A program made the position numbers and the translations under genes. Below the pieces are notes generated by a model. It saw only the letters and a list, made by a program, of their open reading frames with translations, did not search any database and was not told the DNA's origin. This document shows, piece after piece, positions 1-55,802 of a DNA stretch of 55,802 bases. The stretch is from Motilimonas sp. E26 (GTDB taxonomy: Bacteria; Pseudomonadota; Gammaproteobacteria; Enterobacterales; CBDFNC01), in NCBI RefSeq assembly GCF_021278025.1, contig NZ_JAIBHJ010000002.1:77141-132942 (forward strand), read 5' to 3'. Within the stretch, counting starts at the first letter, position 1. Each line of letters starts with the position of its first letter.

Positions 1-144
1 GTTGAACCAACTGTTGAACCAACTGTTGAACCAACTGTTGAACCAACTGTTGAACCAACTGTTGAACCAACTGTTGAACCAACTGTTGAGCCAACTGTTG
101 AACCAACTGTTGAGCCAACTGTTGAACCAACAGTTGAGCCAACA
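1..144 (+). repeat. 12-bp tandem repeat coding for VEPT linker
   Basis: Twelve near-identical copies of GTTGAACCAACT run from the left edge, with GAA/GAG and ACT/ACA variation towards the end. The 12-bp period keeps the frame and encodes Val-Glu-Pro-Thr, a flexible linker. The array probably continues left of the window. Confidence 0.9.
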
Positions 145-549
145 CAGCCACCAGCTGGTGCTATCGTTTGGGTACCAGGTCAAACTGCTGTTAACAACGG
201 TGACCTAGTAACTTACAACGGCCTATGTTTTGTAGCTAAGAACAACCCTGGTACTTGGGAATCTCCAGCTGCAGGCGGCAACTGGTTCTGGACTGAAGTT
301 CAATGTGAAGGCGGCGTAACACCTACTGTTGCACCTACAGCTGAGCCTACAGTTGCTCCAACTGTAGCACCTACTGTTGAGCCAACTGTTGCTCCTACTA
401 CTGAGCCAGGTAACACTACTTGGAGTGCTGAAGCTGTTTACAACAAAGGCGATACTGTAATCGTTAATGGCGTAACTTACACAGCTAAGTGGTGGACAAC
501 AGGTGAAAACCCTGAGACTACTGGTCCATGGGGCGTATGGTCTAAATAA
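1..549 (+). CDS. Secreted CBM5/12 carbohydrate-binding protein, 3' end only
   Basis: This is the C-terminal part of a larger exported protein whose start lies outside the window. The open frame is frame 1 and ends at TAA 547-549. It reads as about twelve VEPT units, then a module of about 48 residues ([10 protein letters not shown] ... WFWTEVQC), a second Pro-Thr linker ([12 protein letters not shown]), and a final module ([12 protein letters not shown] ... [12 protein letters not shown] ... WGVWSK). The last module has the aromatic pattern of CBM5/12 chitin/cellulose-binding modules, including the WW pair and the terminal W-x-V-W. The first module is a more distant relative. The catalytic or N-terminal part, perhaps a chitinase, LPMO or cellulase, is not visible, so the enzyme class is unknown. 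The linker resembles those at about 39.5 kb and 44.7 kb. Confidence 0.85.
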
Positions 550-577
550 TAGCTAGTTAGATTTTCTAACTCACTTT

Positions 578-603
578 AAGGGATGCTTCGGCATCCCTTT
601 TTT
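578..603 (+). terminator. Rho-independent terminator of the CBM5/12 gene
   Basis: Stem GGGATGC / GCATCCC with a TTCG tetraloop, extended by A-T pairs and followed by six Ts, lies 29 bases after the stop codon. Confidence 0.93.
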
Positions 604-716
604 GATCTTTACTATCTTTCATGTAATCCCCATACAAACGCCATCAAAACGTAATAAAGTTACACTCAATACGATAATCACGACAAAACAATTGACGCAA
701 ATCACATAAAAAAGCC

Positions 717-780
717 CAAAGAGATATAGATCACACTTTTCTGTAATTATTTTACACAAAAGTATTGAAAAGTGTGATCT
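717..780 (+). promoter_or_regulatory. CRP-like site within a long inverted repeat
   Basis: Positions 717-738 match the E. coli CRP consensus at 17 of 22 positions by hand alignment, with a strong right half (AGATCACA) and a weaker left half (AGAGA). The strong half is also one arm of a perfect 14-bp inverted repeat, 728-741 against 767-780, so a second TGTGATCT half-site lies on the other side. The pair sits 85-137 bases before the small ORF at 865. CRP binding is inferred from the half-sites only. Confidence 0.5.
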
Positions 781-864
781 GACGCAGTATGATGAACTCG
801 TTCCTTAAGAAAGGGACAAAGAGAAAACTTAGATAAACAACTTAAGTCAAATAGAGGTAATATT

Positions 865-987
865 ATGTTATTAGGTAGCTCAGCATTAGACTTTACACGT
901 GCAACAATTCAAGAGCGCGAAGCACAACGTAAAGCAGGTTTAAACTTAAACTTTTTCGCAAAAAAGAAAGAGAAAAAAGTTAAATAA
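865..987 (+). CDS. Small basic protein of 40 residues, unknown
   Basis: The ORF begins MLLGSSALDF and ends with a run of lysines (FFAKKKEKKVK). An AGAGGTAA ribosome binding site lies five bases before the ATG, and a CRP-like region lies upstream. The middle (RATIQEREAQRKAG) could form an amphipathic charged helix. There is no signal peptide or membrane span. A perfect 9-bp palindrome (998-1017) follows the stop but lacks a T-run. I do not recognise the family. The good RBS, own control region and isolated position favour a real small gene, but the length alone cannot prove it. Confidence 0.5.
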   Translation: MLLGSSALDFTRATIQEREAQRKAGLNLNFFAKKKEKKVK

Positions 988-1123
988 TTAACCTAACAAT
1001 GCTTAACATTAAGCATTAAAAAGCAGTAAATTTAGTAAGAAAAGAAAGTAAAGCATCGACAGAGAATAGCTCCAATCATGGAGCAAAAGACACACCTCCC
1101 CTGCCATTCAAAAATTCAACAAA

Positions 1124-1636
1124 TTAAACTTTTTTTTCCAAACTATAAACCAACACGGGTTTATCATAAAAATGCGTTTCTCGCTCTAGCTTAAAACCAG
1201 AACTCTCAGCCACCCGCTTTGACGCTTCATTATTATCAGCAATGAATGATATCAGCCTGTCCAACCCTAATTGATTAAACGCATAATCTGTCGCCGCTCG
1301 AGCAGCTTCACTCGCCAGCCCTTGCCCCCAATAATCAGGTAATAAACGATAGACCAGCTCAATCTCGTCTTTACCCTCAAGACGATGAAAAAAGTGGCCG
1401 CAAAACCCGATTACTCGTTCATCTGCTTTACTGTGCACCGCCCACAAACTAAAACCTTTACTCGCGTAAGTATCAAGAATGCTGTCAAGAAATGTATTGG
1501 CTTGTTTACGATTGAGCGGCCCGCTAATAGAGAACTTCATTACTTGCCGATTAGACATAATCTTATAAATAACATCAACATCTTCAGGCTCAAAAAAGCG
1601 CAGTATCAAGCGTTCGGTTTCTGCAATAGTTGGCAT
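1124..1636 (-). CDS. GNAT-family N-acetyltransferase, RimJ/RimL-like
   Basis: A GNAT protein of about 170 residues that would transfer acetyl from acetyl-CoA to an amine; the substrate is not known. The N-terminal ETERLILRFFEPED is typical of the RimJ/RimL-like group. The acetyl-CoA loop is seen as YRLLPDYWGQGLASEAARAATDYAF, followed by GLDRLISFIADNNEASKRVAESSGF, the usual beta5-alpha4 motif of the family. I chose the ATG at 1636 because GGAG lies at a suitable distance before it; another ATG five codons upstream (1651) is possible. It stands alone, convergent with nothing, downstream of hemE on the same strand but separated from it by a terminator. Confidence 0.85.
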   Translation of the reverse strand: MPTIAETERLILRFFEPEDVDVIYKIMSNRQVMKFSISGPLNRKQANTFLDSILDTYASKGFSLWAVHSKADERVIGFCGHFFHRLEGKDEIELVYRLLPDYWGQGLASEAARAATDYAFNQLGLDRLISFIADNNEASKRVAESSGFKLERETHFYDKPVLVYSLEKKV

Positions 1637-1780
1637 ATCATCTAGCTCCATACATCAGGGGGGAAGTTAATCATACCAATGGTTATCGCCATATTAAAAC
1701 GCAAAAGGTATAAAGACGGTTAATACGCAGGCTAAGCTTAGGCGAGGAAGTTGTCCCTATCAAATTTATCCAGTAGACAC

Positions 1781-1817
1781 AAAAAAGCCACTAATGGGAC
1801 AACCCCTTAGTGGCTTT
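1781..1817 (-). terminator. Rho-independent terminator of hemE
   Basis: On the minus strand an AAAGCCACTAA / TTAGTGGCTTT stem ends in six Ts (1781-1786 as A on the plus strand), 18 bases after the hemE stop. Confidence 0.9.
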
Positions 1818-1834
1818 AACAGCTAAGAGTTAAA

Positions 1835-2899
1835 TTATTTGTGGTACGGCTGACTTAATTCATGCACAGCATCAATAAACACACCAGCATGATCTGGATC
1901 GACGTCTAAATGAATTCCGTGTCCCAAATTGAATACGTGCCCCGTGCCTTCACCAAAATCAGACAGTATATGCGCCACTTCTTCACGAATACGTTGTGGT
2001 GAAGCATACAACATCGAAGGGTCCATATTACCTTGCAACGCCACTTTGTCACCAACACGGGCTTTAGCATTGGCAATATCTATGGTCCAATCTAAGCCTA
2101 CAGCATCACAGCCTGTTGCCGCGATATCTTCAAGCCACATGCCACCATTTTTAGTAAATAACGTTACAGGCACCTTACGGCCGTCATTTTCACGAGTGAG
2201 GCCATCAACAATTTTCGCCATATATTGCAGTGAAAACTCACGGTAATCTCGCGGTGATAACACCCCGCCCCAAGTATCAAAAATCATTAATGATTGTGCA
2301 CCAGCTGCCACTTGAGCATTGAGGTAGCTAATCACTGAATCTGCCACTTTATCGAGCAGTAAATGCAGTGTTTTGGGCTCAGCAAATGCCATTTTCTTAA
2401 TCTTAGTAAAAGCTTTTGATGAGCCACCTTCTACCATGTAAGTCGCTAAGGTCCAGGGGCTACCCGAAAAGCCTATCAACGGCACTTCACCTTTTAATTC
2501 TCGGCGAATAGTGCGTACTGCATTCATCACATACTGCAACTCACCTTCAGGATCAGGTATGCCAATTTTATCAACATCAGCCTTACAAGTGATTGGACGC
2601 TCAAACTTAGGACCTTCACCGGTTTCAAAATACAAACCTAACCCCATCGCATCAGGGATCGTTAAAATATCCGAAAACAAAATCGCAGCATCAAGGGGAA
2701 AACGGCGCAGTGGCTGCAGTGTCACTTCACAGGCTAACTCAGCATTTTTACATAACGACATAAAATCGCCAGCCTGCGCGCGCGTCGCTTTATATTCTGG
2801 TAAATAGCGGCCTGCTTGACGCATCATCCATACTGGCGTTTTGTCGACAGGCTGTTTTAGCAGCGCTCTAAGGTAACGATCATTTTTTAACTCGTTCAT
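1835..2899 (-). CDS. hemE: Uroporphyrinogen decarboxylase
   Basis: Cytoplasmic haem-biosynthesis enzyme that decarboxylates the four acetate side chains of uroporphyrinogen III to give coproporphyrinogen III. At 354 residues it has the usual length. The N-terminal signature [15 protein letters not shown] (about residues 22-36) carries the conserved Arg pair, and [14 protein letters not shown] contains the catalytic Asp. [16 protein letters not shown] and the C-terminal FNLGHGI are also diagnostic. The ATG has GGAAG upstream. A terminator follows directly, so it is the last gene of its transcript; nudC lies upstream on the same strand after a gap of 95 bases. Confidence 0.98.
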
Positions 2900-2994
2900 A
2901 AAACTTCCATTGCATTGATTCTGTCGCGAATTGTAGCAAAGCCCATCACCAAGGGAAAAGTAAATGTCAGCTTAATAGCCATTACTTGCCGTGA

Positions 2995-3903
2995 TTAACG
3001 ACATCGCTGACGCACTTTTTCGATTAACAGACGCGCAATGGTGCCATGTGGTGGTAACAAAGGAAGGTTGTTAAAATCGTACCAATTAGCATCATTTAGC
3101 TCGTGCTTATCAATGTTCAATTCTCCACTATCATAATCAGCAATAAAGCCCATCATTAATGAATGGGGAAACGGCCAAGGCTGGCTTTTCACGTAGCTAA
3201 TATTTTTAACCTTGATCCCCGCTTCTTCAAACACCTCTCGCTCAACACACTGCTCTAACGTTTCACCAGCCTCGGTAAAGCCCGCTAAAGTAGTATAAAT
3301 CTCTTGCCCTGGCTTATTATGGCGTACATGGTTTGCTAACAATACTTGCTTACCTTTTCTGATGGCGACAATAATACAAGGAGAAACACGTGGATAGCAG
3401 CGGTGGCCACAGTCATAACACTTCATCGCTAGTTCCCAGTCAATACGGTGCATTTGCTTACCACATTGACCACAGAAACGATGTGTCGCAAGAAAATTAA
3501 CTATTTGAAAAGCCCGGCCAGCCAAATTGAATAAATCATCATGCACTTTACCCAGCAAATAGCGTAAACCTTGATATTCCCCTAGCCCCATATCTATCGA
3601 TGCATCAGTTAACTGGAATAAATAAGCTGGCGTGCCTTCAAATTCGCCAATATGAATACACGGCTCAAAGTCTAAATCTGGAAAAGGTAACTCCCTTAAA
3701 CAACCAAAAGGAACAGGCTGCGGCCCATTTGCCACAAGTAGCTGCCCATCACAGATAATAAACCACCATGCCACTAAATCTGGTGATAGATGGATTTGTT
3801 CATTTTGCAAAATTAAGTCCTCACAATTTCCATATAGCTCACAGTTATACATGAAGCCGGATTCAGTAACCAAATTAGAGTTGACGATAAGCCTGCTTTT
3901 CAT
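2995..3903 (-). CDS. nudC: NAD(+)/NADH pyrophosphatase NudC
   Basis: Nudix hydrolase that splits NADH to NMNH and AMP and removes NAD caps from RNA in E. coli. The 302-residue protein shows the NudC order: N-terminal domain, four-cysteine zinc ribbon (CGQCGKQM ... CYDCGHRC, about residues 144-170), then a Nudix box (GFTEAGETLEQCVEREVFEEAGI) and the NudC-specific SQPWPFPHSLMMGF motif. Only 45 bases separate it from divergent rsd, so the two promoters must overlap or lie inside the first codons. An internal Met at codon 18 is an alternative start, because no clear RBS precedes the first ATG. Confidence 0.95.
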   Translation of the reverse strand: MKSRLIVNSNLVTESGFMYNCELYGNCEDLILQNEQIHLSPDLVAWWFIICDGQLLVANGPQPVPFGCLRELPFPDLDFEPCIHIGEFEGTPAYLFQLTDASIDMGLGEYQGLRYLLGKVHDDLFNLAGRAFQIVNFLATHRFCGQCGKQMHRIDWELAMKCYDCGHRCYPRVSPCIIVAIRKGKQVLLANHVRHNKPGQEIYTTLAGFTEAGETLEQCVEREVFEEAGIKVKNISYVKSQPWPFPHSLMMGFIADYDSGELNIDKHELNDANWYDFNNLPLLPPHGTIARLLIEKVRQRCR

Positions 3904-3948
3904 TACTTATATCAATATGGCAATAAAAATAAAAACCAAGGACATAAT

Positions 3949-4428
3949 ATGCTAACCAAACTTGAACAAGCAAAACAGGAATGGGGTGGTACATCTCATA
4001 TTATTGACAATTGGTTAAATGACCGCCAAAAGGTACTAGTTGAATACTGCGAGCTTGCAGGCTTACCGCCTTACAGTAAAGAGCACCAAACACTTCCCTC
4101 GATAGAGCAAATACAAACCTTCTGCCAGTCTTTGGTTGATTACATGTCTACCGGACACTTTGAAATTTACGACCAAGTAGTTTCGGAATGCGAAAGACAC
4201 GGCGCTGAAAGCGCAAAATTAGCCCAAGATATTTATCCTCGCATCTCTACTACGACAGATACAGCGCTTGAGTTTAATGATAAATACGCCGAAAAAATTG
4301 ACGATGACACGTCGGTGGACTTCGATGCTGACCTATCAAAGCTTGGGCAAATTATGGAGCAGCGCTTTGAACTAGAAGATAAGTTGCTAGCGACCTTGCA
4401 TCAAAAGCATTTACAACCAGAAACTTAA
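3949..4428 (+). CDS. rsd: Regulator of sigma D (anti-sigma-70 factor Rsd)
   Basis: Rsd/AlgQ-family protein of 159 residues. In E. coli Rsd sequesters sigma-70 in stationary phase and also interacts with SpoT. The N-terminal segment MLTKLEQAKQEWGG followed by WLNDRQKVLVEYCELAGLPPY is the family signature, and the rest is mainly helical. An AAGGA site lies seven bases before the ATG. It is divergent from nudC, as in other gammaproteobacteria, and ends in a bidirectional terminator shared with fkpA. Confidence 0.95.
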   Translation: MLTKLEQAKQEWGGTSHIIDNWLNDRQKVLVEYCELAGLPPYSKEHQTLPSIEQIQTFCQSLVDYMSTGHFEIYDQVVSECERHGAESAKLAQDIYPRISTTTDTALEFNDKYAEKIDDDTSVDFDADLSKLGQIMEQRFELEDKLLATLHQKHLQPET

Positions 4429-4456
4429 ACAGCAGTTACAAACAGACACTACAAAT

Positions 4457-4486
4457 AAAAAAGGGCGCCTCAATGAGCGCCCTTTT
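4457..4486. terminator. Bidirectional terminator between rsd and fkpA
   Basis: The GGGCGC / GCGCCC stem is flanked by A-runs on the left and Ts on the right, so it can stop transcription from both sides of the convergent pair. Confidence 0.9.
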
Positions 4487-4521
4487 CACACCTGCTATTT
4501 AATAGCTAGTTAACAGCTAAA

Positions 4522-5349
4522 CTATTCAGCCGCTTTTTCATCTGCAACTACAGGCTCAGCCGCAGCTTTTTCAATTGACAGTAGTTCAACATCAAAAATC
4601 AGCGCAGAGTGCGGAGGAATATTACCTGCACCTTGGTCACCATACGCAAGCTCAGCAGGAATAGTGAACTGGTATTTTGAACCAACAGACATCAGTTGAA
4701 CACCTTCAGTCCAACCAGCTATCACGCGGTTAAGTGGGAAAGTAGCAGGTTGGCCACGAGTCATTGAGCTGTCAAATACTTCGCCATTTAACAAACGACC
4801 TTCGTAATGAACTGTTACCGTATCTTCAGCGTTTGGCTTGTCGCCTTCAGCTGCTGTTAATACTTGGTACTGTAAACCAGAATCCGTAGTGGTTACGCCT
4901 TCTTTTTTAGCATTTTCAGCTAGGTAAGCCGTCGCTTCAGTTTTCGCTTTTTCTGTTGCTTCAGCTTGTTTCGCTTGTGCAATCTCGCTTAACTTTTTGT
5001 CGTAAGCTTGCAATGTTGCAATCACGTCTTCATCTTTTAATTTCAGTTCGCCACGCAGCGCATCTGAAATACCAGCAATGATTTGCTCTTTGTCTAAAGT
5101 AACGCCTAGTTGCTCTTGCTCAGCTAACGTCTTTTCAATGTAACGAGAAACAGATGCACCAATCGCGTAAGCCGCTTTCGCATCTTCATTGGCAAACTCT
5201 GCCACAGGCGCAGTTTCAACTGCTGCCGATACCGCTTCAACAACTTCTGACTCAGCCGCTTTAGGGGCTGTTTCAGCTTGCTTATCATTACAACCAGCTG
5301 CAGCTAGTACAGCACCAGCAAGTAGCGATACCTTAAAAATATTATTCAT
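4522..5349 (-). CDS. fkpA: FKBP-type peptidyl-prolyl isomerase FkpA, exported
   Basis: Envelope proline isomerase and chaperone that assists folding of exported proteins. The start at 5349 is chosen because GGGAGAG lies eight bases upstream and the resulting N-terminus (MNNIFKVSLLAGAVLAAAGC) is an export signal ending in a lipobox-like AAGC, so it may be a lipoprotein. An Ala/Glu-rich stretch follows. The N-terminal dimerisation helices (about 45-140) and the FKBP domain (about 150-260: DSGLQYQVL, VHYEGRLLNGEVFDSS, ELAYGDQGAG.IPPHSALIFDVELL) are in the usual order. An acidic/Ala tail ends the protein. It is divergent from the WD40-slyX pair. Confidence 0.95.
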   Translation of the reverse strand: MNNIFKVSLLAGAVLAAAGCNDKQAETAPKAAESEVVEAVSAAVETAPVAEFANEDAKAAYAIGASVSRYIEKTLAEQEQLGVTLDKEQIIAGISDALRGELKLKDEDVIATLQAYDKKLSEIAQAKQAEATEKAKTEATAYLAENAKKEGVTTTDSGLQYQVLTAAEGDKPNAEDTVTVHYEGRLLNGEVFDSSMTRGQPATFPLNRVIAGWTEGVQLMSVGSKYQFTIPAELAYGDQGAGNIPPHSALIFDVELLSIEKAAAEPVVADEKAAE

Positions 5350-5480
5350 GTAAATAACTCTCCCAAAAAAAATTCGCCTCATCGCGCATAATCAAAACAC
5401 AAAGAGGGGCTTAGCGTAATAAATCCATTTATACTAACGCTATCACGCAGTAAACAAAACAAAATTAGTAGACTATAAAG

Positions 5481-6470
5481 ATGACAAAAGGTGCAATCTT
5501 TTTATCTGTGATCTCGGCAATCTTGTTAACTGCTTGCAGCGGTGAGCAACTGTCAGCCACAAAAATCGAACACGCTGTTGAAGGCGCGTATGCTGCCGAC
5601 ATCTCAACAGATGGACATTACAGTGTTATTTCATCCATCCACCACGGCATTAGCCTATGGGACAATAAGAAAAATGCGCTTAAATATCAATGGAGCCATC
5701 AAAATGATGCGCAAAATGGGGTATTTTTAACGAAATTTTCTGATGATGCCAGTCATGTCGTCACCGCGAGCAGTGATGAGTTCGTCGTCTGGGATGTGGC
5801 AACGGGTGAAGCCAAAGGCTATTACAAAATCCCTGAATCGAATATTCGTGACATCGTCATCTCGGCGCAAGGACGTTACGTGCTATATGGCTTAGCAACC
5901 GGTAAAGCCGTACATATCGATTTAAATACCGGGAGACGCATCGAGTTTCTCGGCCATACAGAAAAAATAAATGCGGTGGATATGTCAGCCAACGGTCACT
6001 ATGCGTTAACCGGTGGTAATGATTATACAGCCTACTTCTGGGATACCCGCACAGCACAAGTACTGCATCGCTTTTCTCATCCTAGCCGGGTCACTATGGT
6101 TAAACTAGAGCGAGAAGGTAAATATATATTTACCGCAGACAACCAAAAACAAGCCAACATCTGGGACATGCGCAGCGGCCAACCGGTAAGTCGGTTAAAC
6201 TATCTAGCCCGCCAAGAGATCTTCAGCAGCGTGCGCTTTGTTGAACAAGGCAAATATCTTTTAACGGGCTCTCCGTCTCGCATGCTGGCACTGTGGGACT
6301 CAAAAACCGGTCAACAATTACAGAAGTGGCATGTCAGCCCAAGAAAAAACAGCCGTCCGAAAAGCGCTGTTGTATACTCAGCCACCTTAGCAGATGGGCA
6401 AATTCTTAGTGAAAGCTCGGCTGGCCTTCTCGAAACTTGGACTTTAGATAAGAGCATATCCCATGAATAA
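5481..6470 (+). CDS. WD40-repeat lipoprotein
   Basis: The 329-residue protein starts with a lipoprotein signal (MTKGAIFLSVISAILLTAC, Cys19). The remainder is a beta-propeller of about seven WD40-like blades; endings such as HGISLWD, EFVVWD, YTAYFWD, QANIWD and RMLALWD repeat about every 40 residues. WD40 propellers bind other proteins, and no enzyme motif is visible. It overlaps slyX by eight bases and faces fkpA, an arrangement I recall from Shewanella-like genomes. A role in envelope protein assembly is only suggested by that position. Confidence 0.9.
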   Translation: MTKGAIFLSVISAILLTACSGEQLSATKIEHAVEGAYAADISTDGHYSVISSIHHGISLWDNKKNALKYQWSHQNDAQNGVFLTKFSDDASHVVTASSDEFVVWDVATGEAKGYYKIPESNIRDIVISAQGRYVLYGLATGKAVHIDLNTGRRIEFLGHTEKINAVDMSANGHYALTGGNDYTAYFWDTRTAQVLHRFSHPSRVTMVKLEREGKYIFTADNQKQANIWDMRSGQPVSRLNYLARQEIFSSVRFVEQGKYLLTGSPSRMLALWDSKTGQQLQKWHVSPRKNSRPKSAVVYSATLADGQILSESSAGLLETWTLDKSISHE

Positions 6471-6684
6471 CCTTGAAGATGTATTGAAGCGACTGGAATA
6501 CTTAGAAACAAAAGTTGCCTTCCAAGACGACACCATAGAAGCGTTAAATACTGAAATCGCATCGATGCAAAACCGCCTTGAAATACAACGTGAGCAAATG
6601 AAGTACCTAGTGAATAAAGTCAAAGATGTGCAAAGTGGGCAAATCGCTCGCGAAGAAGACGAAACGCCTCCTCCTCATTATTAA
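6463..6684 (+). CDS. slyX: SlyX family protein
   Basis: Small cytoplasmic coiled-coil protein of 73 residues (LEDVLKRLEYLETKVAFQDDTIEALNTEI). It has the conserved family C-terminal Pro-Pro-His-Tyr (PPPHY). The function is not established; it is named for its place beside slyD. The start codon lies within the end of the WD40 gene, with an 8-base overlap that implies translational coupling. Confidence 0.95.
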   Translation: MNNLEDVLKRLEYLETKVAFQDDTIEALNTEIASMQNRLEIQREQMKYLVNKVKDVQSGQIAREEDETPPPHY

Positions 6685-6707
6685 TATATTGCCGCTAAGC
6701 TAGGTTA

Positions 6708-6732
6708 GCTCTGCTGATTCCCTCAGCAGAGC
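6708..6732. terminator. Hairpin after slyX, possible weak terminator
   Basis: A perfect 10-bp stem (GCTCTGCTGA / TCAGCAGAGC) with a five-base loop lies 24 bases after slyX. No T-run follows on either strand, so termination is uncertain. Confidence 0.5.
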
Positions 6733-6883
6733 AGGCTATGATACCTTGAGAATAAATGGTTAAAACACTGCGCCACAACTCGCCCCTTTTATTCCAGCAG
6801 CTAAGCTATCACTATCAAGCCGCGTATTAGCATCATTAATTCACTGCAAACATCCACTTGCCAAAGAAATAAGGGTTTAGTTT

Positions 6884-8347
6884 ATGCTAGAGCAAGGGCG
6901 ACAGGTTATTAATTACCTGCAACAACACGGCGTCGATTACGCCGATATTCGCATCCATCAATTGGACGAAGAAGAAACCATTGCCACTATGAAAGGCGAT
7001 GTTGATAAATATAATCTGGTTAGCAAACAAGGCTATGGTATTCGTGTATTAGTGAATGGCGCGTGGGGCTTTGCATCCAGTGAGGTGATGACCTTAACGG
7101 CGATGCAGCAAACTGGCCATCAAGCCATTGCAAAGGCAAAAAACGCTAGCGACTATATTCAACAAAAAGTCAGACTTGCACCAAAAGCAGTTATTCAAGA
7201 TAGCTACTCCTCACCCTGTCAAATCGATCCCTTTACCGTTTCTACTCAAGACAAACTGGCACGCTTATTACAACTCGATAGCCAGCTGGCTGATAAGCGC
7301 TTTGATTATTGGGGCGTATCGGCCAGCTTCTACAAGCGCGATATCCTCTATATTGACAGTGAAGGCAGTGAGATTCGTCGCCACCTAATTGAACTCGATG
7401 CCGAGCTATTTGCCTACGCCAAAGACCAAAACGGTGAGCAATGTCGTCGCACCTTCAACTTACCACAAGACGCCAACGGCACCACTGGCTGGGAAAACAT
7501 CATCAACGATGCTCAGTTTGATCACACCGCCCGCATCCGCGAAGAGTTACTGGCATTACTCGATGCCCCTGAGTGTGAAAAAGAAGTATGTGACGTGATT
7601 TTATTGCCTGAGATGATGGCATTGCAAACCCACGAAACCATCGGTCATGCCTTAGAGCTCGATCGCATTTTAGGCTATGAGTTGTCGTATGCCGGCGGTT
7701 CACACGTGGATTTAGCCGATTTTGGTCAATTGCAGTTTGGTAGTCACAAGCTCACAGCGCGCGCCGATGGCACAGTGGCTAACTCACCCGGCTCTATTGG
7801 TTATGATGACGATGGCGTTAAAGCGCGCAATGTCACCTTAATCAAAAACGGTGTGTTGCAAGATGCCATCACCTCACGCCAAATGATCATGGAAGCCAAC
7901 GCCAAAGCGGGCCGTACTATTTTTAGTGCGTCAGGCGCCACCAGCCGTGCGCAAAACTACAGTAATCTACCCATCGAGCGCATGAACAACATCAACATTG
8001 ATCCCGGCCAAGATGGCAGTCTGGCCGATATCATTGCCGCCACTGAAAACGGCTTGTTAATGGAAACCCCACGCTCATGGTCGATTGGCTCTAATCGTGA
8101 AAACTTCCATTTTGCTACCGAAGTTGCGTGGAAAATTAAACACGGCAAGATCACCCACATAGTGCGCAATGCTACCTACCGCGGTGATAGCCTGAGCTTC
8201 TGGAACGCCCTCGATATGGTAGGTGATGAACGAACTTGGCAGCTGCAACCTGTGTTTCAATGTGGTAAAGGCCAGCCCAATCAAATAATGCGCTTAGCCC
8301 ACGGCATTCCTGCCTGCCGCTTTAAAAACGTTCAGGTAGGAGAGTAA
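6884..8347 (+). CDS. TldD-like metallopeptidase, divergent paralogue
   Basis: TldD/PmbA-family protein of 487 residues. The family forms heterodimeric metalloproteases; the E. coli pair degrades unfolded peptides and matures microcin B17. The zinc-binding helix is visible as HETIGHALELD (His250), matching the HExxxH-x-E-x-D pattern of the catalytic subunit. The C-terminal IGYDDDGVKARNVTLIKNGVLQDAITSR corresponds to the conserved TldD core. The sequence is clearly unlike canonical E. coli TldD (HEAVGHGLEGD). It is followed after two bases by a TldE/PmbA-like partner. The true substrate is unknown. Confidence 0.88.
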   Translation: MLEQGRQVINYLQQHGVDYADIRIHQLDEEETIATMKGDVDKYNLVSKQGYGIRVLVNGAWGFASSEVMTLTAMQQTGHQAIAKAKNASDYIQQKVRLAPKAVIQDSYSSPCQIDPFTVSTQDKLARLLQLDSQLADKRFDYWGVSASFYKRDILYIDSEGSEIRRHLIELDAELFAYAKDQNGEQCRRTFNLPQDANGTTGWENIINDAQFDHTARIREELLALLDAPECEKEVCDVILLPEMMALQTHETIGHALELDRILGYELSYAGGSHVDLADFGQLQFGSHKLTARADGTVANSPGSIGYDDDGVKARNVTLIKNGVLQDAITSRQMIMEANAKAGRTIFSASGATSRAQNYSNLPIERMNNINIDPGQDGSLADIIAATENGLLMETPRSWSIGSNRENFHFATEVAWKIKHGKITHIVRNATYRGDSLSFWNALDMVGDERTWQLQPVFQCGKGQPNQIMRLAHGIPACRFKNVQVGE

Positions 8348-8349
8348 TC

Positions 8350-9780
8350 ATGAGCAAACAATCTACCCACAAAGCGATGCACACCGCCATGCAACCTGTG
8401 CTGCAGTTACTCACAGAGATCAACACCTTTATGAAAAATGAGGGGATCACTGGCAGTATCACGTACCGCCAAGAAAGTTCACACATGGTGCGCTGCGGCC
8501 GCAGTCAAATCTCCCTTAACGTGTCAGAAGAAGGTGAGAAATACTTTGTCGAGATCCAAGCCAGTCAGCGTAAAATTTCAGGCAGTACCACCGCCCAAGC
8601 CAACGACAGCGATAAACTCAAAACACTGGTATCAACCCTTAATGAACGGGTTAAACTGATGCCAGAAGTAGCCCATATGAGCCCGATGACGGCGATTGTC
8701 CAAGGCGACCTCAACCGCTTTAATGCTGATGGGGCTCTGATTAACCTCGACTCAAAAGTGATGGTGGATCTCTTTAAACGCTGCGGTGAGCACTTTGCCC
8801 ATGGCAACGTTGAAGTATCAGGTGCCTTTTCTGCTGGTGTTTACAGCTACGCAATCATCAACACCTTAGTGGACGCGCCAGTGGCTTACCAAGGCAGTGA
8901 TTACAACGTCGAGCTCGTGTTACAACTACTAGACCACGACAAAAAAGAACTGCGCGTCGCCGATGTTGGTGAGGCATTAAATCAGTTCGACGCTAACTCG
9001 CTGATTAAACAACTAGATGCCAGCTACCAACTGCTCACCAATACGCCCCGTCAAGATATCGAGCCTGGTGAATATGATGTCATCTTCCATGCCGATGCCT
9101 TTGGCGATCTCATCAACTACCTCGGTTACATGGCGCTACACGGTGAAACTTACCAATACGGCATGGGCATGTTACAACAAGACAAACATCAAATCGGCAG
9201 TCAGCTGTTTGGCAGTAATTTTACCATCACTGATGATCCAACCGATCCCGAGGTGTTATTTGCTCGTCCCGTTGGCGAAAATGGTATAGCGCGTCAGCCC
9301 TTTCCCCTGATCAGTGATGGCGTATTAAGCAATCAGTTTTACAGTGATAAAGACGACTGCGATCGCTTTGGCATTGCGCGCAATAATGATATGGATGTGG
9401 CCAGCATTAAAGTGGCCACAGGCAACGGCCCCACTGACTTTGCCGCCATGGTAAAAAGCTGCACTAAACCAACCTTATTTATTTCATTTATTCATTACAT
9501 GAATTTAACCAACGCCGCCAAGGGTGAGTTCACCGGCAGCAGCCGCTTTGGCACCTTTTTAATTGCAGACGGCGAAATCAAAGCGCACTTATACAATCAA
9601 CGTATCAATGACTCTTACCATCGTATTTTTAATCAAATCGAATGGTTATCGAGTCAACTCCATCACGTTAACATGTCGAGCACTTATGGCATGCGCAGCG
9701 CCAGCAGCATAGCTTGCCCGCGGTTTGTAAAAGTGAACAAGGTGAAAATAACCGGATCGAGTGCGCCGGGTAAAGGCTAA
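8350..9780 (+). CDS. PmbA/TldE-like partner subunit
   Basis: A 476-residue TldD/PmbA-family protein without a HExxxH helix, as expected for the non-catalytic TldE-type subunit. Conserved family segments include YDVIFHADAFGDLINYLGY, ARPVGENGIARQPFPLISDGVLSNQFYSD and FISFIHYMNLTNAAKGEFTGSSRFGTFLIADGEI. It follows the TldD-like gene after two bases, so the two are co-translated and probably make one heteromeric protease. The fifteen N-terminal residues (MSKQSTHKAMHTAMQ) look like a short extension. The pair is inserted between slyX and slyD. Confidence 0.87.
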   Translation: MSKQSTHKAMHTAMQPVLQLLTEINTFMKNEGITGSITYRQESSHMVRCGRSQISLNVSEEGEKYFVEIQASQRKISGSTTAQANDSDKLKTLVSTLNERVKLMPEVAHMSPMTAIVQGDLNRFNADGALINLDSKVMVDLFKRCGEHFAHGNVEVSGAFSAGVYSYAIINTLVDAPVAYQGSDYNVELVLQLLDHDKKELRVADVGEALNQFDANSLIKQLDASYQLLTNTPRQDIEPGEYDVIFHADAFGDLINYLGYMALHGETYQYGMGMLQQDKHQIGSQLFGSNFTITDDPTDPEVLFARPVGENGIARQPFPLISDGVLSNQFYSDKDDCDRFGIARNNDMDVASIKVATGNGPTDFAAMVKSCTKPTLFISFIHYMNLTNAAKGEFTGSSRFGTFLIADGEIKAHLYNQRINDSYHRIFNQIEWLSSQLHHVNMSSTYGMRSASSIACPRFVKVNKVKITGSSAPGKG

Positions 9781-9802
9781 AACACTATTAACTAAGAAAA
9801 AT

Positions 9803-9829
9803 AAAAACCAAGGCTCAGCCTTGGTTTTT
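9803..9829. terminator. Bidirectional terminator between pmbA-like gene and slyD
   Basis: Near-perfect hairpin AAAACCAAGGC / GCCTTGGTTTT with a three-base loop, A-rich on one side and T-rich on the other, between convergent genes. Confidence 0.93.
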
Positions 9830-9857
9830 GATTCACACTAACTCACTCTAGATGAAC

Positions 9858-10385
9858 TTAGTGCTTACAGTGCTCGCCATGAACGTGCTCTTCTTCGTCG
9901 TGGCTGTGACCACAACCGCCGGCGCTGTGCACATGGCCGTGGGCAAGCTCTTCATCAGTCGCAGCGCGCACCGATAATACTTCACCTTTAAAAATCAAGG
10001 TTTGACCCGCTAGCATATGGTTGCCGTCTACGGTTACAGTGTTTTCTTTCACATCAGTGATTTCAACTGGGCGTGGGCCTTGGTCAGTTTCAGCGGTAAA
10101 ACGCATGCCTACTTCAACAGCGCCTTCGGCTTCAAACAGCTCGCGTGGCACTTCTTGTACTAGGCCTTCTTGGTGCTCGCCGTAAGCATCTTCTGGCGCA
10201 CAAGTTAAATCAAACTTGTAACCCACTTCTTTGCCATCAAGCTCAGCTTCAAGACCCGGTACTAAAAACATGCTGCCTTGAATAAATTCAAGAGGAGCAC
10301 CGCCTTCGGTTGTACCGAGCTCAACGCCGTCTGCATCATGTACAGAAAAATGGATGGATACTACTAAATCATTTTCAACTTTCAT
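9858..10385 (-). CDS. slyD: FKBP-type peptidyl-prolyl isomerase SlyD
   Basis: Cytoplasmic proline isomerase and nickel-binding chaperone. The FKBP domain (about 1-70 and 125-150) with the inserted IF chaperone domain is seen in DLVVSIHFSVHDADGVELGTTEGGAPLEFIQGSM. The C-terminal metal-binding tail (GHVHSAGGCGHSHDEEEHVHGEHCKH) is rich in His and Cys, as in E. coli SlyD, where it delivers nickel to hydrogenase. I chose the ATG at 10385; a TTG four codons upstream is in frame but lies where the RBS is expected. yheV lies 12 bases upstream in the same operon. Confidence 0.96.
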   Translation of the reverse strand: MKVENDLVVSIHFSVHDADGVELGTTEGGAPLEFIQGSMFLVPGLEAELDGKEVGYKFDLTCAPEDAYGEHQEGLVQEVPRELFEAEGAVEVGMRFTAETDQGPRPVEITDVKENTVTVDGNHMLAGQTLIFKGEVLSVRAATDEELAHGHVHSAGGCGHSHDEEEHVHGEHCKH

Positions 10386-10397
10386 CTTAATTTCCAA

Positions 10398-10604
10398 TTA
10401 GTTTTCGTCTGGGTTAAACACGCCAATCACTTGTTCAAACTGACGTGTGGCGCCACTTACTTCACCTGGGGCTTGGGACTGCAAGTAGTCACATTTAACG
10501 CATTGCACTTTCTCGACGTTTTGTTCAACAAACACCACTATCGTGTCTTGCTCGTTACACGATGGGCAGGTTGCGCCAGCAATAAAACGTTTTCTCTTAC
10601 TCAT
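10398..10604 (-). CDS. yheV: YheV family zinc-ribbon protein
   Basis: Short cytoplasmic protein of 68 residues of the YheV/DUF2387 family, with two Cys pairs (CPSCNEQD near residue 12 and CVKCDYLQ near residue 35) that should bind one zinc. Its function is unknown. The start at 10604 has AGGGGAGC six bases upstream; the longer frame would include promoter DNA. It precedes slyD by 12 bases, and the slyD-yheV-yheS grouping is as in E. coli. Confidence 0.92.
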   Translation of the reverse strand: MSKRKRFIAGATCPSCNEQDTIVVFVEQNVEKVQCVKCDYLQSQAPGEVSGATRQFEQVIGVFNPDEN

Positions 10605-10712
10605 ATTGCTCCCCTTTATTTTTGTCACAGTGTAACCGATCAAACAGGGTTTTTCTTCTGCTATCACACCTGTGTTAGAATCGCGGCTTATTTTTTAATG
10701 TTGAAGTAAATT

Positions 10713-12632
10713 ATGATCACAGCCAGTGCCATTGAACTTATTCGCGGCGGACGCCCGCTGTTACAAAATGCCACCGCCAGTATCAACCCCGGCCAAAAAG
10801 TGGCATTAGTGGGCGCTAATGGCACAGGTAAATCCAGCTTCTTCGCTTTATTAAAAGGCGAACTGCATGCCGATAACGGTGAGTTAAGCTTTCCCAGTAA
10901 CTGGCAACTCGCCAGTGTGGCGCAGGAGACTCCAGCATTAAATAAAAGCGCCATTGAATACGTGATTGATGGCGATCGTGAGTTTCGTCGCCATGAAGCC
11001 GAGCTTGCCGCAGCAGAAGCCGCCGAAGATGGCCATAAAATTGCCCTCCTGCATGGCCAAATTGAAACCATTGGTGGTTACACCATTAAAGCCCGCGCCG
11101 CTGAGTTATTAGCCGGCTTGGGCTTTAGTAATGAAAAACAGCAGCACGCCGTCAGTGATTTTTCTGGTGGTTGGCGTATGCGCCTAAACTTGGCACAAGC
11201 CCTGCTTTGCCGCTCAGATTTATTGCTACTGGATGAGCCAACCAACCACTTAGACTTAGACGCAGTAATCTGGTTAGGAAAATGGCTAAACGCTTATCCT
11301 GGCACCTTAATTCTGATTTCTCATGACCGTGACTTTATCGACGACATCGTGGGTAAAATAATTCACATCGAGCAAAATAAATTTTTCGAATACACAGGTG
11401 ATTATTCCAGCTTTGAAAGGCAGCGCGCCGAAAAACTAATGCAACAACAAGCCACTTATGAAAAACAACAAAAGCAAGTGGCACATATGCAAAGCTACAT
11501 TGACCGCTTTCGCTACAAAGCATCAAAAGCGCGCCAAGCACAAAGCCGCATCAAAGCCCTAGAAAAAATGGAACTGGCGATGCCAGCGCACGCCGACAGC
11601 CAATTTAACTTCTCATTTTTTGCACCTGACGCACTGCCAATGCCATTGATAACCATGGAAGAGATTTATGCAGGTTACGGTGATACCCTGATTTTAGAAA
11701 AAATAAAATTTAACCTTGTGCCCGGCAGCCGTATTGGTTTACTTGGGCGCAACGGCGCCGGTAAATCCACTTTAATCAAACTACTGGCAGGCGAAATCAA
11801 AGCCCAAGGCGGCAACTTTGAGCTTAACCCTAATGCCAAAGTCGGTTATTTTGCCCAGCACCAACTTGAATTTTTGCGTTTAGACGACACGCCACTTGAG
11901 CACTTAGCACGCCTAGCTAAAGATAAAACCGAACAAGAATTGCGTAACTATTTAGGCAGCTTTGGTTTCCAAGGAGATAAAGCCCTAGAGCCCGTTGCAC
12001 CGTTCTCGGGCGGTGAAAAAGCGCGATTAGTATTAGCGCTGATCGTATGGCAAAAACCGAACTTGCTACTACTCGATGAGCCAACCAACCACTTAGATTT
12101 AGAAATGCGCCACGCCTTAACCGTTGCGCTGCAAAGCTTTGAAGGCGCGATGGTCGTGGTATCGCACGATCGTCACTTACTGCGTACCACCACAGATGAT
12201 TTATACCTAGTGCATGATGGCCAAGTGGAGCAGTTTAATGGTGATTTAGCGGATTATCATAAGTGGCTTGGCGAACAGCAGAAAATTGATAAACAAAAAG
12301 CCGCGCCTGATAACGGGGAAAAGAGCGCCAATAGCGCCGTCAATCGCAAAGAGCAAAAGCGCCTAGAAGCCGAGATCCGTAAGAAAACCCAGCCGTTCAG
12401 AAAAGCAATGGAAAAAGCGGAAAAACAAATGGATAAGTTAAGCGCGCAACTGGCAGAAGTAGAGCTAGAACTTAACGACAGTGCCCTTTACGACATCGCA
12501 CAAAAAGCTAAATTGACCAAAATATTAGAGCAACAACGTCAGCTTAAAGCCGAAATTGAAGATGCAGAGATGGAGTGGATGGATGCCCAAGAGCAATTGG
12601 AAGCGTTAGAGGCGGAGCTTAATTTGGCCTAA
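10713..12632 (+). CDS. yheS: ABC-F ATPase YheS
   Basis: Soluble ABC-F protein of 639 residues with two ATPase domains and no membrane spans. Such proteins bind the ribosome E-site and relieve stalling. Domain 1 has Walker A GANGTGKSS, signature FSGGWRMR and Walker B LLLLDEPTNHLD. The linker (about 230-290) is charged and helical. Domain 2 has GRNGAGKST, FSGGEKAR and LLLLDEPTNHLD. A coiled-coil tail (about 540-639, RKEQKRLEAEIRKK ... EDAEMEWMDAQEQLEAL) closes the protein. Length and tail fit YheS rather than Uup or EttA. It is divergent from yheV. Confidence 0.95.
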   Translation: MITASAIELIRGGRPLLQNATASINPGQKVALVGANGTGKSSFFALLKGELHADNGELSFPSNWQLASVAQETPALNKSAIEYVIDGDREFRRHEAELAAAEAAEDGHKIALLHGQIETIGGYTIKARAAELLAGLGFSNEKQQHAVSDFSGGWRMRLNLAQALLCRSDLLLLDEPTNHLDLDAVIWLGKWLNAYPGTLILISHDRDFIDDIVGKIIHIEQNKFFEYTGDYSSFERQRAEKLMQQQATYEKQQKQVAHMQSYIDRFRYKASKARQAQSRIKALEKMELAMPAHADSQFNFSFFAPDALPMPLITMEEIYAGYGDTLILEKIKFNLVPGSRIGLLGRNGAGKSTLIKLLAGEIKAQGGNFELNPNAKVGYFAQHQLEFLRLDDTPLEHLARLAKDKTEQELRNYLGSFGFQGDKALEPVAPFSGGEKARLVLALIVWQKPNLLLLDEPTNHLDLEMRHALTVALQSFEGAMVVVSHDRHLLRTTTDDLYLVHDGQVEQFNGDLADYHKWLGEQQKIDKQKAAPDNGEKSANSAVNRKEQKRLEAEIRKKTQPFRKAMEKAEKQMDKLSAQLAEVELELNDSALYDIAQKAKLTKILEQQRQLKAEIEDAEMEWMDAQEQLEALEAELNLA

Positions 12633-12654
12633 ATCACCGTTTAGTCGTGACTAG

Positions 12655-12691
12655 ATGAGTAGGCTGCTAATAAAACAAGCCTACTCATTTA
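12655..12691 (+). terminator. Terminator after yheS
   Basis: An 11-bp perfect stem (ATGAGTAGGCT / AGCCTACTCAT) followed by TTTAATTT, 22 bases after the stop. It also faces the small minus-strand gene. Confidence 0.8.
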
Positions 12692-12709
12692 ATTTACATT
12701 TAACGTTAG

Positions 12710-12892
12710 TTAGTCTGCTTTGCGCTCACCTAACATATACCAAGCCTGCTTTTCTGCCGCAGGCTTCATTAACTCTAGCCGTTCGTCAGTCGAAAAAGAT
12801 GACGCTTTAACATAAGACACAAACACGATGGTTAATAACAGCGCTGTCACTTCTAACCAAGGTAATTTGCTTAAGTGGGATAGCTTTTTCAT
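12710..12892 (-). CDS. Small single-pass membrane protein, unknown
   Basis: Sixty residues: a short basic N-terminus (MKKLSHLSKLPW), one hydrophobic helix (LEVTALLLTIVFVSYVKA, about 13-30) and a charged C-terminal tail ending in LGERKAD. This fits a type II small inner-membrane protein. The RBS is weak (AAGAG, 12 bases away) and lies inside a strong hairpin. I do not recognise the family. It sits between yheS and eda on the minus strand; it is probably real given the membrane-protein shape, but unproven. Confidence 0.5.
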   Translation of the reverse strand: MKKLSHLSKLPWLEVTALLLTIVFVSYVKASSFSTDERLELMKPAAEKQAWYMLGERKAD

Positions 12893-12895
12893 TTT

Positions 12896-12934
12896 GGCTT
12901 AATCTCTTGTTGGGAATATAACAAAGATTAAGCC
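12896..12934. other. Strong hairpin in the leader of the small membrane protein gene
   Basis: A 10-bp perfect stem (GGCTTAATCT / AGATTAAGCC) continues into five further pairs (TTGTT / AACAA) with one bulge. It starts four bases before the start codon at 12892 and includes the weak RBS, so it could mask translation. No T-run marks it as an ordinary terminator. Confidence 0.6.
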
Positions 12935-12994
12935 GAAAGCATGGCAAAACAGTTAACACTTTAAGTCGTTTTAATTAAATCAACGCGCCAAGGA

Positions 12995-13618
12995 TTAGGC
13001 TAATGCAGCGACCGCTTCTTTTACCAAAAGAGCAATCTCATCCCACTGTTGATTATCAATTAAATCGCCCGGCACCATCCAAGTACCACCGCAAGCCAAT
13101 ACCGCTTTAACGCCTAAGTAATCATTAATATTGGCAGCCGACACGCCGCCCGTCGGCATAAAGCTAACGGGATAAACCGCCGTTAACGCTTTCAACATGC
13201 CCACACCGCCAGATGGGCCAGCAGGGAAAAACTTTAACGTATCTAGCCCCATTTCCATGGCTTGCTCAACCAACGAAGGATTGTTTACGCCAGGAATGAT
13301 TGGCATGTTACGTTGCTGGCAGTATTTAACCGTAGTGGGGTTAAAGCCAGGACTAACAATAAAATCGACACCCGCATCAATCGCCGCATCCACAGTGGCC
13401 GCGTTTAATACCGTGCCTGCACCAATTAACATATCAGGAAAAGCTGCGCGCATATTTTTAATCGCTTGCGCTGCAGCGGGGGTGCGAAAGGTAATTTCAG
13501 CACATGGCAGGCCATTTTCTACTAACACTTTACCCAGTGGCACGGCATCATCCGCGTTATTAATCGCAATCACTGGTACCACTTTTAACTGTTTTAATCT
13601 TTCGTTAATTGAGCTCAT
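12995..13618 (-). CDS. eda: KDPG/KHG aldolase
   Basis: Class I aldolase of the Entner-Doudoroff pathway that splits 2-keto-3-deoxy-6-phosphogluconate to pyruvate and glyceraldehyde 3-phosphate. The 207-residue form starts at the ATG at 13618, which has AGGAAG five bases upstream. Key sites are seen: ENGLPCAEITFRTPAA (catalytic Glu), GAGTVLN, and TLKFFPAGPSGG with the Schiff-base Lys. The C-terminal VLACGGTWMVPGDLI is also typical. No edd, zwf or sugar-acid gene is next to it, so its regulation and partner genes are elsewhere. Confidence 0.96.
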   Translation of the reverse strand: MSSINERLKQLKVVPVIAINNADDAVPLGKVLVENGLPCAEITFRTPAAAQAIKNMRAAFPDMLIGAGTVLNAATVDAAIDAGVDFIVSPGFNPTTVKYCQQRNMPIIPGVNNPSLVEQAMEMGLDTLKFFPAGPSGGVGMLKALTAVYPVSFMPTGGVSAANINDYLGVKAVLACGGTWMVPGDLIDNQQWDEIALLVKEAVAALA

Positions 13619-13833
13619 GTCACTTCCTATGAAAATTAAAATATTTACCATTATCAAATCGTATAGTACCGACTTGCTAGCAGCATTGCTTTAATATGGT
13701 AAACAATTTCATAGTGAACTGCTGCTATTAGGTTGACCCGAAAGGTTTAACCCAAGAAGCTCAACCTAAGAAGGTCTATCAATAGGTACCGAAAGGCTCA
13801 GTTAAAGCCCTTCGAGATAAGAGCTAAACAAGA

Positions 13834-14961
13834 CTACATTTTTTGATGTTGTAATAACCACTGGAACAGACTTTGGTCGTAAACATCGTAATTAGTAGCG
13901 CCTTCCCCCATAAACCCTAGGCTATACACATCATCATCAATCAAGTGGCCGCCACTAGGGAAAACTGTTAACTTGGTTTCGGAGACCGAGCCTGAACAGG
14001 CTTTGAGGGTAGCGACAACGCTAATGACATTGTCACTAGGAACCACGTTATCATCAGCAGCAGTGAACGCCCAGATCGGGACTTCTTTTACCGGACAGAT
14101 ATCGAGCCAATACCCCATAGACAACGGCGCAGCAGCTGCAAGTTTATGGCCATACTTCTGCGCATAATCCCACGTCATAAAACCGCCATTACTAAAACCT
14201 GTCATGTAGATCCGGCTTTTGTCGATCGGGTAATTGCGCTCTGCCCATTCAACAAAACTATTGAGCCTTGCCGTTACACTATCCCCCAAAGCACTCTGGC
14301 AGCGTTGTGGTGCTAATACAATAAAGGGCAATTGATTATCCCATTGATCCGTTTTAAACATTTTCACCACATTGGTTTTATCCATTCCACTCATACTGCG
14401 GCCATCAGTATCGAAGGTTTTAGAATGCTCATAACCATGATTACTGATTAATAGTGGGTAACGGGCTTTGGGATCCTCGCCAAAATTAGCGGGAAGCTGT
14501 TCATAAAACTCCCAAATAGCATCCATTTCAGTAAAAAAGCGCGGACTATATCTCGCTACTCGATCGCCATCAAGGATCCGCACCATGCGGTACTCACTCA
14601 ATGAAAGGTTTTGCTCACTATCTGCAACACTATATTTAAGTAAATAATCCCCTACTTTTCCGGTGTCTAGCTTATCTAACCCTTGTACTTGTACAGCAGA
14701 AGATAACTCACCATCTTCGCTATCAAATGCCTCGACACCCGGCTCTACATACTGGTCCCCCACATTAAGCAACATCACTTTATCACCCAGTAATTGAATA
14801 CTCGGCTGGCCTGCTTGCTGAGCATAATTAGGTAATGCAACCTGACATACGTCACCAGAGCTACCCGCAATAGAATTTCCAGTGCCGGATGAACCGCCGC
14901 CACCACAACCCAGCAAAACAAGTCCAAGGGCACTGCAAATAACCGTCCGAAATGGTGACAT
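13834..14961 (-). CDS. Secreted esterase lipoprotein with DUF5011-like domain
   Basis: Exported lipoprotein: signal MSPFRTVICSALGLVLLGC followed by a Gly/Ser linker. The start at 14961 has AAGGAA about ten bases upstream. Residues about 50-135 form an Ig-like DUF5011 domain (VGDQYVEPGVEAFDSEDGELSS ... GDYLLKYSVADSEQN). The rest is an alpha/beta hydrolase of the polyhydroxybutyrate-depolymerase/feruloyl-esterase type, with nucleophile motif GFSNGG, an Asp-rich loop (TAADDNVV) and a catalytic His in PSGGHLID. It probably removes ester groups from a polysaccharide at the cell surface. The exact substrate cannot be read. It stands alone. Confidence 0.82.
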   Translation of the reverse strand: MSPFRTVICSALGLVLLGCGGGGSSGTGNSIAGSSGDVCQVALPNYAQQAGQPSIQLLGDKVMLLNVGDQYVEPGVEAFDSEDGELSSAVQVQGLDKLDTGKVGDYLLKYSVADSEQNLSLSEYRMVRILDGDRVARYSPRFFTEMDAIWEFYEQLPANFGEDPKARYPLLISNHGYEHSKTFDTDGRSMSGMDKTNVVKMFKTDQWDNQLPFIVLAPQRCQSALGDSVTARLNSFVEWAERNYPIDKSRIYMTGFSNGGFMTWDYAQKYGHKLAAAAPLSMGYWLDICPVKEVPIWAFTAADDNVVPSDNVISVVATLKACSGSVSETKLTVFPSGGHLIDDDVYSLGFMGEGATNYDVYDQSLFQWLLQHQKM

Positions 14962-15001
14962 CTCAACTGATTCCTTTTTGTTAGCGAATAAAATCACTAC
15001 T

Positions 15002-15326
15002 AAATAGATAGCGATTCATTTTAATACTGAAGACTACTGAAGCTAAAAACCTGAACAAAAGTCACATAAACATGAATAAATAAAATTTAGCGTTCTATTT
15101 TTCGACCAGGATGATGCATTCAACATTCAGGGCAAAGCATAGAAAAGGAATTAGCAGCTAAAACTGATCCGTGCTGCTCGCCAACAGCACTCAGTAACAC
15201 CATAAGTTATGGTCAGTTTTATCAAAACTAGTTTGTCCGTTTTTCCTCACTGTCTAATTTGCATTTAGAGCTATACTGACGAAGTAACCGATTAAACCTT
15301 TAACTGCCTTCGCGGGAGTTGAGCAA
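15002..15326. other. Gene-free interval with a structured element
   Basis: No ORF with a credible start is seen. The only notable content is the three-way-junction-like inverted repeat set at 15160-15220. Confidence 0.6.
15160..15220 (+). other. Three-way-junction inverted repeats
   Basis: An outer stem AAAACTG / CAGTTTT (15160-15166, 15214-15220) encloses two hairpins: GTGCTG / CAGCAC (15171-15176, 15185-15190) and ACCATAA / TTATGGT (15199-15205, 15207-15213). All three stems are perfect. It lies 107 bases before the binding-protein gene at 15327. It could be a structured leader or an intergenic repeat. Confidence 0.5.
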
Positions 15327-16193
15327 TTGAAAAACAGAACACAGTGCCAGACTGAGCCTCTAATGAAACAATTCGTTCAGCAACTATTTAACCACCTAAA
15401 AAATAGAATTTACCGTAGCGCTTTAGCGATGGCTGTTTACGGCATATCCGCTTTCTCACCCGCCTTTGCAACTTGTAATCAGGCTTCTTTAACATGGGGT
15501 TGGGTTGCGTGGGAACCGTTCATTTACCAAAGCCGACAAGGCGCAATGCAAGGCATTGATTATGAAATCGTGTCACAAGTGTTTCAACAAACGGGTTGCT
15601 TATTTTCGGTGACAGATAAAGAAATCCCTTGGCGTCGGCAATTGGCGTGGCTAGAAGCAGGGGAAATAGACGTCATGACAGGCGCATCCAAAACGGCCGA
15701 GCGAGAACAGTATGCCTTGTTTTCACTTCCTTATCGCACCGAGTCCGTCACCCTATTTATCAGAAAAGCAGACCAAGAGAGTTTTGCTATCAAGCAACTA
15801 TCGGATTTAACTCAATCAAAACTGCATCGTCTAGGGTATTACAAGGGGACTTATTACGGCGAGGAATTTAGTCTGCTTCAACAAAAGCCTGAGTTTCAGG
15901 CTTTACTACAGTCCGATATTGAAATTAACAACTTTACTCGTCTGCTAAATAATCGTATCGACGCAGTCCTTGCGGATGAAATAGTCGGTCAACTATTGAT
16001 AGAGCAACTTAAACAACAAGACAATATTGTACCATTAAAGGGCTTTAGCATTAAAACAGGGGGGATCCATGTTATGTTTAGTAAAAAAACCACCTCAGAA
16101 GCCTTTATCACTCAATTTAACCAAGCGCTAACGAAGTTTAAGGCATCTTCTGAATACCAAAGGATTTTACAACGATATTTAAAGGGAGAGTAG
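15327..16193 (+). CDS. Periplasmic solute-binding protein, family 3-like
   Basis: A 288-residue exported protein with a hydrophobic segment (RSALAMAVYGISAFSPAFA, about residues 31-49) ending in an AxA cleavage site. The mature part looks like SBP_bac_3: WGWVAWEPFIYQSRQGAMQGIDYEIVSQVF, then GEIDVMTGASKTAEREQYALFSLPYRTESVTLFI. No permease or ATPase gene is adjacent, so it may be a sensor-type or orphan binding protein. The TTG start is kept because GGGAG lies eight bases upstream; an ATG twelve codons in (15363) is the alternative. The ligand is unknown. Confidence 0.8.
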   Translation: MKNRTQCQTEPLMKQFVQQLFNHLKNRIYRSALAMAVYGISAFSPAFATCNQASLTWGWVAWEPFIYQSRQGAMQGIDYEIVSQVFQQTGCLFSVTDKEIPWRRQLAWLEAGEIDVMTGASKTAEREQYALFSLPYRTESVTLFIRKADQESFAIKQLSDLTQSKLHRLGYYKGTYYGEEFSLLQQKPEFQALLQSDIEINNFTRLLNNRIDAVLADEIVGQLLIEQLKQQDNIVPLKGFSIKTGGIHVMFSKKTTSEAFITQFNQALTKFKASSEYQRILQRYLKGE

Positions 16194-16246
16194 CAATCCA
16201 AACTGACCTTTAATTCGTTGACTTATCTAAACGTACGAACATAAAA

Positions 16247-16807
16247 GTGAAGCCAGTGAGCGACCATTCCCACACCCCAATCAGTAAACTATTTTTAGCC
16301 TATTTAGGTGGTCGTATCAATGGCGGGCACATAGAGTTGCATGATGTCAGATTCGTGCACGGCGACAGTATTATGGCGACTTATGAGCAATTGAAACAAC
16401 AATGGATTGGCGACAAAGGCCGAGTACATTTAGATAGTTACGTTGAACTTCGACATATTAATGGCTATCGCATAGCGCTCTCGGCGCGGCCTCCTAATAA
16501 TGACCTCAAACTGTTTTTTGTTAATTTAGGTGGCTATCATCCCAGTCAACTAGCCGAGCAGCACAGCTTTGGCGTTTTTGTCGCCAACAACGCCGAGCAA
16601 GCTAAGCAGCGTGCATGGCATGAATTGCTTGGCCGTTACCAAGTTGATTGGCAACAGGCTCATAAAGACGATTTAATCGCAGTCGATGATTGTTTTGCTA
16701 TCTCATTATTAGATAGCCCACTCAATATTCACCTACATTACGAAGGTGAGCATTTATCTCAGATACAGCCACTGCGCCCTGACTGGTTTGGCTACCACAA
16801 ACTGTAA
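16247..16807 (+). CDS. DUF1543 family protein
   Basis: Cytoplasmic protein of 186 residues. LFLAYLGGRINGGHIELHDVRFVHGDS followed by LFFVNLGGYHPSQLAEQHSFGVFVANNAEQAKQRA is the twofold pattern of DUF1543, whose function is not known. It starts with GTG, without a strong RBS. It lies 53 bases after the binding-protein gene on the same strand, and a functional link is not evident. Confidence 0.8.
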   Translation: MKPVSDHSHTPISKLFLAYLGGRINGGHIELHDVRFVHGDSIMATYEQLKQQWIGDKGRVHLDSYVELRHINGYRIALSARPPNNDLKLFFVNLGGYHPSQLAEQHSFGVFVANNAEQAKQRAWHELLGRYQVDWQQAHKDDLIAVDDCFAISLLDSPLNIHLHYEGEHLSQIQPLRPDWFGYHKL

Positions 16808-16900
16808 GCTTTTGTTCAACGCTAGAACGTTAGATAGAAATAAACGGTTCTTTCACCCCACCACTACCCCGCCAGTTTTAGCCACCAAAGATCTCCATTG

Positions 16901-18028
16901 TTACTTAACAGATTGATATATAATGAATTTATTATTTTGTGAGATCACAGTGGCCTGACCAAATAAGCGCTTCAGCTTCTCGCCATAGCCAAGCTGACGA
17001 TTACCTATCACGATTAAAGACTGTTTCGGCTTTAACACCCGACGGGAATCATTAAACATTTGCCATGCGATATGATCGGTAATGGTATTGGCTTGATGAA
17101 ATGGCGGATTACACAAAATTAAATCAGCAGTATTAGCCCCAAGGCCATCTAAACAGTTATTCACCATCACAGTAAATTGCTCAGCCTCTAAACCATTTAA
17201 CAGCACGTTTTCTTGACATGATTGTGCCGCCATATAGCTCTCATCGACACTGGTAATATGCGCCTGCGGGTTTAACTGCGCCGCCTTGATGCCGATAACA
17301 CCATTACCACAGCCTAAATCAATAATATGCTGTAAGCTTGAATCTTGCGGGATATGCTCAAGTAGCAAGCGTGCACCAATATCTAGGCTATCACTAGAAA
17401 ACACATTGGCGTGATTGCTTAAGGTTAAACCATGCTCAGGTACAGGCCATTGTGTCGGTTGCGGTAAAGGCTTAACCAAGTCAGCATTGGGCTTACAAAA
17501 TATTAAACGCGCCTTTTTCACCGCTAATGACGTTTTGGTTTCACCTAAATTTTTTTCAAACAAACGCAAGGTCGAGGTATGAATATCTTTCGCCTTCGCC
17601 GCCCCAATCACTAGGCAGTCTGCTGGCAAAGATTGGCACAACTGCTGTAAATGCCAAGTAAGTAGTCGGTTGTTTTTCGGTAATTTAATCAACACCAATT
17701 GAACATTGTTTGGCAGCTCGGCTAGGCAATCTTGAATAGTAATATGGGGTAACTGATTTTGCTTAAGGTTTTCAATACAAGCTTGTCTGGCAATAAAGGA
17801 ATCCGTCACGCTCGTCACCTTTCCCTTGGCTGTAAACCAGTTACTTAGTGCGCCAAAGCCATCATTAATAATCAGTATCGGCCGTTGGGGATCAAGCACG
17901 AGCCCCTCGCAGTGGTTAATCAGGTATTCATCCGCAGCGTCCCAAGCTTGTAATGTTTCATTGTTGCGAACAGGGTAACGCTCCAAAATCAGGGTGCGCT
18001 GATGCAATGTAAGTGAAGGTTTCATCAT
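16901..18028 (-). CDS. rlmG: 23S rRNA (guanine-1835-N2) methyltransferase
   Basis: SAM-dependent enzyme that methylates N2 of G1835 in 23S rRNA. At 375 residues it has the RsmC/RlmG two-domain layout: an N-terminal pseudo-methyltransferase domain and a C-terminal active domain with the SAM-binding IIDLGCGNGVIGIKAAQ and the catalytic NPPFH motif (LILCNPPFHQANTITDHIAWQMF). NPPFH is diagnostic for N2-guanine methyltransferases. The N-terminal LILERYPVRNNETLQAWDAADEYL fits RlmG better than RsmC. Two adjacent ATGs begin the gene. Confidence 0.93.
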   Translation of the reverse strand: MMKPSLTLHQRTLILERYPVRNNETLQAWDAADEYLINHCEGLVLDPQRPILIINDGFGALSNWFTAKGKVTSVTDSFIARQACIENLKQNQLPHITIQDCLAELPNNVQLVLIKLPKNNRLLTWHLQQLCQSLPADCLVIGAAKAKDIHTSTLRLFEKNLGETKTSLAVKKARLIFCKPNADLVKPLPQPTQWPVPEHGLTLSNHANVFSSDSLDIGARLLLEHIPQDSSLQHIIDLGCGNGVIGIKAAQLNPQAHITSVDESYMAAQSCQENVLLNGLEAEQFTVMVNNCLDGLGANTADLILCNPPFHQANTITDHIAWQMFNDSRRVLKPKQSLIVIGNRQLGYGEKLKRLFGQATVISQNNKFIIYQSVK

Positions 18029-18177
18029 AACTACTAAATACTAACAGGCCGAATTAAGTCGGCTATTGTCGCAGAAGCGAGGACAAATCGAAATACACCC
18101 CAATAATTAACCTCAGTTTTGCTTCAGCCAATGACGCACGGATACAGTCTGCTTTACTTATCCACAGCTCGGATTAA

Positions 18178-20538
18178 TTAATACAGTGAACTATGTGCTG
18201 GCTTGGACTGACTTTTGTTTTGCCCTTTTGGATTAACTAGATTAAATGCCTGTAACCAAGTTACAAATTCATCTGCTTTTAACGGCTTAGAATAAACATA
18301 ACCTTGGATTAAATCGCAGCCTCGCTCACGTAAGTAAGCTATTCCCTCTTGCTCCTCAACCCCTTCAGCTGTCACGATGTAACCCAAGCCGTGACTGAGC
18401 GCGATGGTCGTTTCTACTATCATGGTATCGTTTTGGTTATAAAGCATGTCTTGAATAAAACAGCGATCAATTTTTACTTCATTGACTGGCAACTCCTTCA
18501 AGTAGGCAAGGGACGATTGTCCGGTGCCAAAGTCATCGATGGCAACTGAAATACCAAGGTTTTTAAATAACTGCAATACCGAAATGACCGTTTGCGGATC
18601 TTTCATCACCGCTCCTTCTGTCACCTCAATAGCCAGGGCGCTAGCTGGCACTTGATACTGTTGCAGTAAATCTTGAATAAGGGTTGGCAACTGCAAATTA
18701 AGTAAATCATGAGCCGACAGATTCACCGCAACTTTAGGTTCAACTCCTTGCTTACGCCAGTCGGCTATTTGCGCCACAGCTTGTTGCAACACCCACTCGC
18801 TGACTAAGCCAATATTGCCAGAATGTTCGGCTAAACGAATAAACTCATCGGGTGGGATAAAGCCTAGATCGGGGTGTTGCCAACGGATCAATGCTTCAGC
18901 GCCACGACAGATGTTGGCCTGAATATTGATTTTAGGTTGAAACACTAAATGAAATTGCCCTTGCATTAAGCCCGTCGTCAAATCACTGATAATTGTTAAT
19001 TCACGTTGGTACTGTTCGTCTTCTCCCGCGAGATAGGTCGCTAAGGCTTTATTTTCAAGACAGGCTTTAGCCAGCGCAATTTCAACGCGACGTAAAATCA
19101 CATCGACCGAGCCACCATGTTGAATTAAGTCCAACACACCGGCACGAACAGTGAGCGTAATATTAGAGCCGCGCACCGGAAATGGTTGCTCAAGCGCATC
19201 TAAGGTGGCACACAATTGCTCGCGATTTATCCCGTTTTTATATAGCAAAAGAAACGCATCGCCATCGACACGCGCAATAAAATCAGCTGCAGGAGTAATC
19301 GTTTCCAAGCGCCGAGCAAAGCGCACTAACAAAGCATCCGCGTTAGCAAAACCTATCATGTCGTTAATATGGCGAAAACGCTGAAGGTCTAGCAGCACCA
19401 AATGCCCAGCTAAATCACCGTTAATTTCACGTAGCATTTGCTTGGCAGATTCTCGGTTGTGCAGCCCAGTCAAGCTGTCATGGCAAGATTGATACTTAAG
19501 CGCCGCTTCACGCGAAGCCACATGACTTTGCATTTCATTCATACTGCTGGCCAAGCTCTGTAGCTCAGTCGGCGCGTCAATAATCGGCTCGGGCTGCTCA
19601 CCTTTACCTATCTCCTGCGCATAGCGCACTAAGTTCATAATCGGGCGACTTAAACTACCAGACAACCAGAGGGAAACCATGAACGCAAGGGATAAAGTAA
19701 CCGTAAAAATCAACAGCAAATTATTACGCAGCTGAATAAAACTTAACTCCCACGGCAAGTTTGATAAATGCAAAACTGCCCACTGATCATTGCTTTGCTC
19801 ATTAAGTAAAATAGAGTACGACAGGTAGTTTTTGGGGAGGCCTTCTTTAGCCATCTTAGCCATATTCGGTAGCTCAGCCAGTCCGTTCAAAAAGTCTGCT
19901 TGCTCTGATTTCGCCAGTGTCGAAGAAATACTTGGCGGTTGATCCGGTGACGAATGAATAAAACTGACATCGACTCCGGTAATAGCTTGCGCATCTTGCG
20001 CAACTTGTTGATCCAAAACAAACCCCATGCCCACCCAAGCAATTAATAACGGGGCTTTAACGGGCTGTAGGACAAATTGATAACTCACCCCATCGATATC
20101 CAGTACGGTCGAAGAGCTAACACTATTAGCCCCTGCAGCTAAGGTGTTTAACGCCTTAATTTCAGGCTGATTCACTCCAGATAAGCTCGCACTGATTAAC
20201 TTTCCTTCTGGGGAAAGTAACACCACAACATCAGCATCGATCTGGTTGCCTTGGTTTTCTAACACCGAAGCGATGGTTTCTTGCTCGCCCGTTGCAATGG
20301 CTTGGCGAAAAGCAAAATCTGCTGCAAGTACCGATACGCTTTTATTAAGCTCTTTCGAGCGGTTTTTTAACATATCTAAAAATACATTAATTCCCACATC
20401 TAAACTTTTTTGTTGCTGCTTTAGCCTATCTTCGTGCATCGCCGTTAGCACCGACACCGCCGTTCCTAACTGAACCACGGTTAACACTAAAATAAATACC
20501 ACCACTAACCGAGTACGGTAGCTTTTAAACATAATCAT
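18178..20538 (-). CDS. Membrane c-di-GMP phosphodiesterase with degenerate GGDEF
   Basis: A 786-residue signalling protein. Helix TM1 (about 9-30), a periplasmic sensor of about 240 residues (cache-like), TM2 (about 275-297), HAMP, GGDEF and EAL domains follow in order. The GGDEF active site reads VDGDAF, so cyclase activity is unlikely. The EAL domain keeps its catalytic residues: EALIRW, NLSAHDL, EVTE, IDDFGTG, KIDRCFI, AEGVEE and QGY. It should therefore hydrolyse c-di-GMP in response to a periplasmic signal, and the GGDEF part may only bind GTP. Its ATG overlaps the stop of a small frameshifted gene (ATGA). Confidence 0.92.
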   Translation of the reverse strand: MIMFKSYRTRLVVVFILVLTVVQLGTAVSVLTAMHEDRLKQQQKSLDVGINVFLDMLKNRSKELNKSVSVLAADFAFRQAIATGEQETIASVLENQGNQIDADVVVLLSPEGKLISASLSGVNQPEIKALNTLAAGANSVSSSTVLDIDGVSYQFVLQPVKAPLLIAWVGMGFVLDQQVAQDAQAITGVDVSFIHSSPDQPPSISSTLAKSEQADFLNGLAELPNMAKMAKEGLPKNYLSYSILLNEQSNDQWAVLHLSNLPWELSFIQLRNNLLLIFTVTLSLAFMVSLWLSGSLSRPIMNLVRYAQEIGKGEQPEPIIDAPTELQSLASSMNEMQSHVASREAALKYQSCHDSLTGLHNRESAKQMLREINGDLAGHLVLLDLQRFRHINDMIGFANADALLVRFARRLETITPAADFIARVDGDAFLLLYKNGINREQLCATLDALEQPFPVRGSNITLTVRAGVLDLIQHGGSVDVILRRVEIALAKACLENKALATYLAGEDEQYQRELTIISDLTTGLMQGQFHLVFQPKINIQANICRGAEALIRWQHPDLGFIPPDEFIRLAEHSGNIGLVSEWVLQQAVAQIADWRKQGVEPKVAVNLSAHDLLNLQLPTLIQDLLQQYQVPASALAIEVTEGAVMKDPQTVISVLQLFKNLGISVAIDDFGTGQSSLAYLKELPVNEVKIDRCFIQDMLYNQNDTMIVETTIALSHGLGYIVTAEGVEEQEGIAYLRERGCDLIQGYVYSKPLKADEFVTWLQAFNLVNPKGQNKSQSKPAHSSLY

Positions 20539-20770
20539 CTCACTTGATAGTTAGGGTAACCAGTAGGCTTATCTACTGGTTTAGGTTGATCAATCAGCAA
20601 AACTAGGCTCAGTGAAGCCGCGCCATCAGTGAGCTTTAGAGCCGCTAGAGGTTGATCTTTTTCTTGCCATGGGGCCATAACTTAACCTGATAAGATGCAG
20701 CATTAACGGGCAAAGTAACACTGCTTATAGCAATCAAAAGTGAAGCAAAATATCGCGGTGAAATAAACAT
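20535..20770 (-). pseudogene. Small exported-protein gene with a frameshift, coupled to the EAL gene
   Basis: From the ATG at 20770 (GGGAG six bases upstream) the frame encodes a signal peptide (MFISPRYFASLLIAISSVTL, then PVNA) and QVKLWP, then stops at 20645. The -1 frame stays open from the same spot (PWQEKDQPLAALKLTDGAAS ... YPNYQVR) and ends at TGA 20535, overlapping the EAL gene start as ATGA. One extra C in the CCCC run at 20671-20674 would join both halves into a protein of about 78 residues. It may be a real mutation, a sequencing slip or programmed frameshifting. A small periplasmic partner of the sensor is plausible. Confidence 0.65.
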
Positions 20771-21218
20771 CTAACACTCCCATAAAAACCCATTTCAAGT
20801 AACTTTGAATGTGTAACTAGGATCGATATTCTTTGAGACTAATTTTGCCCACGCTAACGCGCACTAAACCAAAACCAGTGATAAACCTTCCCAGACTGCG
20901 GGCTAAAACCCACCATTAATAGTCAACTCGCCACCATTAAACTATGCGATAAGAATGGCTATTTCGCCAACGCAAAGGCCTATAAATAAAAGTCTAATCA
21001 ATTACAAAGCCCGATTAGCCTAGGGCAAACAAATGAGCATTTTTGAACGATAGATAGCGATTTATTAGACGAATGTCTGCCACAGGGAAGCGGCAACTAA
21101 GCCCTTCAAGGATGCTTTTACGGCGTTTCGTATAATAAAATGTTACTTGCTTTAAGCTTATGCTCAAATATTGTACGTTCATACGTTCGCCCTACCTATT
21201 AACCAGAGTGATAAAACA
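20771..21218. other. Gene-free interval
   Basis: About 450 bases between the frameshifted gene and the esterase gene. I see no ORF with a credible start, no clear terminator and no repeat that recurs in the window. It must carry the divergent promoters. Confidence 0.5.
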
Positions 21219-22181
21219 ATGTCTTTACCCTACCATCATTTTCGCTTACATAGCCCAGCCCTTGCTGGTAACTTGTTACAAGATAACCCTGTACGAGAGG
21301 CACTTATATACTTACCACCAAGCTACCATAAACAATCTGACCGATGCTATCCGGTGGTTTACTTACTTCATGGTTTTGGCGGTACTGCCAAAGGCTGGTT
21401 TTCCGAACAGCAGGGCGAGCCAAGCTTACACTTAACCATGGCGCAGCTAATAGCGACAAAACAAGTCAAAGAGATGATTATTGTGGTGCCAGAAAACAGT
21501 ACTCGCTTTACCTGTACTGGCTATAACAACAATGACGTTCAGGGCCACTGGCTAGACTTTATTTGCCATGATTTAGTCAATGCTATTGAAGCGGAATATC
21601 GCTGTTTGGGCGGTGCAAAGCATCGCGCGCTGATGGGCCATAGTTCAGGAGCAGACGCCGTACTGAAAACCCTTTTTTATAAACCCGGCTTTTTCCAACA
21701 CGCCTTTGCCATGAGTCCAGCCAACCTACACAACGATAGCATCACGTTTTTTAAACAGTTATTCAACGACAACCACACAACCTTAATGCAAGCCGCCCAA
21801 GGCGAGCTAGCCATAGAGCAGCTTGATGTGTGGCAACACCTTTTGATCTGTCGCTTACAAGCTGCACTGCCCGATGTGAATAAACCACCGCTATATTGCC
21901 GCTTGCCTGAACAAGAAAGTGATTGGCTACAACTGGCGAATACCGCTTTTAATTGCGTTATTCCCACTCACGGCCAGCATTTAAAAGACGTCAACATAGC
22001 CATTGATATCGGCAGCCAAGAAGATACTCACCAAAGCTGTCTCAATTTAGTGAAACAGTTTAATCAGTCGGGAGTGGCCATTGAACTGTTTGAATTTGAT
22101 GGTGGTCACGTCGACCATATGGGAAAAAGCCTTGCTTACGTTTTACCTTGGCTCAGTCGTGCGCTAACAAGCACTGATTGA
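21219..22181 (+). CDS. Putative esterase, alpha/beta hydrolase
   Basis: Cytoplasmic serine hydrolase of about 320 residues, of the esterase D/tributyrin esterase type (PF00756-like). YPVVYLLHGFGGTAKGWF forms the oxyanion region, GHSSGADAVL contains the nucleophile Ser, and FDGGHVDHMG near the C-terminus the catalytic His. No signal peptide is seen. I chose the ATG at 21219; a TTG 16 codons upstream is in frame, but the extra residues do not look like part of the fold. It is followed 49 bases later by the SpoU-type methyltransferase gene. The substrate is unknown. Confidence 0.82.
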   Translation: MSLPYHHFRLHSPALAGNLLQDNPVREALIYLPPSYHKQSDRCYPVVYLLHGFGGTAKGWFSEQQGEPSLHLTMAQLIATKQVKEMIIVVPENSTRFTCTGYNNNDVQGHWLDFICHDLVNAIEAEYRCLGGAKHRALMGHSSGADAVLKTLFYKPGFFQHAFAMSPANLHNDSITFFKQLFNDNHTTLMQAAQGELAIEQLDVWQHLLICRLQAALPDVNKPPLYCRLPEQESDWLQLANTAFNCVIPTHGQHLKDVNIAIDIGSQEDTHQSCLNLVKQFNQSGVAIELFEFDGGHVDHMGKSLAYVLPWLSRALTSTD

Positions 22182-22230
22182 TAAAATCAGGTAAACTGAA
22201 CAGCATTCTCGACTTACTTATTTACTTAAT

Positions 22231-22749
22231 ATGACGAAAAGAACAGACGTCACCATCGGTTTAACCAACCCTAAAAGTGCGACTAATGTTGGCGCCGTCA
22301 TGCGCGCCGCGGGGTGTTTTCAAGTTGATCGCGTAATTTACAGTGGCGAGCGTTACGATCGCACCTTAAAGCTAAATACCGACACCAAGAAAATCCGCTC
22401 AAGTATTCCTCTCACCCAGCAAAATTGTTTGTTAGACAATAAGCCAGAAGAGGTAAAAGTAGTGTGCGTTGACTTAGTAGTCGGTGCAACACCACTACCC
22501 GAATTTGAACACCCAGAAAAAGCCCTTTATATTTTTGGCCCTGAAGATGGCACCATTAGCCAACAAGTGATCGATCAAGCCGATGCCGTGGTTTACATTC
22601 CAACCATAGGTTGTTTAAATCTCGCAGCCTCCGTTAACGTACTTTTATATGACAGAAGCACGAAATTGGCGCAACTAAAGGCCAGTGACGAATTAATACA
22701 CAATAGCCGTGATCGTAACAACAAAGTAAAAGTTAAAAAAGCGGAGTAG
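22231..22749 (+). CDS. SpoU/TrmH-family RNA 2'-O-methyltransferase
   Basis: A SPOUT knot methyltransferase of 172 residues that uses SAM to methylate the ribose of a tRNA or rRNA nucleotide. Motif 1 is seen in IGLTNPKSATNVGAVMRAAGCFQVDRVIYSG, motif 2 in ALYIFGPEDGTIS, and motif 3 in VYIPTIGCLNLAASVNVLLYDRS, which forms the knot and SAM site. It lacks the extra N- and C-terminal parts of TrmH proper, so the target RNA is open. A MITE lies 65 bases downstream. Confidence 0.88.
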   Translation: MTKRTDVTIGLTNPKSATNVGAVMRAAGCFQVDRVIYSGERYDRTLKLNTDTKKIRSSIPLTQQNCLLDNKPEEVKVVCVDLVVGATPLPEFEHPEKALYIFGPEDGTISQQVIDQADAVVYIPTIGCLNLAASVNVLLYDRSTKLAQLKASDELIHNSRDRNNKVKVKKAE

Positions 22750-22814
22750 CCTTATCAATCAATCGTAGGCACAGTGCTCCAGAGGCTGACCAATTATACT
22801 AGCAGTTGGCCATA

Positions 22815-23078
22815 TATACCCAATCAACTTGGAGAGGCTTGATTTCAGCAAGATCTTACACGCGTTTAGGCAAGGCATTGATTGCCGGTAATGGCTTCCC
22901 CTTATCAAAATCAATAACACAGCATAAACGCGTGTAAAACTTGCCCTTTGGGAGCCCGCCGTGTTTCCACTACGTTGTTACGCTAATTTGAAAGGTGCCT
23001 ACATTCCTTCATTAGCGTGCCTAGTATTGAAAACACGGTGGCGCTCTGAAACATACATCTTCAAGTTGATTGGGTATA
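22815..23078 (+). mobile_element. MITE-like element, copy 1 (264 bp)
   Basis: The element begins TATACCCAATCAACTTG and ends CAAGTTGATTGGGTATA, a perfect 17-bp terminal inverted repeat with TA at both outer ends. A nearly identical copy in the opposite orientation lies at 50587-50851. Inside are a second inverted pair (ACACGCGTTTA / TAAACGCGTGT) and no transposase gene. A short ORF across the right end is a by-product. The family of the driving transposase is not known; TA ends would fit an IS630/Tc1-type target. Confidence 0.88.
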
Positions 23079-23174
23079 ACTACTGCTATTGCTGTAATGG
23101 CTGCGTTTTAGCTTGCGACATGATGAACAAGCGACACTTTCGTTCAACGCGGTCTGTTAAGACCGCTCGCTTTT

Positions 23175-23909
23175 TTAACTTGAATATTTCTGCAATAACT
23201 TAGTAATAAAACCATCATCCAGCATACTTTGCAGCACCTGATTCAACTGCTCTAGTGGCACAGGGCTAAGTTTAGAAACGGCCGGGGTGATCTTTTGCTC
23301 GCTGATCAAAAAACTAGCAAAGACAAGTTCATTTTGATAACCGCTTTCTTTGAGCAACCAAGTGCCTTGGATATCGGATGTGACAACCGCATCCAAGCGT
23401 CCCGCCTTTAACCTTGTTAAATTATGCATTACCTCAAGTGAGTCCGAACGAATAACTAGCCCATTAGTTAACTCGTTATCTATTTCTGGGTATGCATATC
23501 CCAACACCGTTCCTAAGGTTAAGCCGATGAGATCTTCCACATTGGTGATATTAGGCGAATCACGACGGATCACTAACACATTCTTTTCATCAAATATTGG
23601 CAGCGCCCAATCCACCTTATCAGGCTCAGCCAACCACTTCGGGCTCGACGTTACCACGACATGGACCTTTCCAGTCTGCAGACTATATTCTAAGCGCTTC
23701 CGTGCCACTTGCTGGTAACTCACCACAACGTCGGCGCGCCTAGCAAGCTCGTCCATTAGCTCAACAATAATGCCAGATTCAGCGCCACTCGGGCCTAAAA
23801 ACACATAGGGTGCATTATCACTAGGCGCATAAGTAACCACCAGCAAGGATTTAGCTAAAGCAACGTCACTAAAAATGAAGCTAAAAAATATCAACCACCT
23901 AAACTTCAT
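23175..23909 (-). CDS. Periplasmic solute-binding protein, family 3-like
   Basis: A 244-residue exported protein. The start at 23909 gives a signal peptide (MKFRWLIFFSFIFSDVALA) and has GGGA upstream. The mature part resembles SBP_bac_3: LLVVTYAPSDNAPYVFLGPSGAESGIIVELMDELARRADV, then KVHVVVTSSPKWLAEPDKVDWALPI and LGTVLGYAYPEIDNEL. It is an orphan without transporter genes. It sits between a MITE and the TerY-like region and differs clearly from the binding protein at 15.3 kb. The ligand is unknown. Confidence 0.82.
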   Translation of the reverse strand: MKFRWLIFFSFIFSDVALAKSLLVVTYAPSDNAPYVFLGPSGAESGIIVELMDELARRADVVVSYQQVARKRLEYSLQTGKVHVVVTSSPKWLAEPDKVDWALPIFDEKNVLVIRRDSPNITNVEDLIGLTLGTVLGYAYPEIDNELTNGLVIRSDSLEVMHNLTRLKAGRLDAVVTSDIQGTWLLKESGYQNELVFASFLISEQKITPAVSKLSPVPLEQLNQVLQSMLDDGFITKLLQKYSS

Positions 23910-24251
23910 AACTATCCCTTGCCAGTAATATGAATCCGCTAAGTATAGTTCGGCTTTTCTCTCCACTATTAGCAATCAATATTAATTTACTTAAGTTCTA
24001 CTTAAGGCAGTCACTGCCAAATGGAGTATGTTTACGGCAAAATTACGTTTTTTGGCTGACAACACCAAGCGAACAGGGACATATCCACCACACTTTTGTA
24101 AGCAAAACATACTGTTACTCTTGTCCAGTAATAAGATGAATGAGTCATGATGAGCCCAGCTTTTAAGCTAGAGTTTTACCTTATAAATAAAAAGCGCTAA
24201 CATGTCATAAAATGTCAAATACACATCAACTATAGTCAACAAGGAGATATC
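23910..24251. other. Gene-free interval before the vWA gene
   Basis: No credible ORF, hairpin or recurring repeat seen. It must hold the divergent promoters. The strong RBS of the vWA gene (AAGGAGATATC) ends it. Confidence 0.5.
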
Positions 24252-24923
24252 ATGTCACACGCCATTCCAGGGGTAGAGTTTGCTGACAACACCAACCAAA
24301 GAACCCCTTGCGTGCTAGTGCTGGATGCTTCAGGCTCGATGAATGGAGCTCCCATTGAACAGTTAAACCACGGCCTCCGCGTATTTGAAGAGCAGCTTAA
24401 AGGCGATGTATCCACCGCTATGCGCGTCCAAGTATTAGTGATCACCGTAGGCGGTCACGACGATGTGACTGTGGTGCAGCCATGGGTCGATGCCATTGAC
24501 TTTAAAGCGCCAGAAATAATAGCTTCGGGCCTAACGCCATTGGGCAAAGGCATGTCATACGCCCTTGAAGAAGTACAAAACCAAAAAGCCCAATACGACG
24601 CCAATGGTATCTCCAGCACCCGCCCTTGGATCATCATGATTTCTGATGGCTCGCCCAATGACTATGGCTGGGAAGAAGCCGCACAAGCTTGTCGTGAAGC
24701 TGAGCAAAACAAACGCGCGGTGATATTTCCCATCGGCACTGAAGGCGCAGATTTTGACGCTCTTGGTCAATTTTCCAATAAAACACCGAAAAAACTAAAG
24801 GGCCTTGCCTTTAACGAACTTTTTGTTTGGCTCAGCCGCAGCATGACCACGGTATCTTCAAGTGTACCGGGACAAAAAGTACAACTACCAAGTACCAATG
24901 AATGGGCCGAAGTCGAAATCTAA
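24252..24923 (+). CDS. TerY-like von Willebrand factor A protein
   Basis: A 223-residue cytoplasmic vWA protein. The metal-ion-dependent adhesion site is complete: VLDASGSMNG (DxSxS, about residues 25-34), the Thr in SGLTPLGKGMSYAL, and the Asp in IMISDGSPNDYGWEEAA. It is close to TerY-type proteins of tellurite-resistance-like gene sets, which act with a PP2C phosphatase and a serine/threonine kinase. A strong RBS (AAGGAGATATC) precedes it. The PP2C gene follows one base after the stop, which fits such a triad. The kinase gene is not present. Confidence 0.9.
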   Translation: MSHAIPGVEFADNTNQRTPCVLVLDASGSMNGAPIEQLNHGLRVFEEQLKGDVSTAMRVQVLVITVGGHDDVTVVQPWVDAIDFKAPEIIASGLTPLGKGMSYALEEVQNQKAQYDANGISSTRPWIIMISDGSPNDYGWEEAAQACREAEQNKRAVIFPIGTEGADFDALGQFSNKTPKKLKGLAFNELFVWLSRSMTTVSSSVPGQKVQLPSTNEWAEVEI

Positions 24924-24924
24924 C

Positions 24925-25968
24925 ATGACGCAAACAACCAGTAAGCGAGCGCAAACGGTACACTTTGTTGGCGCAGCAGTGCGCGGTCAGGGCCACCTTA
25001 AAACCAATCAACCATGCCAAGATGCTTGGCAAGTTGCCAGCGACGCTGGCGCTACTGTGGCCTGCGTTTGCGATGGTGCAGGCTCAGCTAAACACTCAGA
25101 TCAAGGCGCAAAAAAACTCAGCCAAATGGTCTGTGATAACTTGCTAAATTATGTATTGGCGCAACCCTCGGCGGTGATTGCAGAGCCAGAATTAGTCAAT
25201 CAACTGTTCGATACCCTCGCGCAATGTCGCAAAGCACTAGCCAATCAAGGTCCATTAAATGACTATCACGCGACGCTTTGTGGCTTAGTGCAACATCAAC
25301 AACAAAACTTAGTATTTCATCTCGGTGATGGCTTGATCATTGGTATTAACCCAGATGATTGGCAGGACTTTATTATCAGCGAGCCTGAGAATGGCGAGTT
25401 TGCCGAAACCACGTATTTCTTTACCTTAGACGATTGGCAGTCGCACCTGCGAGTCATGTGCGCGCCAGCGCGTTACAAAATTTGGTTTTTAATGAGTGAT
25501 GGCTGTGCCAGCTTTGCTGCGAAGACGCATCCCTATGCACCGGATTTAAAATTTTTAAAGCCGGTACATAGTTACTTAGCTAGGGTCTGTTGATCTTTGC
25601 TGGTTAATTTTTGTTCGAGATAAAAGCGTTTTGAGCAAGGCGAGCAGTGTGTAGCTTAGCATTCTAAGTAAATACTGCTCAACGATGGGCAAAACGCTTT
25701 TAGCCGAATCCGTAGGACAGCGTTTGTTGGGTATTTCTACTGCGTTATCGCTTTTTCGTGTAGCTAGCTACACCACAAAAGCGCTGCCTTGTATAAATAC
25801 CCAACAATTCGCTGCAAAAACAATCACGAAAGATCAACAGACCCTAGTGTTGATAACGAGCTTGCCAGCCAAGCACTAACGGCAACCTTAGACGATCCTC
25901 GCACATATTCAATTACCCAAGACGATAAAACCCTAGTGTGGTTGTATAACTCAAGTTTAGCTGTATGA
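24925..25968 (+). pseudogene. PP2C-type phosphatase gene split by a MITE
   Basis: The intact gene would encode 259 residues. Codons 1-219 are present (NQPCQDAW, CDGAGSAKHSDQGA and SDGCASF, the metal-binding motifs of PP2C). At 25584 a MITE interrupts the frame, which then adds RVC and stops at 25593. The missing 40 codons lie beyond the element (25848-25968, SVDNELASQ ... ITQDDKTLVWLY). Joining across the duplicated CTAG restores a perfect reading frame. The lost tail holds the final DDKT motif that normally provides a metal ligand, so the shortened protein is probably inactive. ATG follows the vWA stop by one base. Confidence 0.93.
25580..25847 (+). mobile_element. IS5-type MITE with CTAG target duplication
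   Basis: The element itself is 25584-25843 (260 bp), with perfect terminal inverted repeats GGTCTGTTGATCTTT / AAAGATCAACAGACC. It is flanked by CTAG on both sides (25580-25583, 25844-25847), a 4-bp target duplication. GG-starting ends and a YTAR-type target fit the IS5 subgroup. It carries no transposase. The interior has short inverted parts around AAAAGCGTTTT-like sequence. Insertion destroys the PP2C gene. Confidence 0.93.
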
Positions 25969-26036
25969 CTTTACGCGTTAATCTTTGCTTTAATGATGGC
26001 AAAAACAAACTTTTAAATACTCAAGATAAATCGTAA
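25965..26036 (+). pseudogene. Possible 5' remnant of a third TerY-P gene
   Basis: An ATG overlaps the original PP2C stop as ATGA and opens 23 codons (MTLRVNLCFNDGKNKLLNTQ, then DKS) before a TAA. In related gene sets a serine/threonine kinase gene follows here. The overlap suggests this was the start of that gene, now deleted. The peptide itself has no kinase motif, so this rests on position alone. Confidence 0.35.
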
Positions 26037-26417
26037 CTCATCTTGCGCTAAAAGAAGCGACTGTGTGACAAACTAAAACCACCAGCAAGGGCTAGAGGAA
26101 AGCTATTAGTTTCACCCTACCACAAAGCATATGACCTTATTTAAGATTTCAAGGCAAGAGCCTAGCCCTAGTCCAGCATCTTTTTGCTCATACTTACTAG
26201 CCCCATACTCAGGGCGAGATCTCACAATATAAATAAGGCTATTGTGTATATTTAACAGTCAAAATTAGCTATGAACTCTTGCTAGAAGTCTGCCCATTAC
26301 AAAACGTGCGAACAAAATATGTGCAATTCGATTACACATTTATCTGCACCTTTAGTTGCTGCACATTTTCTGTTCAAAGTGGAATCCCACCCTGGCCCCA
26401 TACTGGGTACTACTTTT
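26037..26417. other. Gene-free interval
   Basis: About 380 bases in which no coding frame, hairpin-terminator or recurring repeat was recognised. It lies where the third gene of the triad would be expected and may be eroded remains. Confidence 0.5.
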
Positions 26418-26759
26418 TCAATCTTGGGTAATAAACTTCCAAGCCTCCGATGCATTATCTTCAAGCTCTTTTGATTCCTTGGCAACAAATGGGATGGCTG
26501 AAGTCACCCAAACTGCAGCATCAACCATAAAGGGGATAGTTTTAAAGATAAATGCCGCAAACAGGACGATAATAAAAAAACGAGCAAATCCCTTTGCTTT
26601 AGTATCTTTAGTCTCTTGCAGCGACTTATTACAAGCGTCCCAACCCAACTTTGCAATAATCGCAACAACACCTAACTGTACAGCTAAAATAATGGATGTA
26701 ATAAAGAAAAAGATGACTAGAAAAAAAACACCTTCAACTAAACCTGCTAAAACGTCCAA
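26418..26759 (-). CDS. Small two-helix membrane protein, unknown
   Basis: A 113-residue protein with a long hydrophobic N-terminal region (LVEGVFFLVIFFFITSIILAVQLGVVAII, about 7-35, long enough for a re-entrant or tilted helix) and a second helix (FARFFIIVLFAAFIFKTIPFMV, about 58-79), followed by an acidic tail. GGAG lies seven bases before a TTG start codon, and I use that start. The family is not recognised and no operon partner is near. Confidence 0.65.
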   Translation of the reverse strand: MDVLAGLVEGVFFLVIFFFITSIILAVQLGVVAIIAKLGWDACNKSLQETKDTKAKGFARFFIIVLFAAFIFKTIPFMVDAAVWVTSAIPFVAKESKELEDNASEAWKFITQD

Positions 26760-26918
26760 ATGGCACTCCTAAAATCAAAATTCACAATCGAAACATAATG
26801 ACTCACTTATCACTTAAAAACCTTGATTTGGTTTATATCTTATTGAATTAGAGGAGATAAGCCATTGCTTCCCCCTCTGAGATATTTAGCTATGACAAGT
26901 CGCTTTAAAACAAGAGCC

Positions 26919-28463
26919 TTATGATGCCTTGCGTCTTATCTTAAGCACTATCCCTAACCCAGCGAAGAGCATGGCTAGCCCTAAAACTAAACTCATTATA
27001 ACGTCACGGGTGGTGCGCTCCATAAATGGCCGAGTAAAGTTCCATTTATGTAAAAAGCTAAACGAATAACCTTCGTAGCGTGCGTTGTCGGTGAGGCGGT
27101 CGACTAAGATCCCTGTCGCCGGATCAATAAATACCTTATCACCTAGCTTGCTATCATAATCCAGTTGCCACACAGGCAAGCGCTTGTTGCGAAAATCATA
27201 ATGTAAACCGAAGTGCGTAATAAGCTGAGTGCCTTGCAGCTGCTCAAGGGATAAACCCAACTGTTGCTCAGCCATTGCTATCACCAGTTTTTCATCGTTA
27301 AATGCCACTTGCTGGCCCGTTTTCGCCGAGATGTACAACGCCGGATCCGTAATGGCGATGCCGTCATAAATCGCGTCACGTTGCGGGGCTTGATGACCGT
27401 GATGACGGTGCTCATCTTTACCTGCCGTTTTCACCGCATCATGGACATGGCCGCCCTTACCCGCTTTGTTACTTGGTAAACTTAAGCGATAAATTAACTG
27501 CCCTTGCGGGTCGCGAATTAAACTTAAACCATTCAGCATAAAGCCAAGCTCTTTGCTAGACCATATTTGTTGGTTGAGTTCATCGTCTTGCCAAGTCAAT
27601 GGCTGCGCTAAACGCAAACCGTTGTGTTGGTCAGCGATGGCAGCATGTAACAGGTGATACAAGCCACTGCCACTAAAGCCCAGTAAAGGCAACCAGATAG
27701 CATACGCCACTAAATGATGCACATTACGCTGCCAAGTCGCCTTAGCGCTGCGCTTAATAGAAAGTACCAGCGCCATACCAGTTAGCGTGCTTAGCACCAG
27801 CACTAACATTAGTAATCCCACCAGCAATACTCGCGCATACTCAAAATCATCTAACCAATGCCAAGTGTGTAGAGTACGAAACCAGCCTTGCACTTGAATT
27901 TTGTAGTCATTAGTGAGCCCAGCTTGGGCGTTGGTTTCCGTGTGTACATAGATGGTGAGACCATCGGGCGAGTCAAACGCCACTTTATACACCGGCAGCA
28001 AGCGGTTAACCCAAGGGTAAGCATGATCAAACTGCGTTTGCAGGGTGACGGACTTGATCGCCGTATCAGCGAGGCCGGTATAATGACGCGCTAACCACTT
28101 AGCATGCTCAACATCATGATCGGCTAACTCACGATAATTACTCAAATCAAAGTAACGCCGCGGCGCCAATTCATCTTGCGTCACCTGTAGCACCGCCCCA
28201 TTGACCGAGGGCACAACCTTCACCAATAACGCTTGATTGATTTGGTGTTGTTTTAACACCGCTGGCACTTGGCTTACCAAACTGGCGGGTAATACGGCTT
28301 TAGGCGGAAAAAAAGCCGCCAACTTTGGCCCAGTCCAACTCATTAGCGGATGTAACAACCCCGACAACGCCCAGATAAATAGGCTAATAAACGCCAACCA
28401 AGCGAGACGGTTGTGCCATGTTTTAGCCGGCTTTAACAGCGGCTTTAAAAATTTAAACTGCAT
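26919..28463 (-). CDS. PepSY-associated inner-membrane protein
   Basis: A 514-residue protein with the PepSY_TM layout: TM1 (about 20-40), a periplasmic PepSY-type region, TM2 and TM3 (about 210-260), a second large periplasmic region and a C-terminal helix (VIMSLVLGLAMLFAGLGIVL). Such proteins accompany TonB receptors and are thought to reduce or release iron or siderophore in the periplasm. A His-rich loop (GGHVHDAVKTAGKDEHRHHG, about residues 345-365) suggests metal contact. It follows the TonB receptor gene after 93 bases on the same strand, which supports joint metal uptake. Confidence 0.87.
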   Translation of the reverse strand: MQFKFLKPLLKPAKTWHNRLAWLAFISLFIWALSGLLHPLMSWTGPKLAAFFPPKAVLPASLVSQVPAVLKQHQINQALLVKVVPSVNGAVLQVTQDELAPRRYFDLSNYRELADHDVEHAKWLARHYTGLADTAIKSVTLQTQFDHAYPWVNRLLPVYKVAFDSPDGLTIYVHTETNAQAGLTNDYKIQVQGWFRTLHTWHWLDDFEYARVLLVGLLMLVLVLSTLTGMALVLSIKRSAKATWQRNVHHLVAYAIWLPLLGFSGSGLYHLLHAAIADQHNGLRLAQPLTWQDDELNQQIWSSKELGFMLNGLSLIRDPQGQLIYRLSLPSNKAGKGGHVHDAVKTAGKDEHRHHGHQAPQRDAIYDGIAITDPALYISAKTGQQVAFNDEKLVIAMAEQQLGLSLEQLQGTQLITHFGLHYDFRNKRLPVWQLDYDSKLGDKVFIDPATGILVDRLTDNARYEGYSFSFLHKWNFTRPFMERTTRDVIMSLVLGLAMLFAGLGIVLKIRRKAS

Positions 28464-28556
28464 GGGAATACCTTACATATGCCTTACCATCAACAGCTTC
28501 CAAGCACCTATGTTGCCAATCACCAAGTTCTTGGAGCCGTATTCTAAAATCAGCCC

Positions 28557-30713
28557 TTAAAACTGTGCGTCAATACCTAAGTAAAAACTGCGTGGCGCAC
28601 CCGGACGATAGGAAATATTAGGGTTACCCACTTGGTTGGAGGTGTAAGTAGAATAACGTGTATCCGCTAAGTTCATTACCCGACCACGCAACATCACGCG
28701 GTCGCTAATTTCATAGCTGGCGCGCAAGTTAAATAAATCATGGCCCTGATATTTATTGGTGTTGGTTTCGTCGGTGTAGTATTCACCTAAGTGCTCCCAC
28801 TCAACCTCTATTGCTAGTCCATCTAAGGCTAACGGCGCGTATTGGAATGCAAGATTACCCATGGTGTTGGGCGCTTTACCGACATCAAAACCAGCATAGT
28901 TGCGCGTTTCAACCACTGGAGGAACACAAGCTGGTGGATAGCAAGAGTAAATATATTGATAGGCTTTGTACTCTTGCTGGTTGTAAGTAAAGCCCGCGTT
29001 CATACCCCACTCGTCAGTTAGGTCACCTGCCAACGACAACTCAATCCCTTGGTGCTGCGTTTTACCGGCATTGGTGGTTTTACGATCGCGGCCATCAATA
29101 TAGCTGACCACTTGGTTTTTCACTATCATGTGGTACAAGGTCAGGTCATAGCCAAAGCTATCACTTAAATCACCACGAAAACCTATTTCAAAACTGTCTG
29201 ATTCAACTGGTTTTAGATCCGTGGTATTAACCGTTGAGCCAGAGCGAAATAACTGGCCAACGGAAGGAATACGAAACGCATTACGATAATTGGCATAGGT
29301 TTGATGACCTTGATTAAAGCTATACACCGCGCCCAGTTTGGGGCTGAGGTGGTTAAAATCAAGAGACTGAGAATCGGGGCGCAACCAACGGCCTCGGCCA
29401 ATAATTTCACTGACACTGCGGTCAAGATTATCGGTGTAATCAAGGTGAAAATAGTCATAACGCAGCCCAGCCACTAAACGCCAATTATCTGCTGGTGTCC
29501 ATTCGCCATGCACATAGGGTGAAATAGAGGTTTGGTCAGCATCATAATCGTAATGAGTACGACCTGTTTCACTGTAATCGGTAAAAATGTCGCCTTGCTT
29601 GGTTACCGAAATTTGCTTTTCTTGGTAGTCAGATACAGTGTGGTCGATGTCGACACCGGTGATCAATTCACCTTGCTCAAAGTTATAACGGTACTTACTT
29701 AATAGACCAAATGACTGGAAGTTGGTTTCACGAATGTTCGGATCATAAGTTACCATCCAACTGGGCATCATCTTAGTGGTGTTATCACGATAGAAGGGCG
29801 TAAAACTCAGTAGCGATACATCACTTAGCTCGGTGGCAATTTCCCCCGTTAAGCGAAAGGCACTCACATCACGAAAACCAATGTCGCCATGGTATTTATT
29901 CTTGGTCGGATTATTTTTGTAATCATCTTCTTCTAAATCTGACACGCCACTTTGGTCAACACCGGTATAAGCTGCGATCAACTTGTAACTGGTCGCACTA
30001 GAAAGATTGCCGTCAAAACGCAGTGAGGTAGAGTAACGCTGATATTCTGACTCATCACGATAACCGTCACTGTCAGTCAGGTTTAACTTAAATGCCATGC
30101 CATGATCGTCATTAATATCAGTGCCACCAGAAACCAGCGCGCGTTTCCAGCCATGCTCTCCCCCTTCAAGGTTTACTCGCCCTGACGCGTAATCGGGACA
30201 GGCCTCAGTCACCGAGTTAATCACCCCGCCGATGGCATCGCTACCATAGAGTGATGATCCTGGTCCTTTGGTCACTTCCACTCGCTCGGCCTGAGGAATA
30301 TTCACTTCGTATAAACCGTTGTGATTGAAGAAACCGGTAGGACGAGTCGGCACCCCATCTTCTAAAAACAGATACACGCCACTGGTTGAAATTGGTTGGC
30401 GGATTGACGTCATATGCCCTTCGCCGCCGAGGTTATTAACATGCACACCCGCCACTCGATTAAGTAACTCTGCGGGGTGAGATGGCGAGACAGCTTCAAT
30501 TTCTTCTTTGTCTTGCACGCTAACACTTTCCGCCAACTCGCTACGGGATTTACCTTCACGAGTGGCAGTGATCACCATGGTATCAACGCTGTTAGTCGTC
30601 GTTTCAATTTGGCCCGGTTCAGTTTGCCCTTGCTCAGATTGCGCAAACGCGGCAAAAGGTACAATACTGCTCATCGCCAATGCGATTAAGGTTTTTTTAG
30701 TTGTTATATTCAT
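28557..30713 (-). CDS. TonB-dependent outer-membrane receptor
   Basis: A 718-residue receptor with signal peptide MNITTKKTLIALAMSSIVPF ending in AFA. A TonB-box-like stretch (DTMVITA) comes first, then the plug (LAESVSVQDKEEIEAVSPSH ... RVEVTKGPGSSLYGSDAIGGVIN), then a 22-strand barrel ending in the expected aromatic residue (YLGIDAQF). The ligand could be a siderophore, haem or a metal chelate. The PepSY gene downstream and the DUF2946 gene upstream point to metal uptake. I did not recognise a Fur box in the upstream 170 bases. Confidence 0.94.
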   Translation of the reverse strand: MNITTKKTLIALAMSSIVPFAAFAQSEQGQTEPGQIETTTNSVDTMVITATREGKSRSELAESVSVQDKEEIEAVSPSHPAELLNRVAGVHVNNLGGEGHMTSIRQPISTSGVYLFLEDGVPTRPTGFFNHNGLYEVNIPQAERVEVTKGPGSSLYGSDAIGGVINSVTEACPDYASGRVNLEGGEHGWKRALVSGGTDINDDHGMAFKLNLTDSDGYRDESEYQRYSTSLRFDGNLSSATSYKLIAAYTGVDQSGVSDLEEDDYKNNPTKNKYHGDIGFRDVSAFRLTGEIATELSDVSLLSFTPFYRDNTTKMMPSWMVTYDPNIRETNFQSFGLLSKYRYNFEQGELITGVDIDHTVSDYQEKQISVTKQGDIFTDYSETGRTHYDYDADQTSISPYVHGEWTPADNWRLVAGLRYDYFHLDYTDNLDRSVSEIIGRGRWLRPDSQSLDFNHLSPKLGAVYSFNQGHQTYANYRNAFRIPSVGQLFRSGSTVNTTDLKPVESDSFEIGFRGDLSDSFGYDLTLYHMIVKNQVVSYIDGRDRKTTNAGKTQHQGIELSLAGDLTDEWGMNAGFTYNQQEYKAYQYIYSCYPPACVPPVVETRNYAGFDVGKAPNTMGNLAFQYAPLALDGLAIEVEWEHLGEYYTDETNTNKYQGHDLFNLRASYEISDRVMLRGRVMNLADTRYSTYTSNQVGNPNISYRPGAPRSFYLGIDAQF

Positions 30714-30881
30714 TTCTAATTCAACACGTTTATCAGCTAAGTTGGCGCTTTATTGGCATCTCAACCAAACAATCACTTTCGTTAGCAAAATTAATTTTGA
30801 TATTGAATTTGCAAGAAAAATCAAGCGGCAACCAAAGTTACACCGCAAAGCTTTCCAACAAAATCAGATTAAATGAGGCGG

Positions 30882-31340
30882 TTAAACGTGTTGTGGCGGC
30901 GGGGCGCGCAGGAGGGGTTGAAACCAAATAACATTTGCATATTCAAGGCCATTAGATTGATACCAAATAGCAGTGAGCTGGCTTAATAATAAGCTAGGTT
31001 TGATGCCAAGATAGACCTGCTGCAGTGCACTAAGATCGACTGCAGGTACACATAAAGCGCATTTAAATTTAGAAAAAGGAGAATCGCCGTGACCATCCAA
31101 ATTAGCAACATCGGCATTAAGACCATCACTGGTAGCCATCGCATTGCCAGCAAATAGCTCACTTGCCTTAACCCACTTAAATCCCGTGGCGGTACAAATC
31201 AGTATTTTTTCGTTCGGATCGTAACCCTGCAGCGCCGGATTAACGGCACTGGCAGCGCTGGCATAGAAGGGCAGCATCAGCTTCAGCAGAACTGATATAA
31301 CGAGAAATCGTGCCCAATGTCGAAAACATCCTTGTTTCAT
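30882..31340 (-). CDS. DUF2946 family exported protein
   Basis: A 152-residue protein with an N-terminal hydrophobic signal (FLVISVLLKLMLPFYASAASA). The DUF2946 features are present: ILICTATGFKWV, a CALCVPA motif near the middle, and the C-terminal PLLRAPPPQHV. The family is often found beside TonB receptors and copper-related genes, and the paired Cys may bind metal. It lies 168 bases upstream of the receptor on the same strand, so co-regulation is likely but an operon is not certain. Confidence 0.75.
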   Translation of the reverse strand: MKQGCFRHWARFLVISVLLKLMLPFYASAASAVNPALQGYDPNEKILICTATGFKWVKASELFAGNAMATSDGLNADVANLDGHGDSPFSKFKCALCVPAVDLSALQQVYLGIKPSLLLSQLTAIWYQSNGLEYANVIWFQPLLRAPPPQHV

Positions 31341-31466
31341 GGCGCGCAGATTAGCGACTCAGCAAAGCAAATGCAACATTTCGTTAACAGCATTAAATAA
31401 AACGCAAATAACCAACCACTTGCAACTTATTGCTATAGCAGTAAACTATCCGCGCTTTTTAAGCAC

Positions 31467-31630
31467 ATTCTCAGGGCGGGGCGCAATTCCCCACCGGCGG
31501 TAAATTGTTTTCACCTCGATGTCGAGATAAACAAAAGCCCGCGAGCGCTTGGTTAACTCTGTTTAAGCAAGGTCAGCAGATCTGGTGTAACTCCAGAGCC
31601 GACGGTCATAGTCCGGATGAGAGAGAATAA
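31467..31630 (+). promoter_or_regulatory. FMN riboswitch (RFN element)
   Basis: All conserved RFN blocks are present in order: TCTCAGGGCGGGGCG, CCCCACCGGCGGTA, AGCCCGCGAGCGC, GGTCAGCAGATCTGGTG, CCAGAGCCGACGGTCATAG and TCCGGATGAGAGAGAAT. A sequence at 31640-31647 is perfectly complementary to the core AGCCCGCG at 31536-31543, a probable switching helix. It lies 138 bases before ribB and should lower RibB synthesis when FMN is plentiful. Confidence 0.97.
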
Positions 31631-31767
31631 AAAATAATGCGCGGGCTCGTCCGTTAGCAGGCTATTGTCAGCCATTTGCTAATGGGCACTTGCGTAGGCT
31701 TTTTTCGTGGTCAAACACGTCCTCTATCAGCCCTGATTCTGGTATCTATTTATAGAAGGAATTTACC

Positions 31768-32421
31768 ATGAGTCAGTCTTTATTAACCCCATTTGGCACC
31801 CCGATGCAGCGTGTTGAAACGGCATTAATCGCCCTACAACAAGGCCAAGGTGTACTGGTTGTTGACGATGAAAATCGTGAAAACGAAGGGGATTTTATTT
31901 TTTCAGCGCAGCACCTCACTACCGCACAAATGGCGATGATGATCCGCGAAGGCAGCGGTATTGTGTGTTTATGTTTACCAGAAGAGCGTGTTAAGCAGCT
32001 CGATTTACCACAAATGGTTAGCAACAACACCAGCCAAAATCACACCGCTTATACTGTGACTATCGAAGCAAAAGAAGGCGTAACCACAGGTGTTAGCGCC
32101 GCCGATCGCGTGACCACCATCAAAGCCGCCACCGCAGCCAACGCCAAGCCCGAAGATTTATCACGTCCCGGCCATGTGTTTCCGCTAAAAGCGGTCAATG
32201 GCGGCGTGTTAGTAAGACGCGGTCATACCGAAGCGTCGGTCGATTTAATGCGACTAGCCGGACTCGATCCTTTTGGCGTGATTTGCGAATTAAACAATAT
32301 TGATGGCTCAATGGCACGCTTACCTGAAGTGGTTAAGTTTGCTACGCAACATCAAATGCCCGTACTGTCGATTGAAGATTTGGTGAGTTACATTAACAGC
32401 CAGCAAAGCTTGGCGGGTTAA
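31768..32421 (+). CDS. ribB: 3,4-dihydroxy-2-butanone 4-phosphate synthase
   Basis: Riboflavin pathway enzyme that converts ribulose 5-phosphate to DHBP and formate. At 217 residues it is the single-domain RibB type, not fused to RibA. The motifs [15 protein letters not shown] (metal-binding Glu), [11 protein letters not shown] and [28 protein letters not shown] are diagnostic. The ATG is preceded by GAAGGAA. An FMN riboswitch controls it from upstream, and no other rib gene is adjacent, the usual orphan ribB arrangement in gammaproteobacteria. Confidence 0.98.
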
Positions 32422-32427
32422 TTTATT

Positions 32428-32618
32428 AGGTAGGAGCCCCAGTCATGGGGCGATAAAGCGCTTTTTCGCTGAGCAAGCTCAGTTCCTCTATAGAAGGAAT
32501 ATCGTGTAGAGGGCAAATATACTCGGCGATATTGCTAAGTTCAGAATATCATTCGCCGAGCAAGCTCGGCTCCTACGGGGGAATATCGTGTAGGAGCCGA
32601 ATTTATTCGGCGAATAGG
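32428..32618. repeat. REP-like palindrome cluster 1
   Basis: Several short imperfect palindromes with GTAGGAGC / GCTCCTAC ends and TTCGCTGAGC or TTCGCCGAGC arms follow each other, for instance at 32431-32451, 32465-32493, 32551-32576 and 32590-32615. The same units recur at 43513-43540 and 53304-53418. They lie between convergent genes and resemble REP elements, but no RAYT transposase is in the window. Confidence 0.8.
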
Positions 32619-32621
32619 AAC

Positions 32622-34451
32622 TTAATCCTCGCCAAGGAAGCCGCCCGTTTGATGCGCCCATAGCTGGGCGTAAATCCCACCAGCCGCGACCAGTTCAGCA
32701 TGACTGCCCTGCTCGGCAATTTCACCTTTATCCAGCACGATCAGTTTATCCATCGCGGCGATGGTTGATAAGCGGTGAGCAATAGCAATAACGGTTTTGC
32801 CTTGCATGAGTTTATATAAACTAGCTTGAATCGCCGCTTCTACTTCTGAGTCCAGCGCCGAGGTGGCTTCATCTAAAATCAGGATCGGCGCATCTTTTAA
32901 TAACACTCGGGTAATGGCAATACGTTGACGCTGACCACCGGATAACTTCACGCCGCGCTCACCCACATGGGCATCATAGCCTGTGCGGCCACTAGGATCC
33001 GTTAAACCGAGAATAAACTCATGGGCTTCGGCTTGCTTGGCCGCAGCAATCATTTCTTCTTCAGTGGCATCTGGGCGTCCGTACAGCAAGTTTTCTCGCA
33101 CCGAACGATGCAGCAACGAGGTGTCCTGCGTTACCATGCCGATTTGCGCGCGCAAACTATCTTGTTGGATCTCACGAATGTCCTGATCGTCAATGAGAAT
33201 ACGTCCTGACTCAACATCGTGGAAACGCATCAACAAGTTCACTAAGGTTGATTTACCGGCTCCCGAGCGACCCACTAGACCAATTTTCTGGCCCGGTTTA
33301 ATGGTAAATTGCAAATTATTAATCACGCCTTTGTCCTCACCATAGTGAAAACCAACCTGATCAAATTTAATTTCGCCCTTATTAACTACTATCGGCTGCG
33401 CACCCGCTTTATCTTGAATTTGTAATGGCTTAGACAGGGTATTCATGCCGTCTGTCACTGTGCCCATGTTTTCAAATAAGGCACTGACTTCCCACATGAT
33501 CCATTGCGCCATGCCGTTTAAACGTAGCGCTAATGACACCGCAATGGCAATAGCACCAACCGTAATTAAGCTGCCAGACCAAAGCCAAATAGCCATCGCC
33601 GAAATAACAAATACCAGTAGATAATTAATAACGTTGACCGACATATTCAGGCTGGTTGCTAAGCGCATTTGTTTGTACACCGTCGCCATAAATTCGTCCA
33701 TGCCTTCTTTGGCATAGTCGGCTTCACGGTTAGTGTGTGAGAATAGTTTTACGGTGGTGATATTGGTGTATGAATCGACAATACGACCCGCCATCATCGA
33801 ACGCGCATCAGCTTGTTCAGCTGAAATTGCACGTAGCTTAGGTACAAAATACATTTGAATGCCAACATAAGCGGCCAACCATACCAACATAGGCAGCATT
33901 AAACGCCAATCAGCCGAGGCAACCAATACCAGCATAGAGGTGAAATACACCACAATATACATTAGGACATCAAGTAGCTTCATCACGGTTTCACGCACCG
34001 ACAGCGCGGTTTGCATCACCTTAGTTGAAATCCGCCCTGCAAAATCATCGGCATAAAACGACACACTTTGTTTAAGTAAAAACCGGTGTGCCAACCAGCG
34101 GATTGACATCGGATAATTACCCAATAAGGTTTGATGCACCAACAACGAATGCAATAGACCAACTAAAGGCATCGCCACCAGCAGCACAATACTCATATAA
34201 ATCAGTGTGCCCGACTCTTCTGCTAGGAAAGTGTCTGGGTTTTTATCCGCTAACCAATCAACAAGTTGTCCCATGAAACGAAATAATGATACCTCTAATA
34301 CTGCGCCTAATGCTGTTAATAATGACATCAGAAGCAGTGGGATCCACATTCCCTTGGTGTAGTGTCGGCAAAAAGCTAACAACCCCTTTGGTGGCTGGGT
34401 CGGCTCTTCGGGCGGAAAAGCAGGCAGTAGGCGTTCAAAAAAGCCAAACAT
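32622..34451 (-). CDS. ABC exporter, permease-ATPase half transporter
   Basis: A 609-residue MsbA/MDR-type half transporter. Six membrane helices lie in about residues 35-330, followed by an ATPase domain with Walker A GRSGAGKST, signature LSGGQRQR and Walker B LILDEATSALD. It would form a homodimer in the inner membrane and export lipids, peptides or drugs. The substrate cannot be told from the sequence. An AGGA site precedes the ATG. It is followed on its 3' side by REP-like repeats. Confidence 0.93.
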   Translation of the reverse strand: MFGFFERLLPAFPPEEPTQPPKGLLAFCRHYTKGMWIPLLLMSLLTALGAVLEVSLFRFMGQLVDWLADKNPDTFLAEESGTLIYMSIVLLVAMPLVGLLHSLLVHQTLLGNYPMSIRWLAHRFLLKQSVSFYADDFAGRISTKVMQTALSVRETVMKLLDVLMYIVVYFTSMLVLVASADWRLMLPMLVWLAAYVGIQMYFVPKLRAISAEQADARSMMAGRIVDSYTNITTVKLFSHTNREADYAKEGMDEFMATVYKQMRLATSLNMSVNVINYLLVFVISAMAIWLWSGSLITVGAIAIAVSLALRLNGMAQWIMWEVSALFENMGTVTDGMNTLSKPLQIQDKAGAQPIVVNKGEIKFDQVGFHYGEDKGVINNLQFTIKPGQKIGLVGRSGAGKSTLVNLLMRFHDVESGRILIDDQDIREIQQDSLRAQIGMVTQDTSLLHRSVRENLLYGRPDATEEEMIAAAKQAEAHEFILGLTDPSGRTGYDAHVGERGVKLSGGQRQRIAITRVLLKDAPILILDEATSALDSEVEAAIQASLYKLMQGKTVIAIAHRLSTIAAMDKLIVLDKGEIAEQGSHAELVAAGGIYAQLWAHQTGGFLGED

Positions 34452-34641
34452 GGCATATCCTTTTTTATTTGCAGGTAAAGAAGAGGCAAAATCGGCAACA
34501 AAGCTGCCGAATAGGTGAACTGAATATGATAAGCGAAATCAGGCAGTCGGATCTAACTAAAAATGCGCATTGTTTGTTCTAATTTTTCATTTATAAATCA
34601 ATTAAGTTGGCCATGTAAGCGACCAACTTATCGTACCAGCA

Positions 34642-35457
34642 TTACAGGTGGATGTGGCCTGATAGGTATTTTTTTCCTTGGCCTGATAACAGCACTCTGC
34701 CCGCGGCCAATAGCTTACAGTGCATTGCGCCCCCGCGTTTAGATGCTTGATATGCGTTGATACTCGCTTTCTCTAACTGTCGGCTCCAATAGGGCGCCAA
34801 AATGCAGTGCGCCATACCAGTAACTGGGTCTTCATCTATACCATAACTGGGCAGGAAAAAGCGCGACTCGCAGTCATAGTCAGATCCTTCCTCTCCCAAT
34901 GCTGTCACCAAAACAGAGTGGGGATGCAAGCGAGCTAAAATGTTCATATCTGGTGTCAGCGCCCTGAGTTGCTGCACACTGTCGAGTACAACTAAATAAA
35001 CAGGGTCGTCTTGGTTAGTGGCTTCTAATACATTTGCAACGGGCACACCCAAGCCAAGTTCAATGTCAGCAGGGATCAACTCATCAGCCACCATGGCAGC
35101 TGGAATTTGCGGGAAATTTAACTGTAATTGCTCACCTGATTTTGTCACCGTTAGCTCACCGCTTTTACTGTGAAACACCACCTGCTCTCCATTAACTCCC
35201 ATTTCATTAAACAACACAAAGGCGCTGGCCAAGGTGGCATGACCACATAAAGGGACTTCACAGGCTGGCGTAAACCAGCGGATCTGATATTGACCTTGGC
35301 TGATGGGCACAAAAAAAGCTGTTTCCGCTAAATTATTCTCGGCGGCAATTTGCTGCATTAATTCATCACTTAACCATGACTCTAACGGCACTACCGCTGC
35401 GGGATTGCCTTTAAATAGCTCATCGCTAAATGCATCGATTTGAAATAACGTTAACAT
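34642..35457 (-). CDS. PhzF family isomerase-like protein
   Basis: A protein of about 271 residues with the PhzF/diaminopimelate-epimerase fold. The N-terminal IDAFSDELFKGNPAAVVPLE, the early ENNLAETAFFVP with the catalytic Glu, and WFTPACEVPLCGHATLASAFVLF are family signatures, as is DEDPVTGMAHCILAPYW. Most members have no known substrate; this one is not in a phenazine cluster. Three Met codons are possible; I use 35457 because the family normally begins just before this motif. Confidence 0.88.
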   Translation of the reverse strand: MLTLFQIDAFSDELFKGNPAAVVPLESWLSDELMQQIAAENNLAETAFFVPISQGQYQIRWFTPACEVPLCGHATLASAFVLFNEMGVNGEQVVFHSKSGELTVTKSGEQLQLNFPQIPAAMVADELIPADIELGLGVPVANVLEATNQDDPVYLVVLDSVQQLRALTPDMNILARLHPHSVLVTALGEEGSDYDCESRFFLPSYGIDEDPVTGMAHCILAPYWSRQLEKASINAYQASKRGGAMHCKLLAAGRVLLSGQGKKYLSGHIHL

Positions 35458-35714
35458 CCTTATTCCCATTAACAGTGGTTCTTCTTTGATACCATAAAAG
35501 CTGAGCAAAGATGACGCAAGACAATAAGCTGCAAAGATGAGTTGTTAAGCATCAATATCTGAGCCTTTCAACCTAGTTTTACTTGTCTCCGTCATAGCCT
35601 AAAGGCATACTTGGCGCCGAAATTAATAACAAAATCCTTGCGAGAGCCTGCATGGCCCCATGGAAAACACAACACCATTAAACTTATAAAAGTTTATACA
35701 TAGGGATTATAAAA

Positions 35715-35999
35715 ATGTTTAATGTAAACGAATATTTCGACGGTAAAGTGAAATCGATTGCCTTTGAAGGCCAAGATCTTCCTGCAACTGTAGGTGTGAT
35801 GGCAAAAGGCGAGTACGAGTTCTCTACTGGCGCTAAAGAATACATGACAGTGGTAAGCGGTAGCTTAACCATTAAACTAGCTGGCTCTGATGAGTGGAAA
35901 ACTTACACTGACGGTCAAATGTTCCCAGTGGAAGCTAACTCTAGCTTTTCAGTAAAAGTAGATGTTGATACGGCTTACCTTTGTAAATACGAAGGTTAA
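35715..35999 (+). CDS. ppnP: Pyrimidine/purine nucleoside phosphorylase
   Basis: A 94-residue single-cupin protein of the YaiE/PpnP family, which phosphorolyses several nucleosides to base and ribose 1-phosphate. [38 protein letters not shown] and [13 protein letters not shown] are the conserved parts. It has its own promoter region and a strong terminator. Confidence 0.95.
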
Positions 36000-36028
36000 T
36001 TGCCAAGCTAGCCATTAGCTCGAAAAAT

Positions 36029-36056
36029 AAAACGGCAGCCCGATGGCTGCCGTTTT
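36029..36056. terminator. Bidirectional terminator between ppnP and the GH5 gene
   Basis: Perfect AACGGCAGCC / GGCTGCCGTT stem with a CGAT loop; Ts follow on both strands, so it serves both convergent genes. Confidence 0.95.
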
Positions 36057-36099
36057 TGCGTGAAACCATGCCCGCCTTATGATTTTGACAGGCTAAACA

Positions 36100-37749
36100 T
36101 TACTTACGCATTTGCTCACGAACCCATTTACCTGCAGGTTTTAAGCTCGCCTCAGTCCAAGGACCATCGTTACGACAGGTGCTTTGCTGCCATACTGCAC
36201 CACTGCGAAAATCATCCGAATAGTTCCAGTTAACCCAGCTAATTTGCTTATTATTTAGAATATCTAAATAAGCCTGTGCACTGACAAAGTCATTGTTACC
36301 ATCGCCGGTATAAGTTTGCGTACCAAACTCGGTAACAAATAATGGCAACACTTCACTGGCGGCCGTTAGCTGCTGACGGTAGTAATCATCATGACTAGCG
36401 GCATAGAAATGGAAGGTGTACATCACATTATCAAATGGCACTGGATTGTTAACGATATCTTGATAACTCGCGCCATCGGACACCCCTAAGCTTGCCCAGC
36501 CATGAGTACCCACTAATACCACCGCATCAGGATCAATCGCGCGGATCACGGGGATAATTTCAGTCGAGTAAGATTGAATGCGATCCCAACTCACTTTGTT
36601 AGGCTCGTTGGCAATATCGTAAATGATATTGTTACGATCTTTGTTAGCGTTAGCAATATCGGTAAAGAAACGCTTAGCATTGGTTAGATTGTAATTTGGA
36701 TCGCCCGGATCAAGCTGGTGCCAATCAACTAGCGCATACATACCGCGCTCAGCGGCTTCGGCAATTAAGCGGTTCACTTGTTCGGTGTAGCCTTGCGGGT
36801 CAGTTTCATAACCGCCTTCTTGCACGTAAAGTGAAATACGCAGCACATCGGCTTGCCAATCTTTAGCAAGGGCATCAAGTGATTTCTCGGTTAAACAGTT
36901 GTTCCAACCATACCACTGCAAGCCGTGGCTGCTCATGCCTTTTAACTGGATTGGCTGCTGTTTTTCGTTACACAGCTTGGTACCGCAAACCGACAGCTGA
37001 CCATTGATTGTAACGGGCGTGTCTGTGGTGTTGCCACCGCCAGTGTCTCCGCCACCGGTATCTCCCCCGCCAGTATCGCCGCCGCCCGTATCTGTGCCTG
37101 TTGAGCAGCTGCCTTGCTTGCTCCACACTTGCCATGGGCCCGAATTTTGCTCAGGGTTGGCGCCTTTCGTCCACCAATTCGCCTGATATAACTCACCTTG
37201 ATAATCGATGACAGTACCACTGCCATAAGCAACATTGGCTTGCCAATCTTCTGTGGCATCACATGATGGCCCCGCTGTATCTGTACCACCGCCCGTATCT
37301 GTGCCACCGCCGGTATCTGTGCCACCGCCAGTATCTGTGCCGCCACCGCTATCCGTGCCACCGCCGGTATCTGTGCCGCCGCCGGTATCTGTGCCACCGC
37401 CGGTATCTGTGCCACCGCCGGTATCTGTGCCACCGCCGGTATCTGTGCCGCCGCCAGTATCTGTGCCGCCACCGGTATCCGTACCACCGCCCGTATCAGT
37501 GCCGGCATCACAAACGCCTAAATCTTGCCAAGCATTACTCGATGCCCAACCAACACCAGGCTCATAAGGACCATCAAGGGCGCACCAGCCAGGAACAGTA
37601 CATTGAAATTTATTGCTTTGATGGGTAACTTGTTGATCTTTCGTGTATTCACCTTTGCCTTGATACGCTTCAATACCACTGCAGTCAACGGCTAAAACAG
37701 GTTGGCTAAATGTCATCGCGACACCCAGCGCTATGAGGGATTTTTTCAT
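36100..37749 (-). CDS. Secreted GH5 endoglucanase with two CBM5/12 modules
   Basis: A 549-residue cellulase. Signal peptide MKKSLIALGVAMTFSQPVLA; a CBM5/12-like module (about 24-80, QSNKFQCTVPGWCALDGPY); a TDTGGG linker; a second CBM5/12 module (about 165-215, NVAYGSGTVIDYQGELYQANWWTKGANPE); a short GGGDT linker; and a GH5 domain (about 245-549). In GH5 the acid/base Glu is Glu382 (IANEPN) and the nucleophile Glu474 (VTEFGT). WHQLDPGDPNYN and MYTFHFYAASH are typical of GH5 subfamily 2 endoglucanases, so beta-1,4-glucan is the probable substrate. It faces away from the 38.2-43.5 kb operon. Confidence 0.94.
   Translation of the reverse strand: MKKSLIALGVAMTFSQPVLAVDCSGIEAYQGKGEYTKDQQVTHQSNKFQCTVPGWCALDGPYEPGVGWASSNAWQDLGVCDAGTDTGGGTDTGGGTDTGGGTDTGGGTDTGGGTDTGGGTDTGGGTDTGGGTDSGGGTDTGGGTDTGGGTDTGGGTDTAGPSCDATEDWQANVAYGSGTVIDYQGELYQANWWTKGANPEQNSGPWQVWSKQGSCSTGTDTGGGDTGGGDTGGGDTGGGNTTDTPVTINGQLSVCGTKLCNEKQQPIQLKGMSSHGLQWYGWNNCLTEKSLDALAKDWQADVLRISLYVQEGGYETDPQGYTEQVNRLIAEAAERGMYALVDWHQLDPGDPNYNLTNAKRFFTDIANANKDRNNIIYDIANEPNKVSWDRIQSYSTEIIPVIRAIDPDAVVLVGTHGWASLGVSDGASYQDIVNNPVPFDNVMYTFHFYAASHDDYYRQQLTAASEVLPLFVTEFGTQTYTGDGNNDFVSAQAYLDILNNKQISWVNWNYSDDFRSGAVWQQSTCRNDGPWTEASLKPAGKWVREQMRK
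37273..37503 (-). repeat. 18-bp tandem repeat coding for TDTGGG linker
   Basis: About thirteen copies of an 18-bp unit with small third-position changes encode (TDTGGG)n between the two binding modules. A shorter run at 37037-37095 encodes the second linker. Long open frames on the opposite strand here are produced by the repeat. Confidence 0.9.
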
Positions 37750-38212
37750 AAATTCATCCTTGAATTAAACATCTTCTCGCTGCTTGATTTTTAAACAACA
37801 GAGTCAGTGTACAATCAAATATTCATAAATAAAGATGAAAAGCATCATAATGAGAGCAACAGCAAAACCCGCAGCCATATCTTACTAACTAGCCCAAAAC
37901 CTTAATCGGTTTAATAGTTTTCTAACGCGGCTCGAGTTTGCAACAGCTTTTGTCCAACGGTAATCAACATCACTATTGCCATAACTTCTGATACTTCAAC
38001 TTAGTCACTCCCTACTTTTTTGTTTGTTTTGATCCCTACACACATTTTTTATCAAGCATTCTGTTTCGACTCATTACTCCCCTCAGGCTTGCGTCTCGAC
38101 AATTAAAAGTTGATCAACTGCAAAAAAATTACAAGCCAAGACAATATGCATTTTATTGCATATGAAATAAGTTTAGTATCTTGCCATTAATATCTAATGG
38201 ACCGAACTATTT
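37750..38212. other. Divergent promoter region of the GH5 gene and the exported-protein operon
   Basis: No ORF is seen in these 463 bases. The two palindromes at 38108-38163 are the notable features; the rest is AT-rich. Confidence 0.55.
38108..38163 (+). promoter_or_regulatory. Palindromic operator candidates before the exported-protein operon
   Basis: AGTTGATCAACT (38108-38119) is a perfect 12-bp palindrome. ATATGCA / TGCATAT (38144-38150, 38157-38163) is a perfect inverted repeat with a six-base spacer, 50 bases before the ATG at 38213. Both fit dimeric-repressor sites; the regulator is unknown. Confidence 0.45.
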
Positions 38213-39361
38213 ATGCTTCGATTTCACCGCGCAAAATCGATTCATCTCTTTGCTATCACTTTACTTAGCTTTTTAAACAGCTCTCAGTTACAAGCAAATA
38301 TCATTTTTTCGGAAGATTTTGAACAGCAAGCAGATTGGGTAGCGGGTTATCCGAATACAAATGGCGTTGGGCTACGACCACACGCCAACCCTGCACCGCC
38401 AAATTGGACCGTGATCCGCACCGATCCAGCCTACGCACCATCCATGGGCGATGCTGATCGTCATGAGTCGATTGAAATTGGTGCATTTGCCGAAAAAGCT
38501 CGCAGCGGCGAGCGCTCGGTGGTGTTTTATCGCGATGCTAAATCTGAGCCCAATTGGAAGTGGTGGTCCGATGGCATCTTGGCGAAAAAATTTGACCAAG
38601 AGTATAGCGAAGTCTACGCCGAGTTTTACATTAAATGGGCACCTAATAGCGATCACCCTAAAGCGTTAAGTAAGCTGTTTCGTATCCTTCACACTTGGGG
38701 TGAAGGTGGAGAAATATTCAAAGGCTTTCGTGATGGCTTTAACGGCCCCATTGCGGGTTGGAACTATGTTCACAACAACTACGGCTTACGTAATACCATT
38801 TGGATGCGCGGCTACCCGCCAGCAAACCACTACTACTTAGAAAGTAACCCCATTAAAGGGCTACCAAGGGAAATGCTCAGTGGCGACATGAGCTTAAACT
38901 TTGACAATAACATCACCGATTTAAACCAAGATCGCGTCACCGATAACCCCAATACCAAGCTGGTTGGCATGAAATCCGGGCTATTAATTCCACAGGGCGG
39001 GCAGCAAGGCATGATCCACCCGAGGGAATTCTTTGGTGATGAGAGTATCACTGGATGGCGCAAAATGGCCTTCTACGTGAAAATGAATTCCGCCCCCGGC
39101 GTTGCCGATGGCCATTATGAGCAATGGATTGATGATCAACTGGTGTTTGCTAATTACCAAATTGCTTGGGTGGGTGGCGACGCAGACAAGATGGTGGGCT
39201 GGAACGCCGTCAAACTGGGCGGTAACGACTACATAGATAAAAGCTTGCCCGATAGCCTGCGCTACGAAGACTGGTATGCCATGGACGATTTGGTGGTGAT
39301 GGATGCTCATCCTCACACCCCATCCGCACCAAGCCAATTGAGTGTAACTCGACAGCCATAA
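38213..39361 (+). CDS. Exported jelly-roll protein, possible polysaccharide lyase
   Basis: A 382-residue protein with a signal segment (IHLFAITLLSFLNSSQLQA, residues about 10-28). The mature part is rich in aromatic and short beta stretches (IIFSEDFEQQADWV, RSVVFYRDAKSEPNWKWWSDG, EVYAEFYIKWAPNSDHPKALSKLFRIL, HYEQWIDDQLVFANY), consistent with a concanavalin-A-like jelly roll as in polysaccharide lyases and glucan-binding proteins. I see no named family signature or certain catalytic residues. It is the first gene of a four-gene operon. The C-terminus ends PSQLSVTRQP, like the last gene's end. Confidence 0.7.
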   Translation: MLRFHRAKSIHLFAITLLSFLNSSQLQANIIFSEDFEQQADWVAGYPNTNGVGLRPHANPAPPNWTVIRTDPAYAPSMGDADRHESIEIGAFAEKARSGERSVVFYRDAKSEPNWKWWSDGILAKKFDQEYSEVYAEFYIKWAPNSDHPKALSKLFRILHTWGEGGEIFKGFRDGFNGPIAGWNYVHNNYGLRNTIWMRGYPPANHYYLESNPIKGLPREMLSGDMSLNFDNNITDLNQDRVTDNPNTKLVGMKSGLLIPQGGQQGMIHPREFFGDESITGWRKMAFYVKMNSAPGVADGHYEQWIDDQLVFANYQIAWVGGDADKMVGWNAVKLGGNDYIDKSLPDSLRYEDWYAMDDLVVMDAHPHTPSAPSQLSVTRQP

Positions 39362-39371
39362 GGATATGTTC

Positions 39372-40901
39372 ATGCCAACTCATTGTATCTTGCGCCCCGT
39401 AGCGCTTATTAGCCTAAGCTTGGCCTTAATCGCTTGTGGTGGTAGTAGCGGCAGTGAAGCCTCACCAAACGATGGCGAAATCCAACCCAGCAACACACCT
39501 TCATTGGCACCAACAGTAGAGCCAACGGCGAAGCCCGATTTGTGCGAGGGATTATCCGAAGGTGAAAAGCAAAATCGTACTCGCTACCTAGCCCCTGTGG
39601 TGATTGCCCCTGAAATTTGCCAAAGCGAACAACAAAACAGGCAATGTGAGCAAAGCACGTTAACACCTTGGACTGGCAGTTTTGAGTACAGTCATTGCGA
39701 GCAACAGCCGGCCGATAATGCCAACTTACCCTTATGGCAAATTAGCGATATGCAATACCTTGGCGGCTTTCGTTTATCGGCGGGTCGGTTTGGCGACTCA
39801 GCTTACCCTAACTTGAACTACTCGCCAGCAGCGATTGCATTTAATCCCAACAATCAATCCCTGTTTGTGGTCGGTCATGACTATGAGCAAGGCATCGCCG
39901 AATTTGCCATCCCAGAGGTAGTAAACAGTCGCGACCCAGCGGAATTTAATATCGGCGATCAAGCATTGCAGAACTTCGCCCCCTTTCATAATACCGATCG
40001 TGTAGACACAGGGATTGATAACTGGTTTCGGGTCAATGGGTTGTATTTACTCGACGGTCAGCTCATCGTCAATTACATGAACTGGTACGATGCGGGCGGC
40101 GGCGAAACAGATACCTCGGTGCGCTTTGTCGATGCCAGCGATCTCGCCAACAGCGAAATGCACGGCCCCTATCAGCTTGATGGCGCTGCCCATGTCGCAG
40201 GCTGGATAACAGATGTGCCCGACAATTGGCAAGCTGACTTTGGCGGCACCCATATTTCAGGTCATGCCCACGGCTCTATTCATAGTCGTTTATCCACTGG
40301 CCCATCAGGTTTTATTTGGTCGCCCAGACAAACCATGCTGCAACAAACCAATGGCCCCGTTGCCACCAAAGCATTACTCGACTTCCCTCATCGCCGTGCA
40401 CAAATGCTTTATGACAAGACCCTCTATGGTGATTTAAGCATCAGTGTGCAGGATGTTTTGTACAACACCGACAGGCAAAATCAACTGTGGACCGCACTCA
40501 GTGAAGCCGCTTTTGGTGTCATTATTCCCGGAACCAATACCTATCTCACCATAGGTAATTCAGGCGGCCATGAATCTGGCATCGGTTATAAAGCCACCCA
40601 AGATAATGGCAATTTATGCGGCGGACCTTGTAGTCTGGCCGCCGCTGACAACTACAGCTATTACTGGCTGTGGCGCGTCACCGATATGCTGAGAGTGAAA
40701 AACGGTGAAATAGAGCCTTGGGATGTGCGCCCATATGACTATGGCAAACTCGATAGCCTTGGTCTAATTAACCTAAAAGGCGGCGCTTATGATGCCAACA
40801 CAGGCAAGCTTTATGTCGCCTTTAAAAATGCCGATACCCTGAACAATTATGCCCGTCCACCTCTGTTTCTTGTTTACCAACTTAACCAGCCTGGAGGCTA
40901 A
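39372..40901 (+). CDS. Lipoprotein with Pro-Thr linker and propeller-like domain, unknown
   Basis: Lipoprotein of about 509 residues: signal and lipobox (LALIAC, then Gly-Gly-Ser, so likely outer membrane). A Thr/Pro linker (LAPTVEPTAKPD) follows, then a Cys-rich stretch (six Cys in about 70 residues). The main domain has repeated beta motifs (MQYLGGFRLSAGRFGDSAYP, AAIAFNPNNQSLFVVGHDY, FRVNGLYLLDGQLIVNYMNWYD, TGKLYVAFKN) that look like a beta-propeller. The start is placed at 39372 because AAGGA lies at a normal distance. It begins 10 bases after gene 1. No enzyme motif is recognised. Confidence 0.7.
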   Translation: MPTHCILRPVALISLSLALIACGGSSGSEASPNDGEIQPSNTPSLAPTVEPTAKPDLCEGLSEGEKQNRTRYLAPVVIAPEICQSEQQNRQCEQSTLTPWTGSFEYSHCEQQPADNANLPLWQISDMQYLGGFRLSAGRFGDSAYPNLNYSPAAIAFNPNNQSLFVVGHDYEQGIAEFAIPEVVNSRDPAEFNIGDQALQNFAPFHNTDRVDTGIDNWFRVNGLYLLDGQLIVNYMNWYDAGGGETDTSVRFVDASDLANSEMHGPYQLDGAAHVAGWITDVPDNWQADFGGTHISGHAHGSIHSRLSTGPSGFIWSPRQTMLQQTNGPVATKALLDFPHRRAQMLYDKTLYGDLSISVQDVLYNTDRQNQLWTALSEAAFGVIIPGTNTYLTIGNSGGHESGIGYKATQDNGNLCGGPCSLAAADNYSYYWLWRVTDMLRVKNGEIEPWDVRPYDYGKLDSLGLINLKGGAYDANTGKLYVAFKNADTLNNYARPPLFLVYQLNQPGG

Positions 40902-41558
40902 ATGAATCGACTACTTACCTTTTGCTTGCCTCTGGCATTATTAACACTCACCGCCTGTGGTGGTGGGTCTGATGGCAACGATGAAAAGACCGGAGAAACC
41001 ACGCCTACGGTAACACCAACCGTAACACCAACCGTAACACCGACGGTAACTCCAACCGTAATACCGACGGTAACACCAACCGTAGCACCTACGGTAGCAC
41101 CAACCGTAGCACCTACGGTAACACCAACCGTAACACCGACGGTAACTCCAACCGTAATACCGACGGTAACACCAACCGTAGCACCTACGGTAACTCCAAC
41201 CGTAATACCGACGGTAACACCAACCGTAGCACCTACGGTAACACCAACCGTAGCACCTACGGTAACACCGACAGAGGTCCCAACGCAGGATCCAGATACG
41301 CCACCAGCGCTGACCGAACGCTACTTAATTGAATGGCAAACGCCAAACTCTCGCATTGATGGCAGCGTACTTTTGGCCAGTGATATCGCCAGCTACACCT
41401 TGCGCTGGACCAACAGCCAAACCCAAGCAACGGGTGAAGTGAGCATCTCGGGCGATCAAACCCAATGGCAAATAGAGCTGCCCAAAGGTGACTATCAATT
41501 TGAAATAGCTAGCCTTGATAGCAATGGCCGTATCAGCCAATTTGTCAGCGCCCAATAA
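40902..41558 (+). CDS. Lipoprotein with TVTP/TVAP linker and Fn3-like domain
   Basis: A 218-residue lipoprotein (LLTLTAC, then Gly-Gly-Gly). Residues about 35-130 are a Pro-Thr-Val repeat linker. The C-terminal 85 residues (YLIEWQTPNSRIDGSVLLASDIASYTLRW ... GDYQFEIASLDSNGRIS) form a fibronectin-III-like module of the type seen on extracellular carbohydrate proteins. It starts directly after the previous stop codon, so it is translationally linked. It could present the Fn3-like module away from the outer membrane as an anchor or spacer for the complex. Confidence 0.75.
   Translation: MNRLLTFCLPLALLTLTACGGGSDGNDEKTGETTPTVTPTVTPTVTPTVTPTVIPTVTPTVAPTVAPTVAPTVTPTVTPTVTPTVIPTVTPTVAPTVTPTVIPTVTPTVAPTVTPTVAPTVTPTEVPTQDPDTPPALTERYLIEWQTPNSRIDGSVLLASDIASYTLRWTNSQTQATGEVSISGDQTQWQIELPKGDYQFEIASLDSNGRISQFVSAQ
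41005..41276 (+). repeat. 12-bp tandem repeat coding for PTVTPTVAP linker
   Basis: Alternating ACGGTAACACCA / ACCGTAGCACCT-type units of 12 bp make about 22 Pro-Thr-Val tetrads. The alternation of two unit types at DNA level suggests duplication of a 24-36 bp block. Confidence 0.9.
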
Positions 41559-41570
41559 CGAGGTAAAGCG

Positions 41571-43502
41571 ATGCGATATTTCATTAGTTGTTTGCTGCTC
41601 ATCACCAGTCTAAGTGGTTGGGCTGCGCCAGCCCCTCATTTAGCCTTTAGTGATTTAGTTTCAGGGCCCAATGCAGGTTTAGGCGACGGTTTGGGAGAAG
41701 GGGCGATCGTGACGGTGTGGGGCTATCGTTTAGGCGATAATCAAGGCACCGTCTCGATCGTTGACCAACAAGGTCAATCTCACCCCGCCGCTCATATTTA
41801 CTACTGGAAAAAAGCCGATGGTCAACTTCCCAGTGGCCCAGCCGATTTATGGACATCGCATCAACTGTATGAAGTCGCTTTTTCGATTCCCACGAGTGTA
41901 GGACTTGGTGAAGCAAGTATTCGCCTTGTTGATGAAGCGGGTATTAGCAGTGACAACACCCTGCCCTTTACCGTACGTGAAGGTAATATTTATCATGTAA
42001 AAGCAGGCGGTAACAACCAAAACAGCGGCAGCTTTGACGACCCGTTTCAAGTTATTAATGGTATGACCTATGGCGCGCGTGCGCCGGGTAATCGTTTATT
42101 ACAAGCAGGTGATATCGCTTATTCCCACGGCGTGCAAGAAATTCAAGAGCAACACCCTCTTAGCGGCGGTCAGTCCCTTGGCGCAGGCCTTTGGTTAGTC
42201 GGCCTTGAAGGCACCCAAGAAAAACAAATCGCCATTGCTAGCTATCCCAACACCCAAGCTCTTGCATCGGGACCAATGAGAGGCGTTTATCCGTATTTAA
42301 GCCGCGGCATCGTTATTTCTAAGTACAAGGTGTTGGCAGGCGATCAAGTTGATATGGGCGAAGGAGCGCCTTATCAAACCGTGTCCAATCCGCAAAACTC
42401 CACCTCACAGCTATCAACCAACCAATGGGGCCGTGCGGTGGGTAACGCCATTGGTGAGCGTGATGGCATGTGTTCAAACGGTTGGTCGGGTGCCATTGTC
42501 GGCGGCGGCGCGAGCAACGATAACTTCAAAGCCTTTGGTAATCAAATCACCGACATTGGTTGCGATCAAACCTCGCATTTTCAGCACACCACCTATTTAA
42601 CCATACGGACTCCAGCCGAGGGCAACGAGCCAATTACTGGCTGGGAATTTGGCTGGAACCACTTAAACGATAACAAGGCCAAATTTGGTCTGCATTTTTA
42701 CGATCAACTGAACTATGGCTATGATCTCTGCCGCGGCTTTAAACCCGGCAGCGTACTAAAAGCCCATAACAACTACATCATTAATCAAAAAGGCTCAGGC
42801 ATTAACATCCACACTTACAGTCGCACCTACACAGACAGCAACGGAGTACAACAGCGCCCTGCTTGTTGGGAAGTGGATGCGCAGGTGTATAACAATGTCA
42901 TCATCAACGCAGGCCTTGGCCCAGTGGCCGAAGAAAACAATGGCACTTCTCCTTACGGCATCACCTTAGGCGGGGGTATCAAGGGGCATTTTGATGTCTA
43001 CAACAACACCATTTATGATGTGTCCGATGAGTCCTCGCGCACCTATATTCGTGGTGGCAAACCTAGCCATGTTGAGCCTAAAGCCATCAGCATGGGCACC
43101 GACCAAGGCGCAACCTTTAGTGTCAGCAACAATGTTATCCGCGTCAGTCATCCCATGCCCTACCTCACTTACGGTAAACGCGGTGATGCGCCAAGCTGGA
43201 TAAAAGTAAGCAACAACTTACTCTATAACACCACCAGCGACAGTTGGAGTGACAAAGATCGCGCCCACTTTACCGAGTGGCTAGATAGCAGCGATGAAAT
43301 TGCCGATCCACAAATTGCCAGCTTAACCCCAGCCAGCCTAGAGCAAACCTCCCCCGCCCTCACTGGCGGCAGCGATAGCGTGGATCTCAGTCATGACTTT
43401 CTCGGTCAACCCGTTGGCTCACCAATACATCGCGGCGCATTTGCCTCGTTTGTGCTGGCGCAACCAAACCCACCTAAGCAAGTGAGGGTTACCAAGCTAT
43501 AG
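41571..43502 (+). CDS. Exported IPT plus right-handed beta-helix protein, possible polysaccharide lyase
   Basis: A 643-residue protein with signal peptide MRYFISCLLLITSLSGWAAP. Residues about 25-135 resemble an IPT/TIG Ig-like domain (SGPNAGLGDGLGEGAIVTVWGYRLGDNQGTVSI). After IYHVKAGGNNQNSGSFDDPFQVINGMTYGA comes a parallel beta-helix with Asn-rich turns (NNYIINQKGSGINIHTYS, VYNNVIINAGLG, DVYNNTIYDVSD, SNNVIRVSHPMP). This fold is common in pectate- and alginate-type lyases and glycoside hydrolases. A catalytic site is not recognised. It starts 12 bases after the Fn3 lipoprotein gene and is last in the operon. Confidence 0.75.
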   Translation: MRYFISCLLLITSLSGWAAPAPHLAFSDLVSGPNAGLGDGLGEGAIVTVWGYRLGDNQGTVSIVDQQGQSHPAAHIYYWKKADGQLPSGPADLWTSHQLYEVAFSIPTSVGLGEASIRLVDEAGISSDNTLPFTVREGNIYHVKAGGNNQNSGSFDDPFQVINGMTYGARAPGNRLLQAGDIAYSHGVQEIQEQHPLSGGQSLGAGLWLVGLEGTQEKQIAIASYPNTQALASGPMRGVYPYLSRGIVISKYKVLAGDQVDMGEGAPYQTVSNPQNSTSQLSTNQWGRAVGNAIGERDGMCSNGWSGAIVGGGASNDNFKAFGNQITDIGCDQTSHFQHTTYLTIRTPAEGNEPITGWEFGWNHLNDNKAKFGLHFYDQLNYGYDLCRGFKPGSVLKAHNNYIINQKGSGINIHTYSRTYTDSNGVQQRPACWEVDAQVYNNVIINAGLGPVAEENNGTSPYGITLGGGIKGHFDVYNNTIYDVSDESSRTYIRGGKPSHVEPKAISMGTDQGATFSVSNNVIRVSHPMPYLTYGKRGDAPSWIKVSNNLLYNTTSDSWSDKDRAHFTEWLDSSDEIADPQIASLTPASLEQTSPALTGGSDSVDLSHDFLGQPVGSPIHRGAFASFVLAQPNPPKQVRVTKL

Positions 43503-43874
43503 AAGTAAATATGAGGTGGGAGCCTCAGTCATGGGGCTTAGCCAGTTATGATTATCAACTATTGCACCTCAGCCAAACGGAGTGCACGAACTTTTCTGGT
43601 ATAACAGTAAGAACTACCTAGACTGATCAAAGCCACTTGAACCCTTACTTTCTTTATATTTATTTGACAAAGATATTCACAACAAGCTGGCGAACGATTA
43701 AAGTGGCATTTGAAATCCATGATTTAGTCTCAGTTGGTTAGCCTTAGGGAGTTGGAGCCTGCGTTTCGTAAAGTTGTAAACCGCCCCCTTAGCCTAAGAG
43801 TTACTTGACTACATTTATAGCCGCTTTATTGCCTGCACAATTTAATAACATGGCTATCACAAATAGGAGCGAAT
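43503..43874. other. Gene-free interval with one REP-like unit
   Basis: One REP-like unit lies at 43513-43540 (AGGTGGGAGCCTCAGTCATG, nearly identical to 32429-32448). The remainder shows no credible ORF or terminator. Confidence 0.6.
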
Positions 43875-44336
43875 ATGAGCATCGATAAAAGAATATTAGA
43901 ACTTGGCTTAAACTTACCAACTGCCAGCGACCCGCAAGGAAGCTACTGTAATTGTGTACGTACAGGCAAGTTACTTTATGTTTCTGGTAAAGGCCCTGTA
44001 GCGGGATTAAGTGTTGTACCCAAAGGTAAGCTTGGCCAAGAATATACTGTTGAGCAAGGTTATGAATTTGCCAAAGCAACGGGTCTGGATATATTAGCCG
44101 CTGTAAAACTAGAATTAGGCTCGCTTGATAAAGTCAGTCGTGTGGTAAAACTGCAAGGTTTTGTCAACGCAACTCCAGACTTTGAACAACATCCAAAGGT
44201 ACTCGATGGCTGCTCAGATTTAATGGCTAAGGTATTTGGTGAAAAGGGCGTTCATGCACGCTCTGTCTTTGGCGCAACTTCTGTCAGGGGCAACTTACCC
44301 ATTATTATTGACTCTATTTTTGAGGTCACCGACTAG
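43875..44336 (+). CDS. RidA family protein
   Basis: A 153-residue YjgF/YER057c/RidA-like protein. The sequence PQGSYCNCVRTGKLLYVSGKGPV and the later VVKLQGFVNATPDFEQHPKVLDGCSDLMAKVFGEKGVHARSVFGATSVRGNLPIIIDSIFEV match the longer subgroup (RidA2-like; often annotated as translation initiation inhibitor). The conserved Arg of the active RidA group appears as RSVFGATSVRG, so deaminase activity on imines is possible. GGAGCG precedes the ATG. Neighbours do not suggest a pathway. Confidence 0.88.
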   Translation: MSIDKRILELGLNLPTASDPQGSYCNCVRTGKLLYVSGKGPVAGLSVVPKGKLGQEYTVEQGYEFAKATGLDILAAVKLELGSLDKVSRVVKLQGFVNATPDFEQHPKVLDGCSDLMAKVFGEKGVHARSVFGATSVRGNLPIIIDSIFEVTD

Positions 44337-44561
44337 GCCGATAGAGTGTTAAGATTAAAAATGATTATTTGGCCGCTTTAGGAGCTTAGATGCTTACGCT
44401 GTAACCTCTGCTAGTGCCAGCCATACATCGCCAGCTCAATCTATACTGGGGTTTCATTTCAGTCACTAAACTGTGTAAAGTTAAGTCAAGCTAGTGGCAT
44501 ACTCATTTATCTCAGGCATAATCGACTCTTTTATTATTTAGTGATTATTAACGGATTTGAT

Positions 44562-45344
44562 ATGACCCCCATCACCAAACTAAGCCTCGTCATCTTATTT
44601 GGCGCATCCCTTGCTGCTTGCTCTGAGCAATCAGAAGTGCCTACCGACACAACGGCTAAAAGTGCCGAAGTAGCTGTGAGTGTCGAGCCAACTGTTGTGC
44701 CAACCGAAGCACCAGTAGCAAAAGAAGCAACACCAGAAGCTGCAACCGACAGCCACGAAGGTCATGCTCACAACGAAGCAACCGAGCTAACCTCGGCAGC
44801 CATAGCCACGGCCAATGACCCATTCCAGCAAGATGTCCATTACCGTGTGTTAGAAACAGCTATTCCAGCAGACACTAATCAAGTACACGAGTTCTTTTGG
44901 TACGGCTGTCCAGCTTGTAAGGCTACCGAACCATTAATGAATACCTTAAAGGCCAATGAAAAGTTAAAAGTGACGGCCAATGCTTCACTATTAAATGAAA
45001 AGTGGGTGTTTGATGCTGTGATCTTCCAAGCCTTTAAACACTTCGGTGTACTGGAAAAAGCTCACCCCGCCTATTTCGAAGCAAGACAAAACGGCACTGT
45101 TAAAGATCAAGCTAGCTTTGAAGCTTTTCTTGCTGAACAAGGTATTGATAAAGATAAGTTTGAAGCATTTAGTCAGTCTGAGGACCTGAAAAATGCACTC
45201 GATGCCTCTTTTGCCGTTGAAAGTAAACTACAGAGCACCGGTGTACCAACCTTGGTAGTAGGCGGTAAATATGTGCTACTCAACCGCGGCTTTAGTAGCG
45301 TAGGAGAAATGGAAAAAGCTATTGAATGGTTAAGCACTAAGTAA
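44562..45344 (+). CDS. DsbA-like thiol-disulfide lipoprotein
   Basis: A 260-residue exported protein with a lipobox (GASLAAC). A low-complexity Glu/Pro/Thr stretch (VEPTVVPTEAPVAKEA) and a His-containing patch (SHEGHAHNEA) precede a DsbA-fold domain. The redox pair is Cys116-Pro-Ala-Cys119 (WYGCPACKA), and the cis-Pro is in STGVPTLVV. It probably forms or shuffles disulfides in envelope proteins. The start at 44562 is the ATG that begins the signal peptide. The linker resembles that of other exported proteins here. Confidence 0.9.
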   Translation: MTPITKLSLVILFGASLAACSEQSEVPTDTTAKSAEVAVSVEPTVVPTEAPVAKEATPEAATDSHEGHAHNEATELTSAAIATANDPFQQDVHYRVLETAIPADTNQVHEFFWYGCPACKATEPLMNTLKANEKLKVTANASLLNEKWVFDAVIFQAFKHFGVLEKAHPAYFEARQNGTVKDQASFEAFLAEQGIDKDKFEAFSQSEDLKNALDASFAVESKLQSTGVPTLVVGGKYVLLNRGFSSVGEMEKAIEWLSTK

Positions 45345-45400
45345 TCGTTAGATAAGCCGCTTAATCTATTTACAATAAAATTAATATTGCATAAATATTA

Positions 45401-45436
45401 AACTGTGATCTACATCTAGTGAGGTAGATCACAGTT
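45401..45436 (+). promoter_or_regulatory. Overlapping CRP-like sites before the OmpA-type gene
   Basis: A perfect 13-bp inverted repeat (AACTGTGATCTAC, 45401-45413, and its complement 45424-45436). The right half with AGTGA-N6-TCACA (45415-45436) matches the CRP consensus at 16 of 22 positions, and the left half at 15 of 22. It lies 145 bases before the ATG. An alternative reading is the terminator of the upstream gene, though the stem lacks a clean T-run. Confidence 0.55.
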
Positions 45437-45581
45437 ATTATAAGTTTTATTCATACTCACCATTAACAAAACCCTATTCTCTTATTTACCTTCCCCACCT
45501 AGACTGCTCTTCATCAACTGAAGCGGCAACTTGATTTGCCACAGCTCAGATTGACTAACAATAATAATATGAAGGTATACA

Positions 45582-46550
45582 ATGAAAAAATTATCTCTTG
45601 CGATTACATTAGCGTTAACTTCTGGTGCAGCATTTGCCGGCAACACTTACTTCGGTGGCGGTGCAGGTATGGCGCAACACGAAGATACTTGTGATCAAGT
45701 TGGCGCAGCGTCATGTGATGACAAAGATAAAAGCTTTAATGCTTTTGGTGGTTACCAATTTAATGAACATTTTGCCCTAGAAGCTGGCTACAACCACTTA
45801 GGTAAAACAGAGCTTCCAGGCGAAGACAGTATTCTTCAAGGTATCAACACCTCTATTATCGGTCGCCTTCCCCTTTCTACTAATTTCTCTGTATTCGGTG
45901 AAGTTGGTGCATTTGGTTACCGCTCTGATTCTTTAGGTCACCGTGATGAAGGCCTGTCTCCACTAGGCGGCGTAGGTGCAACTTACCGCATCAACGACAC
46001 TTTAGATCTGCAAGCGCGTTACCGCCGCATTGAAAACGTTGGCCGTTCACACAATGTGAAAACTGACGTAAATAACTTTGGTTTAGAGCTAGTAGCGCAC
46101 ATTGGCCGCGGTGCGGAGCAAGTGGTAGTGGAACCATTACCGATTGAGCCTGAGCCAATTGTGACTCCAGAGCCAACACCAGTATACGAAAACCGCGTAA
46201 CGTCACTATCTGACGCAGTATTGTTTGGTTTTGATTCATACGCCCTGACCGATACAGCTAAAAAGCAACTAGATGAAGCGGTTGCCTTTTACAATGCCAA
46301 TGACATTGCTGAAATACAATTAACAGGCGCTACCGATAAGTTAGGTAATAAAGAATACAACGAGCGTTTATCACAAGCCCGTGCTACCTCTGTACAATCT
46401 TACTTAGTACAAAAAGGCGTTAAAGCTGAGCATATCACCACTAATTGGCAAGGTGATACTCAAGCAACAGGTATGGCTGAAAGTGAACGTGCACAAGATC
46501 GTCATGTGACTATCGACATCACAGGCGAAACCCAAGTTGAAGTGAAATAA
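45582..46550 (+). CDS. OmpA-family outer-membrane protein
   Basis: A 322-residue porin-like protein with signal peptide (MKKLSLAITLALTSGAAFAG). The N-terminal part (about 20-170) forms an eight-strand OmpA-type barrel (TYFGGGAGMAQHED ... FNAFGGYQFNEHFALEAGYNHLG ... LDLQARYRRIENVG). A Pro-rich hinge (VEPLPIEPEPIVTPEPTPV) leads to the peptidoglycan-binding domain (about 210-322: VLFGFDSYALTDTAKKQLDE, GATDKLGNKEYNERLSQARA, ESERAQDRHVTIDI). A GAAGG site precedes the ATG. CRP-like sites upstream suggest catabolite control. Confidence 0.95.
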   Translation: MKKLSLAITLALTSGAAFAGNTYFGGGAGMAQHEDTCDQVGAASCDDKDKSFNAFGGYQFNEHFALEAGYNHLGKTELPGEDSILQGINTSIIGRLPLSTNFSVFGEVGAFGYRSDSLGHRDEGLSPLGGVGATYRINDTLDLQARYRRIENVGRSHNVKTDVNNFGLELVAHIGRGAEQVVVEPLPIEPEPIVTPEPTPVYENRVTSLSDAVLFGFDSYALTDTAKKQLDEAVAFYNANDIAEIQLTGATDKLGNKEYNERLSQARATSVQSYLVQKGVKAEHITTNWQGDTQATGMAESERAQDRHVTIDITGETQVEVK

Positions 46551-46569
46551 CACTTAACTTGTTGTGAAA

Positions 46570-46600
46570 TAATGAGGCCAGCAATTGGCCTCATTATGCT
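46570..46600 (+). terminator. Terminator after the OmpA-family gene
   Basis: AATGAGGCCA / TGGCCTCATT perfect stem with a five-base loop, 20 bases after the stop; only a weak T-run follows. Confidence 0.65.
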
Positions 46601-46684
46601 TACGGTCAGCACCAATGCAGTAAATGATTCCCCCGTTTCCACTTTACTGATATTTTATCGGCAAACGCACCAACTTTGCCGGAA

Positions 46685-47638
46685 ATGATAGATAAACCTC
46701 TTACCCTTGAAAACCTCAATCAATCTAACTTAAATTTATTGATCAGCTTGGCAGTGTTGCTAGATGAAGCCCACGTTTCTCGTGCCGCTGAGCGATTAGG
46801 CATGACACAATCAGCCATTAGTCACGTACTCAACCGTGCCCGCGATTTATTTGATGATCCTTTACTGATAAAAGGCTCTCAAAATATGATTTTGACCAGC
46901 AGGGCACAGACTCTAAAAACCCAACTGAATGATTTTGTGCTAACCAGCAGCACCATTTTCAAAGGCAGTGAGTTCGATCCAAGTAAAATAAAGGGCGTGA
47001 TTCGTTTCACCATGAATGATTTAGCAGCAAGCTTATGCATTGAAGAGATATTGACGCAAGTGGCCGAACGAGCCCCCTTTTTAGAATTAGAGTATGTGCG
47101 TCAAACCGATTCCGTATCCAGCCAACTTAATAGCGGTAAACTCGATTTAGCCATTGGGTCTTTTAAAAAGCTGCCAAAAAATGTCAGCAGCGTACATGTT
47201 GGTTTTGAGCGCTGGTCACTGCTAGTTGGGCAGCGTTACCATGACAATAATATTGAAACCTTGGCTGAATCTTTAACACTGCCCCAAGCAAAATATGCCG
47301 TGGCGGGTGAAGTAGACACGCAACTTGAACAGTTTTTGCTACAACACCAACTCAACATCAAACCCGGTTTTACCTCTGGCTCAATGGTGGTGTTGGCTGA
47401 AGCCATGAAAACCGGCTATTTGACCGCTATCGTGCCGCACACCTTAGCCCATGCGTTAGCGGATAATGAAAGCCTGACTCAATTTGACATACCCGAGCTC
47501 AGTGATACCGAAACCATGATGGTTTGGCCTGAAGACTTAAACCATCAAGCACTGCATGTTTGGATTAGAGAGCTGATCATGACAGCCTACCAAAACAATG
47601 TCTTATGCAGTAAGGAGGCTGACCATGCTGAGCTCTGA
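46685..47638 (+). CDS. LysR-family transcriptional regulator (first of tandem pair)
   Basis: About 317 residues. The N-terminal helix-turn-helix is seen in LLISLAVLLDEAHVSRAAERLGMTQSAISHVLNRARDLFDDPLLIKG. The C-terminal half is a substrate-binding-fold domain (FTMNDLAASLCIEEILTQVAERAPFLELEYVRQTDS). It resembles the next gene over its whole length and overlaps it by 14 bases. The TTG-initiated longer frame is not preferred; I use the ATG at 46685. The target genes are not evident. Confidence 0.88.
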   Translation: MIDKPLTLENLNQSNLNLLISLAVLLDEAHVSRAAERLGMTQSAISHVLNRARDLFDDPLLIKGSQNMILTSRAQTLKTQLNDFVLTSSTIFKGSEFDPSKIKGVIRFTMNDLAASLCIEEILTQVAERAPFLELEYVRQTDSVSSQLNSGKLDLAIGSFKKLPKNVSSVHVGFERWSLLVGQRYHDNNIETLAESLTLPQAKYAVAGEVDTQLEQFLLQHQLNIKPGFTSGSMVVLAEAMKTGYLTAIVPHTLAHALADNESLTQFDIPELSDTETMMVWPEDLNHQALHVWIRELIMTAYQNNVLCSKEADHAEL

Positions 47639-48590
47639 TCTACTTTTTTTACAACAGACCGATGTCAATTTATTAGTCGCCTTAGCAGCCTTATTGGATG
47701 AGAAGCAAGTTGGTAAAGCCGCTGATCGATTAAATCTGACCCAACCGGCCATGAGCCAACGCTTAGCCAAGTTGCGACTACTACTAGACGATCCAATTTT
47801 AGTCCGCGCGCAAGGTGGATTTGCGCTAACAGATAAAGCCAAAGGCCTACAACCCCATTTAACGAAAAGCTTATTGTTAGCTCAGAATATTTTGCAACCT
47901 GCCACGTTTGATCCAGCCACTACCCAAGGCATGATCCGTTTTACCACCATGGATTTTGCTGCCACAAGGCTAACGCAGTCACTCTTTGATAGTTTGCTAG
48001 AATTCGCGCCAAACATTGAACTTGAGTTTGTTCGCAGACCAAAAAACATTTTTGAAAAGCTCGAAAATGGTGAGCTCGATCTCGCCTTAGGTGGCATGGT
48101 CGATGCGCCGCCAAACATACACGCGCGCCATATAAGTAATGACTGCTATCGCTTTGTCGTCGCGAAGCATCATCCACTCGCTGCGAAAAATAAAATAACT
48201 CTCGCAGACACCGCTAATTATAGCCACATTCGCTACACCCCTACCGGTGCGGTGGAGCCTATGGTTGATGCGCTGTATAAAAAGCACAAACTGCAACGCC
48301 GAGTGACCTTTCATTCCAGCTCGATGGTGGTATTACTTGAAGGGCTAAAAGCGGGTAAGCATATCGCGGTACTGCCTTGGCAACTCACTCAAGCAGAGGT
48401 GCATAAGCTCAACATGGTGCCACTGGATGTGCCTTGCATTGAACCTGTCGATCTAATGCTTTATTGGCATGCCCGCTCCCACAAAGATCCCTTACACATC
48501 TGGTTTCGACAGCTTTGGTTAGAACTACTCAAAACCTCGATAAATGATATCGAAGCAGCGAATACTAGGTATAAAAAAACCAGCAATTAA
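47625..48590 (+). CDS. LysR-family transcriptional regulator (second of tandem pair)
   Basis: About 321 residues with the LysR HTH (LLVALAALLDEKQVGKAADRLNLTQPAMSQRLAKLRLLLDDPILVRAQGG) and effector domain. The start is the ATG at 47625, which has a full AAGGAGG five to six bases upstream. That RBS lies inside the end of the preceding gene, giving a 14-base overlap. The two proteins are similar enough by eye (MVVLxEGLKAG / MVVLAEAMKTG in the effector domain) to be a local duplication. Confidence 0.9.
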   Translation: MLSSDLLFLQQTDVNLLVALAALLDEKQVGKAADRLNLTQPAMSQRLAKLRLLLDDPILVRAQGGFALTDKAKGLQPHLTKSLLLAQNILQPATFDPATTQGMIRFTTMDFAATRLTQSLFDSLLEFAPNIELEFVRRPKNIFEKLENGELDLALGGMVDAPPNIHARHISNDCYRFVVAKHHPLAAKNKITLADTANYSHIRYTPTGAVEPMVDALYKKHKLQRRVTFHSSSMVVLLEGLKAGKHIAVLPWQLTQAEVHKLNMVPLDVPCIEPVDLMLYWHARSHKDPLHIWFRQLWLELLKTSINDIEAANTRYKKTSN

Positions 48591-48600
48591 GCTGGTTTTT
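48574..48600. terminator. Bidirectional terminator, LysR pair and glpX
   Basis: The AAAAACCAGC / GCTGGTTTTT hairpin overlaps the LysR stop codon and serves both convergent genes. Confidence 0.93.
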
Positions 48601-48619
48601 ATTTGCTCAGAGATACTTA

Positions 48620-49630
48620 TTAAAAAATTATATCTTTAAGCGCTTGATCTTTACGATCCAGATAATGTGTCGAACGAATACGACGAACAGTTCTTGATTT
48701 ACCGCGTATAAGAAGCGTTTCAGTCGTCGCTAAACGCCCATTAATGGCAACGCCTTCCAACAAGTCACCTTTGGTGATACCGGTGGCAGAAAAGATAACG
48801 TTGTCGTTCTGCGCTAACATTTCAAGAGTAAGTACTTCTTTTACCTTAATACCGAGTGCTTCACAACGTGCCACTTCCTCTTCACCAATGCGAATATTTT
48901 CTTCCGTTGGCTCTTTCACCAATGGACGAGGTAGTAAGCGCGCTTGCATGTTGCCATCTAATGCTCGAACAACAGCTGCAGAGATAACACCTTCTGGCGC
49001 ACCGCCAATACAGTAAAGTAAGTCCACTTCGCTGTCTGGCATACACGCCATCACCGACGCCGCTACGTCACCATCAGGAATAGCGAAAACACGCACGCCT
49101 AAACCTTGCATTTCTTTAATCGCTTTATCATGACGCGGTTTTGCCAATGTTGCACAAGTCAGCTTATCTAGTGGCTTGCCTAACGCGAATGCAATGGCTT
49201 TTAAATTCTGTTCAAGAGAGCGGTTTAAATCGATAGCATCCTTTGCATCAGGGCCAACAATTAACTTTTCCATGTACATGTCTGGTGCTTTAAGGAACAT
49301 GCCTTTTTCAGCAACAGCAATAACAGCAACCGCATTTGACTGCCCCATAGCCGTCATACGCGTACCTTCAATAGGGTCTACCGCGATATCAACCGCATCA
49401 CCAGCGCCGCTACCGACATGCTCACCAATGTACAGCATAGGAGCATCATCAATTTCACCTTCACCAATTACGATTTCGCCATCGATATCTATTTGGTTAA
49501 GGATATGACGCATTGCTTCTACCGCTGCGCCATCTGCTATATTTTTATCGCCCCGACCAACCCACTTATATGCAGCCAATGCTGCTGCTTCTGTGACTCG
49601 GGAAATCTCGATCGCTAACTCACGTCTCAT
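48620..49630 (-). CDS. glpX: Fructose-1,6-bisphosphatase class II
   Basis: A gluconeogenic phosphatase of 336 residues that converts fructose 1,6-bisphosphate to fructose 6-phosphate. The metal- and phosphate-binding motifs of GlpX are clear: IVIGEGEIDDAPMLYIGE, VDIAVDPIEGTRMTAMGQSNAVAVIA and GGAPEGVISAAVVRALDG. The N-terminal ELAIEISRVTEAAALAAYKWVGRGDKNIADGAAVEAMR is also typical. It does not lie with glpFK here and appears to be its own transcript. Confidence 0.97.
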   Translation of the reverse strand: MRRELAIEISRVTEAAALAAYKWVGRGDKNIADGAAVEAMRHILNQIDIDGEIVIGEGEIDDAPMLYIGEHVGSGAGDAVDIAVDPIEGTRMTAMGQSNAVAVIAVAEKGMFLKAPDMYMEKLIVGPDAKDAIDLNRSLEQNLKAIAFALGKPLDKLTCATLAKPRHDKAIKEMQGLGVRVFAIPDGDVAASVMACMPDSEVDLLYCIGGAPEGVISAAVVRALDGNMQARLLPRPLVKEPTEENIRIGEEEVARCEALGIKVKEVLTLEMLAQNDNVIFSATGITKGDLLEGVAINGRLATTETLLIRGKSRTVRRIRSTHYLDRKDQALKDIIF

Positions 49631-49912
49631 CTTTCGCTACTCCAAGTTGCCGCGGTCGCGGATCTTAGCACAAAACGACCTTATAACGGCATAGTATTAG
49701 CTGCTATATATACGAGAATAAGTCTATTTATCTTATTAAATCGTATAACAACTAGATTAATCTGTTTTAACAGGCGTATCTTATACTTAAATGACTGTAA
49801 TATGATCGTTTCGCAATAAATTATTGCTTACTTAGCAAAGTAATCAATAACATCGTCTAACGAGTATCAGGTTTCTCAAGTACACAAAAATGATTAAACA
49901 AAAGGAACTAAC

Positions 49913-50542
49913 ATGGCTGCCTTACAACAAATGATTTCTGCTGACCAAGCATTACCTGGTCGTGAACAGGCCATTCACATCCCTACTGAACACTTTGTTT
50001 TTAATACACAAATGGAAAGTGTAGCAGGTTTAAAAAAAGTCTGGTTTGGCATGGGCTGTTTCTGGGGGGCTGAGCGTTTATTTTGGCAACAAGCAGGCGT
50101 TAAGTTCACCAGTGTTGGCTATGGCGGCGGCTTTACCCCTAACCCAAGCTATGAAGAAGTTTGCTCAGGCATGACCGGACACACTGAAATAGTGGAAGTC
50201 ATATACGATCCAAGTGAAATAAGTTTATATCAACTATTAACGCTGTTTTGGGAACAACATAACCCAACCCAAGGCATGCGCCAAGGTAACGACATAGGCA
50301 GCCAATACCGCAGTGCTATTTATTGTGATAATGAAGACGATTTAAGCTTAGCCATGCAAAGCCAAGCTTTGTTTCAACAAGCGTTGCAAGCTAAGGGAAT
50401 CGACTCAAGCATCACCACTGAAATTTTACCTTTAACGCAGTTTTACTATGCAGAACAATATCATCAGCAATATTTAGCCAAAAACCCCAATGGCTATTGT
50501 GGCTTAGGCGCGAATGGCGTGTGCTTACCACCGCAGCCTTAG
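49913..50542 (+). CDS. msrA: Peptide methionine sulfoxide reductase A
   Basis: Repair enzyme of 209 residues that reduces methionine-S-sulfoxide in proteins. The active site GCFWGAE (Cys49) is present after an N-terminal stretch of about 45 residues, as in the longer proteobacterial Msr[34 protein letters not shown] and [27 protein letters not shown] carry the conserved Glu and the recycling Cys pair. AAAGGAAC precedes the ATG. It is followed by a terminator and a MITE. Confidence 0.97.
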
Positions 50543-50561
50543 AGGTTTAATAAGCGTGCTC

Positions 50562-50587
50562 AAAACCAGGCTAATTAGCCTGGTTTT
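50562..50587 (+). terminator. Terminator after msrA
   Basis: AAAACCAGGCTAA / TTAGCCTGGTTTT hairpin, 20 bases after the stop. A MITE begins right at its T-run. Confidence 0.9.
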
Positions 50588-50851
50588 ATACCCAATCAAC
50601 TTGAAGATGCATGTTTCAGAGCGCCACCGTGTTTTCAATACTAGGCACGCTAATGCAGGAATGTAGGCACCTTTCAATTTAGCGTAACAACGTAGTGGAA
50701 ACACGGCGGCGCTCCCAAAGGGCAAGTTTTACACGCGTTTATGCTGTGTTATTGATTTTGATAAGGGGAAGCCATTACCTGCAATCAATGCCTTGCCTAA
50801 ACGCGTGTAAAATCTTGCTGAAATCAAGCATCTCCAGGTTGATTGGGTATA
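50587..50851 (-). mobile_element. MITE-like element, copy 2 (265 bp)
   Basis: The opposite-orientation copy of the element at 22815-23078, with the same 17-bp ends (one mismatch at the right end) and about 90% or more identity by eye. It carries the same internal ACACGCGTTTA pair and no transposase. It sits between msrA and the dehydrogenase gene, where it disrupts nothing. It also holds the short open frame seen in copy 1. Confidence 0.88.
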
Positions 50852-50943
50852 TATCGCAATGGCAGATATGGCTTTTAATTACTTGTTTGTGTTCCCCAAG
50901 TGCCCTTCACCTTGTTGTAACGGCTGCGCCAATGCGCTATTGG

Positions 50944-51810
50944 CTACTTGTTTGTTAAACGTTTAATCAAAACCGACGTATCGCTGCGGCCTTCACCTTG
51001 TTGTTGTAACTCACCATAGTAGCTATCAACTAATTCCGTGACCGGTAGCTGCGCCCCATTTTGCTGCGCTTCTGCTAAGCAAAAACCTAAGTCCTTACGC
51101 ATCCAGTCAATGGCAAAACCAAAATCAAACTTGTTCTGAGCCATGGTGCTAGCGCGATTTTCCATCTGCCAAGATTGTGCCGCACCATGTTTGATCACGT
51201 CGATTACTTGTTCAACGTCTAGCCCGGCCTGCTGCGCAAAATGAATACCTTCAGATAAGCCCTGCAACAAGCCTGCAATGCAAATTTGATTAACCATTTT
51301 GCATTTTTGCCCCGCGCCATGGCCTCCCAACAACGCCGCACTTTTGCTATAAATAGCCAATATCGATTTCGCGAAATCAAAATCCCTTTGCTCACCGCCA
51401 CACATTATGGTTAAACAAGCATTCTCTGCCCCCGCCTGACCACCAGAAACCGGCGCATCTAAAAAGCGTTTAGCTTGCTCGTGACATGCCGTAGCCAATT
51501 CGATGGCCAATGCTGCAGAAGTGGTCGTGTGATCCACCAGCAAAGCACCAGCCTTCATGCCCGCTAAAACCCCCTCTTCACCGTATACCACCGCGCGAAC
51601 ATCTTGGTCATTACCTACACACATCAATACAATATCGGCATCAACCACAGCTTGTGCAGGCGTGACGGCAAAGTCACCTTGGTATTGCGCCGCCCATGCC
51701 TCGGCTTTGCTGGTGGTGCGATTATAAACCGTGACTTGATGGCCCGCTTGCTGTAAATGCCCTGCCATTGGGTAACCCATTACGCCTAAACCAATAAATG
51801 CTAATTTCAT
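50944..51810 (-). CDS. Beta-hydroxyacid dehydrogenase, NAD(P)-dependent
   Basis: A 288-residue enzyme of the 3-hydroxyisobutyrate/tartronate-semialdehyde reductase family. It has an N-terminal Rossmann fold (IGLGVMGYPMAGHL), the substrate-binding DAPVSGGQAGAENACLTIMCGG, and the catalytic Lys in GAGQKCKMVNQ. It oxidises or reduces a beta-hydroxyacid or related aldehyde; the substrate is not clear. It is divergent from a MocR regulator and is the nearest candidate target of that regulator. Confidence 0.9.
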   Translation of the reverse strand: MKLAFIGLGVMGYPMAGHLQQAGHQVTVYNRTTSKAEAWAAQYQGDFAVTPAQAVVDADIVLMCVGNDQDVRAVVYGEEGVLAGMKAGALLVDHTTTSAALAIELATACHEQAKRFLDAPVSGGQAGAENACLTIMCGGEQRDFDFAKSILAIYSKSAALLGGHGAGQKCKMVNQICIAGLLQGLSEGIHFAQQAGLDVEQVIDVIKHGAAQSWQMENRASTMAQNKFDFGFAIDWMRKDLGFCLAEAQQNGAQLPVTELVDSYYGELQQQGEGRSDTSVLIKRLTNK

Positions 51811-51900
51811 TGCCGTCCCTCTGCTTTAGTTTGATGCTAATGACTATAACGTGAATACCAAAGATCAGACGAAAAAAAATGCACATTTACTAAGCCAAAG

Positions 51901-51930
51901 GTAATACAATGTAAAAAACTGTATTACATT
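51901..51930 (+). promoter_or_regulatory. Inverted repeat at the MocR start, likely operator
   Basis: GTAATACA (51901-51908) and TGTATTAC (51920-51927) form a perfect inverted repeat with an 11-base spacer, 12 bases before the MocR ATG. An alternative overlapping pair, AATGTAA / TTACATT, also exists. Its position, in the divergent promoter region with the dehydrogenase gene, suits autoregulation. Confidence 0.5.
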
Positions 51931-51939
51931 TATCAAACT

Positions 51940-53298
51940 ATGACTTGGCAGCCCAAACTCAACTCCAACAAACTCGGCTACAAAACCTTAGCGGCAGCGC
52001 TGATCCAAGACATCAGCCAAGGCTTATTAGCAGCAGGTACACCATTACCGACGATCCGCACACTAGCAAAGCAGTTACAATTAACTCCAACAACAGTAAG
52101 CCGCGCTTATCGCTCCGCCGAACAGCAAGGTTATTTAGTATCACGAGTGGGTAAAGGGACTTTTGTTGCGGGAACGCAAGATCTCAACGCCGTCATTCAA
52201 GCCGGGCAAAGCCTTTGCAACTTATCAATTATTCAACCCTTAGTTGAGCTAGTACAACCCGAATTTGATCTCGCCATGGCTAGCTTTAGTGATCACAACA
52301 TGCCAAGCACAGTGCTGACTTACCCCGATGAACACAGCCTTTTGCCTTACCAACACATAGCCTGTCAATGGCTTCAAAGTTTAGGCATTCAAGCATATAA
52401 CCCCGCGCAGTTAGTGTTCACTCACGGTGCACAACATGCCCTGTATTTATTGATTGAAAGCCTCACTGAAGTGGGTGACAAAATTGCGCTAGAGCAATGG
52501 GTGTATCCTGGCGCGCTCACAATATGCCAACAACTAGGCCGCCAAGCAGTTGCGATTAAGTTAGATGAACATGGCATGTGCCCTGACAGCTTAGCGCAGG
52601 CCTGTGATAGTCATAATATTAAGCTGGTGCTGGTAGTGGCAAGCTATCAAAACCCCACCGCCGCAGTGATGCCAAACAAACGCAGAAAAGCCATTGCTAA
52701 GGTGGTAAAGCAATATCGATTATGGCTGGTGGACGACGATATTTATGGCTTTCTTAATCAAGGTAAATATCAAGCACTGTATAACCTAGTTCCTGAGCGT
52801 TGTTTTTCCGTTGCCAGCTTATCAAAAGCAGTGCTGCCCGGATTACGCATTGGTTTTATTTACGGCCCAAGCCGCTTTACCAGCCAACTTAACAGCCATA
52901 TTCGCGCCAACATTTGGATGTGTAATGGTATATCGCTAGCGATCATGACCCGTCTTTGGCAGCAAAATTTACTTGCCAAAATGATGCTAAAGCAAATAGC
53001 AGAGGCGCAGCAACGGCAAAAAATTATGCGTGAAGTGTTAGGCAATTGGCAGATTGATAGCCAACTTAACAGTTTTCATTGTTGGTTACATTTACCCAGC
53101 CCTTGGAGCAGTGAACGCTTTCGCCAAGCAGCTAAAAGCCAAGGCGTGATAGTCAGTAGCGCACCTTATTTTTGCGTTAATAAACAACATCCACCCGCAG
53201 CTGTCAGGTTGTCTTTAATGGCGCCAACAAGTCAAAAAGTATTACGCCAAGGGCTAATCGTTCTGAGTGAATTGCTAAAAAACAACGACATATATTAA
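51940..53298 (+). CDS. MocR-type transcriptional regulator, GntR plus aminotransferase-like domain
   Basis: A 452-residue chimeric regulator. The N-terminal GntR-type winged helix (about 12-80: GYKTLAAALIQDISQGLLAAGTPLPTIRTLAKQLQLTPTTVSRAYRSAEQQGYLVSRVGKGTFV) precedes a class I aminotransferase-like domain with the PLP Lys in SLSKAVLPGLRIGFI, YQNPT and VDDDIYG. MocR proteins use PLP as an effector. No clear RBS precedes the ATG, so a leaderless or short-leader start is possible. The divergent dehydrogenase gene is the likely target, by position. Confidence 0.93.
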   Translation: MTWQPKLNSNKLGYKTLAAALIQDISQGLLAAGTPLPTIRTLAKQLQLTPTTVSRAYRSAEQQGYLVSRVGKGTFVAGTQDLNAVIQAGQSLCNLSIIQPLVELVQPEFDLAMASFSDHNMPSTVLTYPDEHSLLPYQHIACQWLQSLGIQAYNPAQLVFTHGAQHALYLLIESLTEVGDKIALEQWVYPGALTICQQLGRQAVAIKLDEHGMCPDSLAQACDSHNIKLVLVVASYQNPTAAVMPNKRRKAIAKVVKQYRLWLVDDDIYGFLNQGKYQALYNLVPERCFSVASLSKAVLPGLRIGFIYGPSRFTSQLNSHIRANIWMCNGISLAIMTRLWQQNLLAKMMLKQIAEAQQRQKIMREVLGNWQIDSQLNSFHCWLHLPSPWSSERFRQAAKSQGVIVSSAPYFCVNKQHPPAAVRLSLMAPTSQKVLRQGLIVLSELLKNNDIY

Positions 53299-53303
53299 GC
53301 ATG

Positions 53304-53418
53304 TTCGCAGAACAAGTTCTGCTCCTTGTATGCTGAGCGAGTTGATTGGTGTTTTTTGTAGGACATGAGCTTGCTCAGGGAATTTGTGATGTTCGCTGAG
53401 CAAGCTCATCTCCTACAG
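53304..53418. repeat. REP-like palindrome cluster 2
   Basis: Units such as TTCGCAGAACAAGTTCTGCT, TGTAGGACATGAGCTTGCTC and TTCGCTGAGCAAGCTCATCT alternate in orientation, with GTAGGA / TCCTAC ends. They are the same type as those at 32428-32618 and lie between convergent genes. Confidence 0.8.
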
Positions 53419-53441
53419 CGCTATCTAACTCAAAGCTCTAG

Positions 53442-54242
53442 CTATACCTTGCTGTCGGTACTGTGAAAAATCTTATCTGCTGATGCCTCAACAAAACCTT
53501 GATATAACTCGCCACTGGGTAGCTCATAACGCTGAGCAAACTCATAAAAACAACTTGGAATTAAGTGGGTTTCATCTAAAAAATCAACCTCTGCTTTATC
53601 TGCTAACGTCGATGACTGGGCTAAATAGACATCAGGCCCACCTTTGATTTCCCCGCCGACGGTATTAAGAGTAAACCCAGCTTGGTGTAAAGTTTGATTC
53701 ACTTGGGCAAGATCGCTAAAACCAGTTAGTTGGTTCACGTTTACCGTAAAATGATTCGCACGATAACCCCATGCGGCTAACCAAGCTGCGTATTCACTTT
53801 CTTCAAGTAAAGCTTGGTAGCAATGATATTGCGTACGCCATTGTGCGCCACTATAGAGCATTTCAGGTGTACCTAATAAGTTACTATCAAGTTGCGCCAC
53901 TAAATCTCGTATAATGGCTTGAGCACAATCAGAAAACGCTGACGTTTTAAGTTCACTAATGAAAATTAAAGGCGCGCTGGGATCTGGATGAGCAAAATAC
54001 TGAGCATGAAGTTTCTTACTGGTAAATTCGTATTCGGCTTGACCTTGATAGCCTAGCTCAAGCCAAGGTTTTGCTAACACATTTAAATTTACCGCGGGCA
54101 AATCAAAGGTGCGCAGCGCAATATGATCATTTTGAATCGGTTGCCCAGAGCCCAGTAGTTGATGAATTTTACCGGCACTAGGGGTAACAGCCACAAACTG
54201 CTGCCATAAATGTTCGAGTAACTGCGTTAATGCCTTATCCAT
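53442..54242 (-). CDS. DUF1338 family protein, HglS-like
   Basis: A 266-residue cytoplasmic protein. NDHIALRTFDLPAVNLNVLAKPWLELGY near the N-terminus, then a middle segment with WGYRANHFTVNVNQL and a C-terminal EVDFLDETHLIPSCFYEFAQRYE, contain the two His and the Glu that DUF1338/HglS proteins use to bind iron. HglS is a 2-oxoadipate dioxygenase/decarboxylase; this protein may have another substrate. GGAAGG precedes the ATG. It lies just downstream of astD, from which a terminator separates it. Confidence 0.85.
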   Translation of the reverse strand: MDKALTQLLEHLWQQFVAVTPSAGKIHQLLGSGQPIQNDHIALRTFDLPAVNLNVLAKPWLELGYQGQAEYEFTSKKLHAQYFAHPDPSAPLIFISELKTSAFSDCAQAIIRDLVAQLDSNLLGTPEMLYSGAQWRTQYHCYQALLEESEYAAWLAAWGYRANHFTVNVNQLTGFSDLAQVNQTLHQAGFTLNTVGGEIKGGPDVYLAQSSTLADKAEVDFLDETHLIPSCFYEFAQRYELPSGELYQGFVEASADKIFHSTDSKV

Positions 54243-54269
54243 AAATCCTTCCCCACAGCAGAAGTAACC

Positions 54270-54297
54270 AAAAAAAAGCAGCCTAGACTAAGGCTGC
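54270..54297 (-). terminator. Terminator after astD
   Basis: On the minus strand GCAGCCT / AGGCTGC with a six-base loop is followed by eight Ts, inside the 60-base gap between astD and DUF1338. The downstream gene is thus read only by read-through or its own promoter. Confidence 0.87.
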
Positions 54298-54302
54298 GAT
54301 GC

Positions 54303-55787
<1,485 letters not shown>

Positions 55788-55802
55788 TTATCCATATTGG
55801 AC

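Follow-up and report, generated by a model that had tools for sequence, protein, structure and literature searches.

In Motilimonas sp. E26, a marine bacterium whose source is given as a red alga in the accessible text of PMC13182010, a PP2C phosphatase gene is cut by a 262-bp MITE, whereas the corresponding site is empty in two sister species. The insertion is real, and it is an event of a well-known kind. We conclude with high confidence that a non-autonomous element with IS5-type (ISSod6-like) ends moved into the gene at codon 219/220, probably mobilized by the transposase of an IS, with duplication of the TA within a CTAG target and truncation of the phosphatase. The event would belong to a wider decay that affects the entire VWA-PP2C-kinase signalling module. 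The locus is thus a kinase-phosphatase module knocked out in nature and documented in detail. Nevertheless, the more interesting thread is the MITE family itself, which is widely spread and has a covarying fold.

The window, by which we mean the whole stretch of 55,802 nucleotides that was analysed, is part of contig 12 of a draft genome of 84 contigs and 4.63 Mb. It was compared with the sister genomes of Motilimonas cestriensis MKS20 and M. eburnea YH6 and with a fourth genome of the genus. According to PMC13182010, Motilimonas sp. 1_MG-2023 G1M02 and Spo1_1 belong to the same clade as E26. Between 24252 and 26036, a VWA gene is followed by the PP2C gene, split in two by the 262-bp repeat, and then by what is left of a kinase gene, 23 codons in length (Table 1). 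A search of 24000-27000 for known RNA families gave 0 matches at the gathering threshold.

Table 1. Annotated features of the interrupted locus, in window coordinates.
Feature	Position	Strand	Support
VWA-domain gene, first in module, intact	24252..24923	+	PF00092, 36.1 bits
PP2C phosphatase gene, 5' part, open until a stop within the MITE	24925..25593	+	PF13672, 126.4 bits
TA target duplication, left copy	25581..25582	.	copy survey
MITE of 262 bp with internal hairpins and perfect terminal repeats of 16 bp	25583..25844	.	
TA target duplication, right copy	25845..25846	.	copy survey
PP2C gene, severed 3' part with DDKTL and last strand, no stop until the natural TGA	25847..25968	+	
Kinase gene remnant, 23 codons, first ~15 homologous to sister-species kinase	25965..26036	+	
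Other DNA, ~920 bp, where M. cestriensis and M. eburnea have ~3.0 kb	26011..26931	.	

Interruption of the phosphatase gene

M. cestriensis and M. eburnea each carry one phosphatase gene of this kind, open over 259 codons and lacking the element at the orthologous site, with collinear flanks around it; the same phosphatase search found no such gene in the fourth genome of the genus. The intact orthologues and empty sites agree with the original prediction that a MITE had cut a PP2C gene, for which a search of relatives for an unoccupied site had been proposed as a check. The part upstream of the insertion is 97.7% identical to its M. cestriensis counterpart over 221 residues and matches PP2C_2 (PF13672), for which the full-length sister protein scores 127.8 bits over profile positions 1-208 of 209. 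The severed tail, translated alone, runs without a stop or frameshift and matches the C-terminus of the sister-species proteins, as had been supposed. The truncated product consists of 219 of the 259 native residues followed by RVC and a stop (the frame ends ...YLARVC*). Comparison with the 259-residue sister proteins confirms the proposed loss of 40 residues and gain of RVC, and a complete PP2C domain with its last motif is absent from the window's own product, which ends those 40 residues short.

In a model of the full-length protein (mean pLDDT 86.6), the missing residues comprise one helix, the last strand (247-254) and the motif DDKTL. We take this motif to hold the last metal-binding aspartate of PP2C enzymes, the support here being similarity of fold: a Foldseek search with the full-length model gave, among the matches listed, PP2C-fold proteins at TM ~0.5-0.6. 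Against solved structures, a single-protein sequence search gave no match at 0.1, and a profile search gave weak matches only, covering positions 39-146 or less. DDKTL is invariant in five aligned PP2C homologues. The phosphatase of a second triad of the same genes elsewhere in this genome (discussed below) reads DDKSL instead, and the motif is thus not absolutely fixed. Because the tail carrying DDKTL and the last beta-strand is gone, the truncated product has likely lost its phosphatase activity.

It might be argued that the shortened protein is still made and has a function, such as binding to the second triad as an inactive partner. Consistent with such a role, the VWA gene differs from that of M. 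cestriensis by 0 non-synonymous and 17 synonymous codons among 223, and the upstream PP2C part by 4 non-synonymous and 11 synonymous differences in 219 codons. However, few changes are expected either way at such divergence, and the loss of the last strand, together with a motif shared by all five homologues, makes a working protein quite unlikely.

An assembly error that placed a repeat inside the gene would be a still less probable source of the interruption, and we give it very little weight. The element is repetitive, and at least four of its copies break contigs in this 84-contig draft, but the sequence on each side of the insertion runs collinear with that of M. cestriensis and M. eburnea, and the TA is correctly placed.

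This genome holds 16 full or near-full copies of the MITE, the present one included, as well as fragments, and M. eburnea holds at least 40 near-full copies; copies within Motilimonas are 262 to 304 bp long. For copy L008 (C11:29563), too, M. cestriensis has a clean empty site, which bears out the earlier suggestion that the family was active in this lineage. Three copies have flanks common to this genome and M. cestriensis (L002/L125, L006/L128 and L010/L131), and the site of L016 is partly shared. No clean empty site was found for L004, L009, L012 or L014, and the flank search returned no M. cestriensis counterpart for L003, L005, L011 or L013, while the flank of L007 is itself a repeat. Taken together, the shared and private sites indicate that the family was active both before and after the species split. 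Since the element is absent from the PP2C site of M. cestriensis, the insertion is most simply placed after that split, and to this extent the description of the event as recent holds. Nothing younger can be read from the data, because two of the shared copies (L125 and L128) are 98-99% identical to the present copy, as similar to it as private ones are, so that similarity alone gives no insertion date; the third shared copy is ~85% identical.

Two observations concern the surroundings of other copies. Open frames of 351 and 553 aa start inside copies L003 and L009 and extend into the flanks, and MITE copies may thus supply new gene starts. The right flanks of L004 and L007 contain repeats of ~49 bp and ~100 bp that occur at many places here and in M. 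cestriensis, the ~49-bp repeat being present in M. eburnea also.

Target site and candidate mobilizing element

Terminal inverted repeats are present where they had been predicted, at slightly different limits: the element spans 25583-25844 with perfect 16-bp ends, GGGTCTGTTGATCTTT, rather than 25584-25843 with 15-bp ends. To define the target, we used 88 copies (16 from this genome, 40 from M. eburnea, 5 from M. cestriensis and 27 from other genera), leaving aside fragments and copy L127 of the fourth genome; three pairs among the 88 represent the same site in two species, and the copies are thus not all independent. TA is found at both ends in 78 of the 88, and the 10 copies without TA on one or both sides were excluded from the count of flanking 4-mers. 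Among the 78, 23 read CTAG/CTAG, which is uninformative, 54 have unequal 4-mers and a single copy has equal 4-mers other than CTAG. The target duplication is therefore TA within a CTAG target. The element has the termini GGGTCTG...CAGACCC, 76 of the 78 TA-flanked copies having both the first G and the last C, and CTAG appears on both sides here because the target is C-TA-G while the element starts with G and finishes with C.

This result overturns the original prediction of an exact CTAG duplication, and with it the expectation of YTAR duplications at other copies. A 4-bp duplication, as in the YTAR subgroup of IS5, would account for the CTAG on either side of this element and for copy L011, which is flanked by CTAA/CTAA, but 54 of the 55 informative copies have unequal 4-mers and keep only the TA. 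Moreover, for the IS427 group of the IS5 family, the rows in the accessible part of PMC3281130 give 2-bp repeats in 10 of 11 cases and 4 bp in one. We consider a 4-bp duplication to have almost no chance of being correct. The 2-bp reading carries one cost of its own: both sister species have CCAG where the window has CTAG, and one earlier silent C-to-T change, creating the TA target, must be assumed.

A candidate for the source of the transposase exists in M. cestriensis, in which two full copies of an 884-bp IS are present. Both read CTA/TAG; the IS427-type 2-bp TA duplication is established from the MITE copies. The DDE transposase of this IS, of 253 aa, matches the IS5-family model NF033580 at 267 bits (cut-off 110), as well as PF01609 and PF13340, and shares 74.7% identity with a protein whose annotation is ISSod6 family. 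The IS is ISSod6-like and probably of the IS427 group, sharing with that type its length, transposase size, NF033580 match and left end GGGTCTGTTGATCTTT, although it differs from ISSod6 itself in that the transposases are only ~75% identical. The original prediction had proposed searching for a full-length IS5-family element with the same ends as the MITE. This proved right for the left end, which is identical to the first 20 bp of the MITE, and not for the right end (GGGCGTG), which differs and matches over 14 bp only.

In the E26 draft, 12 places at contig ends carry the first bases of this IS and 10 places carry its other end, as is expected when identical copies collapse in a short-read assembly. 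No intact transposase was found in this draft, which yielded one 25-residue fragment, and local IS copies are thus deduced from the contig ends. None was found in M. eburnea at E<=0.001, where collapsed repeats could hide one. The base before TA is C at all 12 IS left ends here and in all 14 TA-flanked MITE copies here, versus 12 of 37 in M. eburnea. This contrast favors mobilization by this IS in E26 and by another one in M. eburnea. The match in target preference is circumstantial evidence, on which we consider it probable that the IS with the same left end supplied, in trans, the transposase that cut and joined the MITE. The fixed ends and target rule should help in finding both further copies and the mobilizing IS.

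Distribution across the order did not support a link. Among 295 genomes at E<=1e-10, the MITE occurs in 7 of 27 with the transposase and 65 of 268 without it (p = 0.82), a weak test in that this genome itself scores as transposase-negative, and one that collapsed repeats weaken further. At E<=0.001 the two had seemed to go together (17 of 27 against 76 of 268, p = 0.0007), but this signal vanished at the stricter threshold and was rejected; the weak matches are presumably terminal repeats of IS copies. As a separate observation, the IS directly abuts the end of another element at the ends of contigs C4 and C31 (L047 and L050, junction CCCTAGGG). This applies to 2 of its 12 visible left ends and would fit a preference for the edges of elements as targets.

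A widespread MITE family with a covarying fold

The family is found in 93 of 295 genomes of the order at E<=0.001, matches that pass only this threshold including short ones, and in 72 of 295 at E<=1e-10. In a plasmid collection, 12 records from Vibrio, Pseudoalteromonas and Catenovulum match it. Near-full-length relatives in seven other genera (L237-L263) have terminal repeats that vary between copies and mostly match within one copy. These 27 were chosen from the best, near-full-length matches among the 93 genomes, so that the uniform length of 262-265 bp in 26 of them is partly a product of selection. No description of the family was found in the open-access literature searched or in the accessible portion of the review PMC10969869.

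Folded as DNA, positions 25581-25846 reach -74.1 kcal/mol (z -12.96). An alignment of 28 copies, 25 from the seven other genera (one near-duplicate and one copy with an insertion being left out of the 27) and three from Motilimonas, gives a consensus fold of 78 pairs, of which 35 have both partners changed in one copy or more. Two-sided changes fill 180 cells, compared with 49.6 in shuffles and 11-30 when partners are slid, in a test limited by the relatedness of the aligned copies, which also served to derive the structure.

We also asked whether the fold is conserved at the level of RNA, and this proposal was rejected: when the count is limited to the 73 pairs that the two strands' folds have in common, 27 cells are G-T mispairs and 28 are A-C, with no sign of selection on one transcript strand. 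When each strand is judged by its own fold, G-T exceeds A-C by 55 to 28 for the plus strand and by 98 to 29 for the minus strand, an excess that folding with G-U allowed produces alone. With pairs chosen by their Watson-Crick share the counts are 47 and 37, and the minus strand folds better in 19 of the 28 copies. We read the lack of strand preference on the common pairs as favoring a cause at the level of DNA, for example a DNA hairpin or correction of one arm by the other.

We tentatively propose, at somewhat less than even confidence, that in this widespread MITE family paired changes in the two arms maintain the DNA fold over the whole length of the element. If this is true, the kept fold would suggest that a DNA hairpin is used for transposition or in some role for the host; alternatively, the two arms may correct each other during replication. 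To our knowledge, MITE movement requires the ends only. The breadth of this family and its covarying fold make it testable why some MITEs nevertheless keep a long structured interior.

Proposed decay of the module and comparison with known systems

The damage at this locus exceeds what the original prediction described, as the kinase and the next gene are lost besides the end of the PP2C gene. In the sister species, VWA and PP2C are followed by a kinase of 452 or 456 aa (PF00069 in M. cestriensis) and then by a protein of 551 or 558 aa. Window positions 25846-26010 are 95.8% identical to M. cestriensis, and homology stops at 26010 and restarts only at 26932, such that ~3.0 kb containing nearly the whole kinase gene and the gene that follows was exchanged for unrelated sequence of ~920 bp. 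Between the MITE and the breakpoint there are 167 bp, which indicates two separate lesions, either of which may have come first. For the same reason, deletion of the kinase by the MITE was considered and is unsupported. The replacement DNA has no match in the plasmid collection; M. cestriensis gives one partial match of 187 bp, and M. eburnea gives two short matches. Within it, 26197-26404 is a stretch of ~200 bp between the direct repeats CTAGCCCCATACT and CTGGCCCCATACT, perhaps another small mobile repeat. It is the stretch that matches M. cestriensis over 187 bp, with 85% identity, while in M. eburnea each of its ends matches a different place.

The sister-species kinase has a close counterpart in this genome only in the second triad, on contig 34, another match being weak (25%). 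This triad of VWA, PP2C and kinase genes is complete and open in frame. It lies in a block of ~10.9 kb (L042, G000:C34, 2719-13648) that also contains a transposase gene and a copy of the MITE, where M. cestriensis has ~150 bp, and the block stands downstream of what we take to be a tilS-like gene. Its VWA and PP2C proteins are 83% and 73% identical to those of Colwellia sp. D2M02, versus 74% and 56% to the native ones. The kinase percentages do not discriminate (53% over 934 residues for the Colwellia kinase and 52% over 327 for the native one), and the Colwellia kinase matches along the whole length. From these comparisons, it is a fair reading that the old module was replaced by an acquired one. 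The insertion may form part of the decay of the whole signalling module, perhaps tolerated because a second triad is present.

It is also possible that the kinase was lost first, by deletion or replacement, leaving a partnerless phosphatase as a free target in which the MITE was neutral and not the inactivating event. The disappearance of the kinase and the next gene, the presence of the second triad and the severed tail that still lacks a stop or frameshift are all as this order of events would have it. However, one genome cannot date the order of two lesions as separate as these, and we give the kinase-first order a little under an even chance.

Adjacent VWA, PP2C and kinase genes were recognized by Pfam in M. 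cestriensis, whose VWA protein is identical to that of the window, and in the second triad; for M. eburnea, Colwellia sp. D2M02 and Providencia vermicola, recognition was by sequence similarity together with gene order. At the window locus the set is incomplete, with PP2C cut and the kinase missing. The module would resemble yegL-yegK(pphC)-yegI of E. coli. The accessible parts of PMC11090510 and PMC4978471 describe the TerY-P triad as VWA, PP2C and Ser/Thr kinase genes in one operon, tied to stress and phage defence. The same three domains are found in one operon in the sister species and in the second triad. With respect to the zinc ribbon and OB fold of TerY-P, the kinase gave no such Pfam match, and its sequence has a single CPHC motif. 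PADLOC named no match for the TerY-P triad, returning weak kinase and phosphatase matches only, and no defence role is thus claimed.

Inactivation of bacterial genes by MITEs has precedents in MITEAba12, which interrupts hns (PMC6382973, accessible text), and in Chunjie, which has inactivated genes in Geobacter and others according to the accessible portion of a review (PMC10969869). As in those cases, the element described here is non-coding, has IS-like ends and a target duplication, and has broken a gene in one lineage. Unlike MITEAba12 and Chunjie, it is 262 bp long and targets TA in CTAG, and the host module that it interrupts is also without its kinase.
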